From the NCBI GenBank assembly GCA_937125455.1, contig CAKZLK010000040.1, positions 1 through 64,000 on the forward strand: 64,000 nucleotides of DNA, written 5' to 3'. A program made the translations under genes and the position numbers. The notes beneath the pieces were generated by a model that saw only the letters and a list, made by a program, of their open reading frames with translations, had not been told where the DNA came from and did no database searches. Below, in pieces: positions 1 through 64,000 of the stretch. The DNA comes from an uncultured Aequorivita sp. Lineage in GTDB: Bacteria; Bacteroidota; Bacteroidia; Flavobacteriales; Flavobacteriaceae. The first letter of the stretch is position 1. Every line of letters starts with the position of its first letter.

Positions 1-292
1 AAATAGAAAATGTGATCGTGTCATGTTTCCATAAATCTCTGAATCTTCCATTAATTTTATATTTCTCTAAAAACCCTGACACAAGTCTCTTATATGGATT
101 TCTACTAACTATAATTGTTGTATAATTTTCAATATCCTCGGGTAATACATTATTATAATCAGTAGGTAAATGAACTTGATTATCTATCTTATTATTTTCT
201 AAAAACCGAAATATTAATTTTACATGACTACATCCACACTTTGCAGACCAACCAAATAATACCTTTCTCTTCTTATCAACTAAAAAATGCAT
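1..292 (-). CDS. Sulfotransferase family protein (3' end cut by window edge)
   Basis: Reading the minus strand from an ATG at 290-292 gives 97 codons running off the window. The N-terminus holds a PAPS-binding-type 5' loop (FGWSAKCGCSHVK, about residues 13-25) and further on the 3'-phosphate loop VSRNPYKRLVSGF. These are the two hallmarks of the Sulfotransfer_2 family, which moves sulfate from PAPS to a sugar hydroxyl. It lies downstream of the polysaccharide locus and could act on the same glycan. The family is clear. The substrate is unknown, and the truncated C-terminus prevents any statement about total length. Confidence 0.75.
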   Translation of the reverse strand, partial: MHFLVDKKRKVLFGWSAKCGCSHVKLIFRFLENNKIDNQVHLPTDYNNVLPEDIENYTTIIVSRNPYKRLVSGFLEKYKINGRFRDLWKHDTITFSI

Positions 293-480
293 TATAAGTA
301 ATATATATATATTTAGCGGCTCGCCAACTTTAGAGTGAATAATTTCTAAGATTCTTGAGTGGTTTTGTAGAATCACGATGATTCCAATACAATTTAGATG
401 ATAAAATTCAATGGATAGATCCTCTTACCAAAGCAACCAGTTGTAAAGCTATGAATTGTCTAGATGTATACTGATTATTC

Positions 481-846
481 TTATTGCCAAACTCCCATCC
501 ACACCCCCCAATAGTGCACTACAACATAGAGGAAAAATATATATCCAAGCACGGCAACAAAAAGAGAAATCAAAACTGTATTGATGATTTTATTACGGTT
601 TCGTCTGGCTTGATCGAGCGAACAGATTCCTTTTTTACGAAAGTGAAAAATCAGTGCAATCAAAAGCAGTAACAACCCGACTCCACGAAAGACCCACTTG
701 TATTGACCATAAAATACATCTGCAAGCCCTGTCGCAAAACTCACACTCGCCAAACCAAGCATAACTAAGAGCAACGGACTCAGACAACACATACTCGCTA
801 TAAGAACTGGAATCGATGAGAGCTTAAATATTTCTTTGAATTTCAT
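481..846 (-). CDS. Small membrane protein, MerT-like
   Basis: A 121-residue protein with three or four predicted membrane segments. The first segment carries a vicinal cysteine pair followed by PLLLVMLGL (CCLSPLLLVMLGL, residues 20-32). That pattern is characteristic of the first helix of MerT-type mercuric or related metal transporters. A further cysteine lies in a cytoplasmic loop (KGICSLDQ). No merR, merP or merA is visible beside it, so metal transport is inferred only from the CC-P motif and topology. It could equally be an uncharacterised Bacteroidetes membrane protein. It is separated from the polysaccharide genes by a repeat-filled gap. Confidence 0.5.
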   Translation of the reverse strand: MKFKEIFKLSSIPVLIASMCCLSPLLLVMLGLASVSFATGLADVFYGQYKWVFRGVGLLLLLIALIFHFRKKGICSLDQARRNRNKIINTVLISLFVAVLGYIFFLYVVVHYWGVWMGVWQ

Positions 847-944
847 AAGATAATTCTAACACTCCTGAGTAATTAGAGTAGTGGGATGATGTCATAACTC
901 CTACATTTATTTGTTTTATTTTATTGGGAAAGAGAAGTAACATC

Positions 945-1252
945 CCCCTAAATATCCCTTCAAAGGGAGGGTTTGATTTGGGTTTACTATAGAAATTGCG
1001 TAATACATCCCTCCCAGCCTCCCTTCAAAGGGAGGAGCTTGATTTAAGTTTACTTCACAAATTGTAGTGAGAAAAAAGCCCCCTCTTCGAAGAGGGGGTT
1101 GGGGGGAGATGTTATTATGGGTTGAAATTGATGATTGCTAAACTCAATCATGAAAAACATCCCTCACACCATCTACTTCGACAGGCTCAGCACATCTCCT
1201 TCAAAGGGAGGTGTTTGATTTGTATCTAAATTATAATTGTAGTTAGAATTTT
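945..1252. repeat. Dispersed palindromic repeat block, left copy
   Basis: This non-coding block is built from imperfect hairpin units: CCTCCCTTCAAAGGGAGG-type stems and a perfect 20-bp palindrome at 1079-1098. The units are joined by recurring linkers (gcttgatttg, gggtttactatagaaattg, gaactcaatcatgaaaaaca). The same units in the same orientation, in a different order, occur at 52705-52994. The block occupies most of the 550-bp gap after the locus. It resembles REP/BIME-type elements, but I cannot assign it to a named family. Confidence 0.85.
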
Positions 1253-1342
1253 AATAAAATTAGCGGTTTACAAGGGTTTTGCAGTAGGAATTTAAGTGAG
1301 TGTAGAATTTGTAGGAAAAAAGGTCTGTTTTCCTACGGTTTA

Positions 1343-1378
1343 ATGGCTTTGCTATGACTTTACTATGGCTTTGCTATG
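1343..1378. repeat. Short 11-bp tandem repeat, about three copies
   Basis: Three near-identical 11-mers (TGGCTTTGCTA, TGACTTTACTA, TGGCTTTGCTA) lie just downstream of the last gene of the polysaccharide locus on the minus strand. No obvious hairpin followed by a T-run is present, so I do not call it a terminator. Confidence 0.6.
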
Positions 1379-1398
1379 GAGTATCCATAAATGGCTTG

Positions 1399-2790
1399 TT
1401 ATTGCCCCCTAAAAAAAACAATAGTACTCAGTGTTTTGATAATGATTGTAATATCCAAAAAAAGACTCCGATGCTTTATGTAATATAGATCGTATTGAAG
1501 CTTTTCAAGCGAATCCTCTTCGCTGGAGCCGTATTTTGCATTTACTTGTGCCCAGCCTGTAACACCTGGTTTTACAAGATGACGCACTTCATAAAAAGGT
1601 ATTTTCTCTTTTAAATCCTCTACAAATTCTGGGCGTTCAGGACGAGGGCCAATCACGCTCATTTCGCCTTTTATTACATTTATGAACTGTGGAATTTCAT
1701 CAAATCTTGATTTTCTTAAAAAACGACCGAATTTTGTAACACGGATGTCTTTTACTTTAGCAAATTGGGCACCATGCTTTTCTGCGTTAATAACCATACT
1801 CCTCAGTTTATAGATCTTGAAGTTTTTACCATTTTTCCCAACTCTTGTTTGGCTGTAAAACAATGGTCCACGGTTTGCAATTAAATTGCCTATTGCTAAA
1901 ATTGGCAATAGAATCAAACCAAATGACAGGCCTAGTAAAGAAAAAAATAAATCTAAAATTCTATTAAAGAACAAATAAAGTTTGTTTTGGTTGCTCCTAC
2001 TAAAAGGAAAGTAACGATAAAAATCCTTCTCTACATGCTGTACTGGAATACGGTGGGTCAATTCTTCATATACCTGGGTATATTCACGTATGGGAATTCC
2101 GTTTTCAAGCAATTTTATCAACTTGTTGTTAAGCTCAACAGTCATTCCCTCAGAAAGCGGTGTGCCAACTACTATTTCTGAAATGGTCATTTCGTCAGTC
2201 AACATAGCGATATCTTCAATAGCAATAGAATCTATTTCAAGATTATTGACAATTGTTCCGTCATAAGGAGCCGTATTAAAATAGCCTATAACCCTGTAAT
2301 TCGGATCAGACTTTTGAAGAGAGGCTATAATTGCATCTACATCACGAGCATGGGCAATCAAAATTACTCTTTTATAAAAACGCGGTGCTGAAATAAGAAT
2401 AATATACGCATACCTCCAAACCAACATTGCTACATTGATTGCCAAAAAGAAATAGACAATCTGCAATCGGTTGGAAGGCAGCATAGGAGTGTAAAATGGC
2501 GTCAACAAATAGAATAACACTGTAACAGAAGAAGTAACTATAACGTTTTTTACAACAACGTCAAACTTGCTTGCTTTATGAAGGTTGTACAATTCAAAAA
2601 TAGTGGCGAAAACAGTCAGATAGGCAGCCAAAACAATAGACCAAACCCAATGTTCTGAATTGATTTTAAAGTAATCGAAATTAAAAACAACACCTACCAA
2701 ATACAACAGCAACAAAACGAAGACAATATCCAGGATACGGAGCAGTATCTTTCTTTCGGAAATGTCAAAATGGATGCTGTTTTTAGACAT
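1399..2790 (-). CDS. Polyprenyl-phosphate sugar-1-phosphate transferase (initiating PNPT, WcaJ/WbaP type)
   Basis: This 463-residue protein has the standard architecture. Four N-terminal membrane helices lie at about residues 14-130. A Rossmann-like CoA_binding_3 region spans about 140-240. A membrane hairpin at 271-305 leads into the catalytic bacterial sugar transferase domain. Key motifs are KLRSM (328-332), the DE pair at 364-365, GPRPERP (381-387) and a YDLYYIK motif near 433. The family transfers a sugar-1-phosphate from a nucleotide sugar to undecaprenyl phosphate at the inner membrane, the first step of lipid-linked repeat-unit assembly. It is the most distal gene of the minus-strand locus. 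The first sugar cannot be read from sequence. Confidence 0.93.
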   Translation of the reverse strand: MSKNSIHFDISERKILLRILDIVFVLLLLYLVGVVFNFDYFKINSEHWVWSIVLAAYLTVFATIFELYNLHKASKFDVVVKNVIVTSSVTVLFYLLTPFYTPMLPSNRLQIVYFFLAINVAMLVWRYAYIILISAPRFYKRVILIAHARDVDAIIASLQKSDPNYRVIGYFNTAPYDGTIVNNLEIDSIAIEDIAMLTDEMTISEIVVGTPLSEGMTVELNNKLIKLLENGIPIREYTQVYEELTHRIPVQHVEKDFYRYFPFSRSNQNKLYLFFNRILDLFFSLLGLSFGLILLPILAIGNLIANRGPLFYSQTRVGKNGKNFKIYKLRSMVINAEKHGAQFAKVKDIRVTKFGRFLRKSRFDEIPQFINVIKGEMSVIGPRPERPEFVEDLKEKIPFYEVRHLVKPGVTGWAQVNAKYGSSEEDSLEKLQYDLYYIKHRSLFLDITIIIKTLSTIVFFRGQ

Positions 2791-2859
2791 ATTTTTGGTT
2801 CTTAGTTTGTTGTTTGTGAATTGTGATTCAATATTAAAAGTTCTAAAAGCATCTCATAA

Positions 2860-2998
2860 TTAACCACAAAGGTCACAATGTTTTCACAAAGCTCACAAAG
2901 ATGTGCCATAGTAGCCTTTGTGCTTTCTTAGTGTTCTTTGTGGTTTTTTTAATTTAATCGGTTTTCGGTTTAACTGACAACCCAAAACCGACAACATC
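2860..2998. repeat. CACAAAG-type degenerate repeat with a heptamer tail
   Basis: This gap contains several copies of a 7-9 bp CACAAAG(N) unit on both strands (cacaaaggt, cacaaagct, then ctttgtgctt and ctttgtggtt). A short stretch of GTTTTCG/GTTGTCG-like heptamers follows at 2958-2998, close to the next stop codon. The same unit recurs at 6992-7030 and 8207-8280. No coding potential is seen. Confidence 0.7.
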
Positions 2999-3021
2999 TT
3001 TCCCTCAAATTTACTCAAATT

Positions 3022-4044
3022 TCACTCATCCAAAACCTTCATCCAACTATGCTTCACTTTCTCCCAATCAAATTCTTCCATTTTGGTTCTAGCTTTTTTT
3101 GCTAACTCTTGGGCTATTAAGGGTTTTGCTATTAAACCCTCAATTGCCACCACAAAGGCTTCTGGATTATTCGGGGGAACCAATATACCATCGAGATTAT
3201 TTTCAATTAAAAAAGGCAAGCCGCCTACATTTGTAGAAATAACAGGCATTCCCAAAGCCATCGCTTCCATAACGCTTACTGGCATATTGTCAAAATTAGT
3301 GGTATTAATGAAAATATCAAACTCTTTGGAAAGGACTATCCAGGCTTCTTTTTGCAACATGCCGGTAAAACTTATGGGCAGGTGTAATTCCTCGGCCACT
3401 TTTTCACATTGTTTTAGCGAGCCATCTTTGTCTGGGCCAACCATACAGAGGGAAACATCTATTTTTCTTTGTTTTAGTATTTCAACGATTTCCAGTGCCA
3501 ACAATGGATTGTATATTTCTGAAAAGGAGCGCACCCATAAAAGCTTTGGTTTTACTGATTCCCGAAGCTGAAAAGGATAGTTTTTTATTTCTATTGTGTT
3601 CGGGATATAAGTTAAGTTGTGAAAACCTGCTATGTTAAATTGCTGCATCATAAACTTTGAAGGCGCCACATTTGTGTGTGCCTTTCCAAAAAGTTTATTG
3701 CTCAAACCTTTACTCTTTAGTAATCTACTAGGCAGATTGCCCCCATGCAATATTGGAATGTAGGGTAGTTTGAAAAATTTACACAACATCGCAACAATCA
3801 CAGCATAGTAATAATTCTGGGTACTGTAGGTGTCTATAAGAACTAGATCAACTCGCTTCCTATTAATGAATGTGGTAAAAACCATATCCAACATTCGAAA
3901 TAGTTTGTTTTTTTTTGACGATACCGATATAACTGTATATCCTTCCCATTGCAGTTTAACTGACAAGGAATCTATGGCCGCGGGAGGTTTTCCGTGAACA
4001 GCTAATTTATTTCCTATGTAGAGCAGGTTTTTTCTTGGGTGCAT
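3022..4044 (-). CDS. Glycosyltransferase family 4 (GT-B fold)
   Basis: This 340-residue protein has an N-terminal acceptor half and a C-terminal donor half from about residue 165. The donor region reads NFDNMPVSVMEAMALGMPVIS with D252 and E260 in the EX7E positions, so the first glutamate is replaced by aspartate. GGLPFLIE follows, which is typical of GT4 enzymes. It would add one sugar from an NDP-sugar to the growing lipid-linked chain on the cytoplasmic face. Its ATG lies 38 bp inside the upstream polymerase-like gene, indicating co-translation. Donor and linkage are not predictable. Confidence 0.9.
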   Translation of the reverse strand: MHPRKNLLYIGNKLAVHGKPPAAIDSLSVKLQWEGYTVISVSSKKNKLFRMLDMVFTTFINRKRVDLVLIDTYSTQNYYYAVIVAMLCKFFKLPYIPILHGGNLPSRLLKSKGLSNKLFGKAHTNVAPSKFMMQQFNIAGFHNLTYIPNTIEIKNYPFQLRESVKPKLLWVRSFSEIYNPLLALEIVEILKQRKIDVSLCMVGPDKDGSLKQCEKVAEELHLPISFTGMLQKEAWIVLSKEFDIFINTTNFDNMPVSVMEAMALGMPVISTNVGGLPFLIENNLDGILVPPNNPEAFVVAIEGLIAKPLIAQELAKKARTKMEEFDWEKVKHSWMKVLDE

Positions 4045-5332
4045 AATCTAGATTCAACAAACATAAGGCATATATAAAAGCTGGGGCGGCAATCCGCATG
4101 GAGGAGTGTGCAATGGTAAGGCCCCAAAAGAGAAGAAAGGGAAAGAAATAGATGTTTTTTCTCCCGTTCATTTTTGTAATCAGTGGGGCGAAAACAAGCA
4201 CTAATAAGGCAAATATTCCAAAGACTCCGTGTTCTGAAAGCATACGGGATATTTCGTTGTGGGTAGGAAGCTCTATTCCCAATTCAGCTTCAAAATAAGT
4301 TTTTACTTGCCCTACTCCAACTCCCAAAATAGGACTTCCTTTAAATGCGTCAATCTCAGTTTCAAGTAAATCCACTCGACCCGTCGTAACATCATCCTTT
4401 TTTCTTCCCAACGCATCTTCGTTAGCATATCTATTTCCGATAAGTCCTCCCGTTTGAAAAATAGTAAAAGTCCAAATAGCCAATGTCACTGCAACTATTC
4501 CTAATAGTTTAAAACTAATTTTCGCCTTGTTTTTTAAACTTGTTGAAAAGTAAATAAATACAACAAACACAATCGACATAACAACCGCAACCAAAACTCC
4601 GCCTCGGGAAAAAGTCAACAACGCCCGGTATCCCATTAAGATTAAAAAGAACATCATGGCCCACTGCACCAAAACGTTTTTATAGGGAATAAGCAATCGA
4701 CTTAACAATATGAAAACTCCGAGACCCAAGACTGTAGCCACCTGGTTTGGACCATATCCTCCCGAAACTGCAGAATTGGAAGCCGTATTTGTAATTACCT
4801 CGCGAATATCAGGTGAATATAAAACAATATATATTGTCATACTTATTAATGGATAAACAATATAATCCAAAACCTTTAAAAAGCTACTCAGCGTAATTGT
4901 TCTACCAAAAATAAAAACAGAAGACACACATAAGCATAGAGGGCCGCTAAGATTAAAAAGTACAGCAGTTCTAAAGTTAGTATCATAACTTATAAGTTCA
5001 TAAGATACTAAAACTCCTGGCAAAAGAAGCAACAAGTATAGTACATAGGGAAATGCATTTTTTTTAAAGCCTAAGTAAAATATACCCATTAGCGAAAAAA
5101 CCATTATTGCATATTTTCCTGTTTCATAAAATATAAAAGCTTTTGTCATTCTAAAGAAAACCTCAGCACCAGTAAAATAACCACATGCCAACAATACATT
5201 CAATTCCTTATTTTTTTTTGAAATAATCTGCCAACAGAAATAAGCAAATACAATCAGCATATATAAATATATAGCAGAAGAATTCAAAGAAGCTATTACG
5301 CCTATCCCAATATGAAAAAGGATGGCGTGCAA
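4007..5332 (-). CDS. O-antigen polymerase/ligase-like membrane protein (Wzy/WaaL superfamily)
   Basis: A 441-residue polytopic protein with about ten to twelve hydrophobic segments. It carries a long loop near residues 305-365 containing GRVDLLETEIDAFKGSPILG, GVGVGQ and a PTHN motif followed by E, the pattern of the Wzy_C (O-antigen ligase) family. Members either polymerise lipid-linked repeat units or ligate chains to an acceptor in the periplasm. The predicted start is TTG at 5332, because the first ATG is only at residue 25 within a membrane segment. It is encoded next to the initiating transferase, so a polymerase role is the simpler reading. No Wzx flippase is visible in the window. Confidence 0.8.
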   Translation of the reverse strand: MHAILFHIGIGVIASLNSSAIYLYMLIVFAYFCWQIISKKNKELNVLLACGYFTGAEVFFRMTKAFIFYETGKYAIMVFSLMGIFYLGFKKNAFPYVLYLLLLLPGVLVSYELISYDTNFRTAVLFNLSGPLCLCVSSVFIFGRTITLSSFLKVLDYIVYPLISMTIYIVLYSPDIREVITNTASNSAVSGGYGPNQVATVLGLGVFILLSRLLIPYKNVLVQWAMMFFLILMGYRALLTFSRGGVLVAVVMSIVFVVFIYFSTSLKNKAKISFKLLGIVAVTLAIWTFTIFQTGGLIGNRYANEDALGRKKDDVTTGRVDLLETEIDAFKGSPILGVGVGQVKTYFEAELGIELPTHNEISRMLSEHGVFGIFALLVLVFAPLITKMNGRKNIYFFPFLLFWGLTIAHSSMRIAAPAFIYALCLLNLDYAPKKKPALHRK

Positions 5333-5377
5333 TGGTTTGATATTTTGAAGTAACTGAGATTTGATAATAGAATTTAT

Positions 5378-6496
5378 TTAATTTAAAATCTCTGCTTTAA
5401 TTCTGTGTTGATAATTTTCAAAGGTAAAATCTTTTACCACTATATGTGAATTCTTGGCTTTTGTTTTTAGACTTAGTGAGTCCATTAAAATCACTTGACT
5501 CAAAAGTTGCTTTAATCCCGCTGCTGTGCATGGATTTACTATAAATCCATTTATTTGGTTGATATATTGTCCAATACTTGATACAGCCGATACTATTGGC
5601 AAGCAGCCAAAGTTCATCGCTTCGGCAATAACCTTTGGAAACCCTTCCGAGGCCGTACTTGGTAGCATTAAAAATTGAGCGTTTTTATAAATCTCAAAAA
5701 CCTCTTGCCTTTCCAAAAAGCCATGAAATACGACAGGTAATCCAAAACCGTCAGACTGTTTTTGATAATCAGTCATCTTTTCCCCATTCCCAATAAAATG
5801 AATGGCTTTAACCTTTTCCAAAGAATCTTGGTTTCTAAAAGCATCTATAATGCGCTGCACGCCTTTGGCATCTTCCAGTCTGCCGACAAAACAAAAAGTA
5901 AAAGGTGGTTCAAACAATTTATTCTGGGTTACTTCCAGCCCTTCTTCCCTTTCTTTTTTGGTAAGGCAAGGATTCTCAAAAGTCAGACAATGTTTAGGTT
6001 GTGCTGGCCAAGTACCATTGATAGTAACTTTTCGTTTTTGGTGTTTTAGCATCCATCGCTGCAGTGCATACCCTAAAGGTGGATTTTCTTGATTCCAGTT
6101 ACCAGCATATTTAAACCACCCTTTTTTATTGCTGAAAAATGTGAGATAGGGTATCAAAAAAACGCCAATTCCTGTCGGTGCTCGTAACTGGAAAACATCC
6201 ACATTTTTTAGTGTCTTCCTAACTATGGATACAATTTTGGGAATATGTAATACAGTTTTCAACTTTGCTCCTATCCCCTCTCCTCCAACAGGTTTTAAAG
6301 GCACAAATTTTATTTTGGAAGAAGTATAAGGCAAAGAACTTGGTGGTGGAGTACCCGAATGTAAAAAAGCAACGTGGTATATTTCCTCAAAATCCTGGGC
6401 TAAATGATTGATTTCACTAACTGTAGGCCCCCAACCAACAATGGTGCCATCGGGTTGCTTGTAGTGTTCTGTGTGGGAGATTATTGTTAGTTTCAT
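5378..6496 (-). CDS. Glycosyltransferase family 4
   Basis: 372 residues. The C-terminal GT-B donor domain starts near residue 200 (FCFVGRLEDAKGVQ), and the EX7E motif is intact at E284 and E292 (SEGFPKVIAEAM). The N-terminus is longer and more hydrophilic than in its neighbour, and contains a tryptophan-rich stretch (YAGNWNQENPP). It lies 45 bp upstream of the polymerase-like gene on the same strand. Its own upstream gap is filled by CGCAAAG-type repeats and the broken GxxExxY gene, so it may need a separate promoter, though none is obvious. Confidence 0.9.
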   Translation of the reverse strand: MKLTIISHTEHYKQPDGTIVGWGPTVSEINHLAQDFEEIYHVAFLHSGTPPPSSLPYTSSKIKFVPLKPVGGEGIGAKLKTVLHIPKIVSIVRKTLKNVDVFQLRAPTGIGVFLIPYLTFFSNKKGWFKYAGNWNQENPPLGYALQRWMLKHQKRKVTINGTWPAQPKHCLTFENPCLTKKEREEGLEVTQNKLFEPPFTFCFVGRLEDAKGVQRIIDAFRNQDSLEKVKAIHFIGNGEKMTDYQKQSDGFGLPVVFHGFLERQEVFEIYKNAQFLMLPSTASEGFPKVIAEAMNFGCLPIVSAVSSIGQYINQINGFIVNPCTAAGLKQLLSQVILMDSLSLKTKAKNSHIVVKDFTFENYQHRIKAEILN

Positions 6497-6509
6497 GATT
6501 GGGAGGCAT

Positions 6510-6605
6510 TTGGTTTACCGCAAAGTCGCAAAGGACGCAAAGGTTTTTTTTCTGCGCTCTCTGCGCCTCTGCGGTGAGAAATAATACCGCAAAGACGGAG
6601 AGGAC
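6510..6605. repeat. CGCAAAG/GCGCAGAG-type inverted repeat
   Basis: The unit accgcaaagtcgcaaagg is followed by ctgcgctctctgcgcctctg and then accgcaaagacggagagg, so the two halves can pair. A closely related sequence stands alone at 58903-58972. Here it fills the gap between the GxxExxY pseudogene and the next glycosyltransferase. Confidence 0.75.
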
Positions 6606-6611
6606 ACTGAG

Positions 6612-6990
6612 TTATAAATTATTTACTATTCTTTTAAGTCCATCAACCAATTTTACTGAATTGAAGTTGATTAAAAGTCCAAGTTTAATATCTCTCAGTT
6701 TTAGATAAGTTAATAATTGAGCGGTATGAATAGGAGCCAAATTATCAACGGATTTAATTTCGATAATCACTTTATTCTCTACAATCATATCTATTCTATA
6801 ACCTGCATTTAGTTTTATTTCCTTGTAAACCACGGGTAATGGCACTTGTTGTTTTACTTCTAGACCCATCGCTTTTTAATTCGTGGGTCAAACAAACTTC
6901 ATAGGTACTTTCCAAAAGTCCAGGTCCCAATTGTTTATGAACCTCTATGCAAGCACCTATAATTTTTGAAGTTAATTCATTTTCTGTCAT
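6612..6990 (-). pseudogene. GxxExxY family protein (PD-(D/E)XK nuclease-like), broken by a one-base frameshift
   Basis: The N-terminal frame (start 6990) gives the diagnostic GLLESTY motif. The C-terminal frame (to 6612) gives RID, then IEIKS, then QLLTYL, the PD-(D/E)XK-type core. The frames separate at a run of five A on the minus strand near 6875-6880. Removing one A joins HELKA to [12 protein letters not shown] and restores a normal protein of about 125 residues. So there is either a real +1 insertion or a sequencing error. Family members are small, sporadic and of unknown function. The gene is enclosed on both sides by CGCAAAG or CACAAAG repeats. Confidence 0.85.
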
Positions 6991-6991
6991 A

Positions 6992-7030
6992 ATTTTTTTT
7001 TCTGTGCACTCTGTGTCTTTGTGGTTTTCT
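6992..7030. repeat. Short CACAAAG-type repeat on the 5' side of the GxxExxY gene
   Basis: The run ctgtgcactctgtgtctttgtggttttctc is the reverse form of the CACAAAG unit seen at 2860 and 8207. It closes the other side of the GxxExxY gene and ends against the stop codon of the next glycosyltransferase. Confidence 0.6.
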
Positions 7031-7034
7031 CTGA

Positions 7035-8123
7035 TTAATATTTTAATATTTCAATATACAATCTAATCACTTTTTCCCAAGTAAAATCTTGCGACCATTT
7101 TTTTGCACTTTGGGAATAGGTTTCGTAATTATTTAATATTTCTTCTAATGCAGATTTAAAATGCTTTGGGTCTTTATTGTTAATCAACTTCCCAGAAGAT
7201 CCATCTTTTATTGCATCTTCAATACCACAACCCAAAGCCCCAATTGCTGGAACACCAAGAGCGTTGGCTTCCAAAATAGCAATTCCAAAGCCTTCGGAAT
7301 CACCAGTTTGGGTGGTTTCGCTCAGCATTACAAAAACATCGGCTCGTTGAAGCAATTCAATTTTTTCTTCATCAGAAACTTTTCCATAAAAAACAATAGC
7401 ATGTTCAACACCTAAATGTAATCCTAATTTTTCCAAACGCTCCTTTTCCGTAGGGATACCAACAATATGATATTTAAGGTCTGGATACTGCTTTAAAAGC
7501 AACGGCAGTGCATTGATAACATTGTGCTGCCCTTTGCGTTGCGTAACGTTGCCTACGGTTATTATAATTAGGATGGGTTCATTTTTTACCTTGATAGCAG
7601 AAGATGCTTCCAAATCAAAACCGTTAGGAATAACGGTTATATTTTTCAATGAAAGATGCGAAATTAATGATCTTGTATAGTTACTTACTGCAATTATTTT
7701 ATCAAAACGTTTCAGCGACCAATCCGTAAGTTTTCGTTGCATCATGTTTGGAAGCCGTATTTCACTTCCGTGAATGATTGCAACAAACTCCTTTTTAAAG
7801 AATAGGGAAAGTAAAGCTCCCAACCAAAGGGAAAACTTACCCGAGCATATTACGATTTCAGTTTGCCGAGTTAATGAAAATGCAGTGCTGATACGTTTTA
7901 AATAACTAAAAAATATTATTTTTTTCCTCGGAATCCGTATCACTTCAAAAGTTAGATTCCTATCAAACTCCTGTTCATCCTCTCCGCTTTCTGAACGGGT
8001 ATCACATACCAACTGCACTTCAAAACCATTCTTCTGCAAACCTTTCGCCAGATTATAGGCATGATTGCCTATACCGCCGGGCTGGGGAGGGAATTCGGAG
8101 GTGAGTATGAGGATTTTGATCAT
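7035..8123 (-). CDS. Glycosyltransferase family 4
   Basis: 362 residues. The N-terminal glycine loop [16 protein letters not shown] lies at about residues 12-27, the hinge motif VIPNGFD near 164-170 and EX7E at E277 and E285 ([12 protein letters not shown]). This is a textbook GT4 retaining enzyme with both nucleotide-sugar and acceptor loops conserved. Unusually, the nucleotides immediately upstream of its ATG are a heptamer repeat (8124-8182) rather than a spacer with a ribosome-binding site. Translation initiation therefore occurs at the edge of a tandem array. Confidence 0.92.
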
Positions 8124-8182
8124 TGTCAGTTGTCGGTTGTCGGTTGTGGGTTGTCAGTTTTGGGTTGTTGGTTGTTGGTTTT
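8124..8182. repeat. Degenerate heptamer array (GTTGTCG/GTTGTGG type) touching the start codon
   Basis: About eight 7-bp units follow directly after the ATG complement at 8121-8123: GTTGTCG, GTTGTCG, GTTGTGG, GTTGTCA, GTTTTGG, GTTGTTG, GTTGTTG. On the transcribed strand the sequence before the ATG therefore reads as CAACCGA-like units. The same geometry recurs at 42598. Confidence 0.85.
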
Positions 8183-8206
8183 GATATTTAATTTTTAATA
8201 GGTGCG

Positions 8207-8280
8207 TTTTTTAACCACAAAGAACACGAAGCTATCCACAAAGGGCACAAAGGGTGTTTCTTTAAGAACTTTGTGTTTTC
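8207..8280. repeat. CACAAAG-type degenerate repeat
   Basis: Units accacaaagaacacgaag, ccacaaagggcacaaagg and aactttgtgttttcc are related to those at 2860-2952. With the heptamer arrays on either side (8124-8182 and 8411-8441), repeats occupy more than half of this 300-bp gap. The remainder (8281-8410) shows no gene I can support. Confidence 0.65.
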
Positions 8281-8410
8281 CATGCATCAAGCATCCAGAT
8301 TCTTTATCATCGTGCCTTACTGTAATTTTTTCGACTCCAAACGACAGGAGATAATCCATCGGCTTCGCTCAGGGTACAATTTTCATCTTGGAACTTGTAC
8401 CTTATACAGA

Positions 8411-8441
8411 GAACCGACAACCGATAACTCACAACCGATCA
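8411..8441. repeat. Heptamer array overlapping a stop codon
   Basis: On the minus strand this reads as GTTGTGA, GTTATCG, GTTGTCG, GTTC. The TGA stop of the glycosyltransferase ending at 8429 lies inside the first unit, so the last codons (ending D-R-L-stop) are partly made of repeat sequence. Confidence 0.75.
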
Positions 8442-9754
8442 ATCATCGCCCCCTCCCTTAACTTCTTCGTCGCCAACCGCCACGAAATAAACACCTGCAA
8501 TATTACGAATGGAAACAAAAATAGGGAGATTACAAGACTCAAAACCAACATTTTTTTGTTTTTCTTGTAGCGATAAGGGATTATGGACTGGGGAACGGTT
8601 CTGAGGATGCTCAATAAGGTTCTTTTTTTTCCAAAATATTTTCTGAAGAGATACAACACACTTGGTATTGGCCTTGGCGCAAACAGTTTTTTTGGACGGA
8701 AGGCATCCCAACTGCCCATTTGTCTTAAACCTCCGGTTCCTGCCTTTACATCTATACAGGAAGCAAAAGGATTGGAAATACTTTTTAAACCGTTTAAATA
8801 TGCCCTAAGTCCAAATTCCCCATCACCCATGCGCTGCTTTTCAAATTGACGGTCAAACAAGCCAATTTTCTTAAAAACATCCTTATAAAGCATTGCGTTA
8901 CCAGTGGCAAATTGTGAAGCAACACAAAAAAACGACCGTTCATGTGGAATGGAACTACCTTCAGGATAAAAGACTCCGGCTGAAATGTCTGCCTTAAAAA
9001 CATCTAAACACCGCAAATGATTTTCAATCCAGTCTGGGTTTATTCTAACATCGTCCTCTGAAAGAGCAATTATATTTCCAGTAGATTTTTCAATGGCGGT
9101 ATTTCTGGCAAGCCAGAGAGCAGGTTCGTCTTGTTGGATATGGCGGATTTTTAGATTGTAATCTTTACAGAAATCCTTTTGAAAAGGTTGCGATTGATCT
9201 ATTATAAGTATCTCAAAGTTTTCATAGGTCTGTTTTTCAAAATCGACAAGAACGTCCTTTAAATATTCGTACCTATTCAAGGTGGGGATTACAACACTCA
9301 CCAAAGGTTTATCTTCAACAAGAGAAGACCTTTGTTTATTCCAATCAAAGTGATTAATTGGATTATTAAGATAATTACTTCTCATTGTGTTTCCACTTTT
9401 CCTCCAAGCAGCGAACTCACGGAACGGATTTTTAAAAGAGAGAATACGTAGCATCAAAACATAAAAAACCCAAACTGGATGGAAGTATTTCCGAAGAAAA
9501 CGGTATTCATCAGCTACGGGTATTTTTTCAAAAGAAGCATAAGTTTCGGCATTGCCAATATAGCCTTTATGAAGTGCTTGCCAAGAAATATCGTACTCAA
9601 GTGCTACTTTACTTTGGAATTTTGACTCTGGTTCCAACTGTTCAATAATTTCTCTTGGAATTTTTTCGACCATCGGAAAAATAGAGGATCCATCATTTCG
9701 ATATAATTGAAAATAATGCGTAGGCTGTAGATATTTTAGGAAATTAAAAAGCAT
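8429..9754 (-). CDS. Glycosyltransferase family 2 with extra N-terminal region
   Basis: The GT-A domain begins about 150 residues in (LVSVVIPTLNRYEYL), with a DQS nucleotide-binding region and an EDD metal site (IALSEDDVRINPDW). The preceding 150 residues are not a family I recognise. A hydrophobic segment near the C-terminus (LVLSLVISLFLFPFVILQ) suggests membrane anchoring. I place the start at the ATG at 9754, where stop and start overlap as TAATG with the FkbM gene. A TTG at 9775 would add seven residues. The C-terminus runs into a heptamer repeat. Confidence 0.87.
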   Translation of the reverse strand: MLFNFLKYLQPTHYFQLYRNDGSSIFPMVEKIPREIIEQLEPESKFQSKVALEYDISWQALHKGYIGNAETYASFEKIPVADEYRFLRKYFHPVWVFYVLMLRILSFKNPFREFAAWRKSGNTMRSNYLNNPINHFDWNKQRSSLVEDKPLVSVVIPTLNRYEYLKDVLVDFEKQTYENFEILIIDQSQPFQKDFCKDYNLKIRHIQQDEPALWLARNTAIEKSTGNIIALSEDDVRINPDWIENHLRCLDVFKADISAGVFYPEGSSIPHERSFFCVASQFATGNAMLYKDVFKKIGLFDRQFEKQRMGDGEFGLRAYLNGLKSISNPFASCIDVKAGTGGLRQMGSWDAFRPKKLFAPRPIPSVLYLFRKYFGKKRTLLSILRTVPQSIIPYRYKKNKKMLVLSLVISLFLFPFVILQVFISWRLATKKLREGAMIDRL

Positions 9755-10596
9755 TAATTTGATTTTGGTGTACAAAATATATTTGAAGGAAGCGGATCTT
9801 CTGATTTAAAGAGATTTAATTTCATGTCCAAAATTTGATAGTCATATTGATCAAAGAAATCGATAATACTTGGATCATCATTAGTCTCGACAATAAAAAT
9901 TGGTTTACATCTTTCAATCAAATCAGTTGCCCCCATCAAGATATCCAATTCAATCCCGTCAACATCAATTTTTACAAGATCGCAACGATCAATATTGTTT
10001 ATTACTGAAAAAGAATCGAGAGAAACCATTTCAATGCATGTTTTGTTATTAACCTGCATACCTGCTTGCAAAATGTTTGATGTTGTGGAACTTAAGTACA
10101 GCTCGCTAATACCGTCATTTTTACCAACTGCAAGATTGTTCAATTTAATATTGGACTCAAGCTTGTTGAAATCAATGGAATTTTTAAAACTATTATGGAC
10201 ATTTATATTTGGTTCAAAAGCAAAAGTCTTCCCATTTTGGGAAATTGAGTTTGCCCAAACCAAACTTAAATAACCAAAATTAGCTCCAACATCCAAAACT
10301 ACTGCGTCATTTTTCTTTGTTTTAAGATTTTTAATAAGACTGATGGAGTTACGCAAAATTGTATTTTCAATTCCATTTTTTGCAGCTTTTGCAGCTACCT
10401 TAAAAGATGCAAAAAAATAGAAGTTTACAGTATACATCAAATAATCTCTCTTAATCAAAACCTTAGTCTCACGATAACTTCCGTGGGAACGAAGAAAGAC
10501 ATTCCTAAAAGGCTTCAAATATAGGGACTCACCTATTCCATTTCGCATTTTTGGCGGTAATGACTTATATATTCCTAAAATGATTTTATTGATCAC
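9754..10596 (-). CDS. FkbM family methyltransferase
   Basis: 280 residues. SAM-binding motif I is VLDVGANFGYLS (about 101-112), with an acidic FEPN loop after strand 2. The FkbM-typical LVKIDVDGIELDIL block (about 208-220) follows. Family members O-methylate hydroxyls of sugars or natural products. In this locus it probably methylates a sugar of the polysaccharide. It starts with GTG at 10596, overlaps the preceding gene by 11 bp, and is joined by TAATG to the next glycosyltransferase, so the three are translationally coupled. Confidence 0.9.
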   Translation of the reverse strand: MINKIILGIYKSLPPKMRNGIGESLYLKPFRNVFLRSHGSYRETKVLIKRDYLMYTVNFYFFASFKVAAKAAKNGIENTILRNSISLIKNLKTKKNDAVVLDVGANFGYLSLVWANSISQNGKTFAFEPNINVHNSFKNSIDFNKLESNIKLNNLAVGKNDGISELYLSSTTSNILQAGMQVNNKTCIEMVSLDSFSVINNIDRCDLVKIDVDGIELDILMGATDLIERCKPIFIVETNDDPSIIDFFDQYDYQILDMKLNLFKSEDPLPSNIFCTPKSN

Positions 10597-11641
10597 GAAG
10601 CATTGTATTAAAAAAGCCCAATATTGTTAACCGTTCTTCCCATAATTTTCTATTCACAAGTTGTAAATCTATAAAATCCTCCTTAGATATGGAGTCATGA
10701 AATTGCTTTACTTTTTGAGCGACTTGATGACGCTCTTTATACTCTACCCATACAACCTGCTTTCTCCAATCTATTTGATTATCTAGAGGAAGCGCACAAT
10801 CAGTATTTATAAAGACGGGGATTCTACCCATGGCCATGGCTTCATAAAAACGAACCGAGAAGTTACCCGCACCACGCACACAAACCACATAATCGGAATC
10901 TCTCAAGTTGTCATAAAATTCTAAAGTGGTTTTATGGGAATCTTTATTTTGGGTCACTCCAGCCCGGTATTTTTTTCGTACTATAAAATTGGTTGTAACA
11001 GCATCTGATTTTTGCAATGTTCTCAATACCGATGCCCTCAAAAAAGAAGTGGAAAACAACTGTTGCGGTTCTTCATTGGAAAAACCTAAATAGCTCTTTA
11101 AATTTCGGAGCAATGTCATGAATATTTCCTTTACAGCATTTAGGCGGGAAAGGTTGGCCTGGCCACAAAACCCAATAACCGCTTTAGTTTGATATGGTCT
11201 TTCGAAAATTGTATCACTCACAAAGTATTTCTTTAAGGGGTCAGCAATAAAAGTAGGAAGGGAATATTCATTATCTGTGAATTTTGATTTATAACCACTA
11301 GGCCGAAGTACAATCAGATTTTTAAAATAAGGAATCCGTACCCCAAAATCGCCTGCATTAAAGGCAACTACTTTTTTGTGTAGGGCTGCGCATTCTTTTA
11401 CAAAAGCAATTGCAATGCTTTCTTGCTTAGTTTTCACATAATAGTTCCAAGCCATAGTGAGTATTACCACATCAGCTTCTTCTAAAACCTCAGTAAATTC
11501 GAAATCCTCTTCGGAAATCCCATAAGAAGCCATGCGCTGTGCATCCGTGAAAGCTTTACCCTTGATAAAGGGTTTCAACAGTGGAAAGAGCAGCCCGCGG
11601 TATTTTTTATCGTAATGCGATAGTGGGTAATAAATTTTCAT
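10586..11641 (-). CDS. Exostosin-family (GT47-like) glycosyltransferase
   Basis: 351 residues. The C-terminal half has the exostosin signature: SDYVVCVRGAGNFSVRFYEAM followed by GRIPVFI (about residues 253-283). The N-terminal half contains an alternating hydrophobic and acidic pattern (EEADVVILTMAWNYY) consistent with a GT-B fold. Bacterial exostosin-like proteins are found in glycan loci and are presumed inverting glycosyltransferases. It starts at ATG 11641 and is the first gene after a 257-bp gap (11642-11898) in which I see nothing but AT-rich sequence. Confidence 0.82.
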   Translation of the reverse strand: MKIYYPLSHYDKKYRGLLFPLLKPFIKGKAFTDAQRMASYGISEEDFEFTEVLEEADVVILTMAWNYYVKTKQESIAIAFVKECAALHKKVVAFNAGDFGVRIPYFKNLIVLRPSGYKSKFTDNEYSLPTFIADPLKKYFVSDTIFERPYQTKAVIGFCGQANLSRLNAVKEIFMTLLRNLKSYLGFSNEEPQQLFSTSFLRASVLRTLQKSDAVTTNFIVRKKYRAGVTQNKDSHKTTLEFYDNLRDSDYVVCVRGAGNFSVRFYEAMAMGRIPVFINTDCALPLDNQIDWRKQVVWVEYKERHQVAQKVKQFHDSISKEDFIDLQLVNRKLWEERLTILGFFNTMLRDQ

Positions 11642-11898
11642 TGGGTTAAATATAGTGTTTCCAATGATTACAATTTAATTAGAAAACCGATCTTGAGATA
11701 TTTCTATAGTCGTTTAATAACGCATTTTTTTTCTTCAGTAAACAAAAACCTGTTAACTGAAATAATTCTTTTGTCTAGTTACAATATTTTGCAGTAGTGA
11801 CAGCCGTACCAAAATTTGTTTTGAGAGCACTATAAGTATAGAGCTTCAATCTCATACTAATTTTTAAAAATGAACTACTCTTTTATCCTTTTATTATT

Positions 11899-12429
11899 TT
11901 AATTATTCAAAATTTTCGCTGGCACACCCACTAATGTAGAATCGTCAATTAGACAATCTTTTACAACACAAGCAGCTGCTCCTATTTTAATATTATTACC
12001 TAATTTTAATGGTCCAATAATAGTTGCATTTGCACCCAAGCTACAATTGTCTCCAATTAAAAAATCATCATCATTACATTTTTTACTTATACCAATAACG
12101 CTTCCTCCCGTTATTGTAAGGTTTTTGCCAATTTTGGCTTGTCCAGATATAACACATCCCACTGCGGGATGAAGTATAGATACTCCTCCTTTAATATTAG
12201 ATTTATAATGTATGTCGATATTACTATACGCCTGTACAAGATGAATTATTGGAATAAAAGGGACTCGTAAGTAGCCATAAACATTCCCAAAAGCAATAAA
12301 CAGACTGCGTTCCAGCCTATACATGAAAATTCCAGCAAACGACCTACTCAACCAAATATGGATTATTCTAATTTTATGCTTTCCCAACATTCGTTTAACA
12401 TCCTGAGAAAAAAATCGGATTTGAGTCAT
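11899..12429 (-). CDS. Serine-acetyltransferase-like hexapeptide-repeat O-acetyltransferase
   Basis: 176 residues. About 75 N-terminal residues are mostly helical. A left-handed parallel beta helix follows, built of hexapeptides (GGVSIL, HPAVGC, VISGQA, KIGKNL, TITGGS). H87 in ILHPAVG matches the catalytic histidine position of the CysE/LbH family. The C-terminus LVGVPAKIL is typical of these trimers. In glycan loci such proteins acetylate sugar hydroxyls using acetyl-CoA rather than making O-acetylserine. It sits 1 bp from the glycosyltransferase start and is likely co-translated. Confidence 0.85.
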   Translation of the reverse strand: MTQIRFFSQDVKRMLGKHKIRIIHIWLSRSFAGIFMYRLERSLFIAFGNVYGYLRVPFIPIIHLVQAYSNIDIHYKSNIKGGVSILHPAVGCVISGQAKIGKNLTITGGSVIGISKKCNDDDFLIGDNCSLGANATIIGPLKLGNNIKIGAAACVVKDCLIDDSTLVGVPAKILNN

Positions 12430-12430
12430 A

Positions 12431-13606
12431 TTACTTAATGTTATAAAAGTCTAAAAATGCTCGTTTTTGATTTTCAATATTAAATTCTTCCAAGACTCTT
12501 TTCTTTGCGTTTTGAGAGATCTTTATTCTATCTGCTTCATTTAGAGCTAATACCATTTCTATTTGCTGTAGCAATGATTCATGAGATTGACTTTCAAACA
12601 ACCATCCTGTTTCTCCATCCACAATATTTTCCGGCAGGCCTCCCACATTTGATGCAATGGTAAGTTTACCCATTGCCTGAGCTTCCAAAACAGCATTACA
12701 AAAGCCTTCGTTAAGGCTTGGTTGCACATATAGATCAGCACTGGATACTTGTTCTAAAGTTTCTTTATGAGATAATTTTCCGCAGAAAACAACTTCCTCC
12801 TTTAGCTCAAGCTCATGGACCATAAATTTATATCTTTCTGTGTAGTTTTCATCTCCATCGCCAATAATATAGTATGTAAACCCAAAACCTTTCTTTTTTA
12901 AAATATCCATTGTTTCAATAGCAATATTCAATCCTTTTATCCAAGTGAGTCGGGCTATAGTTACAATTTTAATGCTTCCTTTAGCTATTTGGACCTTAGA
13001 CGATGGCAAACTATCCAATTGTACAGCGGGAGTAATTATGGCAAAAGGAGTTTCTGCTGGAAGGCCCATTGAAACTGCCTTACTTAAAAGATATTGGGAA
13101 ATACTGTGTACTTTATCTACATGTTTCCACAGACCTTTGTAGCAATTGAAGTGTTTTATGGGATACACATTTATATCAAAGCCACGAAAACTCACTGCCA
13201 TTTTCGCACCTATTGCCTTTGCCACAGTCTCGCTGCCCAAGGCCATTGTTGCGAAACCAAAGTGCAGCCAGTCCAGTTTGGCTTTTAATAAATGGGCATT
13301 GAGATATATTTTTTTTAAAATAAGAAATATTCCAGTGCCTTCATTTCGCTCCAGTTTTATATAGCGCAGCACGACAGGAAGGTGTGGAAGCAATAGGAAG
13401 AATTCCTTTAAGAAATACCAAAATTGTGTCAACGGGTTTCGGCTTACCTTCGGGCTTTCAATTACTGGGCAAAGTCTGAAATCATTTTTTTTTGCTTGGC
13501 AAAACAAAAGAACTTCCACACCATTATCCCGTAACCCCTTAATTTTAGAAGTAAAAAAGGTTTCGGAATAACCAGGAGTCTGAGAAAGGACGAGGCCAAT
13601 TTTCAT
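12431..13606 (-). CDS. Glycosyltransferase family 4 (colanic acid/amylovoran type)
   Basis: 391 residues. The N-terminus reads LSQTPGYSETFFTSKI, the SETF motif seen in WcaL/AmsK-like enzymes. The acceptor side has VSFRGFDINVYP. The donor domain has TIARLTWIKGL and EX7E at E300 and E308 (NEGFCNAVLEAQ). The similarity in overall layout to the enzyme at 29950-31176 (also SETF and FHGYD) suggests a paralogous pair. The start at ATG 13606 is unambiguous. Confidence 0.9.
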   Translation of the reverse strand: MKIGLVLSQTPGYSETFFTSKIKGLRDNGVEVLLFCQAKKNDFRLCPVIESPKVSRNPLTQFWYFLKEFFLLLPHLPVVLRYIKLERNEGTGIFLILKKIYLNAHLLKAKLDWLHFGFATMALGSETVAKAIGAKMAVSFRGFDINVYPIKHFNCYKGLWKHVDKVHSISQYLLSKAVSMGLPAETPFAIITPAVQLDSLPSSKVQIAKGSIKIVTIARLTWIKGLNIAIETMDILKKKGFGFTYYIIGDGDENYTERYKFMVHELELKEEVVFCGKLSHKETLEQVSSADLYVQPSLNEGFCNAVLEAQAMGKLTIASNVGGLPENIVDGETGWLFESQSHESLLQQIEMVLALNEADRIKISQNAKKRVLEEFNIENQKRAFLDFYNIK

Positions 13607-13750
13607 TCTATTTTTTTATGAAATATTCATTTTTAATTGTTGTATGCGCTTTGGCTATAAAAATAGATGAAATCTTTCATACAGCACTCAAGGAGACATT
13701 TGCAATTAACATCCTAAATATTCATTATGTAATTATAACTATCGCCAGTA

Positions 13751-14812
13751 TTAAAAAAACCTTTTCAAATTAACAAAGGTTTGTTTTCTACCTAATCTAA
13801 TTTTATTTGCTGACCAATACTCCTTTATCGCCTTAAGCCTACCAAAAATATTGGCAAAACTATATACAGTAAAGTTTTGATTAGTTTCTTTTGTCCATTT
13901 GAATTTATAATCTTCTGTTCCTCTTAAGAAATCAAAATATTTATAACCTTGAGAAATCGAATGACCTATAAGCTTTGCTATCATAGCAGTACCCAGGCTA
14001 TATTTTGAATAGTCTGGGTCTATTCCAGAGGCAAAATATACGTATTGGTTTGAGGAGACAAAGCCATATATTGTACCAATTACTTTCTCGTCTTTTAAAG
14101 CCTGAACGATTAGAATAAATTCTTTATTTTCATAATCAAGAATTTCGTTGTGGAATCTTTGGGAGTCTAATTTTAAGAACTTTGATTCCCTTTCAACATT
14201 GTCCATCCTCATCCTGTGTAATCGATTCAATTCTATAAAAGCATCTTTCAAAGACTCATTGTGGATATTTGACAAAAACCTAAATTTTACTCCATTTCTC
14301 TCACAAAAATTCGTTTTACGGTTTATCATCCTTTTAGAGGAAATACTTATGGTTTCCAAATAGGCTTGATAAGATTGAGGCAAACTGATAAATGGACATC
14401 TAAACCCTTTAAAAAATGCTGAATTTCTAGTGTTTTGTAAAATAGTTTGTTGACAAGATTGACTTATATTTTTATAAATAACTAAGTCTATTGCTTTAAA
14501 CAATTCTACAAAAAAGGTTTTTAAAGAACTTTCAATCACACTGTTAACCACTAAGAAATTAAGATTGTCCCAGCCAAGATAAGTTAAGTTAGAAAATATT
14601 TTTTTTTGTCCATCAAACTTTCCTGGTAGTGCAACTAATGTCCTGCCATCCTCCCTGTAAAGCAATATGTCTATACTTCCATTGATGGTTTTGCTGTAAG
14701 CACTTAGAAATGGATGTTGATAAAATACTACTGGATCAATGCAGGATTGATGAAAATCTGTCCAATCTTGTTCATTTATTTTTGCAAAAGGTATGATTAG
14801 CAATTCTTTCAT
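13751..14812 (-). CDS. GNAT N-acyltransferase, FemAB/BioF2-like (CelD/BcsL type)
   Basis: 353 residues. The C-terminal half shows the Acetyltransf_6 pattern: a KRMINRKTNFCERNGVKF helix-strand pair, ELNRLHRMRM, and then GTIYGFVSSNQYVYFASGID. The ending FDFLRGTEDYKFKW is the most diagnostic motif of this family. Members transfer acyl or aminoacyl groups to amino sugars or cell-wall precursors. Here it could N-acylate a 4-amino sugar. The 143-bp gap on its downstream side contains no gene. Confidence 0.82.
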   Translation of the reverse strand: MKELLIIPFAKINEQDWTDFHQSCIDPVVFYQHPFLSAYSKTINGSIDILLYREDGRTLVALPGKFDGQKKIFSNLTYLGWDNLNFLVVNSVIESSLKTFFVELFKAIDLVIYKNISQSCQQTILQNTRNSAFFKGFRCPFISLPQSYQAYLETISISSKRMINRKTNFCERNGVKFRFLSNIHNESLKDAFIELNRLHRMRMDNVERESKFLKLDSQRFHNEILDYENKEFILIVQALKDEKVIGTIYGFVSSNQYVYFASGIDPDYSKYSLGTAMIAKLIGHSISQGYKYFDFLRGTEDYKFKWTKETNQNFTVYSFANIFGRLKAIKEYWSANKIRLGRKQTFVNLKRFF

Positions 14813-14836
14813 TCTAAAAACGAATCTGAAATAAAA

Positions 14837-16021
14837 TTAAATAATTTGATTTCTAATTAACTTTACAATTTTAGAGTTATTTGCGAATTGGATTTTTTGT
14901 TTCTTTTGGGTACCAAATTCGCGATAAACTCCATCATTCATAATGGCCTCGCCAAACTCTTCAGATGATAAAAATATACATCCCATGTTAGTTAAAGCAC
15001 CCAGTAACGAGTCTAACTCCTCCATTCCTTCTTCCGCAAATTTTCCAACATAATTAATTCTATGTGAATCAATAATGATAGGTATATTATTATTAATAAG
15101 CTTTTTACATTTTTTTATTGCAGCCTTGTATTTCCAATCTATATTCCCTCTAGACGGCTCAAATTTTACATTTCTGCTAAGAGCGACCAAGCCTTTGTAA
15201 AAAGTCGATCCAGTGGGTACGTTTCGAGAAATTTTCTTATTGTTTTTTTTATACATCTGCATATTTGTGCCCTGAACAACTTTAAATCCCATTTCTACAA
15301 ACGCCTTGGCTGTTGTTGGCGTAAACACATACTGTGGAGCAATGGTGCTTTTAGGCAAGTAACCAAACGTATTTTGAAAATCTGAAATACCAATATTTAA
15401 CCATTCAAGCAACTGCGTATAAGGCATCTCTGATCCATCCTCCCATTTTTGATATTCACTATGGAGTGCCCAACCACCATGTTTATAGTTGTTTACCCCC
15501 CCATGAAATTGTAAATCAAATATATCCTTACTGGCAGTATCGTTTTGAATCATCTCCAACATTCTTTCATAATTAAAATGTAGCCGACCGTGATACTGGG
15601 GTATAAATATTCTTTTTGTTATTCCTTCATTCCATTTTTTAATAAGGTTTGGGTATTGTGTAATTGGTTTTAAGATTATTGACTGGTAATCAACTTCTTT
15701 TGTAGCGATAAAATCAGGGTTAGACACTATAAAGTTTGCTTCTATTAAGGGATGATATCCATTTGCATCTTTGTGCTTACAAAGCACTTGATAGAGTAAC
15801 TCTAATTCTTCAATCGATTCCAATTGGTCATAAGCCCAAATTTTAGGTTCTCCGTAATCTGCAATAAAATCCTTATTTACCGGCGACCTTACCATTCCCC
15901 AGTCATCACTTTGGAATATGACAATGGGTTGTTTGCACTTTAATGCAGTAAGTAATCGCAACCTGGATTTAATTCTGCTCTTAATGCTCATACCGGCTTT
16001 TAATAACATTGTAGAATTCAT
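14837..16021 (-). CDS. Polysaccharide-deacetylase-like protein (NodB-like barrel)
   Basis: 394 residues. Near the N-terminus is IVIFQSDDWGMVR (about residues 33-45), a tandem aspartate motif. Later come QYHGRLHF (about 163-170), DLQFHGGVNNYKHGG and IIIDSHRINY. The pattern of strand, DD, then two histidine-containing motifs fits a NodB-type metal-dependent deacetylase. It would remove N-acetyl groups from GlcNAc or GalNAc residues. It has no signal peptide, so it may act on lipid-linked or nucleotide-linked substrates in the cytoplasm. Assignment at the superfamily level is likely, the substrate is unknown. It overlaps the upstream sulfotransferase gene by 41 bp. Confidence 0.62.
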   Translation of the reverse strand: MNSTMLLKAGMSIKSRIKSRLRLLTALKCKQPIVIFQSDDWGMVRSPVNKDFIADYGEPKIWAYDQLESIEELELLYQVLCKHKDANGYHPLIEANFIVSNPDFIATKEVDYQSIILKPITQYPNLIKKWNEGITKRIFIPQYHGRLHFNYERMLEMIQNDTASKDIFDLQFHGGVNNYKHGGWALHSEYQKWEDGSEMPYTQLLEWLNIGISDFQNTFGYLPKSTIAPQYVFTPTTAKAFVEMGFKVVQGTNMQMYKKNNKKISRNVPTGSTFYKGLVALSRNVKFEPSRGNIDWKYKAAIKKCKKLINNNIPIIIDSHRINYVGKFAEEGMEELDSLLGALTNMGCIFLSSEEFGEAIMNDGVYREFGTQKKQKIQFANNSKIVKLIRNQII

Positions 16022-16763
16022 ATTCCGGCTGTAGATAAAGTAAAGCTTTGCTTTTTTCTGACTCTGAAATATGTATAGAAATTTTATTTGAACTACTCCG
16101 TTCTCTTTTAACTGTTAATTCTAAATTTAACAGTTGGGACAAATCTTCAATTGAATTATCGAACTTATGCTGAAAAAAGACAGATGAAACCTTCTCGATG
16201 TTTTTTATGGCCGTCTCAATCTCATAATTTTCTGAAAACATATACAACTGATTCATCAGATGCTTTTTGGGTAAATTGTCTAGAAAATCGGAAAATGAAT
16301 TTCCAACCCAATGGGAATATTTATTCAATGAAGTAAAGTGTGGATCTATTTTTTTTGCCTCACTGGGCATTTCTTCCACCCATTTATAATACCGGTACAA
16401 TGAAATTAAACGTTGGTAAGGCTCTCTAAAAAAACAAAAAGTAAAAGTGTCGTTAGGAATATCCACATTCCAAAAAGGAATATGGGAATTTGCAAAATGA
16501 AAATCTCCCTTTTCGATCAACTCTTTGTTGTTACGCACAAAAATTCTTTTTTTTCCTATAGCAATAGGCTCTCGCTTAAGTTTCTTTAACGATAAGCCTC
16601 CCAAAGCCCAAAAAGCAGCGTTTACACTGGTGCCAGCACTTTTACGAACATGAAAATGATAAACCCTCTTATAGCCATTAAAATCTAAATTCAAACTGTT
16701 AAAAATTCTTTTGGCTAGCTTTTGTTTCCTTCTTCTTCTAAGTATCTTTAAGAATGTAAGCAA
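15981..16763 (-). CDS. Sulfotransferase (Sulfotransfer_2 type)
   Basis: 260 residues. The 5'-phosphosulfate loop is YHFHVRKSAGTSVNAAF (KSAGTS at 41-46). The 3'-phosphate loop is FCFFREPYQRLISLYRYY (REPYQRLIS at 113-121). Both agree with heparan-2-sulfotransferase-like bacterial enzymes that use PAPS. The start is a TTG at 16763 preceded by an in-frame stop, with no better ATG nearby. It is the second of two adjacent sulfotransferase genes of different subfamilies, pointing to a glycan sulfated at more than one position. Confidence 0.88.
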   Translation of the reverse strand: MLTFLKILRRRRKQKLAKRIFNSLNLDFNGYKRVYHFHVRKSAGTSVNAAFWALGGLSLKKLKREPIAIGKKRIFVRNNKELIEKGDFHFANSHIPFWNVDIPNDTFTFCFFREPYQRLISLYRYYKWVEEMPSEAKKIDPHFTSLNKYSHWVGNSFSDFLDNLPKKHLMNQLYMFSENYEIETAIKNIEKVSSVFFQHKFDNSIEDLSQLLNLELTVKRERSSSNKISIHISESEKSKALLYLQPEYEFYNVIKSRYEH

Positions 16764-16767
16764 ATTA

Positions 16768-17619
16768 TTATTTTTTATTTATTGGATAAAAATTAAGATT
16801 AAAGGTTTGTAAAATAGCACTAATACTTTCTACTTCCTCTTGATTCAAGGATATTTTCTGGGGTTTATTACCCTTTAGTCCTCGTGAATGGGACTTACTG
16901 GAAGGATTTTCATAAACCGCGTCAATATCGGGCAAGATTTGTAAATTAAATTCTTTGCAAATATTCACATATACCTCTTTGTCATTTCGCAATGCTTCAA
17001 ATTTAACCACCTTATAATTAGTATTTCGATTTTTATTAATATCCAATGTAACGATATTCTCCAAACACCATCGGACTGCTAATTTTTCTACTTCAGACAA
17101 TAAAGCAGTATTGGTTAAATTAAAATTATATTTCTCTTTTACCAAAGTCACCAATTTTTCCTGTTTTTCAAAAAAACTTAAATCGTATAGCCAAGGAAAT
17201 CTAACCCGCTGTTGTGATTCTATCACATCAAAGGGGTTTCGGATAATATGAATGACGGGGATTTTAAAGGTTTTATTCATATAGTTTGCCGCCAGATTAC
17301 ATCGGACAAATTTTATGATAAACCTTTTTGGTATAAGTGGCCATAGGTGTCGTTTCCACTTTCGGTTACTGAGTTGCGCAATCCAATTATTATCTATTCT
17401 GTTTAAAAAAACCCTTTTTAGATAATTATGACCTTTGCCTGCACCTTGAACATCACTTATCCATCGGTCGCATAAAAGGTGCCCTTCCTTTGTATTGAAT
17501 TCGTGCTCAGGCTCAAAAAGCAAACGATATCTATACGGTCTTGCCAAAAGCTCGCACAGCCAGCTTGTGCCACTTCGTGCAGAACCTACAATAATAATAT
17601 GTTTGTTAAATTTACTCAT
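16768..17619 (-). CDS. Sulfotransferase (Sulfotransfer_1/3 type)
   Basis: From ATG 17619 the protein is 283 residues. The N-terminal P-loop-like PAPS site is IIIVGSARSGTSWLCELL (GSARSGTSW at 12-20) and the 3'-phosphate site is VIHIIRNPFDVIESQQR. SHSRGLKGNKP near the C-terminus fits the family's basic substrate loop. A GTG two codons upstream would also serve as start. It probably acts on the polysaccharide or its lipid-linked precursor in the cytoplasm. It differs clearly in sequence from the neighbour at 15981-16763, so the pair is not a recent duplication. Confidence 0.9.
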   Translation of the reverse strand: MSKFNKHIIIVGSARSGTSWLCELLARPYRYRLLFEPEHEFNTKEGHLLCDRWISDVQGAGKGHNYLKRVFLNRIDNNWIAQLSNRKWKRHLWPLIPKRFIIKFVRCNLAANYMNKTFKIPVIHIIRNPFDVIESQQRVRFPWLYDLSFFEKQEKLVTLVKEKYNFNLTNTALLSEVEKLAVRWCLENIVTLDINKNRNTNYKVVKFEALRNDKEVYVNICKEFNLQILPDIDAVYENPSSKSHSRGLKGNKPQKISLNQEEVESISAILQTFNLNFYPINKK

Positions 17620-17624
17620 AATCA

Positions 17625-18677
17625 CTATTTCATCTTCACATACAATTTTTCATAAGCAGCCAATTCATTTTGAATTGAGAAATTTGCTACTATATTGCTC
17701 CTTCCTTCTTTTGCGAGTGACGCTAACTCATTGCGATTTTCAACTAATCTAATCAGATGCTTTATTAAGTTTTCGAGAGCTTCAATATCAAATATATACC
17801 CTCCCCCTTTCTCTAAAATGAATTTTGCGCCTCCCCCAGAATCAGAGGATAGCACAGGCACACCACAAGATAAGGCTTCCAAAATAGAAACAGGGAGTCC
17901 TTCATTAAGCGATGTGAGAACAAATAGATCCATATTACTTAAAACTTCGGGAATACCTCTATTATCAACAAAACCATTAAAAAATATGCGGGAATTTAAG
18001 TTATTATCTGCTATATATCCATCTAGCTCCTTTCTATAATTCTTATCCTCTTTTCCATATAAATGCAAAACTACCTTTCTAGGAAGATACTTTAAGGCCT
18101 CAATGAGAAACAATTGGTTCTTATTGGCTCCAATATTTCCGATGCAAACTATATTAAAGTTTTCGTGGGGCACCGCGGTCATAGGTCTAAAAATATCCGT
18201 ATCCACTCCATGTGGAATAAAGGATAATCTCTTTTTAAAAAACCAAGAAGAAAAAAAACGCTCTTTCATTTCGGGATTGTCATAGACAATATGACTTGAA
18301 AAAAAGCTTTTTAACCTCCATCTTCTCGACCAGCCGTTATTCTTTTTTGTGTATACGTATGTTACTCCTGCTAATTTCGCTGCTAAAGCTTCCAAATAAT
18401 TTGATTTATAATCCCAGGAATGTACAATAGCTATTTTATTGTTTTTTAAAAGCCTTCTGAAATTTAAAACATCTTGAATTTTGTTTCCTGTCCATTCAAA
18501 AAGAAAACGTTTTTCTTCTAAAATATCTTCTGGAACGCTCTCGGGAAATTTTTCAACACAGACATAAGGATCAAATACATTTTCGTCAATTTTTCTGAGC
18601 AAGGAAAGCAATACGAATTGACTACCAGCTGTTTTAAAGTTGGGGATTGTATAAAGAATTTTAATCCGCTTATCCAT
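17625..18677 (-). CDS. Glycosyltransferase family 4
   Basis: 350 residues. The N-terminal donor loop is altered to FKTAGSQFVLLSLL, the linker is FIPHGVDTDIF, and EX7E is intact at E259 and E267 (NEGLPVSILEAL), followed by SSDSGGGAKFI. The N-terminal TAGS loop and FVLLSLL pattern are common in GT4 enzymes of capsular clusters. Its ATG overlaps the upstream asparagine-synthase-like gene by 8 bp, so the two are likely translationally coupled. Confidence 0.9.
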   Translation of the reverse strand: MDKRIKILYTIPNFKTAGSQFVLLSLLRKIDENVFDPYVCVEKFPESVPEDILEEKRFLFEWTGNKIQDVLNFRRLLKNNKIAIVHSWDYKSNYLEALAAKLAGVTYVYTKKNNGWSRRWRLKSFFSSHIVYDNPEMKERFFSSWFFKKRLSFIPHGVDTDIFRPMTAVPHENFNIVCIGNIGANKNQLFLIEALKYLPRKVVLHLYGKEDKNYRKELDGYIADNNLNSRIFFNGFVDNRGIPEVLSNMDLFVLTSLNEGLPVSILEALSCGVPVLSSDSGGGAKFILEKGGGYIFDIEALENLIKHLIRLVENRNELASLAKEGRSNIVANFSIQNELAAYEKLYVKMK

Positions 18678-20058
18678 TGCCTCTTTTTTTATGCCATACA
18701 GCCAAGGTAAGCAACATGCTCAACGAGTGAGAATATTTAACAGCATCCACATTTTTAAAACTGTTATAAAACTGGGCAACTAAGGTTTTTGAAATAAAAG
18801 GATATAGGTTTTCAGAAAATATCCATTGTTGTAGTTTTTCATCGTTTTCCATTCCCAAAAACTGCAATTCCCAATTTCGCTGAATATAAGGTTTACCCAT
18901 TTTTCCTCTAATGGTTCTTTTGAGTTTGTTTGCTATTCGAAATGGTAAATTGTTTGGCGCTTTGTTATTTTGAAAGCTATAGAGGTTGAATGGCCTATGA
19001 TTTTGCCAAGTTATTTTTGCCATAGGGGGACTTTGCTGTTTTATATAGGCAATTTGAAGTTTTCTATCTGCTAGATATTCCTCTGGAATCGTACAGATAA
19101 ATTCACACATCTTATTATCATAATAAGGCAGGCTTATAGGGTTTGCAGCCTCAAATACCGAAAGGTTCACCGACGTCCAACGCGGTGCCCAATACAAGCT
19201 TTTAAAGGCACGAAGTTTAGCGCTACAATTTTTGATTTCTATTTTTTCTAATAATCTAGCAATCCTTTCACGCAAATAACTTTCAAAATCACCTTCAAGT
19301 TCCCACTCCTTCCAAAGGGCTTTGGCAAGTTCCATTCCTCCTTTTTTTACGATTTTTTTTATAATTATTTCCAATAAATCTCCTTCAGTAACTCCTTCTG
19401 CCGCGCCTCTGTCAAAAAGCACATCTCCCCAATGCCCCAAGGAAAAGGTACCTTCCATTTTTTTAAATTCATCCAGCACTGCCATTTGGCGAGGATGTGT
19501 GAAATCTGAATAACATTGGTTTATCGCAGCTAAGGACTCCAGCTTTGACCAAAGATAACCGGGAGCTATCGTAAATTCCTTAAACTCAAAGCCACATACC
19601 TTCGCCATCTTCCTAGCAATACTACTTTCGGAAAAGCCGTTTTTAAACGAATAACTATAGGCGGTCACGGGGTTCTTTAATTTCGAAATTGCAACCGCTT
19701 GGGTACGACTGTCCAACCCTCCCGAAAGTGGAAGAATTACATTTGAATCTTTAAGTTGTTCGAAAATAATTTGCTCAAACAAGGCGGTAAATTCTTCCAA
19801 TGCAGCTTCAAAACTAATATTGCGCGGACTGTAATGCCATTGGAACCACGGTTTACTTTCAACTAAAAAGCCATTATCATCAAGGATATTTTCTGAAGCA
19901 GGGGAAAGTACTTTTTGGTCTTTCCAATAGCTATCCGCATCCAAAAAAAAACCAGTAGCAGCAAAAATACAAATAGCTTCCTTGTCCAATACATGGGGCC
20001 CATTTACTTTTGTGAATTGCTGGTGGATTGGAATAATTGGGGTTTTGATAGTTTTCAA
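18670..20058 (-). CDS. Asparagine-synthase-like amidotransferase domain protein without N-terminal glutaminase
   Basis: 462 residues. The ATP-pyrophosphatase loop is ILPLSGGLDSRTQA (SGGLDS at 112-117), followed by the AsnB synthase region (SYSFKNGFSESSIARKMA, LGHWGDVLFDRG). The class II glutaminase domain of normal AsnB, with its cysteine at position 2, is absent. Only about 100 unrelated residues precede the loop. The start appears to be TTG at 20058, with no in-frame ATG nearby. Such proteins in O-antigen loci amidate uronic acids (WbpS type). Together with the UDP-GalNAcA enzymes at 50-52.6 kb this suggests an amidated uronamide. An external ammonia donor would be needed. Confidence 0.8.
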   Translation of the reverse strand: MKTIKTPIIPIHQQFTKVNGPHVLDKEAICIFAATGFFLDADSYWKDQKVLSPASENILDDNGFLVESKPWFQWHYSPRNISFEAALEEFTALFEQIIFEQLKDSNVILPLSGGLDSRTQAVAISKLKNPVTAYSYSFKNGFSESSIARKMAKVCGFEFKEFTIAPGYLWSKLESLAAINQCYSDFTHPRQMAVLDEFKKMEGTFSLGHWGDVLFDRGAAEGVTEGDLLEIIIKKIVKKGGMELAKALWKEWELEGDFESYLRERIARLLEKIEIKNCSAKLRAFKSLYWAPRWTSVNLSVFEAANPISLPYYDNKMCEFICTIPEEYLADRKLQIAYIKQQSPPMAKITWQNHRPFNLYSFQNNKAPNNLPFRIANKLKRTIRGKMGKPYIQRNWELQFLGMENDEKLQQWIFSENLYPFISKTLVAQFYNSFKNVDAVKYSHSLSMLLTLAVWHKKRGNG

Positions 20059-20279
20059 TGTTGGGCTTTGGTTGATTGAGGGGTTAAATATAAGAAATTT
20101 AAAAAGTGCTTTGGCCTTTTAGGAATAGGCAAAAATTATAAATTAGCCTAAACAGAAAAATTGCAGCTTTCTTACCACAACCTTTACTGCCACCCTAAGG
20201 ATCATCAGGGTTTCATATTAATTTATGCAACGCATAATTCTATTTGGTGAAGCTTGCAAAAAACTGTCTATGATGTAAT

Positions 20280-20846
20280 TTAAAGTTCTTTGGACCTAAG
20301 CAAATAATACCGATTATTGAATCTCAAACTAAGAGTTTCTCTATACATTTTAAAGTTTATGGCTTTTAACCCTTTAATGTTTGCAATATTCGATTTATGG
20401 GTATAAATCCAAATACGTTTAATTTTTAGATCCCTGCAATGTCTTAATATATGGGAATAAGCATGACCGTTAAGCTTATTGCCCCTAAAGTCCTTATGCA
20501 CAAAGACGTGATATATTACGGCCTCCCCCTCTTTTATTTTCTCCCATCGGCCTGTTGGTTTTACAAAGTGATTTCCTTTGGTCTGCAACCAATGGAAACT
20601 TAAAAGTCTTTCTGATTTTTCCGAAACGAAGCACGTGTCCTCTCTTTTCATTCGCTTATTAAAAACCTGATCGGAAAATTCTGCCACCTCCCTTATTCTT
20701 GAAATTTCTGATTCTCTAAGTACTTCCATTGCTACCGGAATCTTAGGTTCAATATTAGGAATATTTTTTAGGTCGTGTTCAAAAAACACTTCCCTGAGCA
20801 ATCCAAACCGCAAACCTCGTATAAATTTCTTAAGTCTATAACTCAT
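20280..20846 (-). CDS. GNAT family N-acetyltransferase
   Basis: 188 residues. The acetyl-CoA-binding segment is VIYHVFVHKDFRGNKLNGHAY (about 111-131, with R/G-N-K-x-N-G replacing the usual Q/RxxGxG/A). SNIANIKGLKAINFKMYRE is the typical NxxAxxLYxxxGF-like ending. The family acetylates primary amines, here plausibly an amino sugar or sugar nucleotide. Both flanking gaps (about 220 and 112 bp) hold no other gene. It is only weakly conserved, so the substrate is open. Confidence 0.75.
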   Translation of the reverse strand: MSYRLKKFIRGLRFGLLREVFFEHDLKNIPNIEPKIPVAMEVLRESEISRIREVAEFSDQVFNKRMKREDTCFVSEKSERLLSFHWLQTKGNHFVKPTGRWEKIKEGEAVIYHVFVHKDFRGNKLNGHAYSHILRHCRDLKIKRIWIYTHKSNIANIKGLKAINFKMYRETLSLRFNNRYYLLRSKEL

Positions 20847-20958
20847 CCTATTAAGCTTTTATTTATATTATAAACTTGATTATAACTTATTCAATATCAA
20901 CTAAGCAGATTCTTGTATTTAAAACCATATTTAATGTTCTTGGGCCAAAAATCTTCGT

Positions 20959-22143
20959 TTAAACCTTTTCTAAAATAACCTCCCTGTATAGAACCTCCAT
21001 TAACTGGACCATTCCTTCCTCTGCATGTTGTTTCTCCACTTTTTTTCTCCCAGCTAGACGAACTTCTTCTATCCTTTGTAGGGGCAACTGAACAAAAACC
21101 TCAATAGCATCAGCCATTGCTTTTGGATTTCGAGTTGGAACCAGCCAACCTTCTCTATTATTTGTAACCAATTCAGGAACCCCACCACAATTGGTGCTGA
21201 GTACAGGCAGACCAATGGCCATGGCCTCCACCACTACATTAGGCAACCCCTCTTCCAAACTTGGCATCAATAGCAAAGATGCTTCGCTCATGCATTTGAA
21301 AACTTCTTGTTGTGGTTTTCTATTTTCTAAAAATACACAATCCTCCAAACCGAAATCGTCAACTAAAAACTGTAACTCCTCATCCCCTGCTCCTCCAATT
21401 ATTGTATAAGTAAAGGAAACATTTCTTTCTTTAAGTAAACTGCAGCATCGCAAAGCGTAATCATATCCCTTCTTCCAGTGTGCTCTCCCTATTGAAAGCA
21501 TTTTCAATACTTTTGAAGACGCATAAGTTTCATTAAATGATATTTCCTGTAACGGTAAGCCTGTATAAATTACTTTATCTATTTTTTTTGATGAACTCCA
21601 AATTTTATCGCCATTAATTGAAATAGCTTCGGACACCGAATGAAACCCCGCCATTTTCGGATACCATTCTTGCAGATACTTAAAATTATTTTCATCAATA
21701 AAAGGGCGAACATTGTTATGGAAACCCCGCTGGCTCAATATTACTGGGATTTGCTGTTTTAAAAGCACTTCTTCAAACCAGGGAATTACAGAAGGCCATT
21801 GTAAATGTATTATGTCTGGTGAAATGTTTTTAAGGGCCAAGTCCACGTTTTGCTGTTGTAATTCTTGGCGCTTCCCTTGTAATAACTTTCTAAGAGTAGA
21901 TAGCAATAAATTGAATTTCTTCGAATGTAAAAGTTTGCCCAAAGTAGTAACTGTAAACTTCAGCTTGTTTTGATTACTGCCCAAGGAAACATAGTTTACT
22001 CCCTCTACTTTTCGTGATAGCTTTTCGTTAAAACCCAAAATATACACTTGATGGTTCTCAGATAACCCTTTAACCAAACGGTTTATAAAGGATGTGGTTT
22101 TAAAGCTTCCGTCGAAGATGATTATTTTCAATAGTGGGTTCAT
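20959..22143 (-). CDS. Glycosyltransferase family 4
   Basis: 394 residues. The donor domain begins near residue 212 (KMLSIGRAHWKKGYDYAL), EX7E is at E298 and E306 (EEGLPNVVVEAMA), and CGGVPELVTNNREGWLVP follows. PDIIHLQWPSVIPWFEE in the N-terminal half is the acceptor-side strand seen in many O-antigen GT4 enzymes. The start is ATG 22143, 33 bp from the methyltransferase gene upstream. Confidence 0.92.
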   Translation of the reverse strand: MNPLLKIIIFDGSFKTTSFINRLVKGLSENHQVYILGFNEKLSRKVEGVNYVSLGSNQNKLKFTVTTLGKLLHSKKFNLLLSTLRKLLQGKRQELQQQNVDLALKNISPDIIHLQWPSVIPWFEEVLLKQQIPVILSQRGFHNNVRPFIDENNFKYLQEWYPKMAGFHSVSEAISINGDKIWSSSKKIDKVIYTGLPLQEISFNETYASSKVLKMLSIGRAHWKKGYDYALRCCSLLKERNVSFTYTIIGGAGDEELQFLVDDFGLEDCVFLENRKPQQEVFKCMSEASLLLMPSLEEGLPNVVVEAMAIGLPVLSTNCGGVPELVTNNREGWLVPTRNPKAMADAIEVFVQLPLQRIEEVRLAGRKKVEKQHAEEGMVQLMEVLYREVILEKV

Positions 22144-22176
22144 TTATTATTTTAAAAACTTAAAAATGCTATAGTT

Positions 22177-23091
22177 TTATTTCTTGACCAACCATAAATT
22201 GCCTCCCGTGTTTTCATAAGTAAGTGGCATTTTCTTAAATGATTCTTTATGAAATTTGTGCATATAATCTGAAAATAAAATGATTTCAAAATTATTATTG
22301 TACATCAAAAAGGCTTTTAGAAAATATGATTCATTCCAATTGCGTCCATTAACAACCCATTTTTTCGGATATTCAAAAGGATAAAAAATATCATGAAAGT
22401 GAATAAGTACTCCTTCATTTAATTTTGGAAGAATTTCAAATAAAATATAATTAACATCGCTTCCAGTCTTTACAATATGAGAGCTGTCTATGAACAAGAT
22501 ATCATTCTTTTGCAATTTCTTAAAAATATTTAAATCAATATCCTGAGCGTTTTCTTCAATTAAAACTGCATTCTTATTTTCCCGAAAGCCCATAAGCGAT
22601 TTTAGCCGAGTAGGGTAAGGTTCAATAAATTTCAGCGCTATTTCACTGTTAAAGAAAATATCATTCACATCCATCATTAGCGCAGAAGAAAAACCCGAGC
22701 CTATTTCTATTATCATTTTAGGTTTAAAATGACGTATCATAGCGTAAAGCACAATACCATCAGTGTAGGAGTAAAAAGTATTCTTTAAAAAATATCTGTT
22801 TTCCTTAATGGCCTCAGATGTAAAAGGCAATGCCGAGTAGAAACATTCCAGATTACCAAGTAAAACTTTCTGCTTTTCTGGATTAAGTTCAATGTTATTT
22901 ACCGTGCTTGTTTGATCAGGTTTCCAAATAACATCCTCTTTAAGTTTTACTTGGTCAAGGGATACAATTGGCGAATAATAATGACCAGGAGGAACACGAG
23001 AGTTATGCTTCCATCGTAAATTTTCTTTATACAAGCCTCTAACGTGTGGTAGCTTGTTTAGTAAATTCCGTATTGATTGTTTTAAATTCAT
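22177..23091 (-). CDS. Class I SAM-dependent methyltransferase (Methyltransf_24-like)
   Basis: 304 residues. SAM motif I is MIIEIGSGFSSALMM (EIGSGFS at 129-135), followed by an FIEPYP acidic loop and then DILFIDSSH and GVLIHFHDIFYPFEYP. This HxHDIFYPFEYP ending is characteristic of the Methyltransf_24 group of sugar or rhamnosyl O-methyltransferases. It probably methylates a hydroxyl of a nucleotide- or lipid-linked sugar. It is flanked on both sides by glycosyltransferases and has no membrane segment. Confidence 0.85.
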   Translation of the reverse strand: MNLKQSIRNLLNKLPHVRGLYKENLRWKHNSRVPPGHYYSPIVSLDQVKLKEDVIWKPDQTSTVNNIELNPEKQKVLLGNLECFYSALPFTSEAIKENRYFLKNTFYSYTDGIVLYAMIRHFKPKMIIEIGSGFSSALMMDVNDIFFNSEIALKFIEPYPTRLKSLMGFRENKNAVLIEENAQDIDLNIFKKLQKNDILFIDSSHIVKTGSDVNYILFEILPKLNEGVLIHFHDIFYPFEYPKKWVVNGRNWNESYFLKAFLMYNNNFEIILFSDYMHKFHKESFKKMPLTYENTGGNLWLVKK

Positions 23092-23116
23092 ATTTTATAG
23101 ATTAAAATAACTACGA

Positions 23117-24022
23117 TTACTTACTAATATTACCACGCTTTAACTTAAGCAACAGCAAAGTCTTTATAAATTTTATAAAATAAAGACTCGAAAATTTTGG
23201 GTGTGTATTGCTTAGAGAAAGTTTTAACATGTACTTATACATTTTGTTTTCTACCTTTAAAACTGATTCCTTTGCTTCTTTATCAAAATAATTATTCCAA
23301 AAAATAGCTTTATTTATTTTTCGTTTTGCAGAGGCTATTTTTTTTTCAAATGTATTTGTACTGTTATGCATTTTTGTAGAAGCACCCCCTTCATGTTTTC
23401 TGTACACCGCAGTTATTTGGCCAAAATATTTTCCTTTTCCATTTTTCCCAAGCGCTCTAATCCATATTTGTGAATCTATGCCCCGTTCTTCAAACAATTT
23501 AAAATCTACATCGTACTTTATATAATTTCTAAATGTAGTTGTACATGAAATACAATGATTTCTTACTATCATATCTTTATATGTAAAATCATAGTCATTA
23601 ATGCGAATTGGTTCAATAAAAAGTTTGTTATTTTGATTGAATCTGCGCACAGCTCCAGTAATCAGATTGTATTCAGGATGACTTTCTAAAAAATTTATCT
23701 GGTTTTCAAGCTTTTGCAAGTCGGTCCAATAATCATCACCTTCACAAAAAGATATATATTTCCCAGTACATTGCTTTAAAGCGAAAATTGCATTTGGAAT
23801 TAAACCCAAATTTTTTGAATGATTATAATATTTAAGTTTTACATGAGACGGCAGCAATTTTGTAGCTTGTAATATTACATCATGAGTATTGTCTATTGAG
23901 GCATCATTAGCTATAATAAATTCAAACTCAAAACTAGTTACTTGCTCAATTATACCCTTAATAGCTTGTTCTATATAATCTTCTTGATTATAACATATCA
24001 TACATACCGAAACTAAACACAT
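23117..24022 (-). CDS. Glycosyltransferase family 2
   Basis: 301 residues. The GT-A start is LVSVCMICYNQEDYIEQAI, the nucleotide site is IIANDASIDNT (ND at 39-40), and the metal site is FCEGDDYWTD (95-100). It is a close paralog of the enzyme at 33193-34224, sharing VCMI-YN, IIANDAS-DNT and GDDYWTD, so an ancestral glycosyltransferase was probably duplicated within the locus. It precedes the GT4 gene at 24032 by 9 bp on the transcript side. Confidence 0.92.
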   Translation of the reverse strand: MCLVSVCMICYNQEDYIEQAIKGIIEQVTSFEFEFIIANDASIDNTHDVILQATKLLPSHVKLKYYNHSKNLGLIPNAIFALKQCTGKYISFCEGDDYWTDLQKLENQINFLESHPEYNLITGAVRRFNQNNKLFIEPIRINDYDFTYKDMIVRNHCISCTTTFRNYIKYDVDFKLFEERGIDSQIWIRALGKNGKGKYFGQITAVYRKHEGGASTKMHNSTNTFEKKIASAKRKINKAIFWNNYFDKEAKESVLKVENKMYKYMLKLSLSNTHPKFSSLYFIKFIKTLLLLKLKRGNISK

Positions 24023-24031
24023 ATTTATAAT

Positions 24032-25159
24032 CTATTTGTTTACGTCCTTATAAAGGGTTATTAAACTTCTAACCTCATTTTCAATATTAAATAAATCCTG
24101 AGATTTTAATATTGCATTTCTTGAAAACTCTATATAATGGTCAGCTTTAGACCATAATTTTATCATCATTTTAGCAGCATGCTCAATTTCATAAGATTCC
24201 ACGACAAATCCGGTTTTTTCGTGGTCTACTATTTCAGGCAGCCCTCCTGCGTTAGAAACAATTGCTGGAACCCCAATGGATTGGGCTTCAATAACAGACA
24301 TCCCAAGCGATTCTGAATGGCTAAGTTGTAGAATAAAGTCATAATCTCTTATTATTATTTTTAATTTGTTATTTTCAATCTCTCCTATCAAATTTACGCA
24401 CTCTTGTATTCCATATTTATCTACTAAATAATAAAATTGACCTATCTCTTTACCGCTGCCATAGATATCATACTGGACTGATATTCCAGATTCTTTTATG
24501 TGTTTTATTACACGTAGATTGCCGTCAATGTTTTTTTCCCAACACATTCTGAAAACAGATACGATTTTAATTTTTGTCGTAGTTGGCTTTTTTGGTGTAC
24601 TATTAAACCTGGGGCCAAATGAAATTGGAATCACATGAATTTTAGCCTTGTCAATACCCCATTTGGCATGTAAATATTTTTTTTGGTGTTCACTCATAGT
24701 AATAAAGGCATCTACTTTATTACCGTAGTTGCTGTAAAAGTCAGCCCATTTTTTCTGAACCCACGGTTTTACATAGGTATCTCCACCACTTAGACTAATA
24801 ATTATTTTTGGACGTTTATTTTTTTCCAATGAGAGTAAGCCTAAAACTTTTGGAAATAAATAAGAATGCTGAATATGAACGATATCTATATTTTTTTGGA
24901 GAAAATAAATTTCTGCATAATTCAGTTTGTGTTGTACTCTATGGGTTAATTCATAGAATTTTTCCTTAAACTTTCTCCTGTAATAAGATGGAAAAACAAC
25001 TACATTCCCATCACTTTTCCCATTAAATGCATTTACCGCTATCTCTAAACCATTCATTTTTTTTAAAGATTCAATAACAGGCGGAATATAAGGTTGATAG
25101 AAATTTGAATAACTATCAAAAAGTTGAACAATTTTAATCTTATTATCTTGAACCATCAT
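24032..25159 (-). CDS. Glycosyltransferase family 4
   Basis: 375 residues beginning with two methionines. The N-terminal half has IDIVHIQHSYLFPK. A linker lies near 176 (HVIPISFGPRF) and EX7E at E283 and E291 (SESLGMSVIEAQ). NAGGLPEIVDHEKTGFVVE completes the donor domain. It lies head-to-tail with the GT2 at 25156, with an ATGA overlap of 4 bp, so the two genes are almost certainly read by the same ribosomes. Confidence 0.9.
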   Translation of the reverse strand: MMVQDNKIKIVQLFDSYSNFYQPYIPPVIESLKKMNGLEIAVNAFNGKSDGNVVVFPSYYRRKFKEKFYELTHRVQHKLNYAEIYFLQKNIDIVHIQHSYLFPKVLGLLSLEKNKRPKIIISLSGGDTYVKPWVQKKWADFYSNYGNKVDAFITMSEHQKKYLHAKWGIDKAKIHVIPISFGPRFNSTPKKPTTTKIKIVSVFRMCWEKNIDGNLRVIKHIKESGISVQYDIYGSGKEIGQFYYLVDKYGIQECVNLIGEIENNKLKIIIRDYDFILQLSHSESLGMSVIEAQSIGVPAIVSNAGGLPEIVDHEKTGFVVESYEIEHAAKMMIKLWSKADHYIEFSRNAILKSQDLFNIENEVRSLITLYKDVNK

Positions 25160-26190
25160 AATACTTTCCTAATCAACTTTTTCATGACTTTTTTCAGCGC
25201 TTTGTTGTTTAATCCATATACCTTAAACAACATTGCATAAAAACTTCCTTCATTTTTACTTATTAGTTTTGATTGCAGCATCCTATTGATAAACTGAAAT
25301 ATTTCTTTTTTAAAGCCCAAATCAATCAACCTGTAACCATTCTTCTTTAAAATATGCTTATACCCCCTTTTGAGGTTATACAATTCCATTTTTGCAAACT
25401 TGATTTGTTCTAATTGGCTTAGTGTTTTTTCAAAACAACGAATTCTTTCAATATACAACAATCCGCTTTTTGTATTCTTTTTAGTAACGTTTAGAACGTG
25501 TTCCCTATAATTATTCAAAGGTTGGGCTATATAGGAGATTTTGCCCTGCAGCGCAACAAAAATGTATGTAAACAAATCACCTGATGTTCTATAAGCTGCA
25601 AGCTCTTTCAAAAAACTTATATTAGCTAAACTCTTTTTTCTAAATAGAACAGCACTTGCATTATTAATTGTAGTGCTATGCAATAAAAAATCAATTACCT
25701 CTTTTCTTCCTGAAATTTCATAGTCATTTGACCATTTATTGGTTTTAAAGCGATCATTTTTAATACTACTCCACAAACCAGTACTTTCACCATCATGATT
25801 TACAATTTTAGAATCTACATATACCAAATTGGAGTCTTGGTTGTTCTGGAGTGTTAAAACTGTTTTTTCCAGAAAAACTAATTCAGCAAAATCATCTGTT
25901 TCGGCAATCCAGATAAATTCACCTTTTGCAAGTTCAATCCCTTTTTTCCATTGCACAAAAGGAGAACCGGAATTTTTTTCATTTATGATAAAATGTGATG
26001 CTTTCGGATGATTTTTAAACGTTTTCAAAAAATCGACACTTGTATCAGTAGAGCAATCATCTATAATTATAATTTCAAAATCCTGAAAAGTTTGGTTCAA
26101 TATACTATCGAGACGTTTCTCTAAATATCTGGCGTGATTATAATTAGGAATTATAACAGAAACTAATGGCGCACTTAAAGTCCCTTTCAT
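25156..26190 (-). CDS. Glycosyltransferase family 2
   Basis: 344 residues. SVIIPNYNHARYLEKRLDSI opens the GT-A domain, with DD at 44-45 (IIIIDDCSTDTS) and the ETDD metal motif at 97-100 (FIWIAETDDFAE). A basic C-terminal tail (KALKKVMKKLIRKVL) could bind the membrane surface. It overlaps its upstream and downstream partners by 4 bp each (ATGA), forming a tightly coupled trio with 24032 and 26187. Confidence 0.92.
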   Translation of the reverse strand: MKGTLSAPLVSVIIPNYNHARYLEKRLDSILNQTFQDFEIIIIDDCSTDTSVDFLKTFKNHPKASHFIINEKNSGSPFVQWKKGIELAKGEFIWIAETDDFAELVFLEKTVLTLQNNQDSNLVYVDSKIVNHDGESTGLWSSIKNDRFKTNKWSNDYEISGRKEVIDFLLHSTTINNASAVLFRKKSLANISFLKELAAYRTSGDLFTYIFVALQGKISYIAQPLNNYREHVLNVTKKNTKSGLLYIERIRCFEKTLSQLEQIKFAKMELYNLKRGYKHILKKNGYRLIDLGFKKEIFQFINRMLQSKLISKNEGSFYAMLFKVYGLNNKALKKVMKKLIRKVL

Positions 26191-27032
26191 TTATTTGCTA
26201 AATTCTTGAAATACCGTAAGGGAGCCATAAAAAATTTACCGCATTTATATTCTAAACTTTTTGAAAGTTTTCCATTTTCTTTTTCTAGTTTTTCCATTCT
26301 GAAAAAAAGTTTCGGTAGGGTCTGTTCAATATGTAATTTATATAAATCGATATTTTTAGTTACAATATATTTTAAAATTTCGGTTTTATGCTTTTTTGCT
26401 TTTTCATTTCGCGAGTTTCCTTTAATTCTATAGTTGTATAATGGCTCTTTAATAACCTGTGCTATTCCACCAAGCGCCATAATTCTGATATTGAAATCCC
26501 AGTCTTCAAGACCCAGTAGCATTTTCTCATCATAGCCATTTATTTCCGCTATATCATCTTTTTTATATAAAGAAGTGCCCAAAGCACAATTGTTATTCAA
26601 AAAGGAAATTATGTCCCCTCCATTGGGTTTTAAAAAGCCTTTTTTATTCTTTCCATAAATCAAATTGGCATAACAAGAAACCATGCGTACCTCATTTTCT
26701 TCCCTGAAGTATTTAATGGCCTTTTCGAGAAAGGTAGGTTCCAAATAATCATCACTGTCCAATATCATGATATAATCTCCCTTTGATACTTCTATACCTT
26801 TATTCCTTGCCGCGCTTACTCCTTTGTTTTCTTGCAAAATTAAGGTGCCAATTTTAGTTTCTAAAGACTTGAGTACCTTTCTCGTTTTCACATCTGAACC
26901 ATCGTCCACGACTATAATTTCAGTATTTAAATAAGTTTGGCCACGGACAGAATCAACTGCCTGCTGAATATAATCCGCATCATTATAGCATGAAATTATA
27001 ACTGAAATTAAAGGGTCTTTTTTATCAACCAT
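26187..27032 (-). CDS. Glycosyltransferase family 2
   Basis: 281 residues. LISVIISCYNDADYIQQAVDSV is followed by VVDDGSD (DD at 43-44), GVSAARNKGIEVSKG and the metal site LDSDDYLEPTF (92-95). EKMLLGLEDWDFNIR (about 170-185) supplies the ED motif expected for the catalytic base of inverting GT2 enzymes. Of the GT2 proteins in this locus it is closest to the family consensus. Confidence 0.93.
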   Translation of the reverse strand: MVDKKDPLISVIISCYNDADYIQQAVDSVRGQTYLNTEIIVVDDGSDVKTRKVLKSLETKIGTLILQENKGVSAARNKGIEVSKGDYIMILDSDDYLEPTFLEKAIKYFREENEVRMVSCYANLIYGKNKKGFLKPNGGDIISFLNNNCALGTSLYKKDDIAEINGYDEKMLLGLEDWDFNIRIMALGGIAQVIKEPLYNYRIKGNSRNEKAKKHKTEILKYIVTKNIDLYKLHIEQTLPKLFFRMEKLEKENGKLSKSLEYKCGKFFMAPLRYFKNLANK

Positions 27033-27051
27033 ATTTTTCTAAATGAAAAAA

Positions 27052-27990
27052 TTATTTCAATTTCTTAAAAAATCTTTTATATCTGCCAAAAACTTTATTG
27101 CTAATAATAGCAAGTAGTAGATATATACTTTTTCCTTTGTATACTTTTAAAAATTCTATCCAATAACCCGAAGGAATCCTTATTTTGTTTTTCGATGCCA
27201 AATAAGCACCTCCTGGTTGTAAAAGCGAGAATTTATTAAATTTTTGGCTATTAGCTTGTTTAAAAAGTTGCAAATAATTTAGCCAGTGAAAATCACCTAT
27301 TATTTGGCAATGATGCAGCTTGTCCATGTCCCTCTTTCCTTGTATGGATGTCACTGTATATCTCTTTAGTGAAAGAAATTCTTTAACATAAAATAAATTA
27401 GTTGATTTTAAAAGTAGTTGACAAATAAAATTGTGCTCTTGACCAGCCCTTAAATGCTCATTAAAACTAATTTGCTTAGCTATGCTATGTTTCAATATCA
27501 TATCGTTCGTAATCCATTTAATATAATCTGTCGCAAACATTTCAAAAGTCACATCCTTTGCCTCAAAATCATAATTTTTAAAGTTCCCATTTTTTTTGTT
27601 GAAGTATTTTGTCTTGCTAATTACAAAGTCTACATTGTTTTTCATCAAAACAGCAACCTTAAGTTCCAAATTCTCTGCCACCATTAAATCATCACTATCA
27701 AACCATTGTATATATTCTCCCTTACTCTGTTCAAACCCGAAATTTCTAGCCGCATTCCCACCAGGCAATCTGTCTTTGGGTCTGTGATGGTATTGAAACC
27801 GAGCATCCTTAACCATATACTCTTGCATCAAGGCTGCAGTATTATCCGTACTCCCGTCATCCACAACTATACACTCCCAGTTTTGATACGTCTGCGCCAG
27901 AACAGAATCTAATGTCTCCCCTATTAAATGGGCGCGGTTATAGGTGGGAATAATGATGGAAACTAATGGAGTATCAGTAGGCACGGGCAT
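27052..27990 (-). CDS. Glycosyltransferase family 2
   Basis: 312 residues. [32 protein letters not shown] (DD at 44-45), [15 protein letters not shown] and QWFDSDDLM (98-101) are all standard. [15 protein letters not shown] probably contains the catalytic acid. It is the last glycosyltransferase before the repeat-rich island at 28.0-29.8 kb. Because transcription comes from higher coordinates, it is the first gene after that interruption and may need its own promoter, but I could not see a convincing one. Confidence 0.92.
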
Positions 27991-28066
27991 GTATCTTTGG
28001 TTTCAAAAATAAGGAAAAAGGATGGAGTAAGTTCCAAATATCAAATTCAAAATATGAAATTGGAAA

Positions 28067-28153
28067 ATGGTTGGATTGTTGGATGGTTGGATGGTTGGAT
28101 GGTTGGATGGTTGGATGGTTGGATGCTTGGATGCTTGGATTGTTGGATTGTTT
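28067..28153. repeat. GGATGGTT 8-bp tandem array (about ten units)
   Basis: Near-perfect 8-mers ggatggtt, with two ggatgctt and terminal ggattgtt variants, follow one another without spacers. The unit length (8) differs from the heptamer families elsewhere in the window. Open frames through it encode only low-complexity S/T/I/Q/P/N/H strings and are not genes. Confidence 0.9.
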
Positions 28154-28248
28154 TGAAAACAGATTTTTAACCGATGACACATTCTAATGAACACTCCCAC
28201 TGAAAACAGACAACCGATAACAGAGAACCGCCATCAAATCATAACCCA

Positions 28249-28460
28249 GTCTCTATACAAATTTGAAACCGCTATCGCTCTTTCAAATTCACTCGATCTG
28301 ACATTTTAAATATGAAGTGAGAGCTACGAGCTATGAAATCTAAATGATAAAATAACCCACAAACTCAATCGAACATAAACCAAAATATAAGATAAACTAT
28401 TAACCAGAAAAAAGGCAACCTTATTCAGGCAAGCTCAAACCAACAACCGACAACCCCTCC
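28249..28460. repeat. Inverted, diverged copy of the 44-kb repeat module
   Basis: The reverse complement of 28249-28304 matches the tcaggtcgagtgaatttga to aaatttgtatcgagac segment at 44150-44207, and that of 28407-28440 matches gtttgagcttgcctgattaa plus ggttgccttttt at 44283-44315 and 44580-44612. The copy is diverged and partly deleted. The rest of the 708-bp gap (28304-28406, 28461-28650) shows no gene I can support. Confidence 0.75.
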
Positions 28461-28654
28461 CCCCACTCTCGTTGCAGAAAAACCTTCCCCAAAAAAAAGC
28501 ACTGTATGCAATCTCGAACCAATCTGCTACCAAACTGGGAGCAAACCCTTGTAAATATGCCCTTTTGTTGCAGGAGGTTGCAATAGATTGTTTAATATAA
28601 TTTTTCGTGGAAGTTGGTTACAACTTCTTGGCATAGGAAAAAGACGCTCTTACA

Positions 28655-28684
28655 TTTGGGACAATTCATTAAATATTAATTTTT
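28655..28684 (+). promoter_or_regulatory. Putative Bacteroidetes promoter for the DUF6266 gene
   Basis: TTTG (28655-28658), an 18-bp spacer, then TAATTTTT (28677-28684), one base off TAnnTTTG. It lies 14 bp before the ATG, so the leader would be short. Confidence 0.35.
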
Positions 28685-28698
28685 AAAACCATAAAATT

Positions 28699-29343
28699 AT
28701 GGGAACATTTAAAAAGGGAATCCTAGGCGGATTCCGTGGAAAAGTGGGCAGCGTTGTAGGTGCTCGCTGGAGGGGTAAGTACGTGATGCGTAGTGTACCC
28801 GAAATCGATGAGAATCGCACTCCTACGGAGGAGCAAAGAAAGGTACGGGAAAGGTTTGGCCTTGTAGCCCGTTTTTTAAACCCGATGAAGCCTATTATAG
28901 GCAAGTATTTCGGGCAGAAGCAAGGAGACAAGTCTCCATTTAATTTAGCCACTTCCTATCATATCAAGGAAGCGGTACTGGAAGTAGGTGAAGATTTTAT
29001 GATAGATTACCCCAAGGTGCTTATTAGCAAAGGCGACCTAAACGGGCTTCAGTCTCCCGTATTAACCGCGCCTGCGGCAAACATATTGCAGCTGGACTTT
29101 ACGGACAATACTGGGCAGGGATTTGCCAAAGCAGACGACCAGTTATTGGTAGTGCTTTATGTACCAATTCTTGGCGAGTATCAGTTGTTTACTCCAGCGG
29201 GGACGCGGGAGGAAACCTCGGTAAACCTTCCTTTGCCACCCTATTGGTCAAGCATGGCGATCCAAGCTTGGGCAGCCTTTGTAGATGCTGAAGGCAAGCG
29301 CGCCGCTACCAGTAGCTATCTTGGGGAAGTTACGGCCCTTTAA
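28699..29343 (+). CDS. DUF6266 family protein
   Basis: 214 residues. The N-terminal GTFKKGILGGFRGKVGSVVG, then ARWRGKYVMRS, matches the conserved GILGGFxGKVGxVVG-xxWRG start of DUF6266, a Bacteroidetes-specific family of unknown function. Cystine-free, no signal peptide, mostly beta-strand after residue 85 (LPLPPYWSSMAIQAWAAFV). It is on the strand opposite to the polysaccharide genes and visibly richer in G and C than its neighbours. It has its own promoter and terminator. This supports an independent insertion rather than a role in glycan synthesis. Confidence 0.82.
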   Translation: MGTFKKGILGGFRGKVGSVVGARWRGKYVMRSVPEIDENRTPTEEQRKVRERFGLVARFLNPMKPIIGKYFGQKQGDKSPFNLATSYHIKEAVLEVGEDFMIDYPKVLISKGDLNGLQSPVLTAPAANILQLDFTDNTGQGFAKADDQLLVVLYVPILGEYQLFTPAGTREETSVNLPLPPYWSSMAIQAWAAFVDAEGKRAATSSYLGEVTAL

Positions 29344-29368
29344 AAATAGGTTTGCTTATTCAAGCCTA

Positions 29369-29406
29369 AAAAAAGACCCGCAGTTTTTAGTTGCGGGTCT
29401 TTTGTT
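29369..29406. terminator. Bidirectional intrinsic terminator
   Basis: The perfect stem AAAAGACCCGCA / TGCGGGTCTTTT has a 9-base loop. It carries T-rich sequence on the plus side and, read backwards, TTTTTTT on the minus side. It lies between the convergent DUF6266 and HTH genes and can stop transcription from both. Confidence 0.88.
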
Positions 29407-29425
29407 ATTTTTGAATTTTTAAAAA

Positions 29426-29722
29426 TCATTTCATGGTTGAATATCCAGATTTAGCAAGTAAAATGGTTATTATAATTTCTTTTATGTAATACACATTCCG
29501 GCCTATTTTAACGCCTGGCAACACTCCTCTTTGCCGCCAGCGGTATAAAGTTACACGGTCTACACGGAAGATACCTATCATATCTGCTTCCGTTAAAAGT
29601 TCTTTCTCGTCCTCAAGTAATTTTAAATACGGTTCTGGGCGTTCGTTTAATACATTTGGCATTCGTTTGGTGGTAAAGCCAACTTCCTTCTTGGCCTTAA
29701 CTTTTGTAGTTAGAGCTTTCAT
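29426..29722 (-). CDS. Helix-turn-helix (excisionase/MerR-like, HTH_17) DNA-binding protein
   Basis: 98 residues. LLTEADMIGIFRVDRVTLYRWRQRGVLPGVKIGRNVYY (about residues 42-80, quoted in parts) is the classic HTH_17 layout: helix-turn-helix with VTLYRW recognition helix, then a wing with a KIGRNVYY ending. Such proteins serve as excisionases or small regulators of mobile elements. It is convergent with the DUF6266 gene and shares its terminator. A strong promoter-like pair lies 29 bp upstream. No integrase is visible nearby. Confidence 0.85.
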   Translation of the reverse strand: MKALTTKVKAKKEVGFTTKRMPNVLNERPEPYLKLLEDEKELLTEADMIGIFRVDRVTLYRWRQRGVLPGVKIGRNVYYIKEIIITILLAKSGYSTMK

Positions 29723-29750
29723 ATTCTATAAATTTTGAAGGGGGAGAAAT

Positions 29751-29782
29751 TAAATTTAAGGAATATTCTTGATACTAACAAA
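29751..29782 (-). promoter_or_regulatory. Putative Bacteroidetes promoter for the HTH gene
   Basis: On the minus strand TTTG (29779-29782), a 20-bp spacer, then TAAATTTA (29751-29758), one base off TAnnTTTG, with the ATG about 29 bp downstream. Confidence 0.5.
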
Positions 29783-29949
29783 AAATATTGCCGAAAATTC
29801 CTACTAAATAAATTTTAATTGGCTTATAATGAGCTAATAGAGTTTCTTATTGATTGAAACATTAAATACTAAAACGGCAGAAAGAGTGTGTGCTATTTAA
29901 TCGTTTTCTGAGATAATGGGATTTTGAAGTTTCTGCATTTTCAAGAAAA

Positions 29950-31176
29950 TTATGCCAAAGCTTCATACAAATTCAAATATTGCTGTGTAGTAAACTTTTG
30001 ACCAAAAGCAGCTGAGTGATGAATGGCAGCTTTTGACATTGTTTGATATACGTTAGGATTTTCAATAAGCTGAAGTGTTTTATCTGTTAAATCTTTATCA
30101 TTCCTATCTTCAACTGCAAAACCAGTTTTCCCTTCAATAATGGTATCGGGAAATCCTCCCGATTTAAAACCAATAACTGGTAGGCCCATTGCCTGGGCCT
30201 CAACCGAAACAAGACCGAATGCTTCCCTTCTCTTTGACACATCATCGAATGTAGAAGTCATTAAAAAAATATGTGATTTCTCCATAAAGCTCTTTACTTG
30301 TTCTTGTGAAGCCACTCCTGTAAAAGTTACATATTCTTCAATACCTAAACTTTTAATTCCATTTTCAAGATTAGCCCGTTCCGGCCCTTCTCCGATAATA
30401 GTGTAATGAACATTACACCCTTTATCTTTTAATCTTTTAATAGCTTTTAGACCATACAAATGCCCTTTCAATTGCACAAGCCTGCCAACTGTCAATATTT
30501 CTATTTGTTGGTTTGTGATTATCTTTTTTGGAGTTCCACTAAAGATAGCTTTATTAAATCCAATGGGGACTACACTAATCAATTGCTCTTTAACCCCTAA
30601 GTTCAATACTGCTTTTTTTAAATAATTAGAGTTTACAGTTACGACTTTTACATACTTTTTATAAAAAGCACCATATTTGGATTGAAAACTTTCTTCGGTT
30701 TCCAAGAAAGCATCATAGCCATGAAAAGTTATTATTACACTCGGGTTTATGTAACCAATTTCAGCAATATCAACAAGAGTTTGCAGGGCATTGTTAAAGT
30801 GAACGTGGAAAACTTGCCTATAACCCACATGTTCATATTGTTTTAAAATAAAAGCACATTTTAAAAATCCCTTAGGCTTATAGGCCCGATATTTAAAAGT
30901 AAAATACACATTTCGAGGATTCAAAAGGAAACTTGATAATTGAATAAATTGGGCAAATATTTTTTTTTTTGGTTTTATTGGCGGAAATATATTCTGCTTA
31001 ATTTGATATTGCTGAAGTTCATCCTCTTGGGATGAATTTGAAAGACCCAAATATTTATCACAAAAAATCTTAACATTAAAACCTTGGCGGATAGCGTATA
31101 TGATATTAGAAACAATAAACGTTTCAGAAACAGTAGGAAAAGAACCAACTACAATAGCTATGTTTAATGGCTTCAT
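29950..31176 (-). CDS. Glycosyltransferase family 4
   Basis: 408 residues. VVGSFPTVSETFIVSNI near the N-terminus and VIITFHGYDAF (147-157) are WcaL-like. The donor half has LTVGRLVQLKGHLYGL and EX7E at E318 and E326 (REAFGLVSVEAQ). It is the likely paralog of the enzyme at 12431-13606. It lies immediately upstream, in the direction of transcription, of the DUF6266/HTH island, with 227 bp of AT-rich non-coding sequence between. Confidence 0.9.
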   Translation of the reverse strand: MKPLNIAIVVGSFPTVSETFIVSNIIYAIRQGFNVKIFCDKYLGLSNSSQEDELQQYQIKQNIFPPIKPKKKIFAQFIQLSSFLLNPRNVYFTFKYRAYKPKGFLKCAFILKQYEHVGYRQVFHVHFNNALQTLVDIAEIGYINPSVIITFHGYDAFLETEESFQSKYGAFYKKYVKVVTVNSNYLKKAVLNLGVKEQLISVVPIGFNKAIFSGTPKKIITNQQIEILTVGRLVQLKGHLYGLKAIKRLKDKGCNVHYTIIGEGPERANLENGIKSLGIEEYVTFTGVASQEQVKSFMEKSHIFLMTSTFDDVSKRREAFGLVSVEAQAMGLPVIGFKSGGFPDTIIEGKTGFAVEDRNDKDLTDKTLQLIENPNVYQTMSKAAIHHSAAFGQKFTTQQYLNLYEALA

Positions 31177-31188
31177 ATTATTATTTAA

Positions 31189-32175
31189 TTATTTATTATG
31201 TAACCATTTAATAATCGTCGCCCTATTTTCACAATACTCATCATACTGTGTTAATAGTCTATATAAACTTCTAAAATACTCCTTGGACAATTCCTTTTCT
31301 TCAAATGAACCGAAAATTCCTTTAAAAGACTGTTTTACAAATTCCTTTTTAATAGCAGAATAGGCTCTTTTATAAAATTTTTTTTGTGTTATCTTCTTAT
31401 TTTTCAATTCATCTATATAAACACTAACCACAAAATTGGCTTCAGACATTGCCTTACGGATTCTTTGAATATATAACAAACTCATTCTTCCTTCGGGCAT
31501 CCAGTGTTGAAAGTACAGATTTTCATCATACCAAATTTTATATCCCAATAATCGCAACGCATAACAATACTCGGTATCGCCTCCTGAGCTCAGAGAATCG
31601 CCTTTTCTACATGTAAGTAAAGGACTAAATCCACGATCATTTAGCTGAAGCCAATGACTTTTCCTTATAACCATACCAGCACCATACAAACACCCTTTTT
31701 TATGAGTAATATCACCACTTTCCGTACCCTGCTTAGAAACCGCAAAGTATTTGGCATAGCTATCGAACCATTCAGGTTTTTCACCTTCAAATTCAGCCTC
31801 ACACCAACCACCTAAAGCACCTATTTGTTGGTGTCTTTCCATTATCTCGAATGCACTCTGCACATAGGCTTCACATAGCCAATTATCATCATCACAAATT
31901 AGAAGGTATTCATACTTTGCTTTTGAATACCCCAATTCTTGCGCGTAGGACTTACCAGGTATTGGCTGAAGAAATGATGAATATTGTATAGATACCGTTC
32001 CATTTTTTTTCCACCAATCATCTGCAAATGATTTTGTGCTATCAGAAGAATTATTGTCCACCAATATTATTTCAACAGGGCATTCACTTTTTTGGGTTGC
32101 TAGATGCGATAAGGTTTCGACTAATCGGTTCCTACCGTTATAGCTGCATATTATAATTGAAACTCCTTTTTGCAT
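31189..32175 (-). CDS. Glycosyltransferase family 2
   Basis: 328 residues. VSIIICSYNGRNRLVETL, LVDNNSSDST, PGKSYAQELGYSKAKYEYL and the metal site CDDDNWL (95-99) define a GT-A enzyme of the DDDN type. GGDTEYCYALRLLGYKIWYD has the ED/TE acid expected further on. It lies 19 bp from the GT8-like gene and is probably in one transcript with genes up to 35923. Confidence 0.9.
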   Translation of the reverse strand: MQKGVSIIICSYNGRNRLVETLSHLATQKSECPVEIILVDNNSSDSTKSFADDWWKKNGTVSIQYSSFLQPIPGKSYAQELGYSKAKYEYLLICDDDNWLCEAYVQSAFEIMERHQQIGALGGWCEAEFEGEKPEWFDSYAKYFAVSKQGTESGDITHKKGCLYGAGMVIRKSHWLQLNDRGFSPLLTCRKGDSLSSGGDTEYCYALRLLGYKIWYDENLYFQHWMPEGRMSLLYIQRIRKAMSEANFVVSVYIDELKNKKITQKKFYKRAYSAIKKEFVKQSFKGIFGSFEEKELSKEYFRSLYRLLTQYDEYCENRATIIKWLHNK

Positions 32176-32194
32176 TCTTAATATTATTTTTAAG

Positions 32195-33193
32195 CTAATA
32201 TCCTTTTAAAACCATTCTTAGTGTCCTTTTGAACAAAACAAAAGCTTTATATAGCCTGCTACTATTTTTTGGTTTAGCGTTTACAATAGTAGGTTTTGGC
32301 TTTTTGCCAAAAACATAAATAATATCTTTTAACGCATTGTAGTTATTTTGTAAAAGATCACTTTTATACTCCATATATATGGGTGCTAAATCTTTTCTAT
32401 TATCTAAATTGAAGTTTTGGTTGTATGAAGCCAATATAGGCAGATTTTCCATCTTAAAATGACTGTAGTGAAAGAAAACGACTGGGGTTTTGGTGTCGTT
32501 TACAAGATACTTTTCTTTATTATTGATAATTTTTCGTTCGTGAAGATTCCAGTTGGCCACATTGTATCCCAAATGTCTTAAAATAAAAACACGGTCTAAA
32601 AATGCAGGTGCATAGCCCAACCATATTTGGTCGTAGAAAAAACCTTTTTTTAAATCGTGAAATCCATACGCTCGTACCCGCTTGTCCCACCACTCAATAA
32701 ATGATTGGGTTTGTATGGTTTTATTTACAGCCAAAAACCCAAGGTTATAAATACCTGTTCGCATCAAATCCTTATCTTGGGGATGACCTATTTCACCTGT
32801 TGGAGAACATATATGGGGGGTTAAAACAACTTGGTGCTCCTTGAGTGCCGAAAACACTTCTTTAAATGGGGAAAAAACCTTAATATCTGGGTCAATATAT
32901 AAAACCGTATTGTAACCTTTTTCGAAAAAATGGGTAAATAATTTTGGTTTAACCACTGTACAGAGTTCGGCAATATTATAGGTGTCCTTTAACTCCGCTA
33001 CCAATTCAGGAAGTAGTTTGTGAATCCACAGAATTTGATCTGCTCCTAAATCATCATAATCTATCCCTTCATTTGGTTCATCAAGAATAGCAATACAAAA
33101 ATCTACTTCGGGATGCTGTTTCTTAAAGGAACAGGCCAAGGTTTTAGCATGGGCTAGATAATTATTGGCACATATAGTAAATGCTAAAGTCAT
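32195..33193 (-). CDS. GT8-like glycosyltransferase (GT-A, DPD metal motif)
   Basis: 332 residues. FTICANNYLAHAKTLACSFKK at the N-terminus, then KPKLFTHFFEKGYNTVLYID and DPDIKVF (DPD at 101-103) correspond to the nucleotide-sugar and manganese sites of the family 8 type. GIYNLGFLAVNK is the typical following strand. Family 8 enzymes retain the anomeric configuration, usually adding glucose or galactose. It shares a TAATG stop-start with the neighbouring GT2. Confidence 0.8.
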   Translation of the reverse strand: MTLAFTICANNYLAHAKTLACSFKKQHPEVDFCIAILDEPNEGIDYDDLGADQILWIHKLLPELVAELKDTYNIAELCTVVKPKLFTHFFEKGYNTVLYIDPDIKVFSPFKEVFSALKEHQVVLTPHICSPTGEIGHPQDKDLMRTGIYNLGFLAVNKTIQTQSFIEWWDKRVRAYGFHDLKKGFFYDQIWLGYAPAFLDRVFILRHLGYNVANWNLHERKIINNKEKYLVNDTKTPVVFFHYSHFKMENLPILASYNQNFNLDNRKDLAPIYMEYKSDLLQNNYNALKDIIYVFGKKPKPTIVNAKPKNSSRLYKAFVLFKRTLRMVLKGY

Positions 33194-34224
33194 TATTTTT
33201 TAAAATATTTTTTAATAAAAAGCTTACAGACTCTTTTAAGGTTAAAATCCTTATAAGGCTTTAATTTCTTAACCTGGTTCGTAAGTTTTATATTTTTTTC
33301 AATTAGTTGTAATGTGATGTTTTTCGTGAGCTTTGGACTATCAATAGAAAAAACAATGTTCATTAAATATTCATAATCCTCTTTTGTATCGCACATTCTT
33401 ATATAGTTTGATGCGACTCTAAAACAATACTCCTCAATAATATCCGTAACATCTTTTTTAAAAATCCCTGAACTAAGTACTGGAGAAAATTGACCTAGGG
33501 CTAATCTAAGCTTCTCTATTTTATTTTTTTTTGAATAAATGCCATCCGAATGTACTCTGTAAGAAAAGGTGTCTTCATTACTGAATTTTATAAGTCCTTT
33601 AGTTGCGGTCATCAAATGTAAAGGCCAATCTCCTATAGTCGTTTTTTTCATATAAGAGGGAATACCCTCATCCACCCAATTCAAAAATAATACCCCCGCC
33701 GTATGAATATAATTTCCTTTCGCTAAAGTGTAGATATCAGTAGTGTCGTTCGGTAAAGGAAAGGTATCATAGGAAGCTTTACTCTCGTCCTTGCTATTTG
33801 AATAAATTAAATGGCTATCGTTATTTTCATTAGTGTAAACTACTTTCCCATTGGTAAAAATCATTGCATATTCAGGATTTGCCTCCATAAAATCCACCTG
33901 CTTTTGCAGTTTTAAAGGGTCTGTCCAGTAGTCGTCGCCTTCGCAAAGGGCTATGTATTTTCCACTACATTGTTGAAGTGCGGAGACAAAGTTTGGCATC
34001 ATGCCGCTATTTACAGAATGATTAATATAATTAATGGTGATGTTTTTTTTGTCTATTGCAAATTGTGTAATTAAAGGATGGGTATTATCAGTGGAAGCAT
34101 CGTTCGCAATTATAAATTCTATTTCAAAATCTGTTTTTTGCATCAATACGCCTTGGATGGCTTCTGCAATATATTTTTCATGATTATAAGCGATCATGCA
34201 AACCGATACTAATGGTATATTCAT
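33193..34224 (-). CDS. Glycosyltransferase family 2
   Basis: 343 residues. It is a paralog of the enzyme at 23117-24022: LVSVCMIAYNHEKYIAEAI, IIANDASTDNT and CEGDDYWTDPLKLQ (96-100) line up motif for motif, but the C-terminal third is different. Two copies of one GT2 type 10 kb apart could mean duplication followed by a new acceptor. It is followed by the PglD-like gene 5 bp on the transcript side. Confidence 0.92.
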   Translation of the reverse strand: MNIPLVSVCMIAYNHEKYIAEAIQGVLMQKTDFEIEFIIANDASTDNTHPLITQFAIDKKNITINYINHSVNSGMMPNFVSALQQCSGKYIALCEGDDYWTDPLKLQKQVDFMEANPEYAMIFTNGKVVYTNENNDSHLIYSNSKDESKASYDTFPLPNDTTDIYTLAKGNYIHTAGVLFLNWVDEGIPSYMKKTTIGDWPLHLMTATKGLIKFSNEDTFSYRVHSDGIYSKKNKIEKLRLALGQFSPVLSSGIFKKDVTDIIEEYCFRVASNYIRMCDTKEDYEYLMNIVFSIDSPKLTKNITLQLIEKNIKLTNQVKKLKPYKDFNLKRVCKLFIKKYFKK

Positions 34225-34229
34225 TTGTA

Positions 34230-34856
34230 TTATAATATGCGATTAGGGTTCCCCACTACTCTAACATTTGCAGGAACATCTTTTATTACAACGGTCCCCG
34301 CTCCAATTGTGGAATTATCACCAATATTAATATCGGGCATTAGGGTAGCGTTACTACCAATAAATACATTTTTACCAATGGAACAACGCCCAGGGATGGA
34401 AACATTACATGCAATTTCTGTAAAATCGCCAATTTGGCAATCATGACTAATTGTGCTGTTAAGGTTCACCAAAACTCCTTCCCCCAGATAAACATCATTT
34501 GTAATTATAACTCCTTGCATAATTTGGCAGCCTTTATTTATGATGGTATTAAAAGTTCCAACTTTGGCGGAAGTAGAAATAATAGAAGATAATTCTCCTC
34601 CTAACGCCATAAACTTTTCAGCCATCTGTTTTCGCAAGATAGGATTTCCAAGTCCTAAAGAAAACCTTTTGTCTTCAGATGCAAAGTATTTTACGGCTGC
34701 ATTGGTATTGTTAATTATTTTAAATTTATTGTATAAAAATTCATCTTTTGTATTGATATCGTCATAAAAAACAATCTCATTATCTTTTAAAAGCATTTCA
34801 CTTGAAAGGATTTCCAATAGTTCCTTTGCCATTCCCTTTGCGCCAATTACAAGCAT
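34230..34856 (-). CDS. Sugar O/N-acetyltransferase, PglD/NeuD family
   Basis: 208 residues. The N-terminal nucleotide-sugar-binding Rossmann-like part is LVIGAKGMAKELLEIL. A left-handed beta helix runs from about residue 95 to 200, with H138 in STISHDC, matching the catalytic histidine of PglD. Members N-acetylate 4-amino-4,6-dideoxy sugars made by a DegT aminotransferase, and the DegT gene lies 2 bp upstream. The pair resembles VioA/VioB and PglE/PglD. The NDP-4-keto-6-deoxy sugar would have to come from a dehydratase encoded elsewhere. Confidence 0.87.
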   Translation of the reverse strand: MLVIGAKGMAKELLEILSSEMLLKDNEIVFYDDINTKDEFLYNKFKIINNTNAAVKYFASEDKRFSLGLGNPILRKQMAEKFMALGGELSSIISTSAKVGTFNTIINKGCQIMQGVIITNDVYLGEGVLVNLNSTISHDCQIGDFTEIACNVSIPGRCSIGKNVFIGSNATLMPDINIGDNSTIGAGTVVIKDVPANVRVVGNPNRIL

Positions 34857-34858
34857 GT

Positions 34859-35923
34859 TTAACTTCCTTTTATAATGTGAATAATACTACTTTGTATATT
34901 AACGTCCAGTTTATAGAATAATGGCAAACACATTATCCTTTTACTTATTCTTTGTGAAATAGGACTTGTAGTACCGTTAACATAAGGCAATTTATCCAAA
35001 CTGGGATAAAAATATCTTCTTGGGAAGATTTCCTTTTCATTTAATGAACTACTCACTTTTAGTAATTGTTCTTCCGAATCAAAAAGAATAGGGAAGTATG
35101 CATAGTTCCATTGGGTTTCTTCTCTCAACTTCAACTGTTGGAATTCATTCAACTCTTTTGCATATAATTCCACAATGCGTTTTCTATCTTTTAAAATAGC
35201 ATCAATATATGGAAATACGGCCAATCCCATCGCTGCTTGTAATTCACTAATTTTAGCATTAATACCCAACCCATAAAACTCCAGGGCTCCTTTATGTCCA
35301 AAATTGTGGTGGTAAAAAAGTTTATCAAACAAGGCAGTATTATTAGTAAACAAAGCCCCGCCTTCGCCTGTATGGAATACTTTAGTAGCATGAAAACTAC
35401 AGGTACTTACATCGCCGTATTCAAAAATACTTTTGCCTTTATAGGTAACTCCAAAGCAATGGGCGGCATCGTAAATAACTTTTAGGTTGTGTTTTTTTGC
35501 GATAGTTTCTATCTCTTCAACTGCACAAGGATTGCCAAAAACATGGGTTGCCAGTATCGCGCTTGTTCTTGGGGTAATAGCAGCTTCAATTTTGGTTTCG
35601 TCTATGGTAAGGTATTCTGGATGAATATCTACAAAAACAGGCGTACAGCACTCCCATACAATACTACTAGTGGTGGCAACATAACTAAAGGGGGTGGTTA
35701 TTATTTCTCCGGTTAAGCCCAATGCCTTAATCGCAATCTGCAACGGCAAGGTGCCATTGGTGGTCGCTAAAATATTAGGGACATTTAAATATTCTTTTAA
35801 CCTCGCTTCCAGTTCTTCAACCAAAGCCCCTCTATTGGTTATCCAACCTGCATCCCACGCCTTTTTAAGGATGGCGTTGTATTCTGCCTGGGGTGGGAGA
35901 AATGTTTTGGTTACGTTTATCAA
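34859..35923 (-). CDS. DegT/DnrJ/EryC1/StrS aminotransferase (sugar 4- or 3-aminotransferase)
   Basis: 354 residues. The N-terminus is FLPPQAEYNAILKKAWDAGW-ITNRG. PLP contacts include D152 (VIYDAAHCFG), and K181 in SFHATKVFHTGEGG is the Schiff-base lysine. The N-terminal pattern is close to VioA-type enzymes, which aminate dTDP-4-keto-6-deoxyglucose with glutamate, but substrate cannot be proven here. The start is TTG at 35923 with an in-frame stop two codons earlier. An exact TAnnTTTG box lies upstream, so this gene may head its own transcript. Confidence 0.9.
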   Translation of the reverse strand: MINVTKTFLPPQAEYNAILKKAWDAGWITNRGALVEELEARLKEYLNVPNILATTNGTLPLQIAIKALGLTGEIITTPFSYVATTSSIVWECCTPVFVDIHPEYLTIDETKIEAAITPRTSAILATHVFGNPCAVEEIETIAKKHNLKVIYDAAHCFGVTYKGKSIFEYGDVSTCSFHATKVFHTGEGGALFTNNTALFDKLFYHHNFGHKGALEFYGLGINAKISELQAAMGLAVFPYIDAILKDRKRIVELYAKELNEFQQLKLREETQWNYAYFPILFDSEEQLLKVSSSLNEKEIFPRRYFYPSLDKLPYVNGTTSPISQRISKRIMCLPLFYKLDVNIQSSIIHIIKGS

Positions 35924-35944
35924 TGCTTAGGGTTTTAAAATATT

Positions 35945-35978
35945 CAAATATAATTGAAGTAATTTTTAATCCATCAAT
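35945..35978 (-). promoter_or_regulatory. Putative internal promoter upstream of the DegT gene
   Basis: TATATTTG on the minus strand (35945-35952) is an exact TAnnTTTG. A loose ATTG lies 22 bp further up (35975-35978). It sits in the only gap (64 bp) between the SGNH genes and the DegT gene. Confidence 0.42.
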
Positions 35979-35987
35979 TTATACTGT

Positions 35988-36920
35988 TTAAAGGCTATCC
36001 AATTTTTGATTTAAGATTTCAGTGAACTTTTTTGCTCCACTAATATTTAAATGATCGTCATTTTTAAAGTCTGTTACTAAAAATCTTTTATCTTTTTCAA
36101 AGTTATAATAATGTAGTTTTTTATTTGCAAGCAATAAACTGTCTATATATTTTATTTTTCGAAGGTCTTTCTTGTGTATTTTGGCTGATAAATAGCTTTT
36201 ATATAACGGGGTAGAAACAAGTATTACCTCAATGTTGTTCTTATCACAATAAGCAATGAGATTATTAACAATTTTTGTATTGTATTTATAGTTTGCAATT
36301 GACTGCCTTGTATGCCTGTTCTTTAACCTTAAAACACTTGTACTCATAATTTTTTCTTCGTCATAGTTTAATGCCTCAAACTCAGTTTTCCCTTCTTGAT
36401 ATGTAACAAAACCATATTTATTTATTACGTATTTTGGACTACTTGGTGTAAATTTTCTGATAATATTATACCTGAAAAAATCAGGGGAAGAACTATACAA
36501 TGATATTTTATTAATGAATGAAATTCGATTTTTATTTATTCCATGGTAAATATAATACCAGGGTTGCCTAAAATAAGACTTGGGGCGTTTTTGCTCTAAA
36601 GTGTGGTAATCTAATTCAAGTATAACATATTTTAAATTTTTCAGCTCGTTTACATATTTAAAAAACAAAGCAGAATCAAAACGCAAATCTTGACCTCCAT
36701 ACGCCAAGTTAGCCGCTTTAATATTGAGTTGTGCAGGGTTTATTGCATTTTGATTATGGGAAGAGCCAAATATTAATAATTCAACATCTTTATGTTCTTT
36801 AATATAAACTGCTTTTGTATTAAAGGTATCGGGATAGTAACGTATAAATAGTTCTATAAAAACAAAAGCTACTATAAAAGGAATTAAAAACAGAGAAAAT
36901 CGCTTAACAAATCTTTTCAT
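35988..36920 (-). CDS. SGNH-hydrolase-like membrane-anchored protein (MBOAT partner, copy 2)
   Basis: 310 residues. An N-terminal membrane helix lies at about residues 7-27. VELLIFGSSHNQNAI then presents S54 in a GxSH motif, and near the C-terminus NDDHLNISGAKKF provides the D and H of an SGNH dyad. With the paralog at 36945 it shares the same topology, GxSH and DxxH-xGAKKFT-IL motifs. Proteins of this AlgJ/AlgX/DltD type take acyl groups delivered by an MBOAT and put them on polysaccharide in the periplasm. The MBOAT is encoded two genes away. Family membership is by motif, and overall similarity to named families is low. Confidence 0.7.
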   Translation of the reverse strand: MKRFVKRFSLFLIPFIVAFVFIELFIRYYPDTFNTKAVYIKEHKDVELLIFGSSHNQNAINPAQLNIKAANLAYGGQDLRFDSALFFKYVNELKNLKYVILELDYHTLEQKRPKSYFRQPWYYIYHGINKNRISFINKISLYSSSPDFFRYNIIRKFTPSSPKYVINKYGFVTYQEGKTEFEALNYDEEKIMSTSVLRLKNRHTRQSIANYKYNTKIVNNLIAYCDKNNIEVILVSTPLYKSYLSAKIHKKDLRKIKYIDSLLLANKKLHYYNFEKDKRFLVTDFKNDDHLNISGAKKFTEILNQKLDSL

Positions 36921-36944
36921 TAATTAAAATTAAAGTAACCTTTT

Positions 36945-37871
36945 TTATTGAACACTAATCGAATTTTGAATACTATCCAATTTTCGATATAAAATCTTAG
37001 TGAATTTTTTAGCACCTTGTAATCTTAAATGATCGCCATCATAAAAATCTTCTTTTGTGAAGTTTTTATCTTTGAGATAACCTACTCTATACACGTTTTG
37101 ATTATTTTTTGACAATGAATCTAGCAAATGATTCATTAAAGAAAGTTGTTGCATATTCAGGTTATCTGAATATGTGTGATATGTAGGTGTAGTCACCAAT
37201 ATTATTTTTATATCATTTTCTTTACTGTAATCTATAATCTTACCTAATTCTTTAATGTATTCTTTATAGAAGGGCAAAGTTGTATCTGTATGTCTTTTTG
37301 CAGCAGCGATACCTGTCTTGTTTAAATCCGTTTGTTTCTTTGCAATGCCGCTCCCTAATCTAGATTGTGTTAGTGGAGTATAGTTATGATAATAATAGTT
37401 TATGATTTTTTTCTTATTCACGTCAAAAGTATTGCTTAAAATTTCATAGTAATTTTTAGGGTTATGCGTAATATGAAAATCGTAATACAAATTATAGTTT
37501 TTCAACCTCCAGCTTTCAGTACTAGTCTCTAAGGAATAAAACAGACTGGGAAATGATACACCAACTACTAAATACCTTAGATTTACAAGTCTGTCTTTAT
37601 ATTTATTGAAAATTAAAAAATCCAGATCTAAAGATTGTGAAATATATGCAGCATTAAAGCTATTAATGTCTAAATCTTCTGCCAAAACACCCCTATAATA
37701 ATGGGAATTTCCCAAAATCAACACTTCTATATCCTCAGCATTTTGTTCTAAATATTCGTTTTTATAGGAATAATCATTGGGGATAGCTCTTAGAAAATAC
37801 TCAACAATACAAAAGACCAGAAGAATTGGCATCAAGAAAATAATTAATCTTTTTACAAGTTTTCCTATCAT
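36945..37871 (-). CDS. SGNH-hydrolase-like membrane-anchored protein (MBOAT partner, copy 1)
   Basis: 308 residues. The N-terminal helix spans about 7-28. VLILGNSHYYRGVL puts S56 in the nucleophile motif and YDGDHLRLQGAKKFTKIL supplies the D and H. It begins 2 bp after the MBOAT stop, in the same transcript. It is followed at 24 bp by a second, diverged copy, so the tandem arose by duplication. The two may acetylate different positions or act in sequence (transfer and ligation). Confidence 0.72.
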   Translation of the reverse strand: MIGKLVKRLIIFLMPILLVFCIVEYFLRAIPNDYSYKNEYLEQNAEDIEVLILGNSHYYRGVLAEDLDINSFNAAYISQSLDLDFLIFNKYKDRLVNLRYLVVGVSFPSLFYSLETSTESWRLKNYNLYYDFHITHNPKNYYEILSNTFDVNKKKIINYYYHNYTPLTQSRLGSGIAKKQTDLNKTGIAAAKRHTDTTLPFYKEYIKELGKIIDYSKENDIKIILVTTPTYHTYSDNLNMQQLSLMNHLLDSLSKNNQNVYRVGYLKDKNFTKEDFYDGDHLRLQGAKKFTKILYRKLDSIQNSISVQ

Positions 37872-37873
37872 CG

Positions 37874-39310
37874 TTAAAACTGAAAGTAAATAAATTCTTG
37901 GTCTTTAATTCCGTACACATACATCCCTATTGCCAATAAATAATAAAAGCCCCATCTAACATAAACTGGTTTGTTAATCCAAAATTCTTCTATGGCATAT
38001 TGATTCTTTCTACCTGTCCATTCAATAACAATAAATAAAAACAGCAGGATCAATAAATACAAAGGCATCTCCTTCGGTAATGAAAACAACGACCTTGAAA
38101 AAATCCTTCTTATATAACTAAATGCCTGCCGTATATTTTCGGCCCTAAAAAATATCCAAGCAAAAACAGTTAATGAGAACGTTACTGCTATCTGAAACAC
38201 AACTCTTACAGATGGAAAGTTTGAACTTTCCGCTACATCGTTCAAATTTTTTCTATTTCGTTTTAACAACAACAATGGCAAAAAATACAAAGCATTTAAG
38301 CCTCCCCAGAAAATAAAGGTCCAGTTGGCCCCATGCCAAAACCCACTGACCAAAAAGATTATAAAAACATTTCGTATTACTTTAGCTTTTGAAACTTTAC
38401 TCCCGCCTAACGGAATATATACATAATCTCGAAACCAAGTTGATAAAGAAATATGCCACCTACGCCAAAACTCTGCCATATCTCTGGAGAAATAAGGAAA
38501 CGCAAAATTCTGCATTAAGTTAAAGCCAAATAATCTTGCTGTTCCTATTGCAATGTCGCTATAGCCAGAAAAATCGCAATAAATCTGAAAAGCAAAAAAC
38601 ACAGCTCCCAGAACGAGGGTGCTTCCAGAATACGCTTCGTGGTTTTCAAAAATGATATTTACATATTTTGCGCAATTATCTGCAATCACAATTTTCTTAA
38701 ACAAGCCCCATAAAATTTGGCGCAAACCGTTCTTGGCCATTTCATAATTGAAATTTCTTTCTTTAAAAAACTGTGGCAAAAGATTAGTTGCCCTTTCTAT
38801 CGGTCCGGCGACCAGTTGTGGAAAAAAGCTTACAAAGGCCGAAAAAGAGATGAAATCGGCAGTTGGCTTGAGCTTTTTGTTATAAACATCTATGGTATAG
38901 CTCAGGGTTTGAAACGTATAGAAACTAATACCTACGGGCAGAATTATATTTAAGGAATACCCACCTATTGGATGACCGAAAAAAGAAAATGCGCTTGTAA
39001 AATTGTCAATAAAAAAATTGAAATATTTAAAGAAGCCCAAAAGTCCCAAGTTGACTAAAAGGCTTGCCCATAATAGTATTTTCCTTTTCTGAACTTTATC
39101 CTCCTTTTCCAGAGCTAGTCCAATAGTATAATCTACAAGAGTGCTCAATAAAATAAGAAACAGAAACCGCCAATCCCACCACCCATAAAATACATAACTT
39201 GCCACTACAATCAAGATATTCTGTGCACGAATATGCTTTCTGCCAAAACACCAATACACAAGAAAAACTATGGGTAAAAAGATTGCAAAATCTATTGAGT
39301 TGAAAAGCAT
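37874..39310 (-). CDS. MBOAT O-acyltransferase (AlgI/DltB type)
   Basis: 478 residues, polytopic. Family signatures are FPQLVAGPIERATNLLPQF, FCDFSGYSDIAIGTARLFG (read as QIYCDFSGYSDIAIG), MAEFWRRWHISLSTWFRDYVY, IPLGG, and SGFWHGANWTFIFWG with the catalytic histidine. It moves acetyl groups from cytoplasmic donor to the periplasmic side, where partner SGNH proteins transfer them to the chain. The two genes downstream are such partners. Together they form an alginate-O-acetylation-like module inside this polysaccharide locus. Confidence 0.95.
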   Translation of the reverse strand: MLFNSIDFAIFLPIVFLVYWCFGRKHIRAQNILIVVASYVFYGWWDWRFLFLILLSTLVDYTIGLALEKEDKVQKRKILLWASLLVNLGLLGFFKYFNFFIDNFTSAFSFFGHPIGGYSLNIILPVGISFYTFQTLSYTIDVYNKKLKPTADFISFSAFVSFFPQLVAGPIERATNLLPQFFKERNFNYEMAKNGLRQILWGLFKKIVIADNCAKYVNIIFENHEAYSGSTLVLGAVFFAFQIYCDFSGYSDIAIGTARLFGFNLMQNFAFPYFSRDMAEFWRRWHISLSTWFRDYVYIPLGGSKVSKAKVIRNVFIIFLVSGFWHGANWTFIFWGGLNALYFLPLLLLKRNRKNLNDVAESSNFPSVRVVFQIAVTFSLTVFAWIFFRAENIRQAFSYIRRIFSRSLFSLPKEMPLYLLILLFLFIVIEWTGRKNQYAIEEFWINKPVYVRWGFYYLLAIGMYVYGIKDQEFIYFQF

Positions 39311-39386
39311 CGGTTAGTCTAAATTTTTATTCTTGAATAAAGCAATATGTTTTTTATTCTTATTTAGTGCATAAGCACTATCTTTT

Positions 39387-40112
39387 TTAACTGAAAAAAG
39401 AAGCCTCAAACTCAATAATCTTTTTAGAGTTTGCTTCTATACCGTCCTCAACATATATATGACAAACAGGAATGTTATATTTCTCAAGGTGGCTAAGAAA
39501 TTCTTTAAAATTTATAACAGCACTTCTGGTTAATTCTTCCAACTCCCCATCGTTTAAACCATTATGGTGGAATACGATATGCCCTCCCTCTGAAGCCCTT
39601 TTCCTAATTTGATTTACAACCAGCTTGGGGTCTTTAGCGGAAAGATAAACTATACGTCTATTTCCTAATGCTTTAAGGAGCTCTTCTTTATCTAGGTAAA
39701 GAAGTTCACTGGAAAAATTATGACATATACCCTCTTCTAAAAAAACACCCATTTCATTTTCAAGTTGGATCAACTTAAGATTGTCTGATAACACTTTTTT
39801 AAAGTATTCCATTAAATTAAGTTTTACCAAACTATCCGTATCAAAAGAATCTACATTTGAAAATTTAAATTTAAATAGCTTCCAATGGATTGTTGACAGA
39901 TGCTCATCAGCAATATCATTTTGAAATTTATTTAAGGTTTTTAAATTCCCCCAAACCGAAGAGAGGCTATTCTTAGTAGCGTTATAAAGTGTCGATTTGC
40001 CAGCACCAGATGGACCAATAAATTCAATTATTTTTCCCCCTGAATTATTTTTCTTTAATTCTATTTCAGGTTTAGCAACACTTCTTTTCTTAAATAGCCT
40101 TTTAAATAACAT
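39387..40112 (-). CDS. P-loop kinase/NTPase-like protein, unassigned
   Basis: 241 residues. A single clear Walker A, IIEFIGPSGAGKSTLYNATKN (GPSGAGKS at 33-40), follows a lysine-rich N-terminus. Later, GVFLEEGICHNFSSELL and RRIVYLSAKDPKLVVNQIRKR (ASEGG next) look like the acceptor and lid regions of small-molecule kinases rather than an ABC ATPase, as no LSGGQ is seen. I do not recognise the family. It is joined by TAATG to the methyltransferase upstream, which itself follows the Wzt gene. That context suggests phosphorylation or modification of the chain end, an inference discussed in the findings. Confidence 0.6.
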   Translation of the reverse strand: MLFKRLFKKRSVAKPEIELKKNNSGGKIIEFIGPSGAGKSTLYNATKNSLSSVWGNLKTLNKFQNDIADEHLSTIHWKLFKFKFSNVDSFDTDSLVKLNLMEYFKKVLSDNLKLIQLENEMGVFLEEGICHNFSSELLYLDKEELLKALGNRRIVYLSAKDPKLVVNQIRKRASEGGHIVFHHNGLNDGELEELTRSAVINFKEFLSHLEKYNIPVCHIYVEDGIEANSKKIIEFEASFFS

Positions 40113-40798
40113 TACTTCAGTTTCCTCACGATTTTCTTAATTAAGGACTTTACTTTAGATTTAGGTGTCATAGGCACTTTGGTTTTCTGTTTCTGGACTG
40201 TAACAAGCTTTACATTTTTCATTACCGTTTCCAAATCGAGATGAGAAGGGTTTTCAGTATCCCAATAGAACAAACTACCAAAAGAAGTTGGAAAATATAC
40301 ATTAGGGTGTATACCATCTAGAGTAGCTACAAAATCTTTATAAGAAAAACCCTTTGAGTCTGGAATAATAGAATTCTCATACTTTTCTGGAATAACAAGT
40401 AATACCTTTTTAGCAATTCGAAAAGCTTCTTTTATTGCTTGTGGTTGTGCAGGTACCAAATGCTGAAAAACACGTAAGGCAACAAAAATATCGTATTTCT
40501 TATTTTCAACTGGCCAAGGTGTTATACGTGCATCATGTACATAGGTGGGATTTTTACCTTCAAAATCCCATCTTTCCTCATAATCTATCGTATCACCACC
40601 TTTAACACATGAAACCCCCATCGTACCCATTTCCAATACTTTTTTGGAATCACTAACTCCTGAAGCCTTTATCAACTCAATAGTTCTATAATGATAATCC
40701 CATCTAATGTCAATAGTATCCTTGGTCCAATGTCCGTCTTCCTTATCCTTTACATGATTTATGTATTCTTCTTTGGACAAATAGTCTATTATACTCAT
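40112..40798 (-). CDS. Class I SAM-dependent methyltransferase
   Basis: 228 residues. Motif I is KVLEMGTMGVS (54-61), weaker than usual because of the methionines. YDIFVALRVFQHLVPAQPQAI corresponds to motif IV and the following helix, and VLLVIPE to motif VI. It is followed by SLFYWD (aromatic substrate loop) and ends in a lysine-rich helix (KVKSLIKKIVRKLK) that could associate with the membrane. It begins 18 bp after the Wzt-like gene and overlaps the kinase-like gene by one base. No further family assignment is safe. Confidence 0.75.
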   Translation of the reverse strand: MSIIDYLSKEEYINHVKDKEDGHWTKDTIDIRWDYHYRTIELIKASGVSDSKKVLEMGTMGVSCVKGGDTIDYEERWDFEGKNPTYVHDARITPWPVENKKYDIFVALRVFQHLVPAQPQAIKEAFRIAKKVLLVIPEKYENSIIPDSKGFSYKDFVATLDGIHPNVYFPTSFGSLFYWDTENPSHLDLETVMKNVKLVTVQKQKTKVPMTPKSKVKSLIKKIVRKLK

Positions 40799-40815
40799 TT
40801 ATTTAATATTTTATT

Positions 40816-42078
40816 TTATTCAAGTTTTATTAATTCTGCATCTAGCAGAAAAGGTGTCCATATTTCAGTTTCGTGTTCAATTTGAATTGTTAGGGTTTTA
40901 TGAACTTTAAAATTCACATTTGACGAGTGATTCTTGGAAGCTGTTAATGTGATGTTATACAAACCCTTAGACAGATAAACATTCCTTAATCTAAATGTAA
41001 AAGATAAATAATCATTTGTGTCTACAGTACTGAGGGATTGACCGTCTGGTAACATTTCAGCTACGCCTCTTTGCTCTTTATCATAAACAGCAAGAGATAT
41101 ATAAGGAATGTTTGTTAATGAAATATTTTTAAGTACGAACTTTAAATCTATTGAACTTCCCCAAGGAATCTTATATATTCCTTCCGTTTTTTCAAATCCT
41201 TCTATATATGCTTCTTTAAATAATAATGAACCATCTGTGAAAACTACATTAGATTTTGAATCGTCCAAAAATCTATTATAGTACATATCAATTGCCTTCG
41301 ATATATTTTCCCCTTGAAATATAGCTTCCCCTTTCTCCATCAAAATAATCTGATTACATATCCGCGAAACCATAGGCATAGAGTGCGACACAAAAACAAT
41401 GGCCGTGTTAGGCAAAATGATGTCTATTTGTTTAAAACATTTTAATACAAAACCCAAATCCCCTACTGCAAGCACCTCATCAATAATCAACACATCTGGC
41501 TCCATTTGCGCCGCCACAGCGAAGCCCAAACGCACCTTCATCCCACTGCTGTAGTTTTGTACGGGCATATCTATAAACTCGCGTATTTCAGCAAAGTCTA
41601 TGATCTCTTCTACTTTTTGATCTATCTCCTTTCGGGTAAAACCTAAAATAGCGCCATTGTTATAGATGTTCTCCCTACCACTCAAAATAGGGTTAAACCC
41701 CGCACCCAGTTCTATCAACGCCCCTACCCTGCCCTTAATGGTTACTTTTCCGGCATCTGGGTTTATAAGGCCGTTTAGTATTTTTAAAAGTGTAGATTTC
41801 CCGGCTCCGTTATGGCCTATCAGCCCCAAACACTCCCCACGCCGTAGCTCAAAACTAATATCCTTCACAGCCCAAAACTCCTTAGGCCGCAGCTCGCGCT
41901 CATTGCGATTCCCGCTCAACCCACTAGCCAAATCCTTCACCCCATACCACAAACTGGTTTTAAGGTCTTTGCAGAACTTTTTGGAGAGGTTTTCGACTTT
42001 TACGAGGACTTCGTTGTCGGTTGTCGGTTGTCGGTTCTCAGTTGTCGATTCTGGATTGTCGGTTTTGGGTTGTGGCAC
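40816..42078 (-). CDS. wzt: Polysaccharide ABC exporter ATPase with C-terminal carbohydrate-recognition domain (Wzt-like)
   Basis: 420 residues. ATPase domain: Walker A GHNGAGKS (88-95), the short family-specific signature NYSSGMKVRL (175-184), Walker B VLIIDEVLAVGD (196-207), switch H232. The C-terminal region (about 285-420) is predicted beta-sandwich (SSIDLKFVLKNISL, LSFTFRLRNVYL, YNITLTASKN), like the Wzt_C domain that recognises the modified end of the chain. The only usable in-frame start is GTG at 42078, because a stop lies four codons upstream and no ATG precedes the ATPase. The first 23 residues are therefore translated from a heptamer array, which is unusual. Confidence 0.9.
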   Translation of the reverse strand: MPQPKTDNPESTTENRQPTTDNEVLVKVENLSKKFCKDLKTSLWYGVKDLASGLSGNRNERELRPKEFWAVKDISFELRRGECLGLIGHNGAGKSTLLKILNGLINPDAGKVTIKGRVGALIELGAGFNPILSGRENIYNNGAILGFTRKEIDQKVEEIIDFAEIREFIDMPVQNYSSGMKVRLGFAVAAQMEPDVLIIDEVLAVGDLGFVLKCFKQIDIILPNTAIVFVSHSMPMVSRICNQIILMEKGEAIFQGENISKAIDMYYNRFLDDSKSNVVFTDGSLLFKEAYIEGFEKTEGIYKIPWGSSIDLKFVLKNISLTNIPYISLAVYDKEQRGVAEMLPDGQSLSTVDTNDYLSFTFRLRNVYLSKGLYNITLTASKNHSSNVNFKVHKTLTIQIEHETEIWTPFLLDAELIKLE

Positions 42079-42234
42079 GGTTGTCGGTTATCGGTTATCA
42101 GTTGTGGGTTATCGGTTGTCAGTTGTGGGTTGTGGGTTGTGGGTTGTGGGTTGTGGGTTCTCTGTTGTGAGTTGTGAGTTGTCAGTTGTGGGTTGTCAGT
42201 TGTGGGTTGTCAGTTGTGGGTTGTCAGTTGTGGG
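42013..42234. repeat. Large degenerate heptamer array between wzt and the four-helix-bundle gene
   Basis: About 30 units of seven bases: GTTGTCG, GTTATCG, GTTGTGG, GTTGTCA, GTTCTCT, GTTGTGA. The last dozen, toward the four-helix gene, alternate regularly as GTTGTCA and GTTGTGG. It fills the entire intergenic gap, touches the TAA of the four-helix gene and runs about 22 codons into the wzt reading frame. Confidence 0.93.
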
Positions 42235-42597
42235 TTAAGTTTTCCAGTTATTTTCTACGTATGTAATAAAAGAATAAATTTTTCCTCCTAATAAGTCATA
42301 TTTCTCTATTAAATCAGAAACGGGAACATCAGTATATATATTTTGTATCATATGCAATTGTGAAAGGCATTCTAAGAGTGATGCATGTGCATATATCAAA
42401 AATTTCACGAAATCTTGTTTATATTTTCTCCTACCATACCCCTCTACAATATTGTCCTTAATACTTTTTGAGGAGCGCCTAATTTGGCTTCCCATCTCAT
42501 AAAGTTCAAATTTAGGCAACAGCAACGACATTTTATGAACTTCAAGGGCATAATCGAATGCTAAATTATAGATGTCTAAATCTTTATAACTTTTCAT
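42235..42597 (-). CDS. Four-helix-bundle protein (23S rRNA IVP/Avd-like family)
   Basis: 120 residues. YKDLDIYNLAFDYALEVHKM, the helix-2 motif GSQIRRSSKSIKDNIVEGYG, then RKYKQDFVKFLIYAHASLLE are the standard blocks of this small all-helical family (LxVYxxA...QIRRAAxSIxxNIAEG). Members occur in 23S rRNA intervening sequences and, as Avd, beside reverse transcriptases in diversity-generating retroelements. Stand-alone copies are common in Bacteroidetes and have no known role. It sits between wzm and wzt and is enclosed on both sides by heptamer arrays, which touch both its start and its stop. Confidence 0.92.
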   Translation of the reverse strand: MKSYKDLDIYNLAFDYALEVHKMSLLLPKFELYEMGSQIRRSSKSIKDNIVEGYGRRKYKQDFVKFLIYAHASLLECLSQLHMIQNIYTDVPVSDLIEKYDLLGGKIYSFITYVENNWKT

Positions 42598-42648
42598 TGT
42601 CGGTTCTCTGTTGTCTGTTCGCTGTTTTGAGTTGTCAGTTGTTGGTTA
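42598..42648. repeat. Heptamer array touching the start of the four-helix-bundle gene
   Basis: Units GTTCTCT, GTTGTCT, GTTCGCT, GTTTTGA, GTTGTCA, GTTGTTG follow the complement of ATG without a spacer. The junction (cat followed by tgtc) is the same as at 8121-8128. Confidence 0.82.
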
Positions 42649-42705
42649 ATTCGCTAATTTAACAGCTATAAAAGTTCAGTATAACAGCTTTGTTAATTCT
42701 TTAAC

Positions 42706-42818
42706 CGTCATTGCGAGCGCAGTGAAGCGATCTACTGAGGCTTAGTTCTTAACATGATGTAACCCTGTTCCATGAGATTGCTTCAGTCGCTCCCTTTGGT
42801 CGTTCCCTCGCAATGACG
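42706..42818. repeat. MITE-like element with 12-bp terminal inverted repeats
   Basis: It begins CGTCATTGCGAG and ends CTCGCAATGACG, perfect terminal inverted repeats around a 113-bp element with an internal agattgcttcagtcgctcc-type segment. A longer diverged copy occurs at 51089-51226. No open reading frame is present. Confidence 0.85.
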
Positions 42819-42859
42819 TTCTTTTTGCCTTCCATTTCGTTTTAATATTCGTTTCGGTT

Positions 42860-42940
42860 TTCATAACTCACAACAGACAACTCATAACTCATAACTAGTA
42901 ACTCGTAACTCATAACTCATAACTCATAACCGACAACTGA
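42860..42940. repeat. Heptamer array touching the wzm stop codon
   Basis: Read on the minus strand: GTTGTCG, GTTATGA three times, GTTACGA, GTTACTA, GTTATGA twice, GTTGTCT, GTTGTGA, GTTATGA. It starts two bases after the TAA of the permease gene. Confidence 0.88.
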
Positions 42941-43786
42941 TTACGCACTCATCCGTTCCACCAAAATAGGAATTGAGATTCTATAGAACAACAAAGCAAT
43001 AAAAAACAGGGGGATACAGCAAGCAATTACGATTAAAAAATACGTTAGCTGCATGGGCGGCATGCCTACGGCTAGGTCACGGGCGGTTAGTATGATTGGG
43101 GTAAATGGGTTCAATTCCATTACGCTTTTCATAATACCGCTTTTGGGAATGGCATAGACCACTGGGGTAACGTACATCAAAAAACCCAATCCAAAACTTA
43201 TTAGTCGACCAATATCTTTATAGAGCATCCCCAAGGGAGTGATAAACAATCCTAGTGTAGTTCCGAACAATACGCCTCCCAGAATAGCAATTGGAAATAG
43301 CAATAGGCTCCAATGAAACCCAACTCCGAAAAAGAAAATAAATACCAATAGTAGCAATACTTTTATGGAACTATTAAACAAAAGTTTATAGACCCCGGAA
43401 ACAATGAGCGCTTCCTTTGGAAAATTGATTTTAGACAAAATAGACTTTGCGCTATTGGTACTACTCATGGGCGAATTAATAGCCTCCGTCATAATAGACC
43501 ACAAGAGCGTTCCTGAAAAGGCATATACCGGATAGGGAATACCCGTATCGGTCACCCGAACGGTACCAGAATTATTCAGAAAGATCCATACAAAAGCAGT
43601 GGCAAGCGGTGTTACAAACGCCCAAATAATCCCAAGATAACTTTGGCGGTACTGTGCCTGAATGTCTCTTTTTGCCAATTGAAATGCTAAGAAACGGGAC
43701 TTGGATATGTCTGCCAAGCTCTCTTTCAGCATCTTGCCAATACGGAAATTATTTTCTTTTTGATAGACTTTGGTTTCCAGTTCCAT
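42941..43786 (-). CDS. wzm: Polysaccharide ABC exporter permease (Wzm-like)
   Basis: 281 residues with an amphipathic N-terminus and six predicted membrane helices. FLAFQLAKRDIQAQYRQSYLG then IIWAFVTPLATAFVW is the diagnostic cytoplasmic-to-TM1 region of O-antigen/teichoic ABC2 permeases. SILSKINFPKEALIVSGVYK and PVVYAIP and NPFTPIILTARDL are further family motifs. With the ATPase at 40816 it would export a finished, lipid-linked chain. The pair is separated by a 0.86-kb stretch holding the four-helix-bundle gene and repeats, unlike the usual adjacent wzm-wzt. Confidence 0.93.
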   Translation of the reverse strand: MELETKVYQKENNFRIGKMLKESLADISKSRFLAFQLAKRDIQAQYRQSYLGIIWAFVTPLATAFVWIFLNNSGTVRVTDTGIPYPVYAFSGTLLWSIMTEAINSPMSSTNSAKSILSKINFPKEALIVSGVYKLLFNSSIKVLLLLVFIFFFGVGFHWSLLLFPIAILGGVLFGTTLGLFITPLGMLYKDIGRLISFGLGFLMYVTPVVYAIPKSGIMKSVMELNPFTPIILTARDLAVGMPPMQLTYFLIVIACCIPLFFIALLFYRISIPILVERMSA

Positions 43787-43843
43787 TTGGGTGGGAAAAT
43801 ATTGTTTTTTCTTGGTGGCTAAGATAGGAATTTTGATTTAACT

Positions 43844-43927
43844 GTTGTCTGTTTTCGGTTGTGGGTTGTGGGTTCTCAGTTGTGAGTAGTGAGTAGTTAG
43901 TAGTTAGTAGTTAGTAGTTAGAAATTA
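43844..43927. repeat. Heptamer array drifting from GTTGTGG to GTAGTTA units
   Basis: Successive units GTTGTCT, GTTTTCG, GTTGTGG twice, GTTCTCA, GTTGTGA, GTAGTGA, then GTAGTTA four times show stepwise change of the 7-mer along the array. It lies about 57 bp upstream of the wzm start. The gap to 44020 holds further G/T-rich ggttgttgg sequence and nothing coding. Confidence 0.85.
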
Positions 43928-44020
43928 GTAAATGTGGGGTTGGGGGTTTGGTTGTTGATTGATGGTTGATGGTTGTTGGTTTGTAGATTCCTAAATAGGA
44001 TTGACTGTTTTTATTTCGTT

Positions 44021-44720
44021 TTGTTCCCCCTTTGGGGGTTAGGGGGACTAGCAGCGAAGTTTGTGAATTTGGGATTTGAGATTTGAGATTTGAGATTTGG
44101 GATTTGGGATTTTGAATCTCGTACTTCGTCGTTCGTACCTCGTACCTCCAATGTCAGGTCGAGTGAATTTGAGGGAGGCGACAGCCGAGCTTAAATTTGT
44201 ATCGAGACCGGGTTGGAATTTGGGATTTGGTCCTTCGACTGCGCTCAGGATGACAAAATTGGGATTTGGTTGATGGTTGTTGTTTTGAGCTTGCCTGATT
44301 AAGGTTGCCTTTTTTTATTGCGTTTTGTTCCCCCTTTGGGGGTTAGGGGGACTAGCAGCGAAGTTTGTGAATTTGGGATTTGAGATTTGAGATTTGGGAT
44401 TTGGGGTTTTGAATCTCGTACTTCGTCGTTCGTACCTCGTACCTCCAATGTCAGGTCGAGTGAATTTAAAAGAGGCAGCAGCCGATTTTAAATTTGTATC
44501 GAGACCGGGTTGGAGTTTGGGATTTGGTCCTTCGACTGCGCTCAGGATGACAAAATTGGGATTTGGTTGTTGGTTGTTGGTTTGAGCTTGCCTGATTAAG
44601 GTTGCCCTTTTTCATTACCTTTTGTTCCCCCTTTGGGGGTTAGGGGGACTAGCAGCGAAGTTTGTGAATTTGGGATTTGAGATTTGGGATTTGAGATTTG
44701 GGATTATATTTAAAGTTAAC
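44021..44720. repeat. About 300-bp tandem repeat, 2.3 copies
   Basis: Three units start with ttgttccccctttgggggtt at 44021, 44325 and 44622, giving periods of 304 and 297 bp. Each full unit holds a hairpin (CCCCCTTTGGGGG), a GAGATTT heptamer run, a gtacttcgtcgttcgtacct inverted segment, the tcaggtcgagtgaatttga segment, ccttcgactgcgctcaggat, and ttgagcttgcctgattaagg. The third copy is cut off by the GAA tract. No gene is supported in this kilobase. Confidence 0.9.
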
Positions 44721-44762
44721 GAAGAAGAAGAAGAAGAAGAAGAAGAAGAAGAAGAAGAAGAA
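44721..44762. repeat. (GAA)14 trinucleotide microsatellite
   Basis: Fourteen perfect GAA units follow the truncated 300-bp repeat and end 40 bp before the DUF2147 stop codon. Frames through it encode only poly-Glu, poly-Lys/Arg or poly-Phe/Ser/Leu strings. Confidence 0.95.
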
Positions 44763-44802
44763 ATTCAAACTAAAAGTAATTCCACCAATTACAAGCACAA
44801 AA

Positions 44803-45237
44803 TTACATAGCCTGTAAACGCTCCCACTCCATCGTTTTATAAAAAATTCCGATATATCCTCGTACATGCAGAATATTGGGATTCTCATCATCTATCCAGA
44901 GTTTGGAATCATATACTTTACCATCGTCCGGATTGGTGATGGTGCCGTCCACATATTCGTCCCCCTCCTTTTTAAAATTCTTAATTAGAACGAGACCTTC
45001 AATTTTTTTATTCTTATCTGCACCCTCACATTCTGTACATAGATTGTCTTTGTCATCAGGATCCATGATTTGCAATACCCGCCCATATATTTTTTGGTCT
45101 TTTTCAAAAACTTCTATTATACTACGCACTTCCCCTGTATGCTTATTAAGTGTTTTCCATTTCCCTTGAATATCTTGTGCCATTGATAGGAAGCCCCAAA
45201 ATATACAAACTGCTGTAACGATCAATTTAATTTTCAT
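44803..45237 (-). CDS. Secreted DUF2147 family protein
   Basis: From the ATG at 45237 the protein is 144 residues. A signal peptide (KIKLIVTAVCIFWGFLSMA, cleavage before QDIQ) is followed by IQGKWKTLNKHTGEVRSIIE, then IYGRVLQI, CTECEG, and WIDDENPNILHVRGYIG. These are the DUF2147 blocks, a lipocalin-like beta-barrel family exported to the periplasm or outer membrane, function unknown. An upstream TTG at 45261 would add eight residues ahead of the signal and is less likely. The CTEC cysteines may bind metal or form a disulfide. Confidence 0.88.
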   Translation of the reverse strand: MKIKLIVTAVCIFWGFLSMAQDIQGKWKTLNKHTGEVRSIIEVFEKDQKIYGRVLQIMDPDDKDNLCTECEGADKNKKIEGLVLIKNFKKEGDEYVDGTITNPDDGKVYDSKLWIDDENPNILHVRGYIGIFYKTMEWERLQAM

Positions 45238-45464
45238 TTTCGTTATAATTTCATAACCCAATAAACATTACAAAATCTATGGCTCAGTATCTAAATTAGA
45301 AAATTAATTATTACTCTGTATCAAGGTTTTGTTAATTATGGGATAAGGGGGCATTTTCTATTTTTTAGAATTCTATTTTTTTAGAATTCATTTTGGAAAC
45401 TTGGAGCATGAGACGTGAAACGGTGGTGAGTATGTAAAGTCTAAATAGGATTGACCTTTTTTCA

Positions 45465-45712
45465 TTACCTTTTGCTCCTCCTTTGGGGGTTAGGAGGACT
45501 AATGGTAAATTTTGTGAATTTGGGATTTGGCACTTCGACAGGCTCAGTATCACAAAAATATGGTCCGTTGTGGGATGTGAAGCGTGAGACGTGAAACGGT
45601 TTTGGATATCCGTTGTCAGGTCGAGTGAATTTGAGGGAGGCGACAGACGAGCTTAAATTTGTATCGAGACCGGGTTGGGAATTTCGTTGCTTGAAGCCGT
45701 TCTCGATACATT
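45465..45712. repeat. Partial diverged copy of the 44-kb repeat module
   Basis: Contains a variant of the hairpin (ctcctttgggggttaggagg) at 45474-45500, a cttcgacaggctcagtatca segment, and a tcaggtcgagtgaatttga to tttgtatcgagaccgggttg segment (45618-45677). It covers the middle of the 598-bp gap. The remaining parts (45262-45464, 45713-45775) show no gene. Confidence 0.78.
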
Positions 45713-45775
45713 TTTCAACTACGCTATCGCTACGTTGAAAAACACTCGAACTGACAAGGGGAGCAAATTGACAAC

Positions 45776-45811
45776 AATAAAAAACCCTGCGAAGCTTTTG
45801 GCTTGCAGGGG
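45776..45811 (-). terminator. Intrinsic terminator for the large VGIGTT protein gene
   Basis: On the minus strand the hairpin CCCTGCAAGC / GCTTCGCAGGG (one-base bulge, short AAAA-type loop) is followed by TTTTTTATTG. It lies 25 bp after the stop codon at 45836. Confidence 0.85.
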
Positions 45812-45835
45812 CTCTATTAAATTAACCTATTAAAA

Positions 45836-48007
45836 CTATTTATTCTCTTGCACTTTTAAGGTTTTAGAGGGAGCAGTTATGTTATCTTCCCCTGCCTTAA
45901 CTTCCACTGCATTAGATGCGGACTGTGATTGCGTATCATTGTTGATTGTGGCAGCACTAGCACCAATATTGTTTATTGGACTTTTAATTACATCATTCAA
46001 TGTATTTTCCACTTTTGGGGCTTTTATTACATCAACTTTTTTTGCTTTAACTTCTAATGGCCCTGGACCCTCTGGCAATCTAACACCTACATATTTTGAA
46101 ACAACTTCTCCAGCAGCGTTTTTGGTATCTGCTCGGGTAGCAACAATTTGCCAAGAAAAAGGGGCATTGCTGGTACCGCTCTGTAATTCTCTTACGGTAA
46201 AACCATCGGCAGATTTATTGGTTACATAAACGCCATTGCAGTCGCCTTCTAAGGTAACATACACCTTTAATGGGCTTTCATCATCTACATGAATCCCTCT
46301 TTTAAAAAGTGGATCAATAAGAATACGAGCTTCTCCATTAACTAACTGGCCGATACCATAATCTTGAAAGACCACTTCTGGCGCCTCTGGGGCAAAAAGG
46401 ACGCGAGGGGTTCCTTTTTCATCCTTAATCAATGTGGAAACCACGCCTGTTCCAATAATTTTATAATCTCGTCCTGTAGTGCCAGGATTAGTAATAACTC
46501 CATCACCATTATTATTAGTCCTATAACGCATGCCAACATAGGCATAACTTGGAGTATTGCTACTCTCACTACCACCGCTAAAATAACCTCCGTAATAACT
46601 ATCTCTCGAAGTTAAAGTGCCATTAGGACTCACATCATTAAAGCCAGCTAATATCGCAGTAGCTCGGTTACCGTTGTTTCCAGTATTTGTTGTTGGATCA
46701 TTATCAGCATCAAGGGTAAATTCCCCTGCATGATTTCCTCTATTGCCGTTAGCAACGCTACCATTACCAGCATATCCAAATACTCCTAATTTTGTACCAG
46801 TCCCAGATATTCCTGAACCTGAAGGAGAAACAACGCTAAATAAACCGTTATTTCCTACACCAGTTATACCAGTTCCGTTACTATTTGTCGAATTTCCATA
46901 CACACCTGTATCACCAGATCCAGCTATTCCTGATCCATTAGGTAAATAGCTTCCTGTTGCATTATTTCCTGAAGCTAGTAATCCAGTGCCTGTTGCATTT
47001 AAATTTCTAGCACGCATACCCATTCCTGTATCATTATCGACCAAACCATAGCTACCATAAATTATACCGCTACCGTATGTCCCATAAATCCCCAACCCAA
47101 CAACACCATATCCAGTTCCAGTGGCCTGGCCGTGTACTGCTGTTCCATTTTCTGAGGCTCCTATGATTGCGCCAGCACTTCCAGAAGCAGAAGAGTTGAG
47201 CATAAATGCATAAGCTCCAGTATTATTTACTGTAACCCGTCCATCTGCCAGGATGCGCATTCTTTCATTACCCGTAGTAGAAAACCCAAGCAGATTAGCG
47301 CCTGCTCTATACATTCCAATACCCGTATCTGAAGACCAAGAATAAAATGGTAAGGCTGCGGTACCATCTGCAACTGCATGAACTTGGTCGGCATTTGGTA
47401 TTCTAAATCGTTCTGTTGTATTGGTAGAAAAACCTATCACATTAGCTGCTTGCTGAAACATCCCTGTTCCCACATTAGCGTTCCAGGAATAGATAGGTGT
47501 TGCAGCATCACCATCTGTAAAGGCTCTTAGTCTTCCCCCATTTGCTTGGGTAGTTCCATTCGTTATTTCGAAACGATTAAAAGATGTTGTTCTAAACCTT
47601 AAAGCAACATTATCTGTAGTCCCTAAAAAATTGTTTGTTGCATTTAAACCAGTATTTCCTAGAACCGTCCAATCGCTACTAGGCACAGATGCCGCAGCAA
47701 TACGCACCCATTTGGAACCATCATTATAGTAATAGCCAGGAGTAACGTCACCAGCAGTAGCGGTATTATATACCGCCATACCTGCAACATGTGCTGCTAA
47801 AGGTGCTATGTTGGCAGTTCCTGTTAGCGCCACACGAGGTAAAAGCAAACCACCTGGTTCTGCTACAGTAGAAGTAATATCTAGTTTTGAATTGGGGTTA
47901 GGATTTGTCGTTCCAATACCCACCTGTGCAAACGCACCAAAAGAAAAAAGAGACAAAAGACAAAAAAAAGAAATTTTCTTGAATTGGGAAGTGTAGTTGT
48001 TTTTCAT
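45836..48007 (-). CDS. Large secreted glycine/asparagine-rich surface protein, VGIGTT family
   Basis: 723 residues from the ATG at 48007, which is favoured over an upstream start because it directly precedes a signal peptide (SFFCLLSLFSFGAFA, then QVGIGTT). After VGIGTTNPNPNSKLDI comes a region of short beta-strand motifs with repeated N/G/S/T turns (about residues 130-450, e.g. SGIAGSGDTGVYGN), like phage tail-fibre or pentameric beta-helix proteins. A conserved C-terminal domain (GTPRVLFAPEAPEVVFQDYG, LEGDCNGVYVTNKSADGF) follows. It is an exposed surface or matrix protein by inference. The N-terminal 40 residues and promoter are shared with the gene at 48775-49545. Confidence 0.75.
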   Translation of the reverse strand: MKNNYTSQFKKISFFCLLSLFSFGAFAQVGIGTTNPNPNSKLDITSTVAEPGGLLLPRVALTGTANIAPLAAHVAGMAVYNTATAGDVTPGYYYNDGSKWVRIAAASVPSSDWTVLGNTGLNATNNFLGTTDNVALRFRTTSFNRFEITNGTTQANGGRLRAFTDGDAATPIYSWNANVGTGMFQQAANVIGFSTNTTERFRIPNADQVHAVADGTAALPFYSWSSDTGIGMYRAGANLLGFSTTGNERMRILADGRVTVNNTGAYAFMLNSSASGSAGAIIGASENGTAVHGQATGTGYGVVGLGIYGTYGSGIIYGSYGLVDNDTGMGMRARNLNATGTGLLASGNNATGSYLPNGSGIAGSGDTGVYGNSTNSNGTGITGVGNNGLFSVVSPSGSGISGTGTKLGVFGYAGNGSVANGNRGNHAGEFTLDADNDPTTNTGNNGNRATAILAGFNDVSPNGTLTSRDSYYGGYFSGGSESSNTPSYAYVGMRYRTNNNGDGVITNPGTTGRDYKIIGTGVVSTLIKDEKGTPRVLFAPEAPEVVFQDYGIGQLVNGEARILIDPLFKRGIHVDDESPLKVYVTLEGDCNGVYVTNKSADGFTVRELQSGTSNAPFSWQIVATRADTKNAAGEVVSKYVGVRLPEGPGPLEVKAKKVDVIKAPKVENTLNDVIKSPINNIGASAATINNDTQSQSASNAVEVKAGEDNITAPSKTLKVQENK

Positions 48008-48055
48008 AAAAAAAGTAGTTGAATAATAAACGTTTAATAGTAAATTTGGCAGCAA

Positions 48056-48087
48056 CAATAATAAACTACCCGTACAGAAAAAGCAAG
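48056..48087 (-). promoter_or_regulatory. Putative promoter of the large VGIGTT gene
   Basis: On the minus strand CTTG (48084-48087), a 20-bp spacer, then TATTATTG (48056-48063), each one base from the Bacteroidetes consensus TTTG and TAnnTTTG. Both boxes and the spacing are preserved in the duplicate at 49593-49624. Confidence 0.55.
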
Positions 48088-48300
48088 TTTTGTAGGATAT
48101 ACTTAGCTTCCGAGAGGATTTCTTGCGAAATGTTTAAAATTTCCGTTAAAATGTTTTAAATTTTCGATAAGTGGATTTTTTTAGTGAGAAAAAGACTACT
48201 GGTTAATAAGCCAATGCAATCACTTTTAAAACTTTAACATTTTAAAATTCTCAAAATGGGGGAAATTTCTTCCGAAAAGGTTTTTTTGAGGAGGAAAAAT
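48056..48300. repeat. Upstream regulatory region duplicated at 49585-49835, copy 1
   Basis: About 240 bp upstream of the large VGIGTT gene align throughout with the region upstream of the second VGIGTT gene, with only scattered substitutions. Shared segments include actacccgtacagaaaaagc, gagaggatttcttgcgaaat and aactttaacatttt. The rest of the gap (48301-48483) has no gene. Confidence 0.85.
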
Positions 48301-48483
48301 GTTTTGGGTTTGAGGAAACCGATAGGGGAACTCAAATTTGTATTGAAATCAATTTGGGGTTCCATCGTTTAAAGCAAAAAATTTTAAGAGGTAGTAAACA
48401 TGAAAGGCTTTCGATGGTAATTTTATATCTTGAAAAGAGAGCCATTTCGTAAAAGAGTTTTCAGTAAAAAAGCGTATTACATT

Positions 48484-48765
48484 TTAATTATTCAAAGGCT
48501 TCTTTTTTAAATGAACTACCCTTCTTATCGTATCTTCTGAAGCTTTTGGCAAATCAGTATCTACAATAAAAGGTTTTCTTTTTAATCTTTTTTGAACCTG
48601 AACACTATCCTTTAAAATATTGGAACCTACAGTAACATCATCATAAGTTGAAGTTAATAGATTCTTTTTATGTATTGACTTTAGACTCATACTATCTTTG
48701 GACTGGGAATAGACTAAGCCAGAAACTAGAAATAAGAGAATACAGATTAAGTTTAATTTTAACAT
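48484..48765 (-). CDS. Small secreted protein of unknown function
   Basis: 93 residues. LNLICILLFLVSGLVYSQSK is a signal peptide with cleavage before QSKD. The mature 75 residues are basic, with two short RRKP-like runs (VQKRLKRKPFIVDTDLPK, then RRVVHLKKKPLNN). It begins 9 bp after the stop of the VGIGTT gene at 48775 and so is read from the same promoter. No family is recognised. Its coupling to a surface protein suggests an extracellular or periplasmic partner, but that is inference only. Confidence 0.62.
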   Translation of the reverse strand: MLKLNLICILLFLVSGLVYSQSKDSMSLKSIHKKNLLTSTYDDVTVGSNILKDSVQVQKRLKRKPFIVDTDLPKASEDTIRRVVHLKKKPLNN

Positions 48766-48774
48766 AGCTAAGTT

Positions 48775-49545
48775 TTATCGATAAGTTACAATTGCATTTA
48801 TCTCACCACAATTTACATCAGTCATGCAATCTCCACCAATAGTTATTGGTGAGTTACCCTCAAAGTAAGAAACATATAATCCAATTGTATGGGCACCTGG
48901 CCCCACATTTTCCCATATGGTTGATAAATAAGTATTTTCAAATACAGTATTATTAGAATTAGTACCAACATTGGTAGTTCGATTATAACCACCTCGATCT
49001 AAAAAATTACCGTCTACTACTATTGCCGTATCAAATGAAGCGTATCTATTATTAGTGATATTTTCATTAATCACTCCTAATATTGCATCAATTTTCACAT
49101 CGACGGATTGGCCTACAGGAACAGTAAAGTTTATTAAACAACCGGGTTGTAAAACAAAGCTTTCCCCATTATTTAAATTCACACCTGTTCTGGCCGCCGT
49201 ATTATAAGCATGATACCGCATAGTAGTTTTGGTGAAACAAGACCAAACGGGGTTCGCAGCAGTCCCATTATTAAAGTACAAACCTGCACCACACGGTCTA
49301 GCCGTATTAGTGTTATAAACCATTAAGCCTGGAGCTGGTGATGCAATAGTGACTGCATCTGTTTCAGAAAGCAAGTTAACATTTGGAAATAAAACACCCT
49401 TATTTGTCGAGAAAACATCTAAAACAGAAGAAGCATTTGGATCAGTAGTCCCAATTCCAACCTGTGCAAAAGCATTAACAGAAAAAAGTGATAAAAGAAA
49501 GCAAAAAACAAACGCTTTTAATTGGGGAGTGTAATTATTTGTCAT
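48775..49545 (-). CDS. Secreted VGIGTT-type surface protein
   Basis: 256 residues. Signal peptide (FVFCFLLSLFSVNAFA), then QVGIGTTDPNASSVLDVFST and GLMVYNTNTARPCGAGLYFN, the N-terminal module shared with the 723-residue protein. The rest is a beta-rich domain of about 150 residues (PGCLINFTVPVGQSVDVKID, VGPGAHTIGLYVSYFEG). Cysteines at several sites (SCFTK, PGCL, GDCMTDVNCG) could form disulfides. It looks like a compact C1q- or jelly-roll-like domain on a common secretion module. No role in glycan synthesis is visible. Confidence 0.72.
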   Translation of the reverse strand: MTNNYTPQLKAFVFCFLLSLFSVNAFAQVGIGTTDPNASSVLDVFSTNKGVLFPNVNLLSETDAVTIASPAPGLMVYNTNTARPCGAGLYFNNGTAANPVWSCFTKTTMRYHAYNTAARTGVNLNNGESFVLQPGCLINFTVPVGQSVDVKIDAILGVINENITNNRYASFDTAIVVDGNFLDRGGYNRTTNVGTNSNNTVFENTYLSTIWENVGPGAHTIGLYVSYFEGNSPITIGGDCMTDVNCGEINAIVTYR

Positions 49546-49584
49546 AAAAATTGTTTTTAAATAAAACGAAATAGTTATGATAAG

Positions 49585-49835
49585 GGGCGCTACAATAATA
49601 AACTACCCGCACAGAAAAAGCAAGTTTTGCAGGGTATACCTAGCTTTCGAGAGGGTTTCTTGCGAAATGTATAAAATATCCGTTAAGATGTTTTTAAATT
49701 TCGATAAGCGGATTTTTTATGTAGGAAATAGTGTAGTCGTCAGAAAAACAGTTAGACGGATTTTAAAACTTTAACATTTACAAATTCTAAAAAAGAGAGA
49801 AATTTCTTCTAGAAAACAGTTTTTGCGGAAACAAA
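49585..49835. repeat. Upstream regulatory region, copy 2
   Basis: Counterpart of 48056-48300. Conservation of the far upstream part (ttaaaactttaacattt, agaaatttcttct) as well as the promoter suggests duplication of the whole regulatory region with the N-terminal module, rather than convergence. Confidence 0.85.
49593..49624 (-). promoter_or_regulatory. Putative promoter of the smaller VGIGTT operon
   Basis: CTTG (49621-49624), a 20-bp spacer and TATTATTG (49593-49600) on the minus strand, identical in both boxes and in spacing to the copy at 48056. The ATG is 48 bp downstream. Confidence 0.55.
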
Positions 49836-49850
49836 ATGAATTTGGAAAGA

Positions 49851-50029
49851 GTAGTGAGTAGTGAGTAGTGAGTAGTGAGTAGTGAGTTAAAATTAAAAAA
49901 AATCAAACTAATAACTGACAACCGAGAACTGACAACCGAGAACTGACAACCGAGAACTGACAACCGAGAACTGACAACAGAGAACTGACAACAGAGAACT
50001 GACAACAGAGAACTGACAACCGAAAACCA
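49851..50029. repeat. Two heptamer arrays: GTAGTGA units, then alternating GTTCTCG/GTTGTCA units
   Basis: 49851-49888 is five GTAGTGA units. After an A-rich spacer, 49911-50029 (read on the minus strand) alternates GTTGTCA with GTTCTCT and then GTTCTCG for about 16 units. It ends about 10 bp from the epimerase stop codon. The strict two-unit alternation indicates expansion by a 14-bp step. Confidence 0.92.
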
Positions 50030-50038
50030 AGAGCTCTT

Positions 50039-51013
50039 TTAAAACTTCTTCCAAGTCATTTCCAATCCATCCTTTACAGAGAACAAGGGATTGTAGCCCA
50101 ACAACTTTCTGGCTTTGTCAATATTCGCCAAGGAGTCACGCACATCGCCTTTACGGTTTGGACCGTAGATGGCATTTATGTTTTTTCCTGAAATGGTCTG
50201 TAGGTTTTTCCACAGGGTGTTTAGGCTTATCCGTTCGCCATAGGCCACATTGAAAACCTCATTGACTGCTGTTTCTTCAGCAAAAAAAGCACGCACATTT
50301 GCTTGTACGGCATTTTGCACAAAAGTAAAGTCGCGGGTCTGTTCGCCATCACCGTTAATGGTTGGAGCTATTTCATCTTTTAAAGCTTGCATAAACAGGG
50401 GGATTACCGCTGCATAGGCGCCCGTGGGGCTTTGGTTGGGTCCAAAAACGTTAAAGTAGCGTAAACCAATGGTTGGGGTTCCATAAGTTTTGTAGAAAAC
50501 ATCGGCATAGAGTTCGTTTACCAGCTTAGTGACAGCATAAGGAGAAAGTGGTTTTCCTATAGTGTCCTCAACTTTTGGAAGGTTTGGACTATCTCCATAC
50601 GTAGAACTGGATGCGGCATAAACCAACCGCTTTACCGTTTTACTTTCCTTTTGTGCCACAAGCATATTTAAGAAACCACCAACGTTTACATCATTACTGG
50701 TAATAGGATCATTGATAGAGCGCGGCACAGAGCCCAACGCAGCTTGGTGCGAAACGTAATCAATACCATCCATTGCCTGCTTACACGTTTCCAAATCGCG
50801 AATATCACCTTCCAAAAATTCAAAACTGGAATTGCTTTGAAAAGGCTCCAAATTCTTCATAAAGCCAGTTGAAAGATTATCCAGCACACGTACTTTTTTG
50901 GCGTTGTTGTTAAGTAAATACCCAACAAGATTTGAGCCTATAAATCCTGCACCGCCGGTAACTAGGAAATTGAATTGCGAAAGACTGTTAGTATGGTATT
51001 TTGGATTTTGCAC
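50039..51013 (-). CDS. NAD-dependent UDP-N-acetylglucosamine 4-epimerase (WbpP/Gne-like SDR)
   Basis: 324 residues. Rossmann loop TGGAGFIGSNLV (19-30), DNLSTG, and the SDR catalytic set (AASSSTYGD serine and SPYAVTK tyrosine-lysine). HQAALGSVPRSINDPITSN is the WbpP-type signature of epimerases acting on UDP-HexNAc, and RYFNVFGPNQSP with DFTFVQN completes the extended-SDR set. It would interconvert UDP-GlcNAc and UDP-GalNAc (or the uronic acids) in the cytoplasm. The GTG start at 51013 has no ATG alternative before the Rossmann loop. It pairs with the dehydrogenase just upstream. Confidence 0.88.
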   Translation of the reverse strand: MQNPKYHTNSLSQFNFLVTGGAGFIGSNLVGYLLNNNAKKVRVLDNLSTGFMKNLEPFQSNSSFEFLEGDIRDLETCKQAMDGIDYVSHQAALGSVPRSINDPITSNDVNVGGFLNMLVAQKESKTVKRLVYAASSSTYGDSPNLPKVEDTIGKPLSPYAVTKLVNELYADVFYKTYGTPTIGLRYFNVFGPNQSPTGAYAAVIPLFMQALKDEIAPTINGDGEQTRDFTFVQNAVQANVRAFFAEETAVNEVFNVAYGERISLNTLWKNLQTISGKNINAIYGPNRKGDVRDSLANIDKARKLLGYNPLFSVKDGLEMTWKKF

Positions 51014-51032
51014 TGGTTTATTTGTTAATTAG

Positions 51033-51088
51033 TTATTCGTGATTCGTTAATTCGTGATTCGTGATTCGTGATTCGTTAATTCATGATT
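51033..51088. repeat. GTGATTC 7-bp array with GTTAATTC variants
   Basis: Units gtgattc (repeated five times) are interspersed with gttaattc 8-mers, beginning about 20 bp upstream of the epimerase start. It merges into the MITE-like element at 51089. Confidence 0.85.
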
Positions 51089-51226
51089 CGTCATTGCGAG
51101 CGCAGCGAAGCAATCTCGTGAGTACGAGTTCTAAACACCATTGGAGCGCTCCGCTATGAGATTGCTTCACTTCGACGGGGCTCAGCACAGGCAGTTACTC
51201 CCTGCCGTCGTTCCTTCGCAATGAGG
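51089..51226. repeat. MITE-like element, second copy
   Basis: CGTCATTGCGAGCGCAGCG at the left and TCGCAATGAGG at the right are imperfect terminal inverted repeats. An internal atgagattgcttcacttcga plus ggggctcagc insert makes it longer (138 bp) than the copy at 42706-42818. Confidence 0.8.
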
Positions 51227-51276
51227 TTTTTTTCAATGCGCGATTGTCATTTCCAGTATAGGGTTACTCTATTTTC

Positions 51277-51324
51277 AACTGAAAACCGACAACCGACAAC
51301 CGATAACCGACAACCGACAACAGA
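51277..51324. repeat. Heptamer array downstream of the dehydrogenase stop
   Basis: On the minus strand GTTGTCG twice, GTTATCG, GTTGTCG twice, GTTTTCA. It starts about 8 bp after the TAG of the dehydrogenase gene. Confidence 0.85.
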
Positions 51325-51327
51325 TAT

Positions 51328-52614
51328 CTACAACCTTCCATCAATAGTACTTTTATCAAAAAATGCTTTTACGTCAAAAACCACACAAGCTTCTGCTTTG
51401 TATTTTGAAATATCAAATTTTGAAAATTCATTATGTGAAACTGTTAATACAATAGCGTCATAGTTATTTTTTAGGCCTTCCTCTTTTGAAATAAGAGAAA
51501 GTGCGAACTCCCTTTTCACTTCTTCGGTATTTGCCCATGGATCATAAACATCTATATTGAGATTGTATTTCTGAAGTTCCTCAATCACATCTATTACCTT
51601 ACTGTTCCGAATATCGGGACAGTTTTCCTTAAAGGTAATGCCCATCACCAAAACGTTGCCACCCTTTACTTTACAATCTTTTCCTATCATTAGCTTAACT
51701 ACTTCATGGGCTACATAATTTCCCATGCCATCGTTCATCCGTCTTCCTGCTAAAATAATTTCAGGGTTATACCCTTCTTCTTGGGCTTTTTGAGCTAAAT
51801 AGTAAGGATCAACCCCTATACAATGTCCGCCAACAAGCCCTGGTGTAAATTTTAAAAAATTCCATTTGGTTGCTGCAGCCTCCAAAACATCCTGGGTATC
51901 AATATTTAACAATCGGAAAATTTTAGAAAGCTCATTTACAAAGGCAATGTTTATATCACGCTGTGAATTTTCTATAACCTTCGCTGCTTCAGCCACTTTT
52001 ATAGAGGGTGCCAAATGGGTTCCGGCAGTTATGACGGAAGCATAAAGATCATTTATATATTTTGCAGCTTCGGGAGTGGAACCTGAAGTTACTTTTAAAA
52101 TCTTGGTAACGGTATGCTGCTTGTCACCTGGATTGATTCGCTCTGGGGAATAGCCTGCATAGAAATTTTTGTTGAATTTTAAATTGGAATATGTTTCCAA
52201 AATAGGCACACAGATATCTTCTGTTACCCCGGGATATACCGTGGACTCATATATAACTACATCGCCTTCTTTTAGAATTTTACCAATGGTTTCACTTGCT
52301 TTTTGAAGTGGTATAAGTACAGGCTGATTGTATTTATTGGTTGGTGTAGGCACAGTAACAATATATACTGTGGCGGCTGCCATTTTTGAAGCATCGTCAG
52401 TAACCGTAAGTCCTGTATTTTCGGTTTGAAGCAATGCTTTTTTTAACTCCTCTGAAGAAAGTTCAAGTGTATTGTCAATACCTTGACGCAACTGCTGGAT
52501 TCGCTCCGAGTTGATATCAAAACCAATAACGTTATATTTTTCCGCAAAAGCGGCAGCAAGGGGTAAGCCTACGTAACCAAGACCAATTATTGCGATTGTG
52601 GGATTTTGTTTCAT
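51328..52614 (-). CDS. UDP-N-acetylhexosamine 6-dehydrogenase (TviB/WbpO/WbpA-like nucleotide sugar dehydrogenase)
   Basis: 428 residues. N-terminal NAD loop AIIGLGYVGLPLAAAFA, IVTVPTPTN, and ESTVYPGVTED lead into the central region VGGHCIGVDPYYLAQKAQ, with the catalytic cysteine of the GGHCIGxDPYY motif and the second nucleotide-sugar lobe. GITFKENCPDIRNSK follows. SPERINPGD places it in the TviB/WbpO/WbpA subgroup that oxidises UDP-GlcNAc or UDP-GalNAc to the uronic acids. With the epimerase it would supply UDP-GalNAcA. The promoter-like pair upstream is well placed. Confidence 0.92.
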   Translation of the reverse strand: MKQNPTIAIIGLGYVGLPLAAAFAEKYNVIGFDINSERIQQLRQGIDNTLELSSEELKKALLQTENTGLTVTDDASKMAAATVYIVTVPTPTNKYNQPVLIPLQKASETIGKILKEGDVVIYESTVYPGVTEDICVPILETYSNLKFNKNFYAGYSPERINPGDKQHTVTKILKVTSGSTPEAAKYINDLYASVITAGTHLAPSIKVAEAAKVIENSQRDINIAFVNELSKIFRLLNIDTQDVLEAAATKWNFLKFTPGLVGGHCIGVDPYYLAQKAQEEGYNPEIILAGRRMNDGMGNYVAHEVVKLMIGKDCKVKGGNVLVMGITFKENCPDIRNSKVIDVIEELQKYNLNIDVYDPWANTEEVKREFALSLISKEEGLKNNYDAIVLTVSHNEFSKFDISKYKAEACVVFDVKAFFDKSTIDGRL

Positions 52615-52639
52615 TGTCTATTCAATAGCTTTGGGGTTG

Positions 52640-52671
52640 CCAATATACTGGCATCTCATTCAAGCAGCAAA
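52640..52671 (-). promoter_or_regulatory. Putative promoter of the dehydrogenase gene
   Basis: On the minus strand TTTG (52668-52671), exact, a 20-bp spacer, then TATATTGG (52640-52647), one base off TAnnTTTG. It lies between the ATG at 52614 and the palindromic repeat block. Confidence 0.55.
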
Positions 52672-52704
52672 ATTAAAGGTTTTATAGGAAAGTAAAGCTG
52701 TTAA

Positions 52705-52994
52705 AGTTAAAAACATCCCTCACACCATCTACTTCTACACGCTCAGCACATCGCCTTCAAAGGGAGGAGCTTGATTTGGGTTTACTATAGAAATTGTGAT
52801 GAAGAAAAAAGCCCCCTCTTCGAAGAGGGGGTTTGGGGGAGATGTTTTTATGGGTTGAAAATAATGATTGCTGAACTCAATCATGAAAAACATCCCTCCC
52901 AGCCTCCCTTCAAAGGGAGGAGCTTGATTTGTAATTAATTTATTATTGTAGTCAGAATCAAAAGTCCCCCTTCGAAGGGGGATTTAGGGGGATG
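52705..52994. repeat. Dispersed palindromic repeat block, right copy
   Basis: Same family and orientation as 945-1252, with the perfect 20-bp palindrome repeated at 52812-52831 and the linkers gggtttactatagaaattg and gaactcaatcatgaaaaaca. It fills the gap between Wzc (stop 52995) and the dehydrogenase, with nothing coding inside. Confidence 0.88.
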
Positions 52995-55463
52995 TTATTT
53001 CCTCTTTAAAGCCTTCTTCACCATATCCAAAAGCGTGGGTTTCTTAATTTTTTCGTGATAGCCATTGCCATAATTACCGTAGGCTCCATAGCCATATCCG
53101 TAACCATATCCATAGCCATATCCATAACCTCTTCCGGATTTTTCAACATAATCATTTAAGACAATACTAATGTGTTTCACTTCTCCTGTTTTATACTTTT
53201 CATTGACGAAAGTGAACATGTTTTTATGGGTATAGTTGAAACGCGCCATATAAAGCGTGGCATCCACGTGTTTTATAAGTTCCAAGGAATCTGAAACCAA
53301 TCCCAATGGAGGAGAATCGAGAATTATATAATCGTACCGCTCTTTTAAACTATCGATAAGCTCATCCAATTTTTCGCTAATCAAAAGCTCTGATGGGTTT
53401 GGTGGGATAGGTCCTGAAGTTATTAAATCTAGATGTTCTATTTCCGTTTTTTGAATAATGGTATCTATATCCGATTCATTGATAAGATAATTAACCACTC
53501 CTACAGAATTGTCTATATTGAAATCGCCAAATATTTTCGGTTTTCTAAGATCAAGGCCGACCAAAACAGTTTTTTTTCCGCTTAATGCAAAAACCGAAGC
53601 AAGATTGATAGAACAAAATGTTTTTCCTTCCCCACTAACCGAACTGGTAACAAGTACTGTTTTTGCCCCTTTAATCCCCTGTTTTTTATAAATGAACTGC
53701 AAGCTGGAGCGTAAAGCCCTAAAAGCCTCAGCAATTGCTGATTTAGGCTTAGTAAGTACAACAAGATTATTATCTATATGGCTTTTTCCAAGAATGCCGA
53801 GCAATGGGATTGGCGTGATGCGCTCCAAATCTTTTACATTGCTGATTTTTGTATCAAAAAACACCCGAACAAATACAAACAACAATGGAATGAAAAGCCC
53901 CAGCATTCCAGCCATCATATAATTTAGCTGTGTATTGGGGCCTATTTGTCCTCCGCCTGTGTCTTTTGCGGGATCTATTACCATCACATCGCTAACATTT
54001 GCGGCTTTTACTAGGCCTGCCTCACTTCGTTTAGACAAAAACAGATTGTAAGTACCTTGACTAAGGTTGTAGCGACGCTCAATATTCAAGAGGTCTTGTT
54101 GCTCTTTGGGAAGCTTTCTTATCTCTCCTTCATAACGACCAATATCACTATTGATAGAACTGAGCTCTTGGTTTTTAAGACTTTTTGAGGAGCGTATATT
54201 TTCCAACAATACTGTTTTAACAGCATCAATCTGCCTGTCAATATCACTGAAAACAGGAGCGCCTTCTTTAAAGGAATACTGAAGTTTGTTCCGTTCTTGG
54301 GCAAGGGCAACTATTTTACCAACACCGCTAATAACACTTGCTTCCGAAATTCCTGCCACTGATGGTGCCGGCACATCCCTATAATCAGAGCGATTTATAA
54401 GGTAATCCTGAAGGGTATTAAAATAATTAAGTTCGCGATTTACAGCCTCTTTGCGAAGATCCAAGGCATTCAATTTACTATTTATTTCGGAACCCTCAGT
54501 CTCAAGATTGAAAATGGCATTCTTGTTTTTGAATTGGTTCAGCTCGTCTTCAACCGAAGATAGTTCCTTGGACTTCAATGCAAGGCTACTATCAATAAAT
54601 TTTATGGTTTTGGTAGCAAAGAGGTTTTTTCGCTCCAGCATATCTTCACTCAATACCTCTACCGAGGTATTCAAATAATCCACGAGTTCTGCTTTGTTAT
54701 TTCCGGTAAGCCTCATTCTTAAGACGGAAGAACCTTTACTTTCGGGATCAACGCGAATGTTGAGATATTTTTTTACAATCCCGTCATAGTTCCTGAAAAC
54801 AATATAATAAGGTGTTCCTGGCTTTGAAATCACATCCGGATTGGGCATAAAAATCCCGCTGAAAAAAGGAAGGGATATGTGTTGCCCTATTTTAAAATCC
54901 TGAGAAAACTTACCCGCATCAACATATTTAGTCGACTTTTCTTTTGATAAATAATTTTGCAGTGCAATGTTGCCACTTTCCTCAAAGGACACACTTAAAT
55001 TAAAATTTACAGAGTCTTTAAAAACAATTTTTAATTCCTTGTTCAGCATTTGTGGTTTGGTGGTATCCACTTCCACAAAAAAAGGTGTTTGTTTATAAGC
55101 GTTAACTCTGCTGTACTTTCCGTCACGCTGATAATCCATATAATATTGAAGACGCTCCACCACTTTTTCATTGTGTGAACGGGACTGCAATGTAATTACC
55201 GCCGTGTTTACTTTGTCTGTTGTTCCACCCCAGTTAAATGTAAGACTCGTATTAGTGGTAAAAAAAGGGTTTTGGTCGTCCTTGATGGAAACCATATTCT
55301 CCATTTGATAAATGGGCAACTTGCGGACGTTGACGTAATAAGCAATAGAAAAAGCGATGGCTAAAGAGACAAGAAACAAGGGCCAATAACGAAGAAGTTT
55401 AAAGAGAAAACCTTTAAAATCAAAAGTAGTATGGGTTTCGTTTATTTCGAATTCCTCGCTCAT
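52995..55463 (-). CDS. wzc: Wzc-type polysaccharide co-polymerase/tyrosine autokinase
   Basis: 822 residues. The Wzz-like N-terminal domain has a TM near residues 26-45 and the second TM at about 516-535 (YMMAGMLGLFIPLLFVFVRV). A long periplasmic region with coiled coils lies between. The cytoplasmic BY-kinase has Walker A GEGKT (611-615), A' VLVGLDLRKPK (633-643) and Walker B IILDSPP (713-719). Phosphorylation controls chain length and export through Wza, encoded next to it. The tail (about 780-802) is not a loose Tyr cluster but seven consecutive YG pairs and three more tyrosines, from a hexanucleotide repeat. Wzc normally partners a Wzy system. Confidence 0.94.
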   Translation of the reverse strand: MSEEFEINETHTTFDFKGFLFKLLRYWPLFLVSLAIAFSIAYYVNVRKLPIYQMENMVSIKDDQNPFFTTNTSLTFNWGGTTDKVNTAVITLQSRSHNEKVVERLQYYMDYQRDGKYSRVNAYKQTPFFVEVDTTKPQMLNKELKIVFKDSVNFNLSVSFEESGNIALQNYLSKEKSTKYVDAGKFSQDFKIGQHISLPFFSGIFMPNPDVISKPGTPYYIVFRNYDGIVKKYLNIRVDPESKGSSVLRMRLTGNNKAELVDYLNTSVEVLSEDMLERKNLFATKTIKFIDSSLALKSKELSSVEDELNQFKNKNAIFNLETEGSEINSKLNALDLRKEAVNRELNYFNTLQDYLINRSDYRDVPAPSVAGISEASVISGVGKIVALAQERNKLQYSFKEGAPVFSDIDRQIDAVKTVLLENIRSSKSLKNQELSSINSDIGRYEGEIRKLPKEQQDLLNIERRYNLSQGTYNLFLSKRSEAGLVKAANVSDVMVIDPAKDTGGGQIGPNTQLNYMMAGMLGLFIPLLFVFVRVFFDTKISNVKDLERITPIPLLGILGKSHIDNNLVVLTKPKSAIAEAFRALRSSLQFIYKKQGIKGAKTVLVTSSVSGEGKTFCSINLASVFALSGKKTVLVGLDLRKPKIFGDFNIDNSVGVVNYLINESDIDTIIQKTEIEHLDLITSGPIPPNPSELLISEKLDELIDSLKERYDYIILDSPPLGLVSDSLELIKHVDATLYMARFNYTHKNMFTFVNEKYKTGEVKHISIVLNDYVEKSGRGYGYGYGYGYGYGYGAYGNYGNGYHEKIKKPTLLDMVKKALKRK
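53085..53129. repeat. Hexanucleotide repeat encoding the YG tail of Wzc
   Basis: Seven and a half degenerate copies of CCATAN/TCCATA on the plus strand (TAT-GGN on the coding strand) with third-position variation. Copy number changes keep the reading frame and would add or remove YG pairs. Confidence 0.9.
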
Positions 55464-55469
55464 ATTATT

Positions 55470-56264
55470 TTATAATCGTGTGAACAATAAAATGGTGGTT
55501 ACCAAAGCTGTTGTAATAGAAATAATTGTTGTGAATGATTGAAGCCCAGTAGTTCCTGTTCCCAAGGATTTTTGCGGCAGTGGGTTTATAAGTATCAAAT
55601 CGTTCGGTTTTATGTAATAATATGGTGAATTCATCGCATCCAGCTTGGTAAGGTCTATATGATGCACCTTCTGCCCTGCAGGATACTGACGAATAATGAC
55701 CACATCACTTCGGTCTCCAGTAAGCTGAATATCACCACTATTTGCAATTGCCTCCATAATACTCACTTGATCACGGTAAATTATATTTGATCCAGGACGT
55801 CCTATTTCACCATTTATCGTATAACGTATACCAGCCAATTTTACCGTTACAAACACATTGGCTTCGGCTTTAAAATAATCTTTCAGTAAACGTTCTTCTA
55901 ATTTTTCCCGAACCTCATCCACCGTATAGCCCAGCACATTCATTTCTCCCAAACTTGGAATACGTATGTTACCATGATCGTCCACCACAAATCCGTCATA
56001 ATACAACTTTTCTTCCCCGGTTGCGTTGGGATTGGCATCGCTGATAGGGTTAAAAATACCAACTGTCTCTTGGTCTAAAGCCTTAACGCGTATGCTCAAT
56101 AAATCATTTATTTGAAGTCGGTACGGTTCCTGTCTTTTTCTTAAAAGCGCCAAGGTATCTGCGCTACTAGTATTTTCCTGTAAATAGGTAAGCTGTTTCG
56201 TAGTTACGCAAGAAGTGGCACACATTGCAACAATCAAAAACAACAACAGATACTTAAGCTTCAT
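55470..56264 (-). CDS. wza: Polysaccharide export lipoprotein (Wza/BexD family)
   Basis: 264 residues. Lipobox at the end of the signal peptide (MCATSC, cysteine 19). The Poly_export region is YRLQINDLLSIRVKAL and an SLBB domain begins near IRYTINGEIGRPGSNI, with GDIQLTGDRSDVVIIRQYP. The C-terminus, INPLPQKSLGTGTTGLQSFT then ITTALVTTILLF, ends in one hydrophobic helix. The protein forms the outer-membrane export channel together with Wzc, which starts 6 bp after it on the transcript. It is the first gene of the minus-strand locus and has a promoter with an exact minus-7 box. Confidence 0.94.
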   Translation of the reverse strand: MKLKYLLLFLIVAMCATSCVTTKQLTYLQENTSSADTLALLRKRQEPYRLQINDLLSIRVKALDQETVGIFNPISDANPNATGEEKLYYDGFVVDDHGNIRIPSLGEMNVLGYTVDEVREKLEERLLKDYFKAEANVFVTVKLAGIRYTINGEIGRPGSNIIYRDQVSIMEAIANSGDIQLTGDRSDVVIIRQYPAGQKVHHIDLTKLDAMNSPYYYIKPNDLILINPLPQKSLGTGTTGLQSFTTIISITTALVTTILLFTRL

Positions 56265-56284
56265 GAGATAGGGTTGTTAATGGA

Positions 56285-56315
56285 CAAATATAAAGTAACG
56301 TATTTAATAATGAAA
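56285..56315 (-). promoter_or_regulatory. Putative promoter of the wza-wzc operon
   Basis: On the minus strand TTTC (56312-56315), a 19-bp spacer and TATATTTG (56285-56292), an exact TAnnTTTG. The transcript would start about 15 bp before the ATG at 56264. It is the main candidate promoter for the whole locus. Confidence 0.62.
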
Positions 56316-56498
56316 CTTATTTTTAGGGAAAGGATTATTTAAAGTAAAAAGAAAAAAATAGTGGAAATAACACAAGTAAGACACCTTAGCTTTAAAAAAA
56401 GTAACACATTAAGAGCGGCTTCAACTTATTGCATTAGACGATTATACCATATTGCAAAAAAACTTAAATTTGAAAAGAAGCCATTTAAAAATACCCTT

Positions 56499-56933
56499 AT
56501 GAAATACTCGGTATCCATTGAAATAGACAAACCCATTGATGAGGTAATAAGCTTATTCAACAACGCAGATAATCTGAAGTTATGGATGGAAGGCCTTCAA
56601 AGTTTTGAGCCTTTAAGCGGCAGACCTGGAGAGGTAGGTGCCAAATCTCGGTTGAAGTTTAAAATGGGAAAACGCAAGATCGAAATGATAGAAACCATAA
56701 CCGTCAAAAACCTACCCGAAGAATTTACGGCTAACTATGAAGCCAAGGGGGTGTTTAATACAGTGAAAAACAGTTTTGAACAATTACCCAACAACAAAAC
56801 AAAATATGCCACCGAACAAAAGTTTCAATTTAAAGGATTTATGAAATTAATGGGTCTGTTGATGCCGGGGGCATTTAAAAAGCAATCAATGAAATATTTG
56901 CAGGATTTTAAGTCTTTTGCAGAAAGACAGTAA
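56499..56933 (+). CDS. SRPBCC (START-like) domain protein
   Basis: From the ATG at 56499, 144 residues. VSIEIDKPIDEVISLFNNAD, then LKLWMEGLQSFEPLSGRPGE, match the polyketide-cyclase/SRPBCC layout of a hydrophobic ligand pocket. The C-terminus FKKQSMKYLQDFKSFAERQ is the closing helix. A longer GTG-started frame (56361) would prepend 46 unconserved residues and is rejected. It is on the strand opposite the polysaccharide genes and begins the housekeeping part of the window. Confidence 0.82.
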   Translation: MKYSVSIEIDKPIDEVISLFNNADNLKLWMEGLQSFEPLSGRPGEVGAKSRLKFKMGKRKIEMIETITVKNLPEEFTANYEAKGVFNTVKNSFEQLPNNKTKYATEQKFQFKGFMKLMGLLMPGAFKKQSMKYLQDFKSFAERQ

Positions 56934-56997
56934 TATATGGAATGAATTTTTATTTTGGACTTATTATTCATTACACATTATTCATTAAACATTTCAG

Positions 56998-57005
56998 TAC
57001 TTTTG
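56998..57005 (+). promoter_or_regulatory. Putative minus-7 box of the ABC-F gene
   Basis: TACTTTTG, an exact TAnnTTTG, 15 bp before the GTG start. The minus-33 region has no clear TTTG, so confidence is limited. Confidence 0.4.
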
Positions 57006-57020
57006 CTGAAAATATAAACC

Positions 57021-58892
57021 GTGAACTACCTTTCAGTAGAAAATATATCCAAATCCTTCGGGATGCGGGTTTTGTTTGAAAATATTTCCTTCGGAATAAA
57101 CGAAGGACAAAAAATAGGCTTTGTAGCCAAAAACGGGACTGGGAAAACCTCCCTTTTAAATATAATTGCCGGAAACGATAAAGCCGATACCGGTAATGTA
57201 GTTTTCAGAAAAGGTTTAAAAATTGCCTATCTGCCACAGGAACCGGATCTGGATCCGAAGCTTACAGTAGAACAAACCATTTTTTCCTCAGATAACCCGA
57301 TTCTCAAAATAATTGAGAATTACGAGCACGCCATCGAAAATCCTGACGATTCTGATTCCTATCACAAAGCATTTGACGCAATGGATGCACACCAAGCATG
57401 GGATTTTGAAACGCGCTACAAGCAGATTCTCTTTAAACTGAAACTGGAAGATCTACACGCAAAAGTTGGCAACCTCAGCGGCGGACAGAAAAAACGTTTG
57501 GCCTTGGCCAATGCATTGCTCACCACACCAGACTTATTGATAATGGATGAGCCCACCAACCATTTAGATTTGGAAATGATCGAGTGGCTGGAAAATCTTT
57601 TCGCAAAAGAAAATTTTACCTTATTTATGGTTACGCACGACCGCTACTTTTTGGAACGCGTTTGTAATGAAATTGTTGAACTGGATGAAGGCATTCTTTA
57701 TAATTACAAAGGAAACTACAGCTATTATCTTGAAAAGCGGGACGCACGCATAGAAAACGAAGCTACCGAAACAGGAAAGGCGAAGCAGCTTTTTAAAAAG
57801 GAACTGGATTGGATGCGCCGCCAACCCAAGGCGCGAACCACCAAAAGCAAAAGCCGTATTGATGATTTTCACGAAATAAAAGATCGCGCCAGTAAACGCA
57901 GAAACGACCATCAAGTACAACTAGAGTTGAACATGGAGCGAATGGGCACCAAAGTGGTAGAGCTACACAATATCTCAAAGTCCTTTGGCGACAAAAAGCT
58001 GCTCGATAAGTTTGAATACAACTTTAACCGCGGGGAACGCGTTGGAATTATTGGAAAAAACGGAACTGGAAAATCTACATTTTTGAATATTCTTACTGGA
58101 GCTTTAAAACCAGATTCAGGAAAAGTAGTTGTGGGTGAAACCGTCCAATTTGGTTATTACACCCAAGCGGGAATCAACATTAAAGATGGCCAGAAAGTGA
58201 TTGATGTAATCCGCGAATACGGCGATTACATTCCCCTAAAAAAAGGACGGCAGATTTCTGCCTCACAACTTTTGGAACGTTTTCTTTTCGATCCTAAAAA
58301 ACAATACGATTTTGTTGAAAAACTAAGCGGTGGGGAGCGCAAAAGGCTTTATTTATGCACCGTTCTAATCAAAAACCCAAACTTTTTAATTCTTGATGAG
58401 CCGACCAATGACCTGGATATTGTAACCCTGAATGTATTGGAAAGCTTCCTTTTAGATTTTCCTGGCTGCCTATTGGTCGTTTCCCACGACCGGTATTTTA
58501 TGGACAAGATTGTGGACCACCTTTTTGTTTTCAGAGGCAATGCAGAAGTAGAAGATTTCCCCGGAAACTATTCAGATTTTAGGGTTTATGAGGATAGTAA
58601 TATTCAGGAAAAACGCGATGCCAGTGAAGCAGCACCTAAAGCAAAAAAAGACTGGAAGCAAGATTCAAGCCCCGCAAAACTGAATTACAATGAACAAAAG
58701 GAATACAACAAACTGGAAAAGGAAATAGCCAATCTGGAAAAAAACCGCGAGGAACTTCAAAATAAATTCGCCACCGAAAACTGGGACGGCCCAGAAATAG
58801 ACAAACAATCTATAAAACTTCAAGAAATTATAGATAAGATTGAAAAGAAGACCGAACGATGGTTCGAGCTTTCTTCTAAAATGGAAGAGTGA
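57021..58892 (+). CDS. ABC-F family ATPase (Uup-like)
   Basis: 623 residues, GTG start at 57021. Two ATPase domains lie in one chain: VAKNGTGKTSLLN with LSGGQKKRLALANALL and LLIMDEPTNHLDLEMIEWLE, then IIGKNGTGKSTFLN with LSGGERKRLYLCTVLI and LILDEPTNDLDIVTLNVLE. There are no membrane segments, and a linker of basic residues (RRQPKARTTKSKSR) between the domains. A C-terminal coiled coil (YNKLEKEIANLEKNREELQN) marks the Uup branch. ABC-F proteins act on ribosomes or, for Uup, in genome stability. Neither role can be chosen from sequence alone. Confidence 0.93.
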   Translation: MNYLSVENISKSFGMRVLFENISFGINEGQKIGFVAKNGTGKTSLLNIIAGNDKADTGNVVFRKGLKIAYLPQEPDLDPKLTVEQTIFSSDNPILKIIENYEHAIENPDDSDSYHKAFDAMDAHQAWDFETRYKQILFKLKLEDLHAKVGNLSGGQKKRLALANALLTTPDLLIMDEPTNHLDLEMIEWLENLFAKENFTLFMVTHDRYFLERVCNEIVELDEGILYNYKGNYSYYLEKRDARIENEATETGKAKQLFKKELDWMRRQPKARTTKSKSRIDDFHEIKDRASKRRNDHQVQLELNMERMGTKVVELHNISKSFGDKKLLDKFEYNFNRGERVGIIGKNGTGKSTFLNILTGALKPDSGKVVVGETVQFGYYTQAGINIKDGQKVIDVIREYGDYIPLKKGRQISASQLLERFLFDPKKQYDFVEKLSGGERKRLYLCTVLIKNPNFLILDEPTNDLDIVTLNVLESFLLDFPGCLLVVSHDRYFMDKIVDHLFVFRGNAEVEDFPGNYSDFRVYEDSNIQEKRDASEAAPKAKKDWKQDSSPAKLNYNEQKEYNKLEKEIANLEKNREELQNKFATENWDGPEIDKQSIKLQEIIDKIEKKTERWFELSSKMEE

Positions 58893-58902
58893 ACATACAA
58901 AC

Positions 58903-58972
58903 TTTGCGTCCTTTGCGTCTCTGCGATGCTATTTTTACCGCAAAGACGCAGAGAGCGCAGAGAGCGCAGAGA
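58903..58972. repeat. CGCAAAG/GCGCAGAG-type inverted repeat
   Basis: actttgcgtcctttgcgtct and ctgcgatgct are followed by accgcaaagacgcagagagc and gcagagagcgcagag. It is a close relative of 6510-6605 and lies just after the ABC-F stop. Confidence 0.8.
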
Positions 58973-59058
58973 ATAGGAAACAGTATATCGTTGAAGAAAA
59001 TAATTTCATCAGTTATAAAACCTTGAATTTTGAACCTTGAATTATTTAACTTGCAACC

Positions 59059-59835
59059 GTGATTCACCAATCAAAAAGCTACATAAAATTTGTCCGGCTT
59101 TCTAAAAATAAGCACGGCATCCATTCGCCGTTTGTTTATGATTTGGTGACAAAGTGTTTTAATGACAAAAAGAAATACCCAGAATATCATATTTTAAAAA
59201 CATACCGGCAAGCTCTTCGTAAAGACCCCTCGATGGTCGAAATGAAGGATTTTGGTCAGGGCTCCCGCGTATTTAAAGGCAATGCCCGAAAAGTTTCTGC
59301 AGTAGTCAAAAATGCGGGGATGAAAAAGAAACGGCAAAAACTGCTTTTCCGATTGGCTTCTTATTTTAAAAGTGAAAATATATTGGAGTTAGGCACTTCG
59401 CTTGGTTTGGGAACAGTAGCTCTTTCCCTTTCAAATGATTTTGCCGCAATACACACCGTGGAAGGCTGCCCCAATACATTGAGAAAAGCACAGGATTATT
59501 TTGAAAAATTCAATCTGCACAATATTGAAATACACCAAAAAGTATTTAAAGATTTTCTTGCAGATACTGTTTCTGAAAAATACGACCTTATCTTTATCGA
59601 CGGTGACCACAATGGCGAACGGACTTTGGGATATTTCAATTCCCTTTTAAAAAATGTACACAACGACACCGTAATAATTTTTGACGATATTTACTGGAGT
59701 AAAGATATGACGGCGGCATGGCAGCAAATAATAGCAAACGAAAAAGTAACTGTAAGCATAGACACTTTCCAATGGGGAATGGTTTTTTTTAGAAAAGAAC
59801 AACCAAAGCAACATTTTGTAATAAGGCTAGGTTGA
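59059..59835 (+). CDS. SAM-dependent O-methyltransferase-like protein
   Basis: 258 residues, GTG start. ENILELGTSLGLGTVALS is motif I (about 110-127), IHTVEGCPNTLRKAQDYF the acidic loop, and DLIFIDGDHNGERTLGYF with VIIFDDIYWSKDMTAAWQ the catechol-O-methyltransferase-like motif pair (a metal-binding D-D-N type set). The N-terminal 100 residues (FVRLSKNKHGIHSPFVYDLV) are the conserved N-terminus seen in this Bacteroidetes family. The substrate is unknown. It stands between the ABC-F and LolD-like genes, both on plus. Confidence 0.82.
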   Translation: MIHQSKSYIKFVRLSKNKHGIHSPFVYDLVTKCFNDKKKYPEYHILKTYRQALRKDPSMVEMKDFGQGSRVFKGNARKVSAVVKNAGMKKKRQKLLFRLASYFKSENILELGTSLGLGTVALSLSNDFAAIHTVEGCPNTLRKAQDYFEKFNLHNIEIHQKVFKDFLADTVSEKYDLIFIDGDHNGERTLGYFNSLLKNVHNDTVIIFDDIYWSKDMTAAWQQIIANEKVTVSIDTFQWGMVFFRKEQPKQHFVIRLG

Positions 59836-59936
59836 TGGGAACTGGAACTTGGGAGTTGGGAGTTGAATTTTATTTTTCCCCTATTTCCTTTAAGCTTTTC
59901 GCTTTAAACTTTGAACTAAATTTGTAACAGCACCCC

Positions 59937-59944
59937 TATCTTTG
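59937..59944 (+). promoter_or_regulatory. Putative minus-7 box of the LolD-like gene
   Basis: TATCTTTG, an exact TAnnTTTG, 29 bp before the ATG. A TTTG occurs 23 bp further up (within actttgaac), at the wide end of the accepted spacing. Confidence 0.4.
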
Positions 59945-59973
59945 CGTCTTATAAAAAACATTGAAAAAAACCA

Positions 59974-60675
59974 ATGAGTTTAGTAATAAAAATTCGAAAT
60001 ATCACCCGAGATTTTCCGCTTGGAAACGAAGTTGTAAAAGTTTTAAAAGGAATTGATCTGGATATTGAGCGTGGCGAATACGTTGCGCTAATGGGTCCGT
60101 CCGGTTCTGGAAAATCTACTTTGATGAACCTTTTAGGGTGTTTGGACACGCCCACTTCAGGAAGCTACGAACTTAACGGAAGTGACGTCAGCAATATGAC
60201 CGATGATGAATTGGCCGAAATTAGAAATAAGGAAATCGGCTTCGTTTTTCAAACTTTTAACCTCCTACCCCGCACCACTGCCCTTGAAAATGTAGCATTG
60301 CCCATGATTTATGCAGGTGCTTCAAAAAGCGAACGCACTGAACGCGCAAAGCAGGTATTGACCGATGTTGGCCTTGCAGACCGAATGGATCACAAACCCA
60401 ATCAACTTTCAGGTGGACAGCGCCAGCGTGTTGCTGTGGGCCGGGCTTTGGTAAACCACCCTTCCATCATTTTGGCAGATGAGCCAACAGGAAATTTAGA
60501 TTCTAAAACTTCAGATGAAATAATGAATCTTTTTAACGATATTCATAAAGCTGGGAACACCGTGATTCTTGTAACCCACGAAGAGGAAATTGCAGAAAAC
60601 GCACACCGTATTATACGTCTTCGCGATGGAATGGTGGAGAGTGATACTAAGAAGGAAGTAGTGAGTAGTGAGTAG
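59974..60675 (+). CDS. ABC transporter ATPase, LolD/MacB family
   Basis: 233 residues. Walker [15 protein letters not shown]-loop [20 protein letters not shown], signature [17 protein letters not shown], Walker [17 protein letters not shown]-loop [26 protein letters not shown] is typical of lipoprotein-release or MacB-like ATPases. Partner permease genes are not in the window. The last residues (KKEVVSSE) and the TAG stop are encoded by the first units of a GTGAGTA heptamer array, so the C-terminus is likely recently altered. The catalytic domain is complete. Confidence 0.92.
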
Positions 60676-60765
60676 TGAGTAGTGAGTAGTGAGTAGTGAG
60701 TAGTGAGACGTGAGACGTGAGACGTGAGACGTGAGACGTGAGACGTGAGACGTGAGACGTGAGAC
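60657..60765. repeat. Heptamer array: six GTGAGTA then nine GTGAGAC units
   Basis: A perfect block of 6 x GTGAGTA (60661-60702) and 9 x GTGAGAC (60703-60765). It begins inside the last codons of the LolD-like gene. Two homogenised sub-families adjacent to each other indicate separate local expansions. Confidence 0.96.
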
Positions 60766-60814
60766 GAAAAATAAAATTTATAGTTTAGTACTTCATATTT
60801 CTTATTTGCTATTT

Positions 60815-60822
60815 TATCTTTG
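60815..60822 (+). promoter_or_regulatory. Putative minus-7 box of the 58-residue ORF
   Basis: TATCTTTG, an exact TAnnTTTG, with CTTC 20 bp upstream (60791-60794). The ATG begins only 5 bp after the box, so the transcript would be leaderless or nearly so. Confidence 0.38.
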
Positions 60823-60826
60823 AAGA

Positions 60827-61003
60827 ATGAACCTTGACCTTTCAAACCCTATTATCTTAATTATTGGCGGATTGCTTCTTCTTGCTATTCTCTATTTTTG
60901 GAACAAAAGCAATTCTAATAAGCAAAGACAACGAAAACAAAAAAGTTTCCGCAGTAGCTATTATGAAAGGAAAAAGGAACGGGAGAAAGAAGGTGGGCAA
61001 TAA
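60827..61003 (+). CDS. Small single-span membrane protein
   Basis: 58 residues from ATG 60827 to TAA 61003. One membrane helix (PIILIIGGLLLLAILYFW, about residues 8-25) is followed by a charged K/R/E/Q tail (NKQRQRKQKSFRSSYYERKK). Positive residues following the helix predict cytoplasmic C-terminus. No family is recognised. It is short, but has a good start, a promoter-like box and amino-acid composition of a real membrane protein, and lies in an otherwise empty 440-bp gap between two plus-strand genes. Confidence 0.6.
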   Translation: MNLDLSNPIILIIGGLLLLAILYFWNKSNSNKQRQRKQKSFRSSYYERKKEREKEGGQ

Positions 61004-61087
61004 GCTGTGGTAAGTGGTCAACGTAAAATAAAAAACATTCTTTGAACCTTCGACTCTTCTCGAGATGCTTTTTAAATGTGTAATACG

Positions 61088-61095
61088 TAAATTTG
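61088..61095 (+). promoter_or_regulatory. Putative minus-7 box of the adenosyltransferase gene
   Basis: TAAATTTG, an exact TAnnTTTG, 20 bp before the ATG. No clear minus-33 TTTG at 19-21 bp. Confidence 0.38.
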
Positions 61096-61115
61096 CCTAA
61101 AACTTCAAACCTATA

Positions 61116-61688
61116 ATGAAAATATACACCAAAACCGGCGATGCAGGCACCACTGCCCTTTTCGGCGGAACACGGGTTCCCAAGCACAATATGCGCATTG
61201 AAAGTTACGGGACGGTTGACGAACTTAATTCACATCTCGGATTGATCCGCACCCAAGCTATAGACCCACACAGTAAAGAAATATTAATTCACATTCAGGA
61301 TAGGTTATTCACCCTTGGAGCTATTTTAGCAACCGATCCAGCAAAGGCAAAACTGAAAAGTGGAAAGGAACGGCTTAATATTCCAAAAATTGAGGATGAA
61401 GATATCGAGCTTTTGGAAAACGAAATGGATAGGATGAACGATGCCCTGCCAGAGATGACACATTTCATCTTACCGGGAGGCAACACGACTGTGTCATATT
61501 GTCACATAGCCCGGACCGTCTGCCGTCGTGCAGAACGTCGTGCAACGCTTTTAAATGAAAATGAGCCTATTGATGAACGGGTACTCATGTATTTAAACCG
61601 ACTATCTGACTACCTATTTGTGCTGGCACGAAAGTTGTCCAAAGACCTAAACGCGGAAGAAACGCAATGGATTCCAAAGAAGCTGTAA
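61116..61688 (+). CDS. Cob(I)yrinic acid a,c-diamide adenosyltransferase, PduO type
   Basis: 190 residues. IYTKTGDAGTTALFGG (about 3-18) is the ATP-binding PduO/MMAB N-terminus, ESYGTVDELNSHLGL the following helix, and HIARTVCRRAERRATLL contains the conserved RxxxRRAER segment. It transfers the adenosyl group of ATP to cob(I)alamin to form coenzyme B12 in the cytoplasm. A short terminator follows, so it is probably monocistronic. Length is normal for the family. Confidence 0.95.
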   Translation: MKIYTKTGDAGTTALFGGTRVPKHNMRIESYGTVDELNSHLGLIRTQAIDPHSKEILIHIQDRLFTLGAILATDPAKAKLKSGKERLNIPKIEDEDIELLENEMDRMNDALPEMTHFILPGGNTTVSYCHIARTVCRRAERRATLLNENEPIDERVLMYLNRLSDYLFVLARKLSKDLNAEETQWIPKKL

Positions 61689-61705
61689 ATTTCTTCTAAA
61701 TCAAA

Positions 61706-61738
61706 ATATAAAAGCCTTTGATTTTCAGGCTTTTATAT
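61706..61738 (+). terminator. Intrinsic terminator-like hairpin after the adenosyltransferase gene
   Basis: Inverted repeat TATAAAAGCCT / AGGCTTTTATA with a 9-10 base loop, 18 bp after the stop codon. AT-rich but symmetrical, with a weak U-tract. Confidence 0.6.
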
Positions 61739-61776
61739 AAGTTCTTTAAAATATAGCAGAAATAATTAAGATTTTT

Positions 61777-61807
61777 CTTGACTTTTTGATCTAAAAAATT
61801 ACTTTTG
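61777..61807 (+). promoter_or_regulatory. Putative promoter of the DUF2795 gene
   Basis: CTTG (61777-61780), a 19-bp spacer and TACTTTTG (61800-61807), an exact TAnnTTTG. The ATG is 25 bp downstream. Confidence 0.6.
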
Positions 61808-61831
61808 CAGAAAATTAAAACCTAAAGTGTT

Positions 61832-62053
61832 ATGTACTGGACATTAGAATTAGCATCCTATTTAAGCGATGCACCCTGGCCCGCAACCAAAGACGAATTG
61901 ATTGATTACGCGATCAGGACCGGTGCTCCACTGGAAGTAGTGGAAAACCTCCAGGCAATTGAAGACGAAGGCGACTCCTATGACTCTATTGAAGAGATAT
62001 GGGCAGACTACCCTACAGACGACGATTATCTCTGGAATGAGGATGAATATTAA
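61832..62053 (+). CDS. DUF2795 domain protein, small and acidic
   Basis: 73 residues. The sequence LASYLSDAPWPATKDELIDYAIRTGAPLEVVENLQAI (residues 6-42, quoted in two parts in family alignments) matches DUF2795, with the WPATKDELIDYA motif and an IxxLP-like repeat replaced by LQAIED. The C-terminal third is strongly acidic (DDDYLWNEDEY). In other Bacteroidetes it is a small standalone protein of unknown role. Both promoter and terminator are present, so it is expressed independently. Confidence 0.85.
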   Translation: MYWTLELASYLSDAPWPATKDELIDYAIRTGAPLEVVENLQAIEDEGDSYDSIEEIWADYPTDDDYLWNEDEY

Positions 62054-62088
62054 TCCCAAGATTTTGGGAAACATTTAAAATAATATAA

Positions 62089-62117
62089 AAAGTCTCTTTT
62101 ACGAGGCTTTTTTTTAT
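62089..62117 (+). terminator. Intrinsic terminator of the DUF2795 gene
   Basis: AAAAGTCTC / GAGGCTTTT stem (one G-U pair) with a 6-base loop, followed by a run of eight T. Confidence 0.85.
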
Positions 62118-62242
62118 TTAAAAAGTATTGAAAAAAATATACTCCCTGTCTGGTCGAACACAGTACAGACCACATAGGCGAGCGTAAAACAAAATTGACA
62201 AAACAGTGCTGCACGGCAACACTTTAAAAATAAATTAACATC

Positions 62243-64000
62243 ATGGGATTATTAGATAACGTACTAAAAGTTTTTGTAGGCGATAAATCAAAAAAAGATA
62301 TTAGTGAAATACAGCCGCTGGTAAATGAAGTGAAAAAACATGAAGCGGCAATTGAAAAACTCTCCAACGATGAACTCCGAGCGAAGTCTGATTTCTTCAG
62401 AAAAGAAATAAAAGATGCACAAAAAGAAGTGCAAGATCAAATTGATGCACTTGAAAAACAATCGGAAGACGAGCAAGACATCAACAAAAAAGAAGACTAC
62501 TACAACCAGATAGATAAGTTAAAGGACGATCGCTACGAAATTGAAAAAGCGACTCTTACCAAAATACTTCCCGAAGCTTTTGCCGTAATGAAAGAAACCG
62601 CAAAACGCTTTAAAAACAACAAAACTATTACTGTTACCGCAAGTCCATTTGACCGCGAAATTTCTGCAAACAAAAACTACGTTACTCTTGAAGACGATAA
62701 AGCCATTTGGCAAAACTCTTGGGATGCCGCCGGAAAACCAATCACTTGGGATATGGTTCACTACGATGTACAGCTTATAGGTGGTGTGGCACTTCACGAA
62801 GGAAAAGTTGCGGAAATGCATACGGGTGAAGGTAAAACCTTGGTAGCAACACTCCCAATGTATTTGAATGCACTTGCCGGAAACGGCGTTCACCTGGTAA
62901 CGGTGAACGATTATCTTGCAAAACGTGATAGTGCGTGGATGGCACCTTTGTTTGAATTTCACGGAATGACTGTGGATTGTATAGACAACCACCGACCAAA
63001 TTCCGAAGAGCGAAGAAAGGCGTACTTATCCGATATTACGTATGGAACCAACAACGAATTTGGTTTTGATTATTTGCGTGATAATATGGCACATTCGCCA
63101 AATGATCTTGTGCAACGCCCCCATCACTATGCTATTGTGGATGAGGTAGATTCGGTTTTAATTGATGATGCGCGTACGCCCTTAATTATTTCTGGCCCAG
63201 TTCCCGAAGGTGATCGTCACGAATTCAACGAACTAAAACCAAAAATCAACGATATCGTTGAAGTTCAGAAAAAATATTTAACAGGCGTTTTAGCAGAAGC
63301 AAAAAAACTAATTAAAGAAGGTGATGCCAAAGAAGGTGGTTTTCAATTGCTACGTGTATACCGCGGATTGCCTAAAAATAAAGCTTTGATAAAATATCTT
63401 TCCGAAGAAGGAGTAAAACAAATTCTCCAAAAAACGGAAAACCATTACATGAGCGACAACAACCGTGAAATGCCAAAGGTTGATGCCGAACTCTACTTTG
63501 TAATTGACGAAAAAAACAATCAGATAGAGCTCACCGATAAAGGTGTTGATTATCTATCTGGCGAAGGCGATCCCGATTTCTTTGTAATGCCAGAGATTGG
63601 AACTGAAATAGCGGAGATTGAAAAAAAGGGGCTTACCAAAGAAGAAGAAGTTTCTCAAAAAGAAGAACTTTTCCGTGAATTTTCAGTGAAGAGTGAGCGC
63701 ATCCACACGATGAACCAACTTTTGAAAGCATACACGCTTTTTGAAAAAGACGATCAATATGTAGTGATGGAAAACAAAGTAATGATCGTTGATGAGCAAA
63801 CGGGTCGTATCATGGATGGACGCCGCTACAGCGACGGACTCCACCAAGCCATTGAAGCGAAGGAAAACGTGAAAATTGAAGCGGCAACACAGACATTCGC
63901 AACCATTACCCTTCAGAACTATTTTAGAATGTACCGCAAACTTTCAGGGATGACCGGTACTGCAGTAACGGAAGCCGGCGAACTTTGGGAAATCTACAAA
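62243..64000 (+). CDS. secA: SecA preprotein translocase ATPase (N-terminal part, cut by window edge)
   Basis: Starts at ATG 62243 and remains open to the end of the window, giving 586 residues of an expected 1,000 or more. The N-terminus [19 protein letters not shown] is followed by a longer-than-usual helical insertion (about residues 55-95, [16 protein letters not shown]). Then come the DEAD motor: MHTGEGKT (Walker A, 192-199), [45 protein letters not shown] (Walker B and preprotein-binding region), and MIVDEQTGR with [10 protein letters not shown]. The insertion and the extra region before [12 protein letters not shown] are typical of Bacteroidetes SecA. It drives Sec-dependent export, including lipoproteins such as Wza. 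Confidence 0.98.

Follow-up and report, generated by a model that had tools for sequence, protein, structure and literature searches.

The four-helix-bundle protein gene fhb, located between wzm-like and wzt-like genes in DNA of an uncultured Aequorivita sp. (contig CAKZLK010000040.1; the whole 64,000-nucleotide stretch is referred to as the window), is probably the cargo of a heptamer-armed cassette, in which the gene occupies the loop between two inverted, degenerate arrays of 7-nt words that fill the spacer from the stop codon of one operon gene to the start codon of the next. The best reading of this cassette is a rarely moving element that resembles an intervening sequence (IVS) and resides outside rRNA. 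Movement would be a rare event, within as well as between genomes, and would involve the gene together with its arms, and hairpins consisting of arms only may be fhb-less members of the same cassette class. A broader claim, that fhb and the inverted heptamer arms constitute one class of mobile elements present in many phyla and on cyanobacterial plasmids, with the arms-only hairpins as non-autonomous members, has about even chances of being correct. The mirror-image arms around fhb suggest where some of the unexplained heptamer repeats of bacteria come from. Additionally, the data tie the fhb/IVP family to widespread heptamer repeats and provide its protein with a testable partner, its own arms. 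If the broader claim is true, the element class would explain the heptamer repeats of cyanobacteria, Xanthomonas, Beggiatoaceae and Bacteroidetes, and the fhb protein would bind nucleic acid, reading DNA or RNA with a 7-nt register.

The fhb open reading frame encodes 120 aa and matches PF05635 (81.7 bits, E 5.3e-23, cut-off 33.8) and TIGR02436 (85 bits, E 3.9e-24, cut-off 24). These matches above the curated cut-offs, together with the family fold, place the protein in the family and confirm the four-helix-bundle (IVP/Avd-like) assignment made in a preliminary description of this DNA. The structure of the protein is predicted with a pLDDT of 97, and a Foldseek search with the model returns 2gsc (TM 0.89) and 2rld (TM up to 0.73), which comprise five chains each of a family protein, and more weakly Avd (4dwl, TM 0.58). 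The title of the 2gsc paper, as cited in the reference list of PMC3936711, refers to five four-helix bundles. Of 148 genomes sampled from the phylum (Bacteroidota), 116 carry members of the fhb/IVP family, often in multiple copies. To our knowledge, no function has been established for this family. We infer that the fhb protein, which in a solved relative comprises five four-helix bundles, handles nucleic acid, and it may act on the heptamers. A profile search detects 11 fhb matches in the genome of the window and 5 to 21 per genome across the 28 genomes of the genus (the former included), and at least two matches are present in 29 of the 34 genomes or records listed. Three copies of the window's genome (L009, L010 and L011) represent weaker-scoring, divergent subfamilies (57, 44 and 40 bits). 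Carriage of fhb by phages was considered and rejected, as a search at 1e-5 with one query protein yields no match among 50,697 phage records.

The features of the window cassette, all of whose genes are on the minus strand, are listed in Table 1. The outer array begins right after the wzm stop codon, with GTTATGA and GTTGTCT as its words in the gene sense, and is the inverted complement of one part of the downstream array, which constitutes the downstream arm; none of 500 dinucleotide shuffles reaches the score of this alignment, the best being 25. Because the outer array is inverted to the downstream array, the two make up a heptamer stem whose loop holds fhb; the predicted fold of the cassette includes this pairing. 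The inner array aligns with the downstream flank in direct orientation (score 46); the two arrays that touch the gene are therefore direct to each other, and the third is inverted to the downstream one. For this copy, the arm test described below used the full 343-nt upstream spacer and was chosen after the arrays had been seen. With flanks of 200 or 250 nt the copy fails the test, because the outer arm lies farther out. One detector finds 12 period-7 arrays in the window and none in three dinucleotide shuffles.

Table 1. Features of the fhb cassette and of two probable arms-only cassettes in the window
Feature	Position	Strand	Basis
Wzt-like ABC ATPase, downstream neighbour	40816..42078	-	ORF; PF00005; GTG start 42078 inside array
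Downstream heptamer array, C/A-rich in gene sense	42013..42236	-	Period-7 tandem repeat, 32.4 copies
fhb, four-helix-bundle / 23S rRNA-intervening-sequence protein	42235..42597	-	PF05635, TIGR02436, predicted structure, Foldseek
Inner array adjoining fhb start, 14-nt unit in its detected repeat (42597-42626)	42598..42647	-	Direct to downstream flank
Palindromic repeat (GTCATTGCGAGCG...CTCGCAATGAC) in loop	about 42706..42818	.	By eye
Upstream outer arm, G/T-rich heptamers	42865..42940	-	Inverted to 42119-42194, score 65
Wzm-like ABC permease, upstream neighbour	42941..43786	-	ORF; weak NCBIfam Wzm/RfbD match below cut-off
Arms-only cassette, probable, between two minus-strand ORFs	8123..8440	-	Arrays detected, pairing by eye
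Arms-only cassette, probable, palindromic repeat in loop	51025..51336	-	Arrays detected, arrangement by eye

The preliminary description had reported a heptamer array on either side of the gene, adjoining its start and stop, and both are present (about 32 copies downstream and a short array at the start). The range that it assigned to the gene, 42235-42648, holds for the gene up to 42597, the remainder being the array upstream of the start codon. Its view that repeats enclose the gene is correct as far as the arrays are concerned, but the enclosing arrays are inverted arms, and their words differ from copy to copy. Enclosure by direct repeats alone was given up in favour of inverted arms once all 11 copies in the window's genome had been inspected for their flanks: inverted short-word flanks surround most of them, with different words in each, as judged by eye.

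The palindromic repeat in the loop is absent from the cassette of the same fhb subfamily (70% identical) that lies between wzm and wzt in genome G008, where the inverted arms are close to the gene. On this comparison of sequences, the palindromic repeat is probably a separate, later insertion. In the first of the two probable arms-only cassettes, the arrays at 8123-8183 and about 8407-8440 are in opposite orientation, as judged by eye and unscored. The wzt ORF begins at a GTG within the heptamer array, and the repeats of window positions 42010-42078 are consequently read as an N-terminal extension; relatives begin at an ATG just before NEVL.

In the arm test, the upstream flank is aligned to the reverse complement of the downstream flank and compared with 100 dinucleotide shuffles. 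Among 114 fhb loci (5 of 119 were left out because a flank was too short), inverted arms at p <= 1/100 are found at 75, versus 8 of 127 control genes (fhb and its neighbours excluded). These loci are distributed as 6 of 11 in the window's genome, 21 of 27 in congeners and 48 of 76 in a wide set, which was taken from the best 80 of 561 relatives, representing about 15 phyla by record title, with 2 of the 80 dropped for too short a flank. In the non-Bacteroidota part of the wide set, 15 of 28 loci have inverted arms. The arms are also found around 20 of 31 further copies (40 loci, best matches first, minus 8 duplicates and 1 locus at a contig edge) and around 10 of 12 plasmid copies (11 cyanobacterial and 1 from Gemmatirosa) taken from the upper part of 40 matching plasmid records. 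Pooling of all sets gives 108 of 160 fhb loci with inverted arms; the other 52 do not reach the threshold.

The arms have a clear period. In the wide set, their autocorrelation reaches 0.516 and 0.488 at lags 7 and 14, respectively, whereas lags 2 to 15 otherwise give 0.23-0.29. When the best lag between 4 and 11 is taken for each of 65 loci, it is 7 in 50, 8 in 10, 6 in 3 and 9 in 2, and a best lag of 7 is also obtained for 17 of 20 further copies. The L011-type subfamily, which lies after paaB, has arm words of 6 nt instead of 7 nt, as judged by eye. The outer edges of the arms lie a median of 2 nt past the upstream stop codon and 6.5 nt ahead of the next start codon. The arms also have a polarity: in the sense of fhb, the upstream arm contains more G than C at 63 of 75 loci and less at 10. 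The cassettes favour the operon sense strand: both neighbours are on the strand of fhb at 119 of 150 loci, both are on the opposite strand at 9, and the remaining 22 are mixed. The G-rich upstream polarity is kept in 6 of 7 cassettes that are antisense to both neighbours, which indicates that the polarity follows fhb and not the host operon. The fhb cassette L173 of a Nostoc plasmid, which is antisense to the two ribonucleotide reductase genes on either side of it, retains its G-rich-first arms.

A comparison of arms and genes among 157 loci, from which 84 same-site pairs were removed, reveals that arm similarity rises with fhb identity; the pairs are non-independent, and shared ancestry is ignored. 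An arm similarity of at least 28 is reached by 29 of 1860 pairs (1.6%) below an fhb identity of 0.35, by 107 of 6252 at 0.35-0.45, by 169 of 3649 at 0.45-0.55, by 45 of 362 at 0.55-0.65, by 8 of 26 at 0.65-0.72 and by 9 of 13 (69%) above that, and with shuffled arms as a control by 0-0.3% of pairs. Similar pairs also occur across phyla, as in Adhaeribacter (L040) and Pseudanabaena (L179), and in Methylobacillus (L047) with Nitrospinota (L058) and with a deltaproteobacterium (L099). Because arm similarity tracks fhb identity at unrelated sites, the gene and its arms seem to travel together.

The distribution of the arrays was examined in arbitrary 20-kb stretches. Ten fhb-bearing genomes contain 13 heptamer arrays in 800 kb, located in 6 of the 10 genomes, and ten genomes without a PF05635 match contain none in 704 kb. 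Among the genomes without a match, G115 and G161 belong to the family of the window, phylogeny is otherwise uncontrolled in this comparison, and some stretches are from contig starts. Three detector settings give 11, 13 and 10 arrays in the fhb-bearing genomes and 0 each in the first four fhb-less genomes; for the other six, the middle setting only was used. A higher number of fhb matches per genome (9 to 14) is not accompanied by more arrays than a single match (6 and 7 arrays, respectively, in 400 kb each).

These results bear on a mutational origin of the arms, according to which slippage grows the arrays, template switching during replication makes the inverted arms and keeps them alike, and fhb merely lands there. 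Such processes would account for arm words that differ from locus to locus while the two arms of one cassette are alike (87% identical, 85 loci), and for the frequency of arms-only hairpins between paaA and paaB. However, the absence of arrays from the sampled 704 kb of fhb-less genomes, the tracking of fhb identity by arms at unrelated sites and a polarity that follows the fhb strand in antisense cassettes make this origin improbable.

The histories of single sites were followed in the 28 genomes of the genus, with paaB as a marker of two sites; fhb was called by profile and the remaining states by eye. Between paaA and paaB, 8 genomes contain fhb (shortened in G020), 13 contain an arms-only hairpin, 4 contain other sequence, and in 3 (G002, G011 and G018) the two genes directly abut. 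Between paaB and paaC, the profile detects fhb in 14 of 28 genomes, in two subfamilies with different arms, and G014 contains an apparent cassette without an ORF, as judged by eye. The spacer between wzm and wzt holds fhb of different subfamilies in 7 of the 12 genomes whose wzm is at least 73% identical (the window's genome included); in the remaining 5, the spacers are long, repeat-rich and without fhb, as judged by eye. The statement of the preliminary description that the gene breaks up a normally contiguous operon thus does not apply to this genus. The further copies that it proposed to look for exist in this genome (11) and in its relatives, with inverted arms around others of them, and empty sites are provided by the abutting paaA and paaB. 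The same description would have been contradicted by a gene that occupies one site, with ordinary spacers, throughout the related genomes, or by a lack of arrays elsewhere; fhb is present at 7 of the 12 wzm-wzt sites, and arms are found at other loci.

The orthologous copies are old. The median dN/dS of fhb is 0.033, 0.09 and 0.062 in three groups of orthologues (paaB, 0.009-0.019), and its synonymous divergence is 0.61, 1.20 and 1.16, somewhat lower than the 0.95, 1.51 and 1.59 of paaB. The purifying selection and the synonymous divergence indicate long residence, and from the age of these copies, those of the paa operon among them, it follows that movement is rare and that present-day mobility is only putative. 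The cassette has inverted ends, as do MITEs and transposons; no recombinase, insertion event or target duplication was identified for it. In 3 of the 28 genomes paaA and paaB directly abut, and no target-site duplication is seen by eye. The earlier interpretation is supported in part, and its picture of a small passenger unit that moves with its repeats in large part: different intergenic positions, filled and empty sites and arms that track fhb speak for it, but movement is rare. The selection and the somewhat lower synonymous divergence would also be expected of an ordinary, vertically inherited operon gene between neutral, repeat-rich spacers. We consider this very improbable, since one and the same site is occupied in congeners by different fhb subfamilies, by arms without the gene or not at all, and inverted arms are far more frequent than at control genes.

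Palindromes of the TTCCCGCGAAGGCGGGAATCTC kind are present in the spacer after paaB in L139 (G025), L130 (G026), L121 (G021) and L146 (G024). In G025, an ORF follows whose product, judged by eye, resembles a small GIY-YIG protein.

The arms may also be viewed at the level of RNA. The cassette could be an intervening sequence of mRNA, with arms that are kept because they pair in the operon transcript and a stem whose cleavage by RNase III or some other nuclease frees the fhb segment. This is consistent with an architecture equal to that of the 23S rRNA IVS in the available text of PMC4990558, with a strand shared with both neighbours in 119 of 150 cassettes, with the pairing of the window arms in the predicted fold and with the arms-only hairpins between paaA and paaB, whose consensus folds have energies of -21.7 and -15.7 kcal/mol (13 hairpins folded in two alignments, some weakly). 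However, mismatches between the arms are less often of the G.U type (54) than of the A.C type (82; 85 loci, binomial p 0.02), which is the wrong direction for pairing in RNA, and antisense cassettes retain their arms and polarity. A bias toward A on the sense strand may explain the deficit of G.U. The two small paaA-paaB alignments contain one doubly changed pair each, and one-sided changes that keep a pair number 11 versus 9 that break it (plus 3 gaps) in one alignment and 8 versus 14 (plus 1 gap) in the other. Neither the mismatches nor these changes support selection for an RNA stem. Taken together, an mRNA intervening sequence is a possible but unlikely explanation.

No partner enzyme is evident for the cassette. 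The genome of the window has two RVT_1 matches, both on contig C28, and the window is on C40; the earlier remark that no reverse transcriptase is near therefore holds for the entire contig of the window. RVT_1 has no match in 19 of the 28 genomes of the genus, including G006, G007 and G008, which carry 21, 17 and 21 fhb matches. Y1_Tnp has no match in 9 of the 28 genomes, all of which bear fhb, and G007, which is a single contig, lacks both. A requirement of a reverse transcriptase or a Y1 transposase for the residence of fhb was rejected, as genomes without them keep fhb. It is also scarcely credible that fhb is a retroelement accessory that works with a reverse transcriptase, like Avd in diversity-generating retroelements: the four-helix-bundle fold is common to both proteins, but unlike Avd, fhb has no reverse transcriptase at the same locus, and the fhb-rich genomes without RVT_1 argue against such a role. 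We know of no heptamer arms in diversity-generating retroelements. A further comparison is with REP/RAYT (REPIN) systems, in which one protein family likewise accompanies many non-coding inverted repeats in extragenic space; unlike RAYT, fhb is not a Y1 transposase, and as noted above, Y1_Tnp is absent from several fhb-bearing genomes.

The closest known counterpart of the heptamer-armed cassette is the IVS of 23S rRNA, for which the available part of PMC4990558 describes the same gene between complementary ends that are cut by RNase III. The protein family and the complementary ends around the ORF are shared, and such a stem around an IVP ORF is found in the window and at 108 of 160 loci. The same source gives 428 nt and a 28-bp stem for the IVS of Coxiella, and the loop between the cassette arms has a median length of 420 nt. 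The cassette differs from this IVS in its location in protein-coding spacers, its many copies per genome and its locus-specific arrays of 7-nt words. The window copy lies between wzm and wzt and not in 23S rRNA; four rRNA motifs occur in no fhb locus among 330 loci scanned and only in the fhb-less stretch L189. In light of this location, the element is described as IVS-like in architecture and is not assigned to the 23S rRNA IVS; its architecture would work as it does there, placed in the spacers of protein-coding operons.

Intergenic heptamer repeats of other bacteria, which are tandem 7-nt units like the cassette arrays, include TAACTGA (PMC4679880, as far as its available text goes) and GGGAATC and GGGGA(C/T)T (PMC4692102, likewise). 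According to the available part of PMC4692102, inverted pairs number 70 and 75 in two Xanthomonas genomes and are few in Nostoc, and the repeats lie at conserved places and are not tied to insertion sequences; conservation in place fits rare, rather than frequent, movement. Both sets of repeats share intergenic 7-nt units with the cassette arms, and those of PMC4692102 also inverted pairs and a matching strand polarity. Unlike them, the cassette arrays are tied to fhb and have variable words. The terms "four helix", "S23" and "intervening" are absent from the texts of PMC4679880 and PMC4692102, and MacGregor 2015 states that a mechanism for the horizontal spread of such repeats is not evident. 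A literature search, with preprints and most subscription journals outside its scope, found no paper that joins fhb/IVP and heptamer repeats.

On cyanobacterial plasmids, fhb with inverted arms lies between cas6 and cas4 (L174 and L179) and between cmr2 and cmr3 (L182). In the available part of PMC3936711, 18 IVP genes of the same family between cas genes are discussed together with CRISPR-associated functions. Here, L174, L179 and L182 are read as operon-spacer cassettes, and this would be a simple reading of the IVP genes in cas loci in general.

Palindromes of the GTCATTGCGAGCGCAG kind are seen by eye in the loops of heptamer hairpins at window positions 42706-42818 and about 51090-51230 and are perhaps an alternative cargo of such hairpins. 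Upstream of wzm, a 297-bp tandem unit (2.5 copies, 43963-44705) contains ATTTGGG/ATTTGAG heptamers. Additionally, an array at 28067-28152 of the window repeats the 8-mer ATGGTTGG about 11 times.
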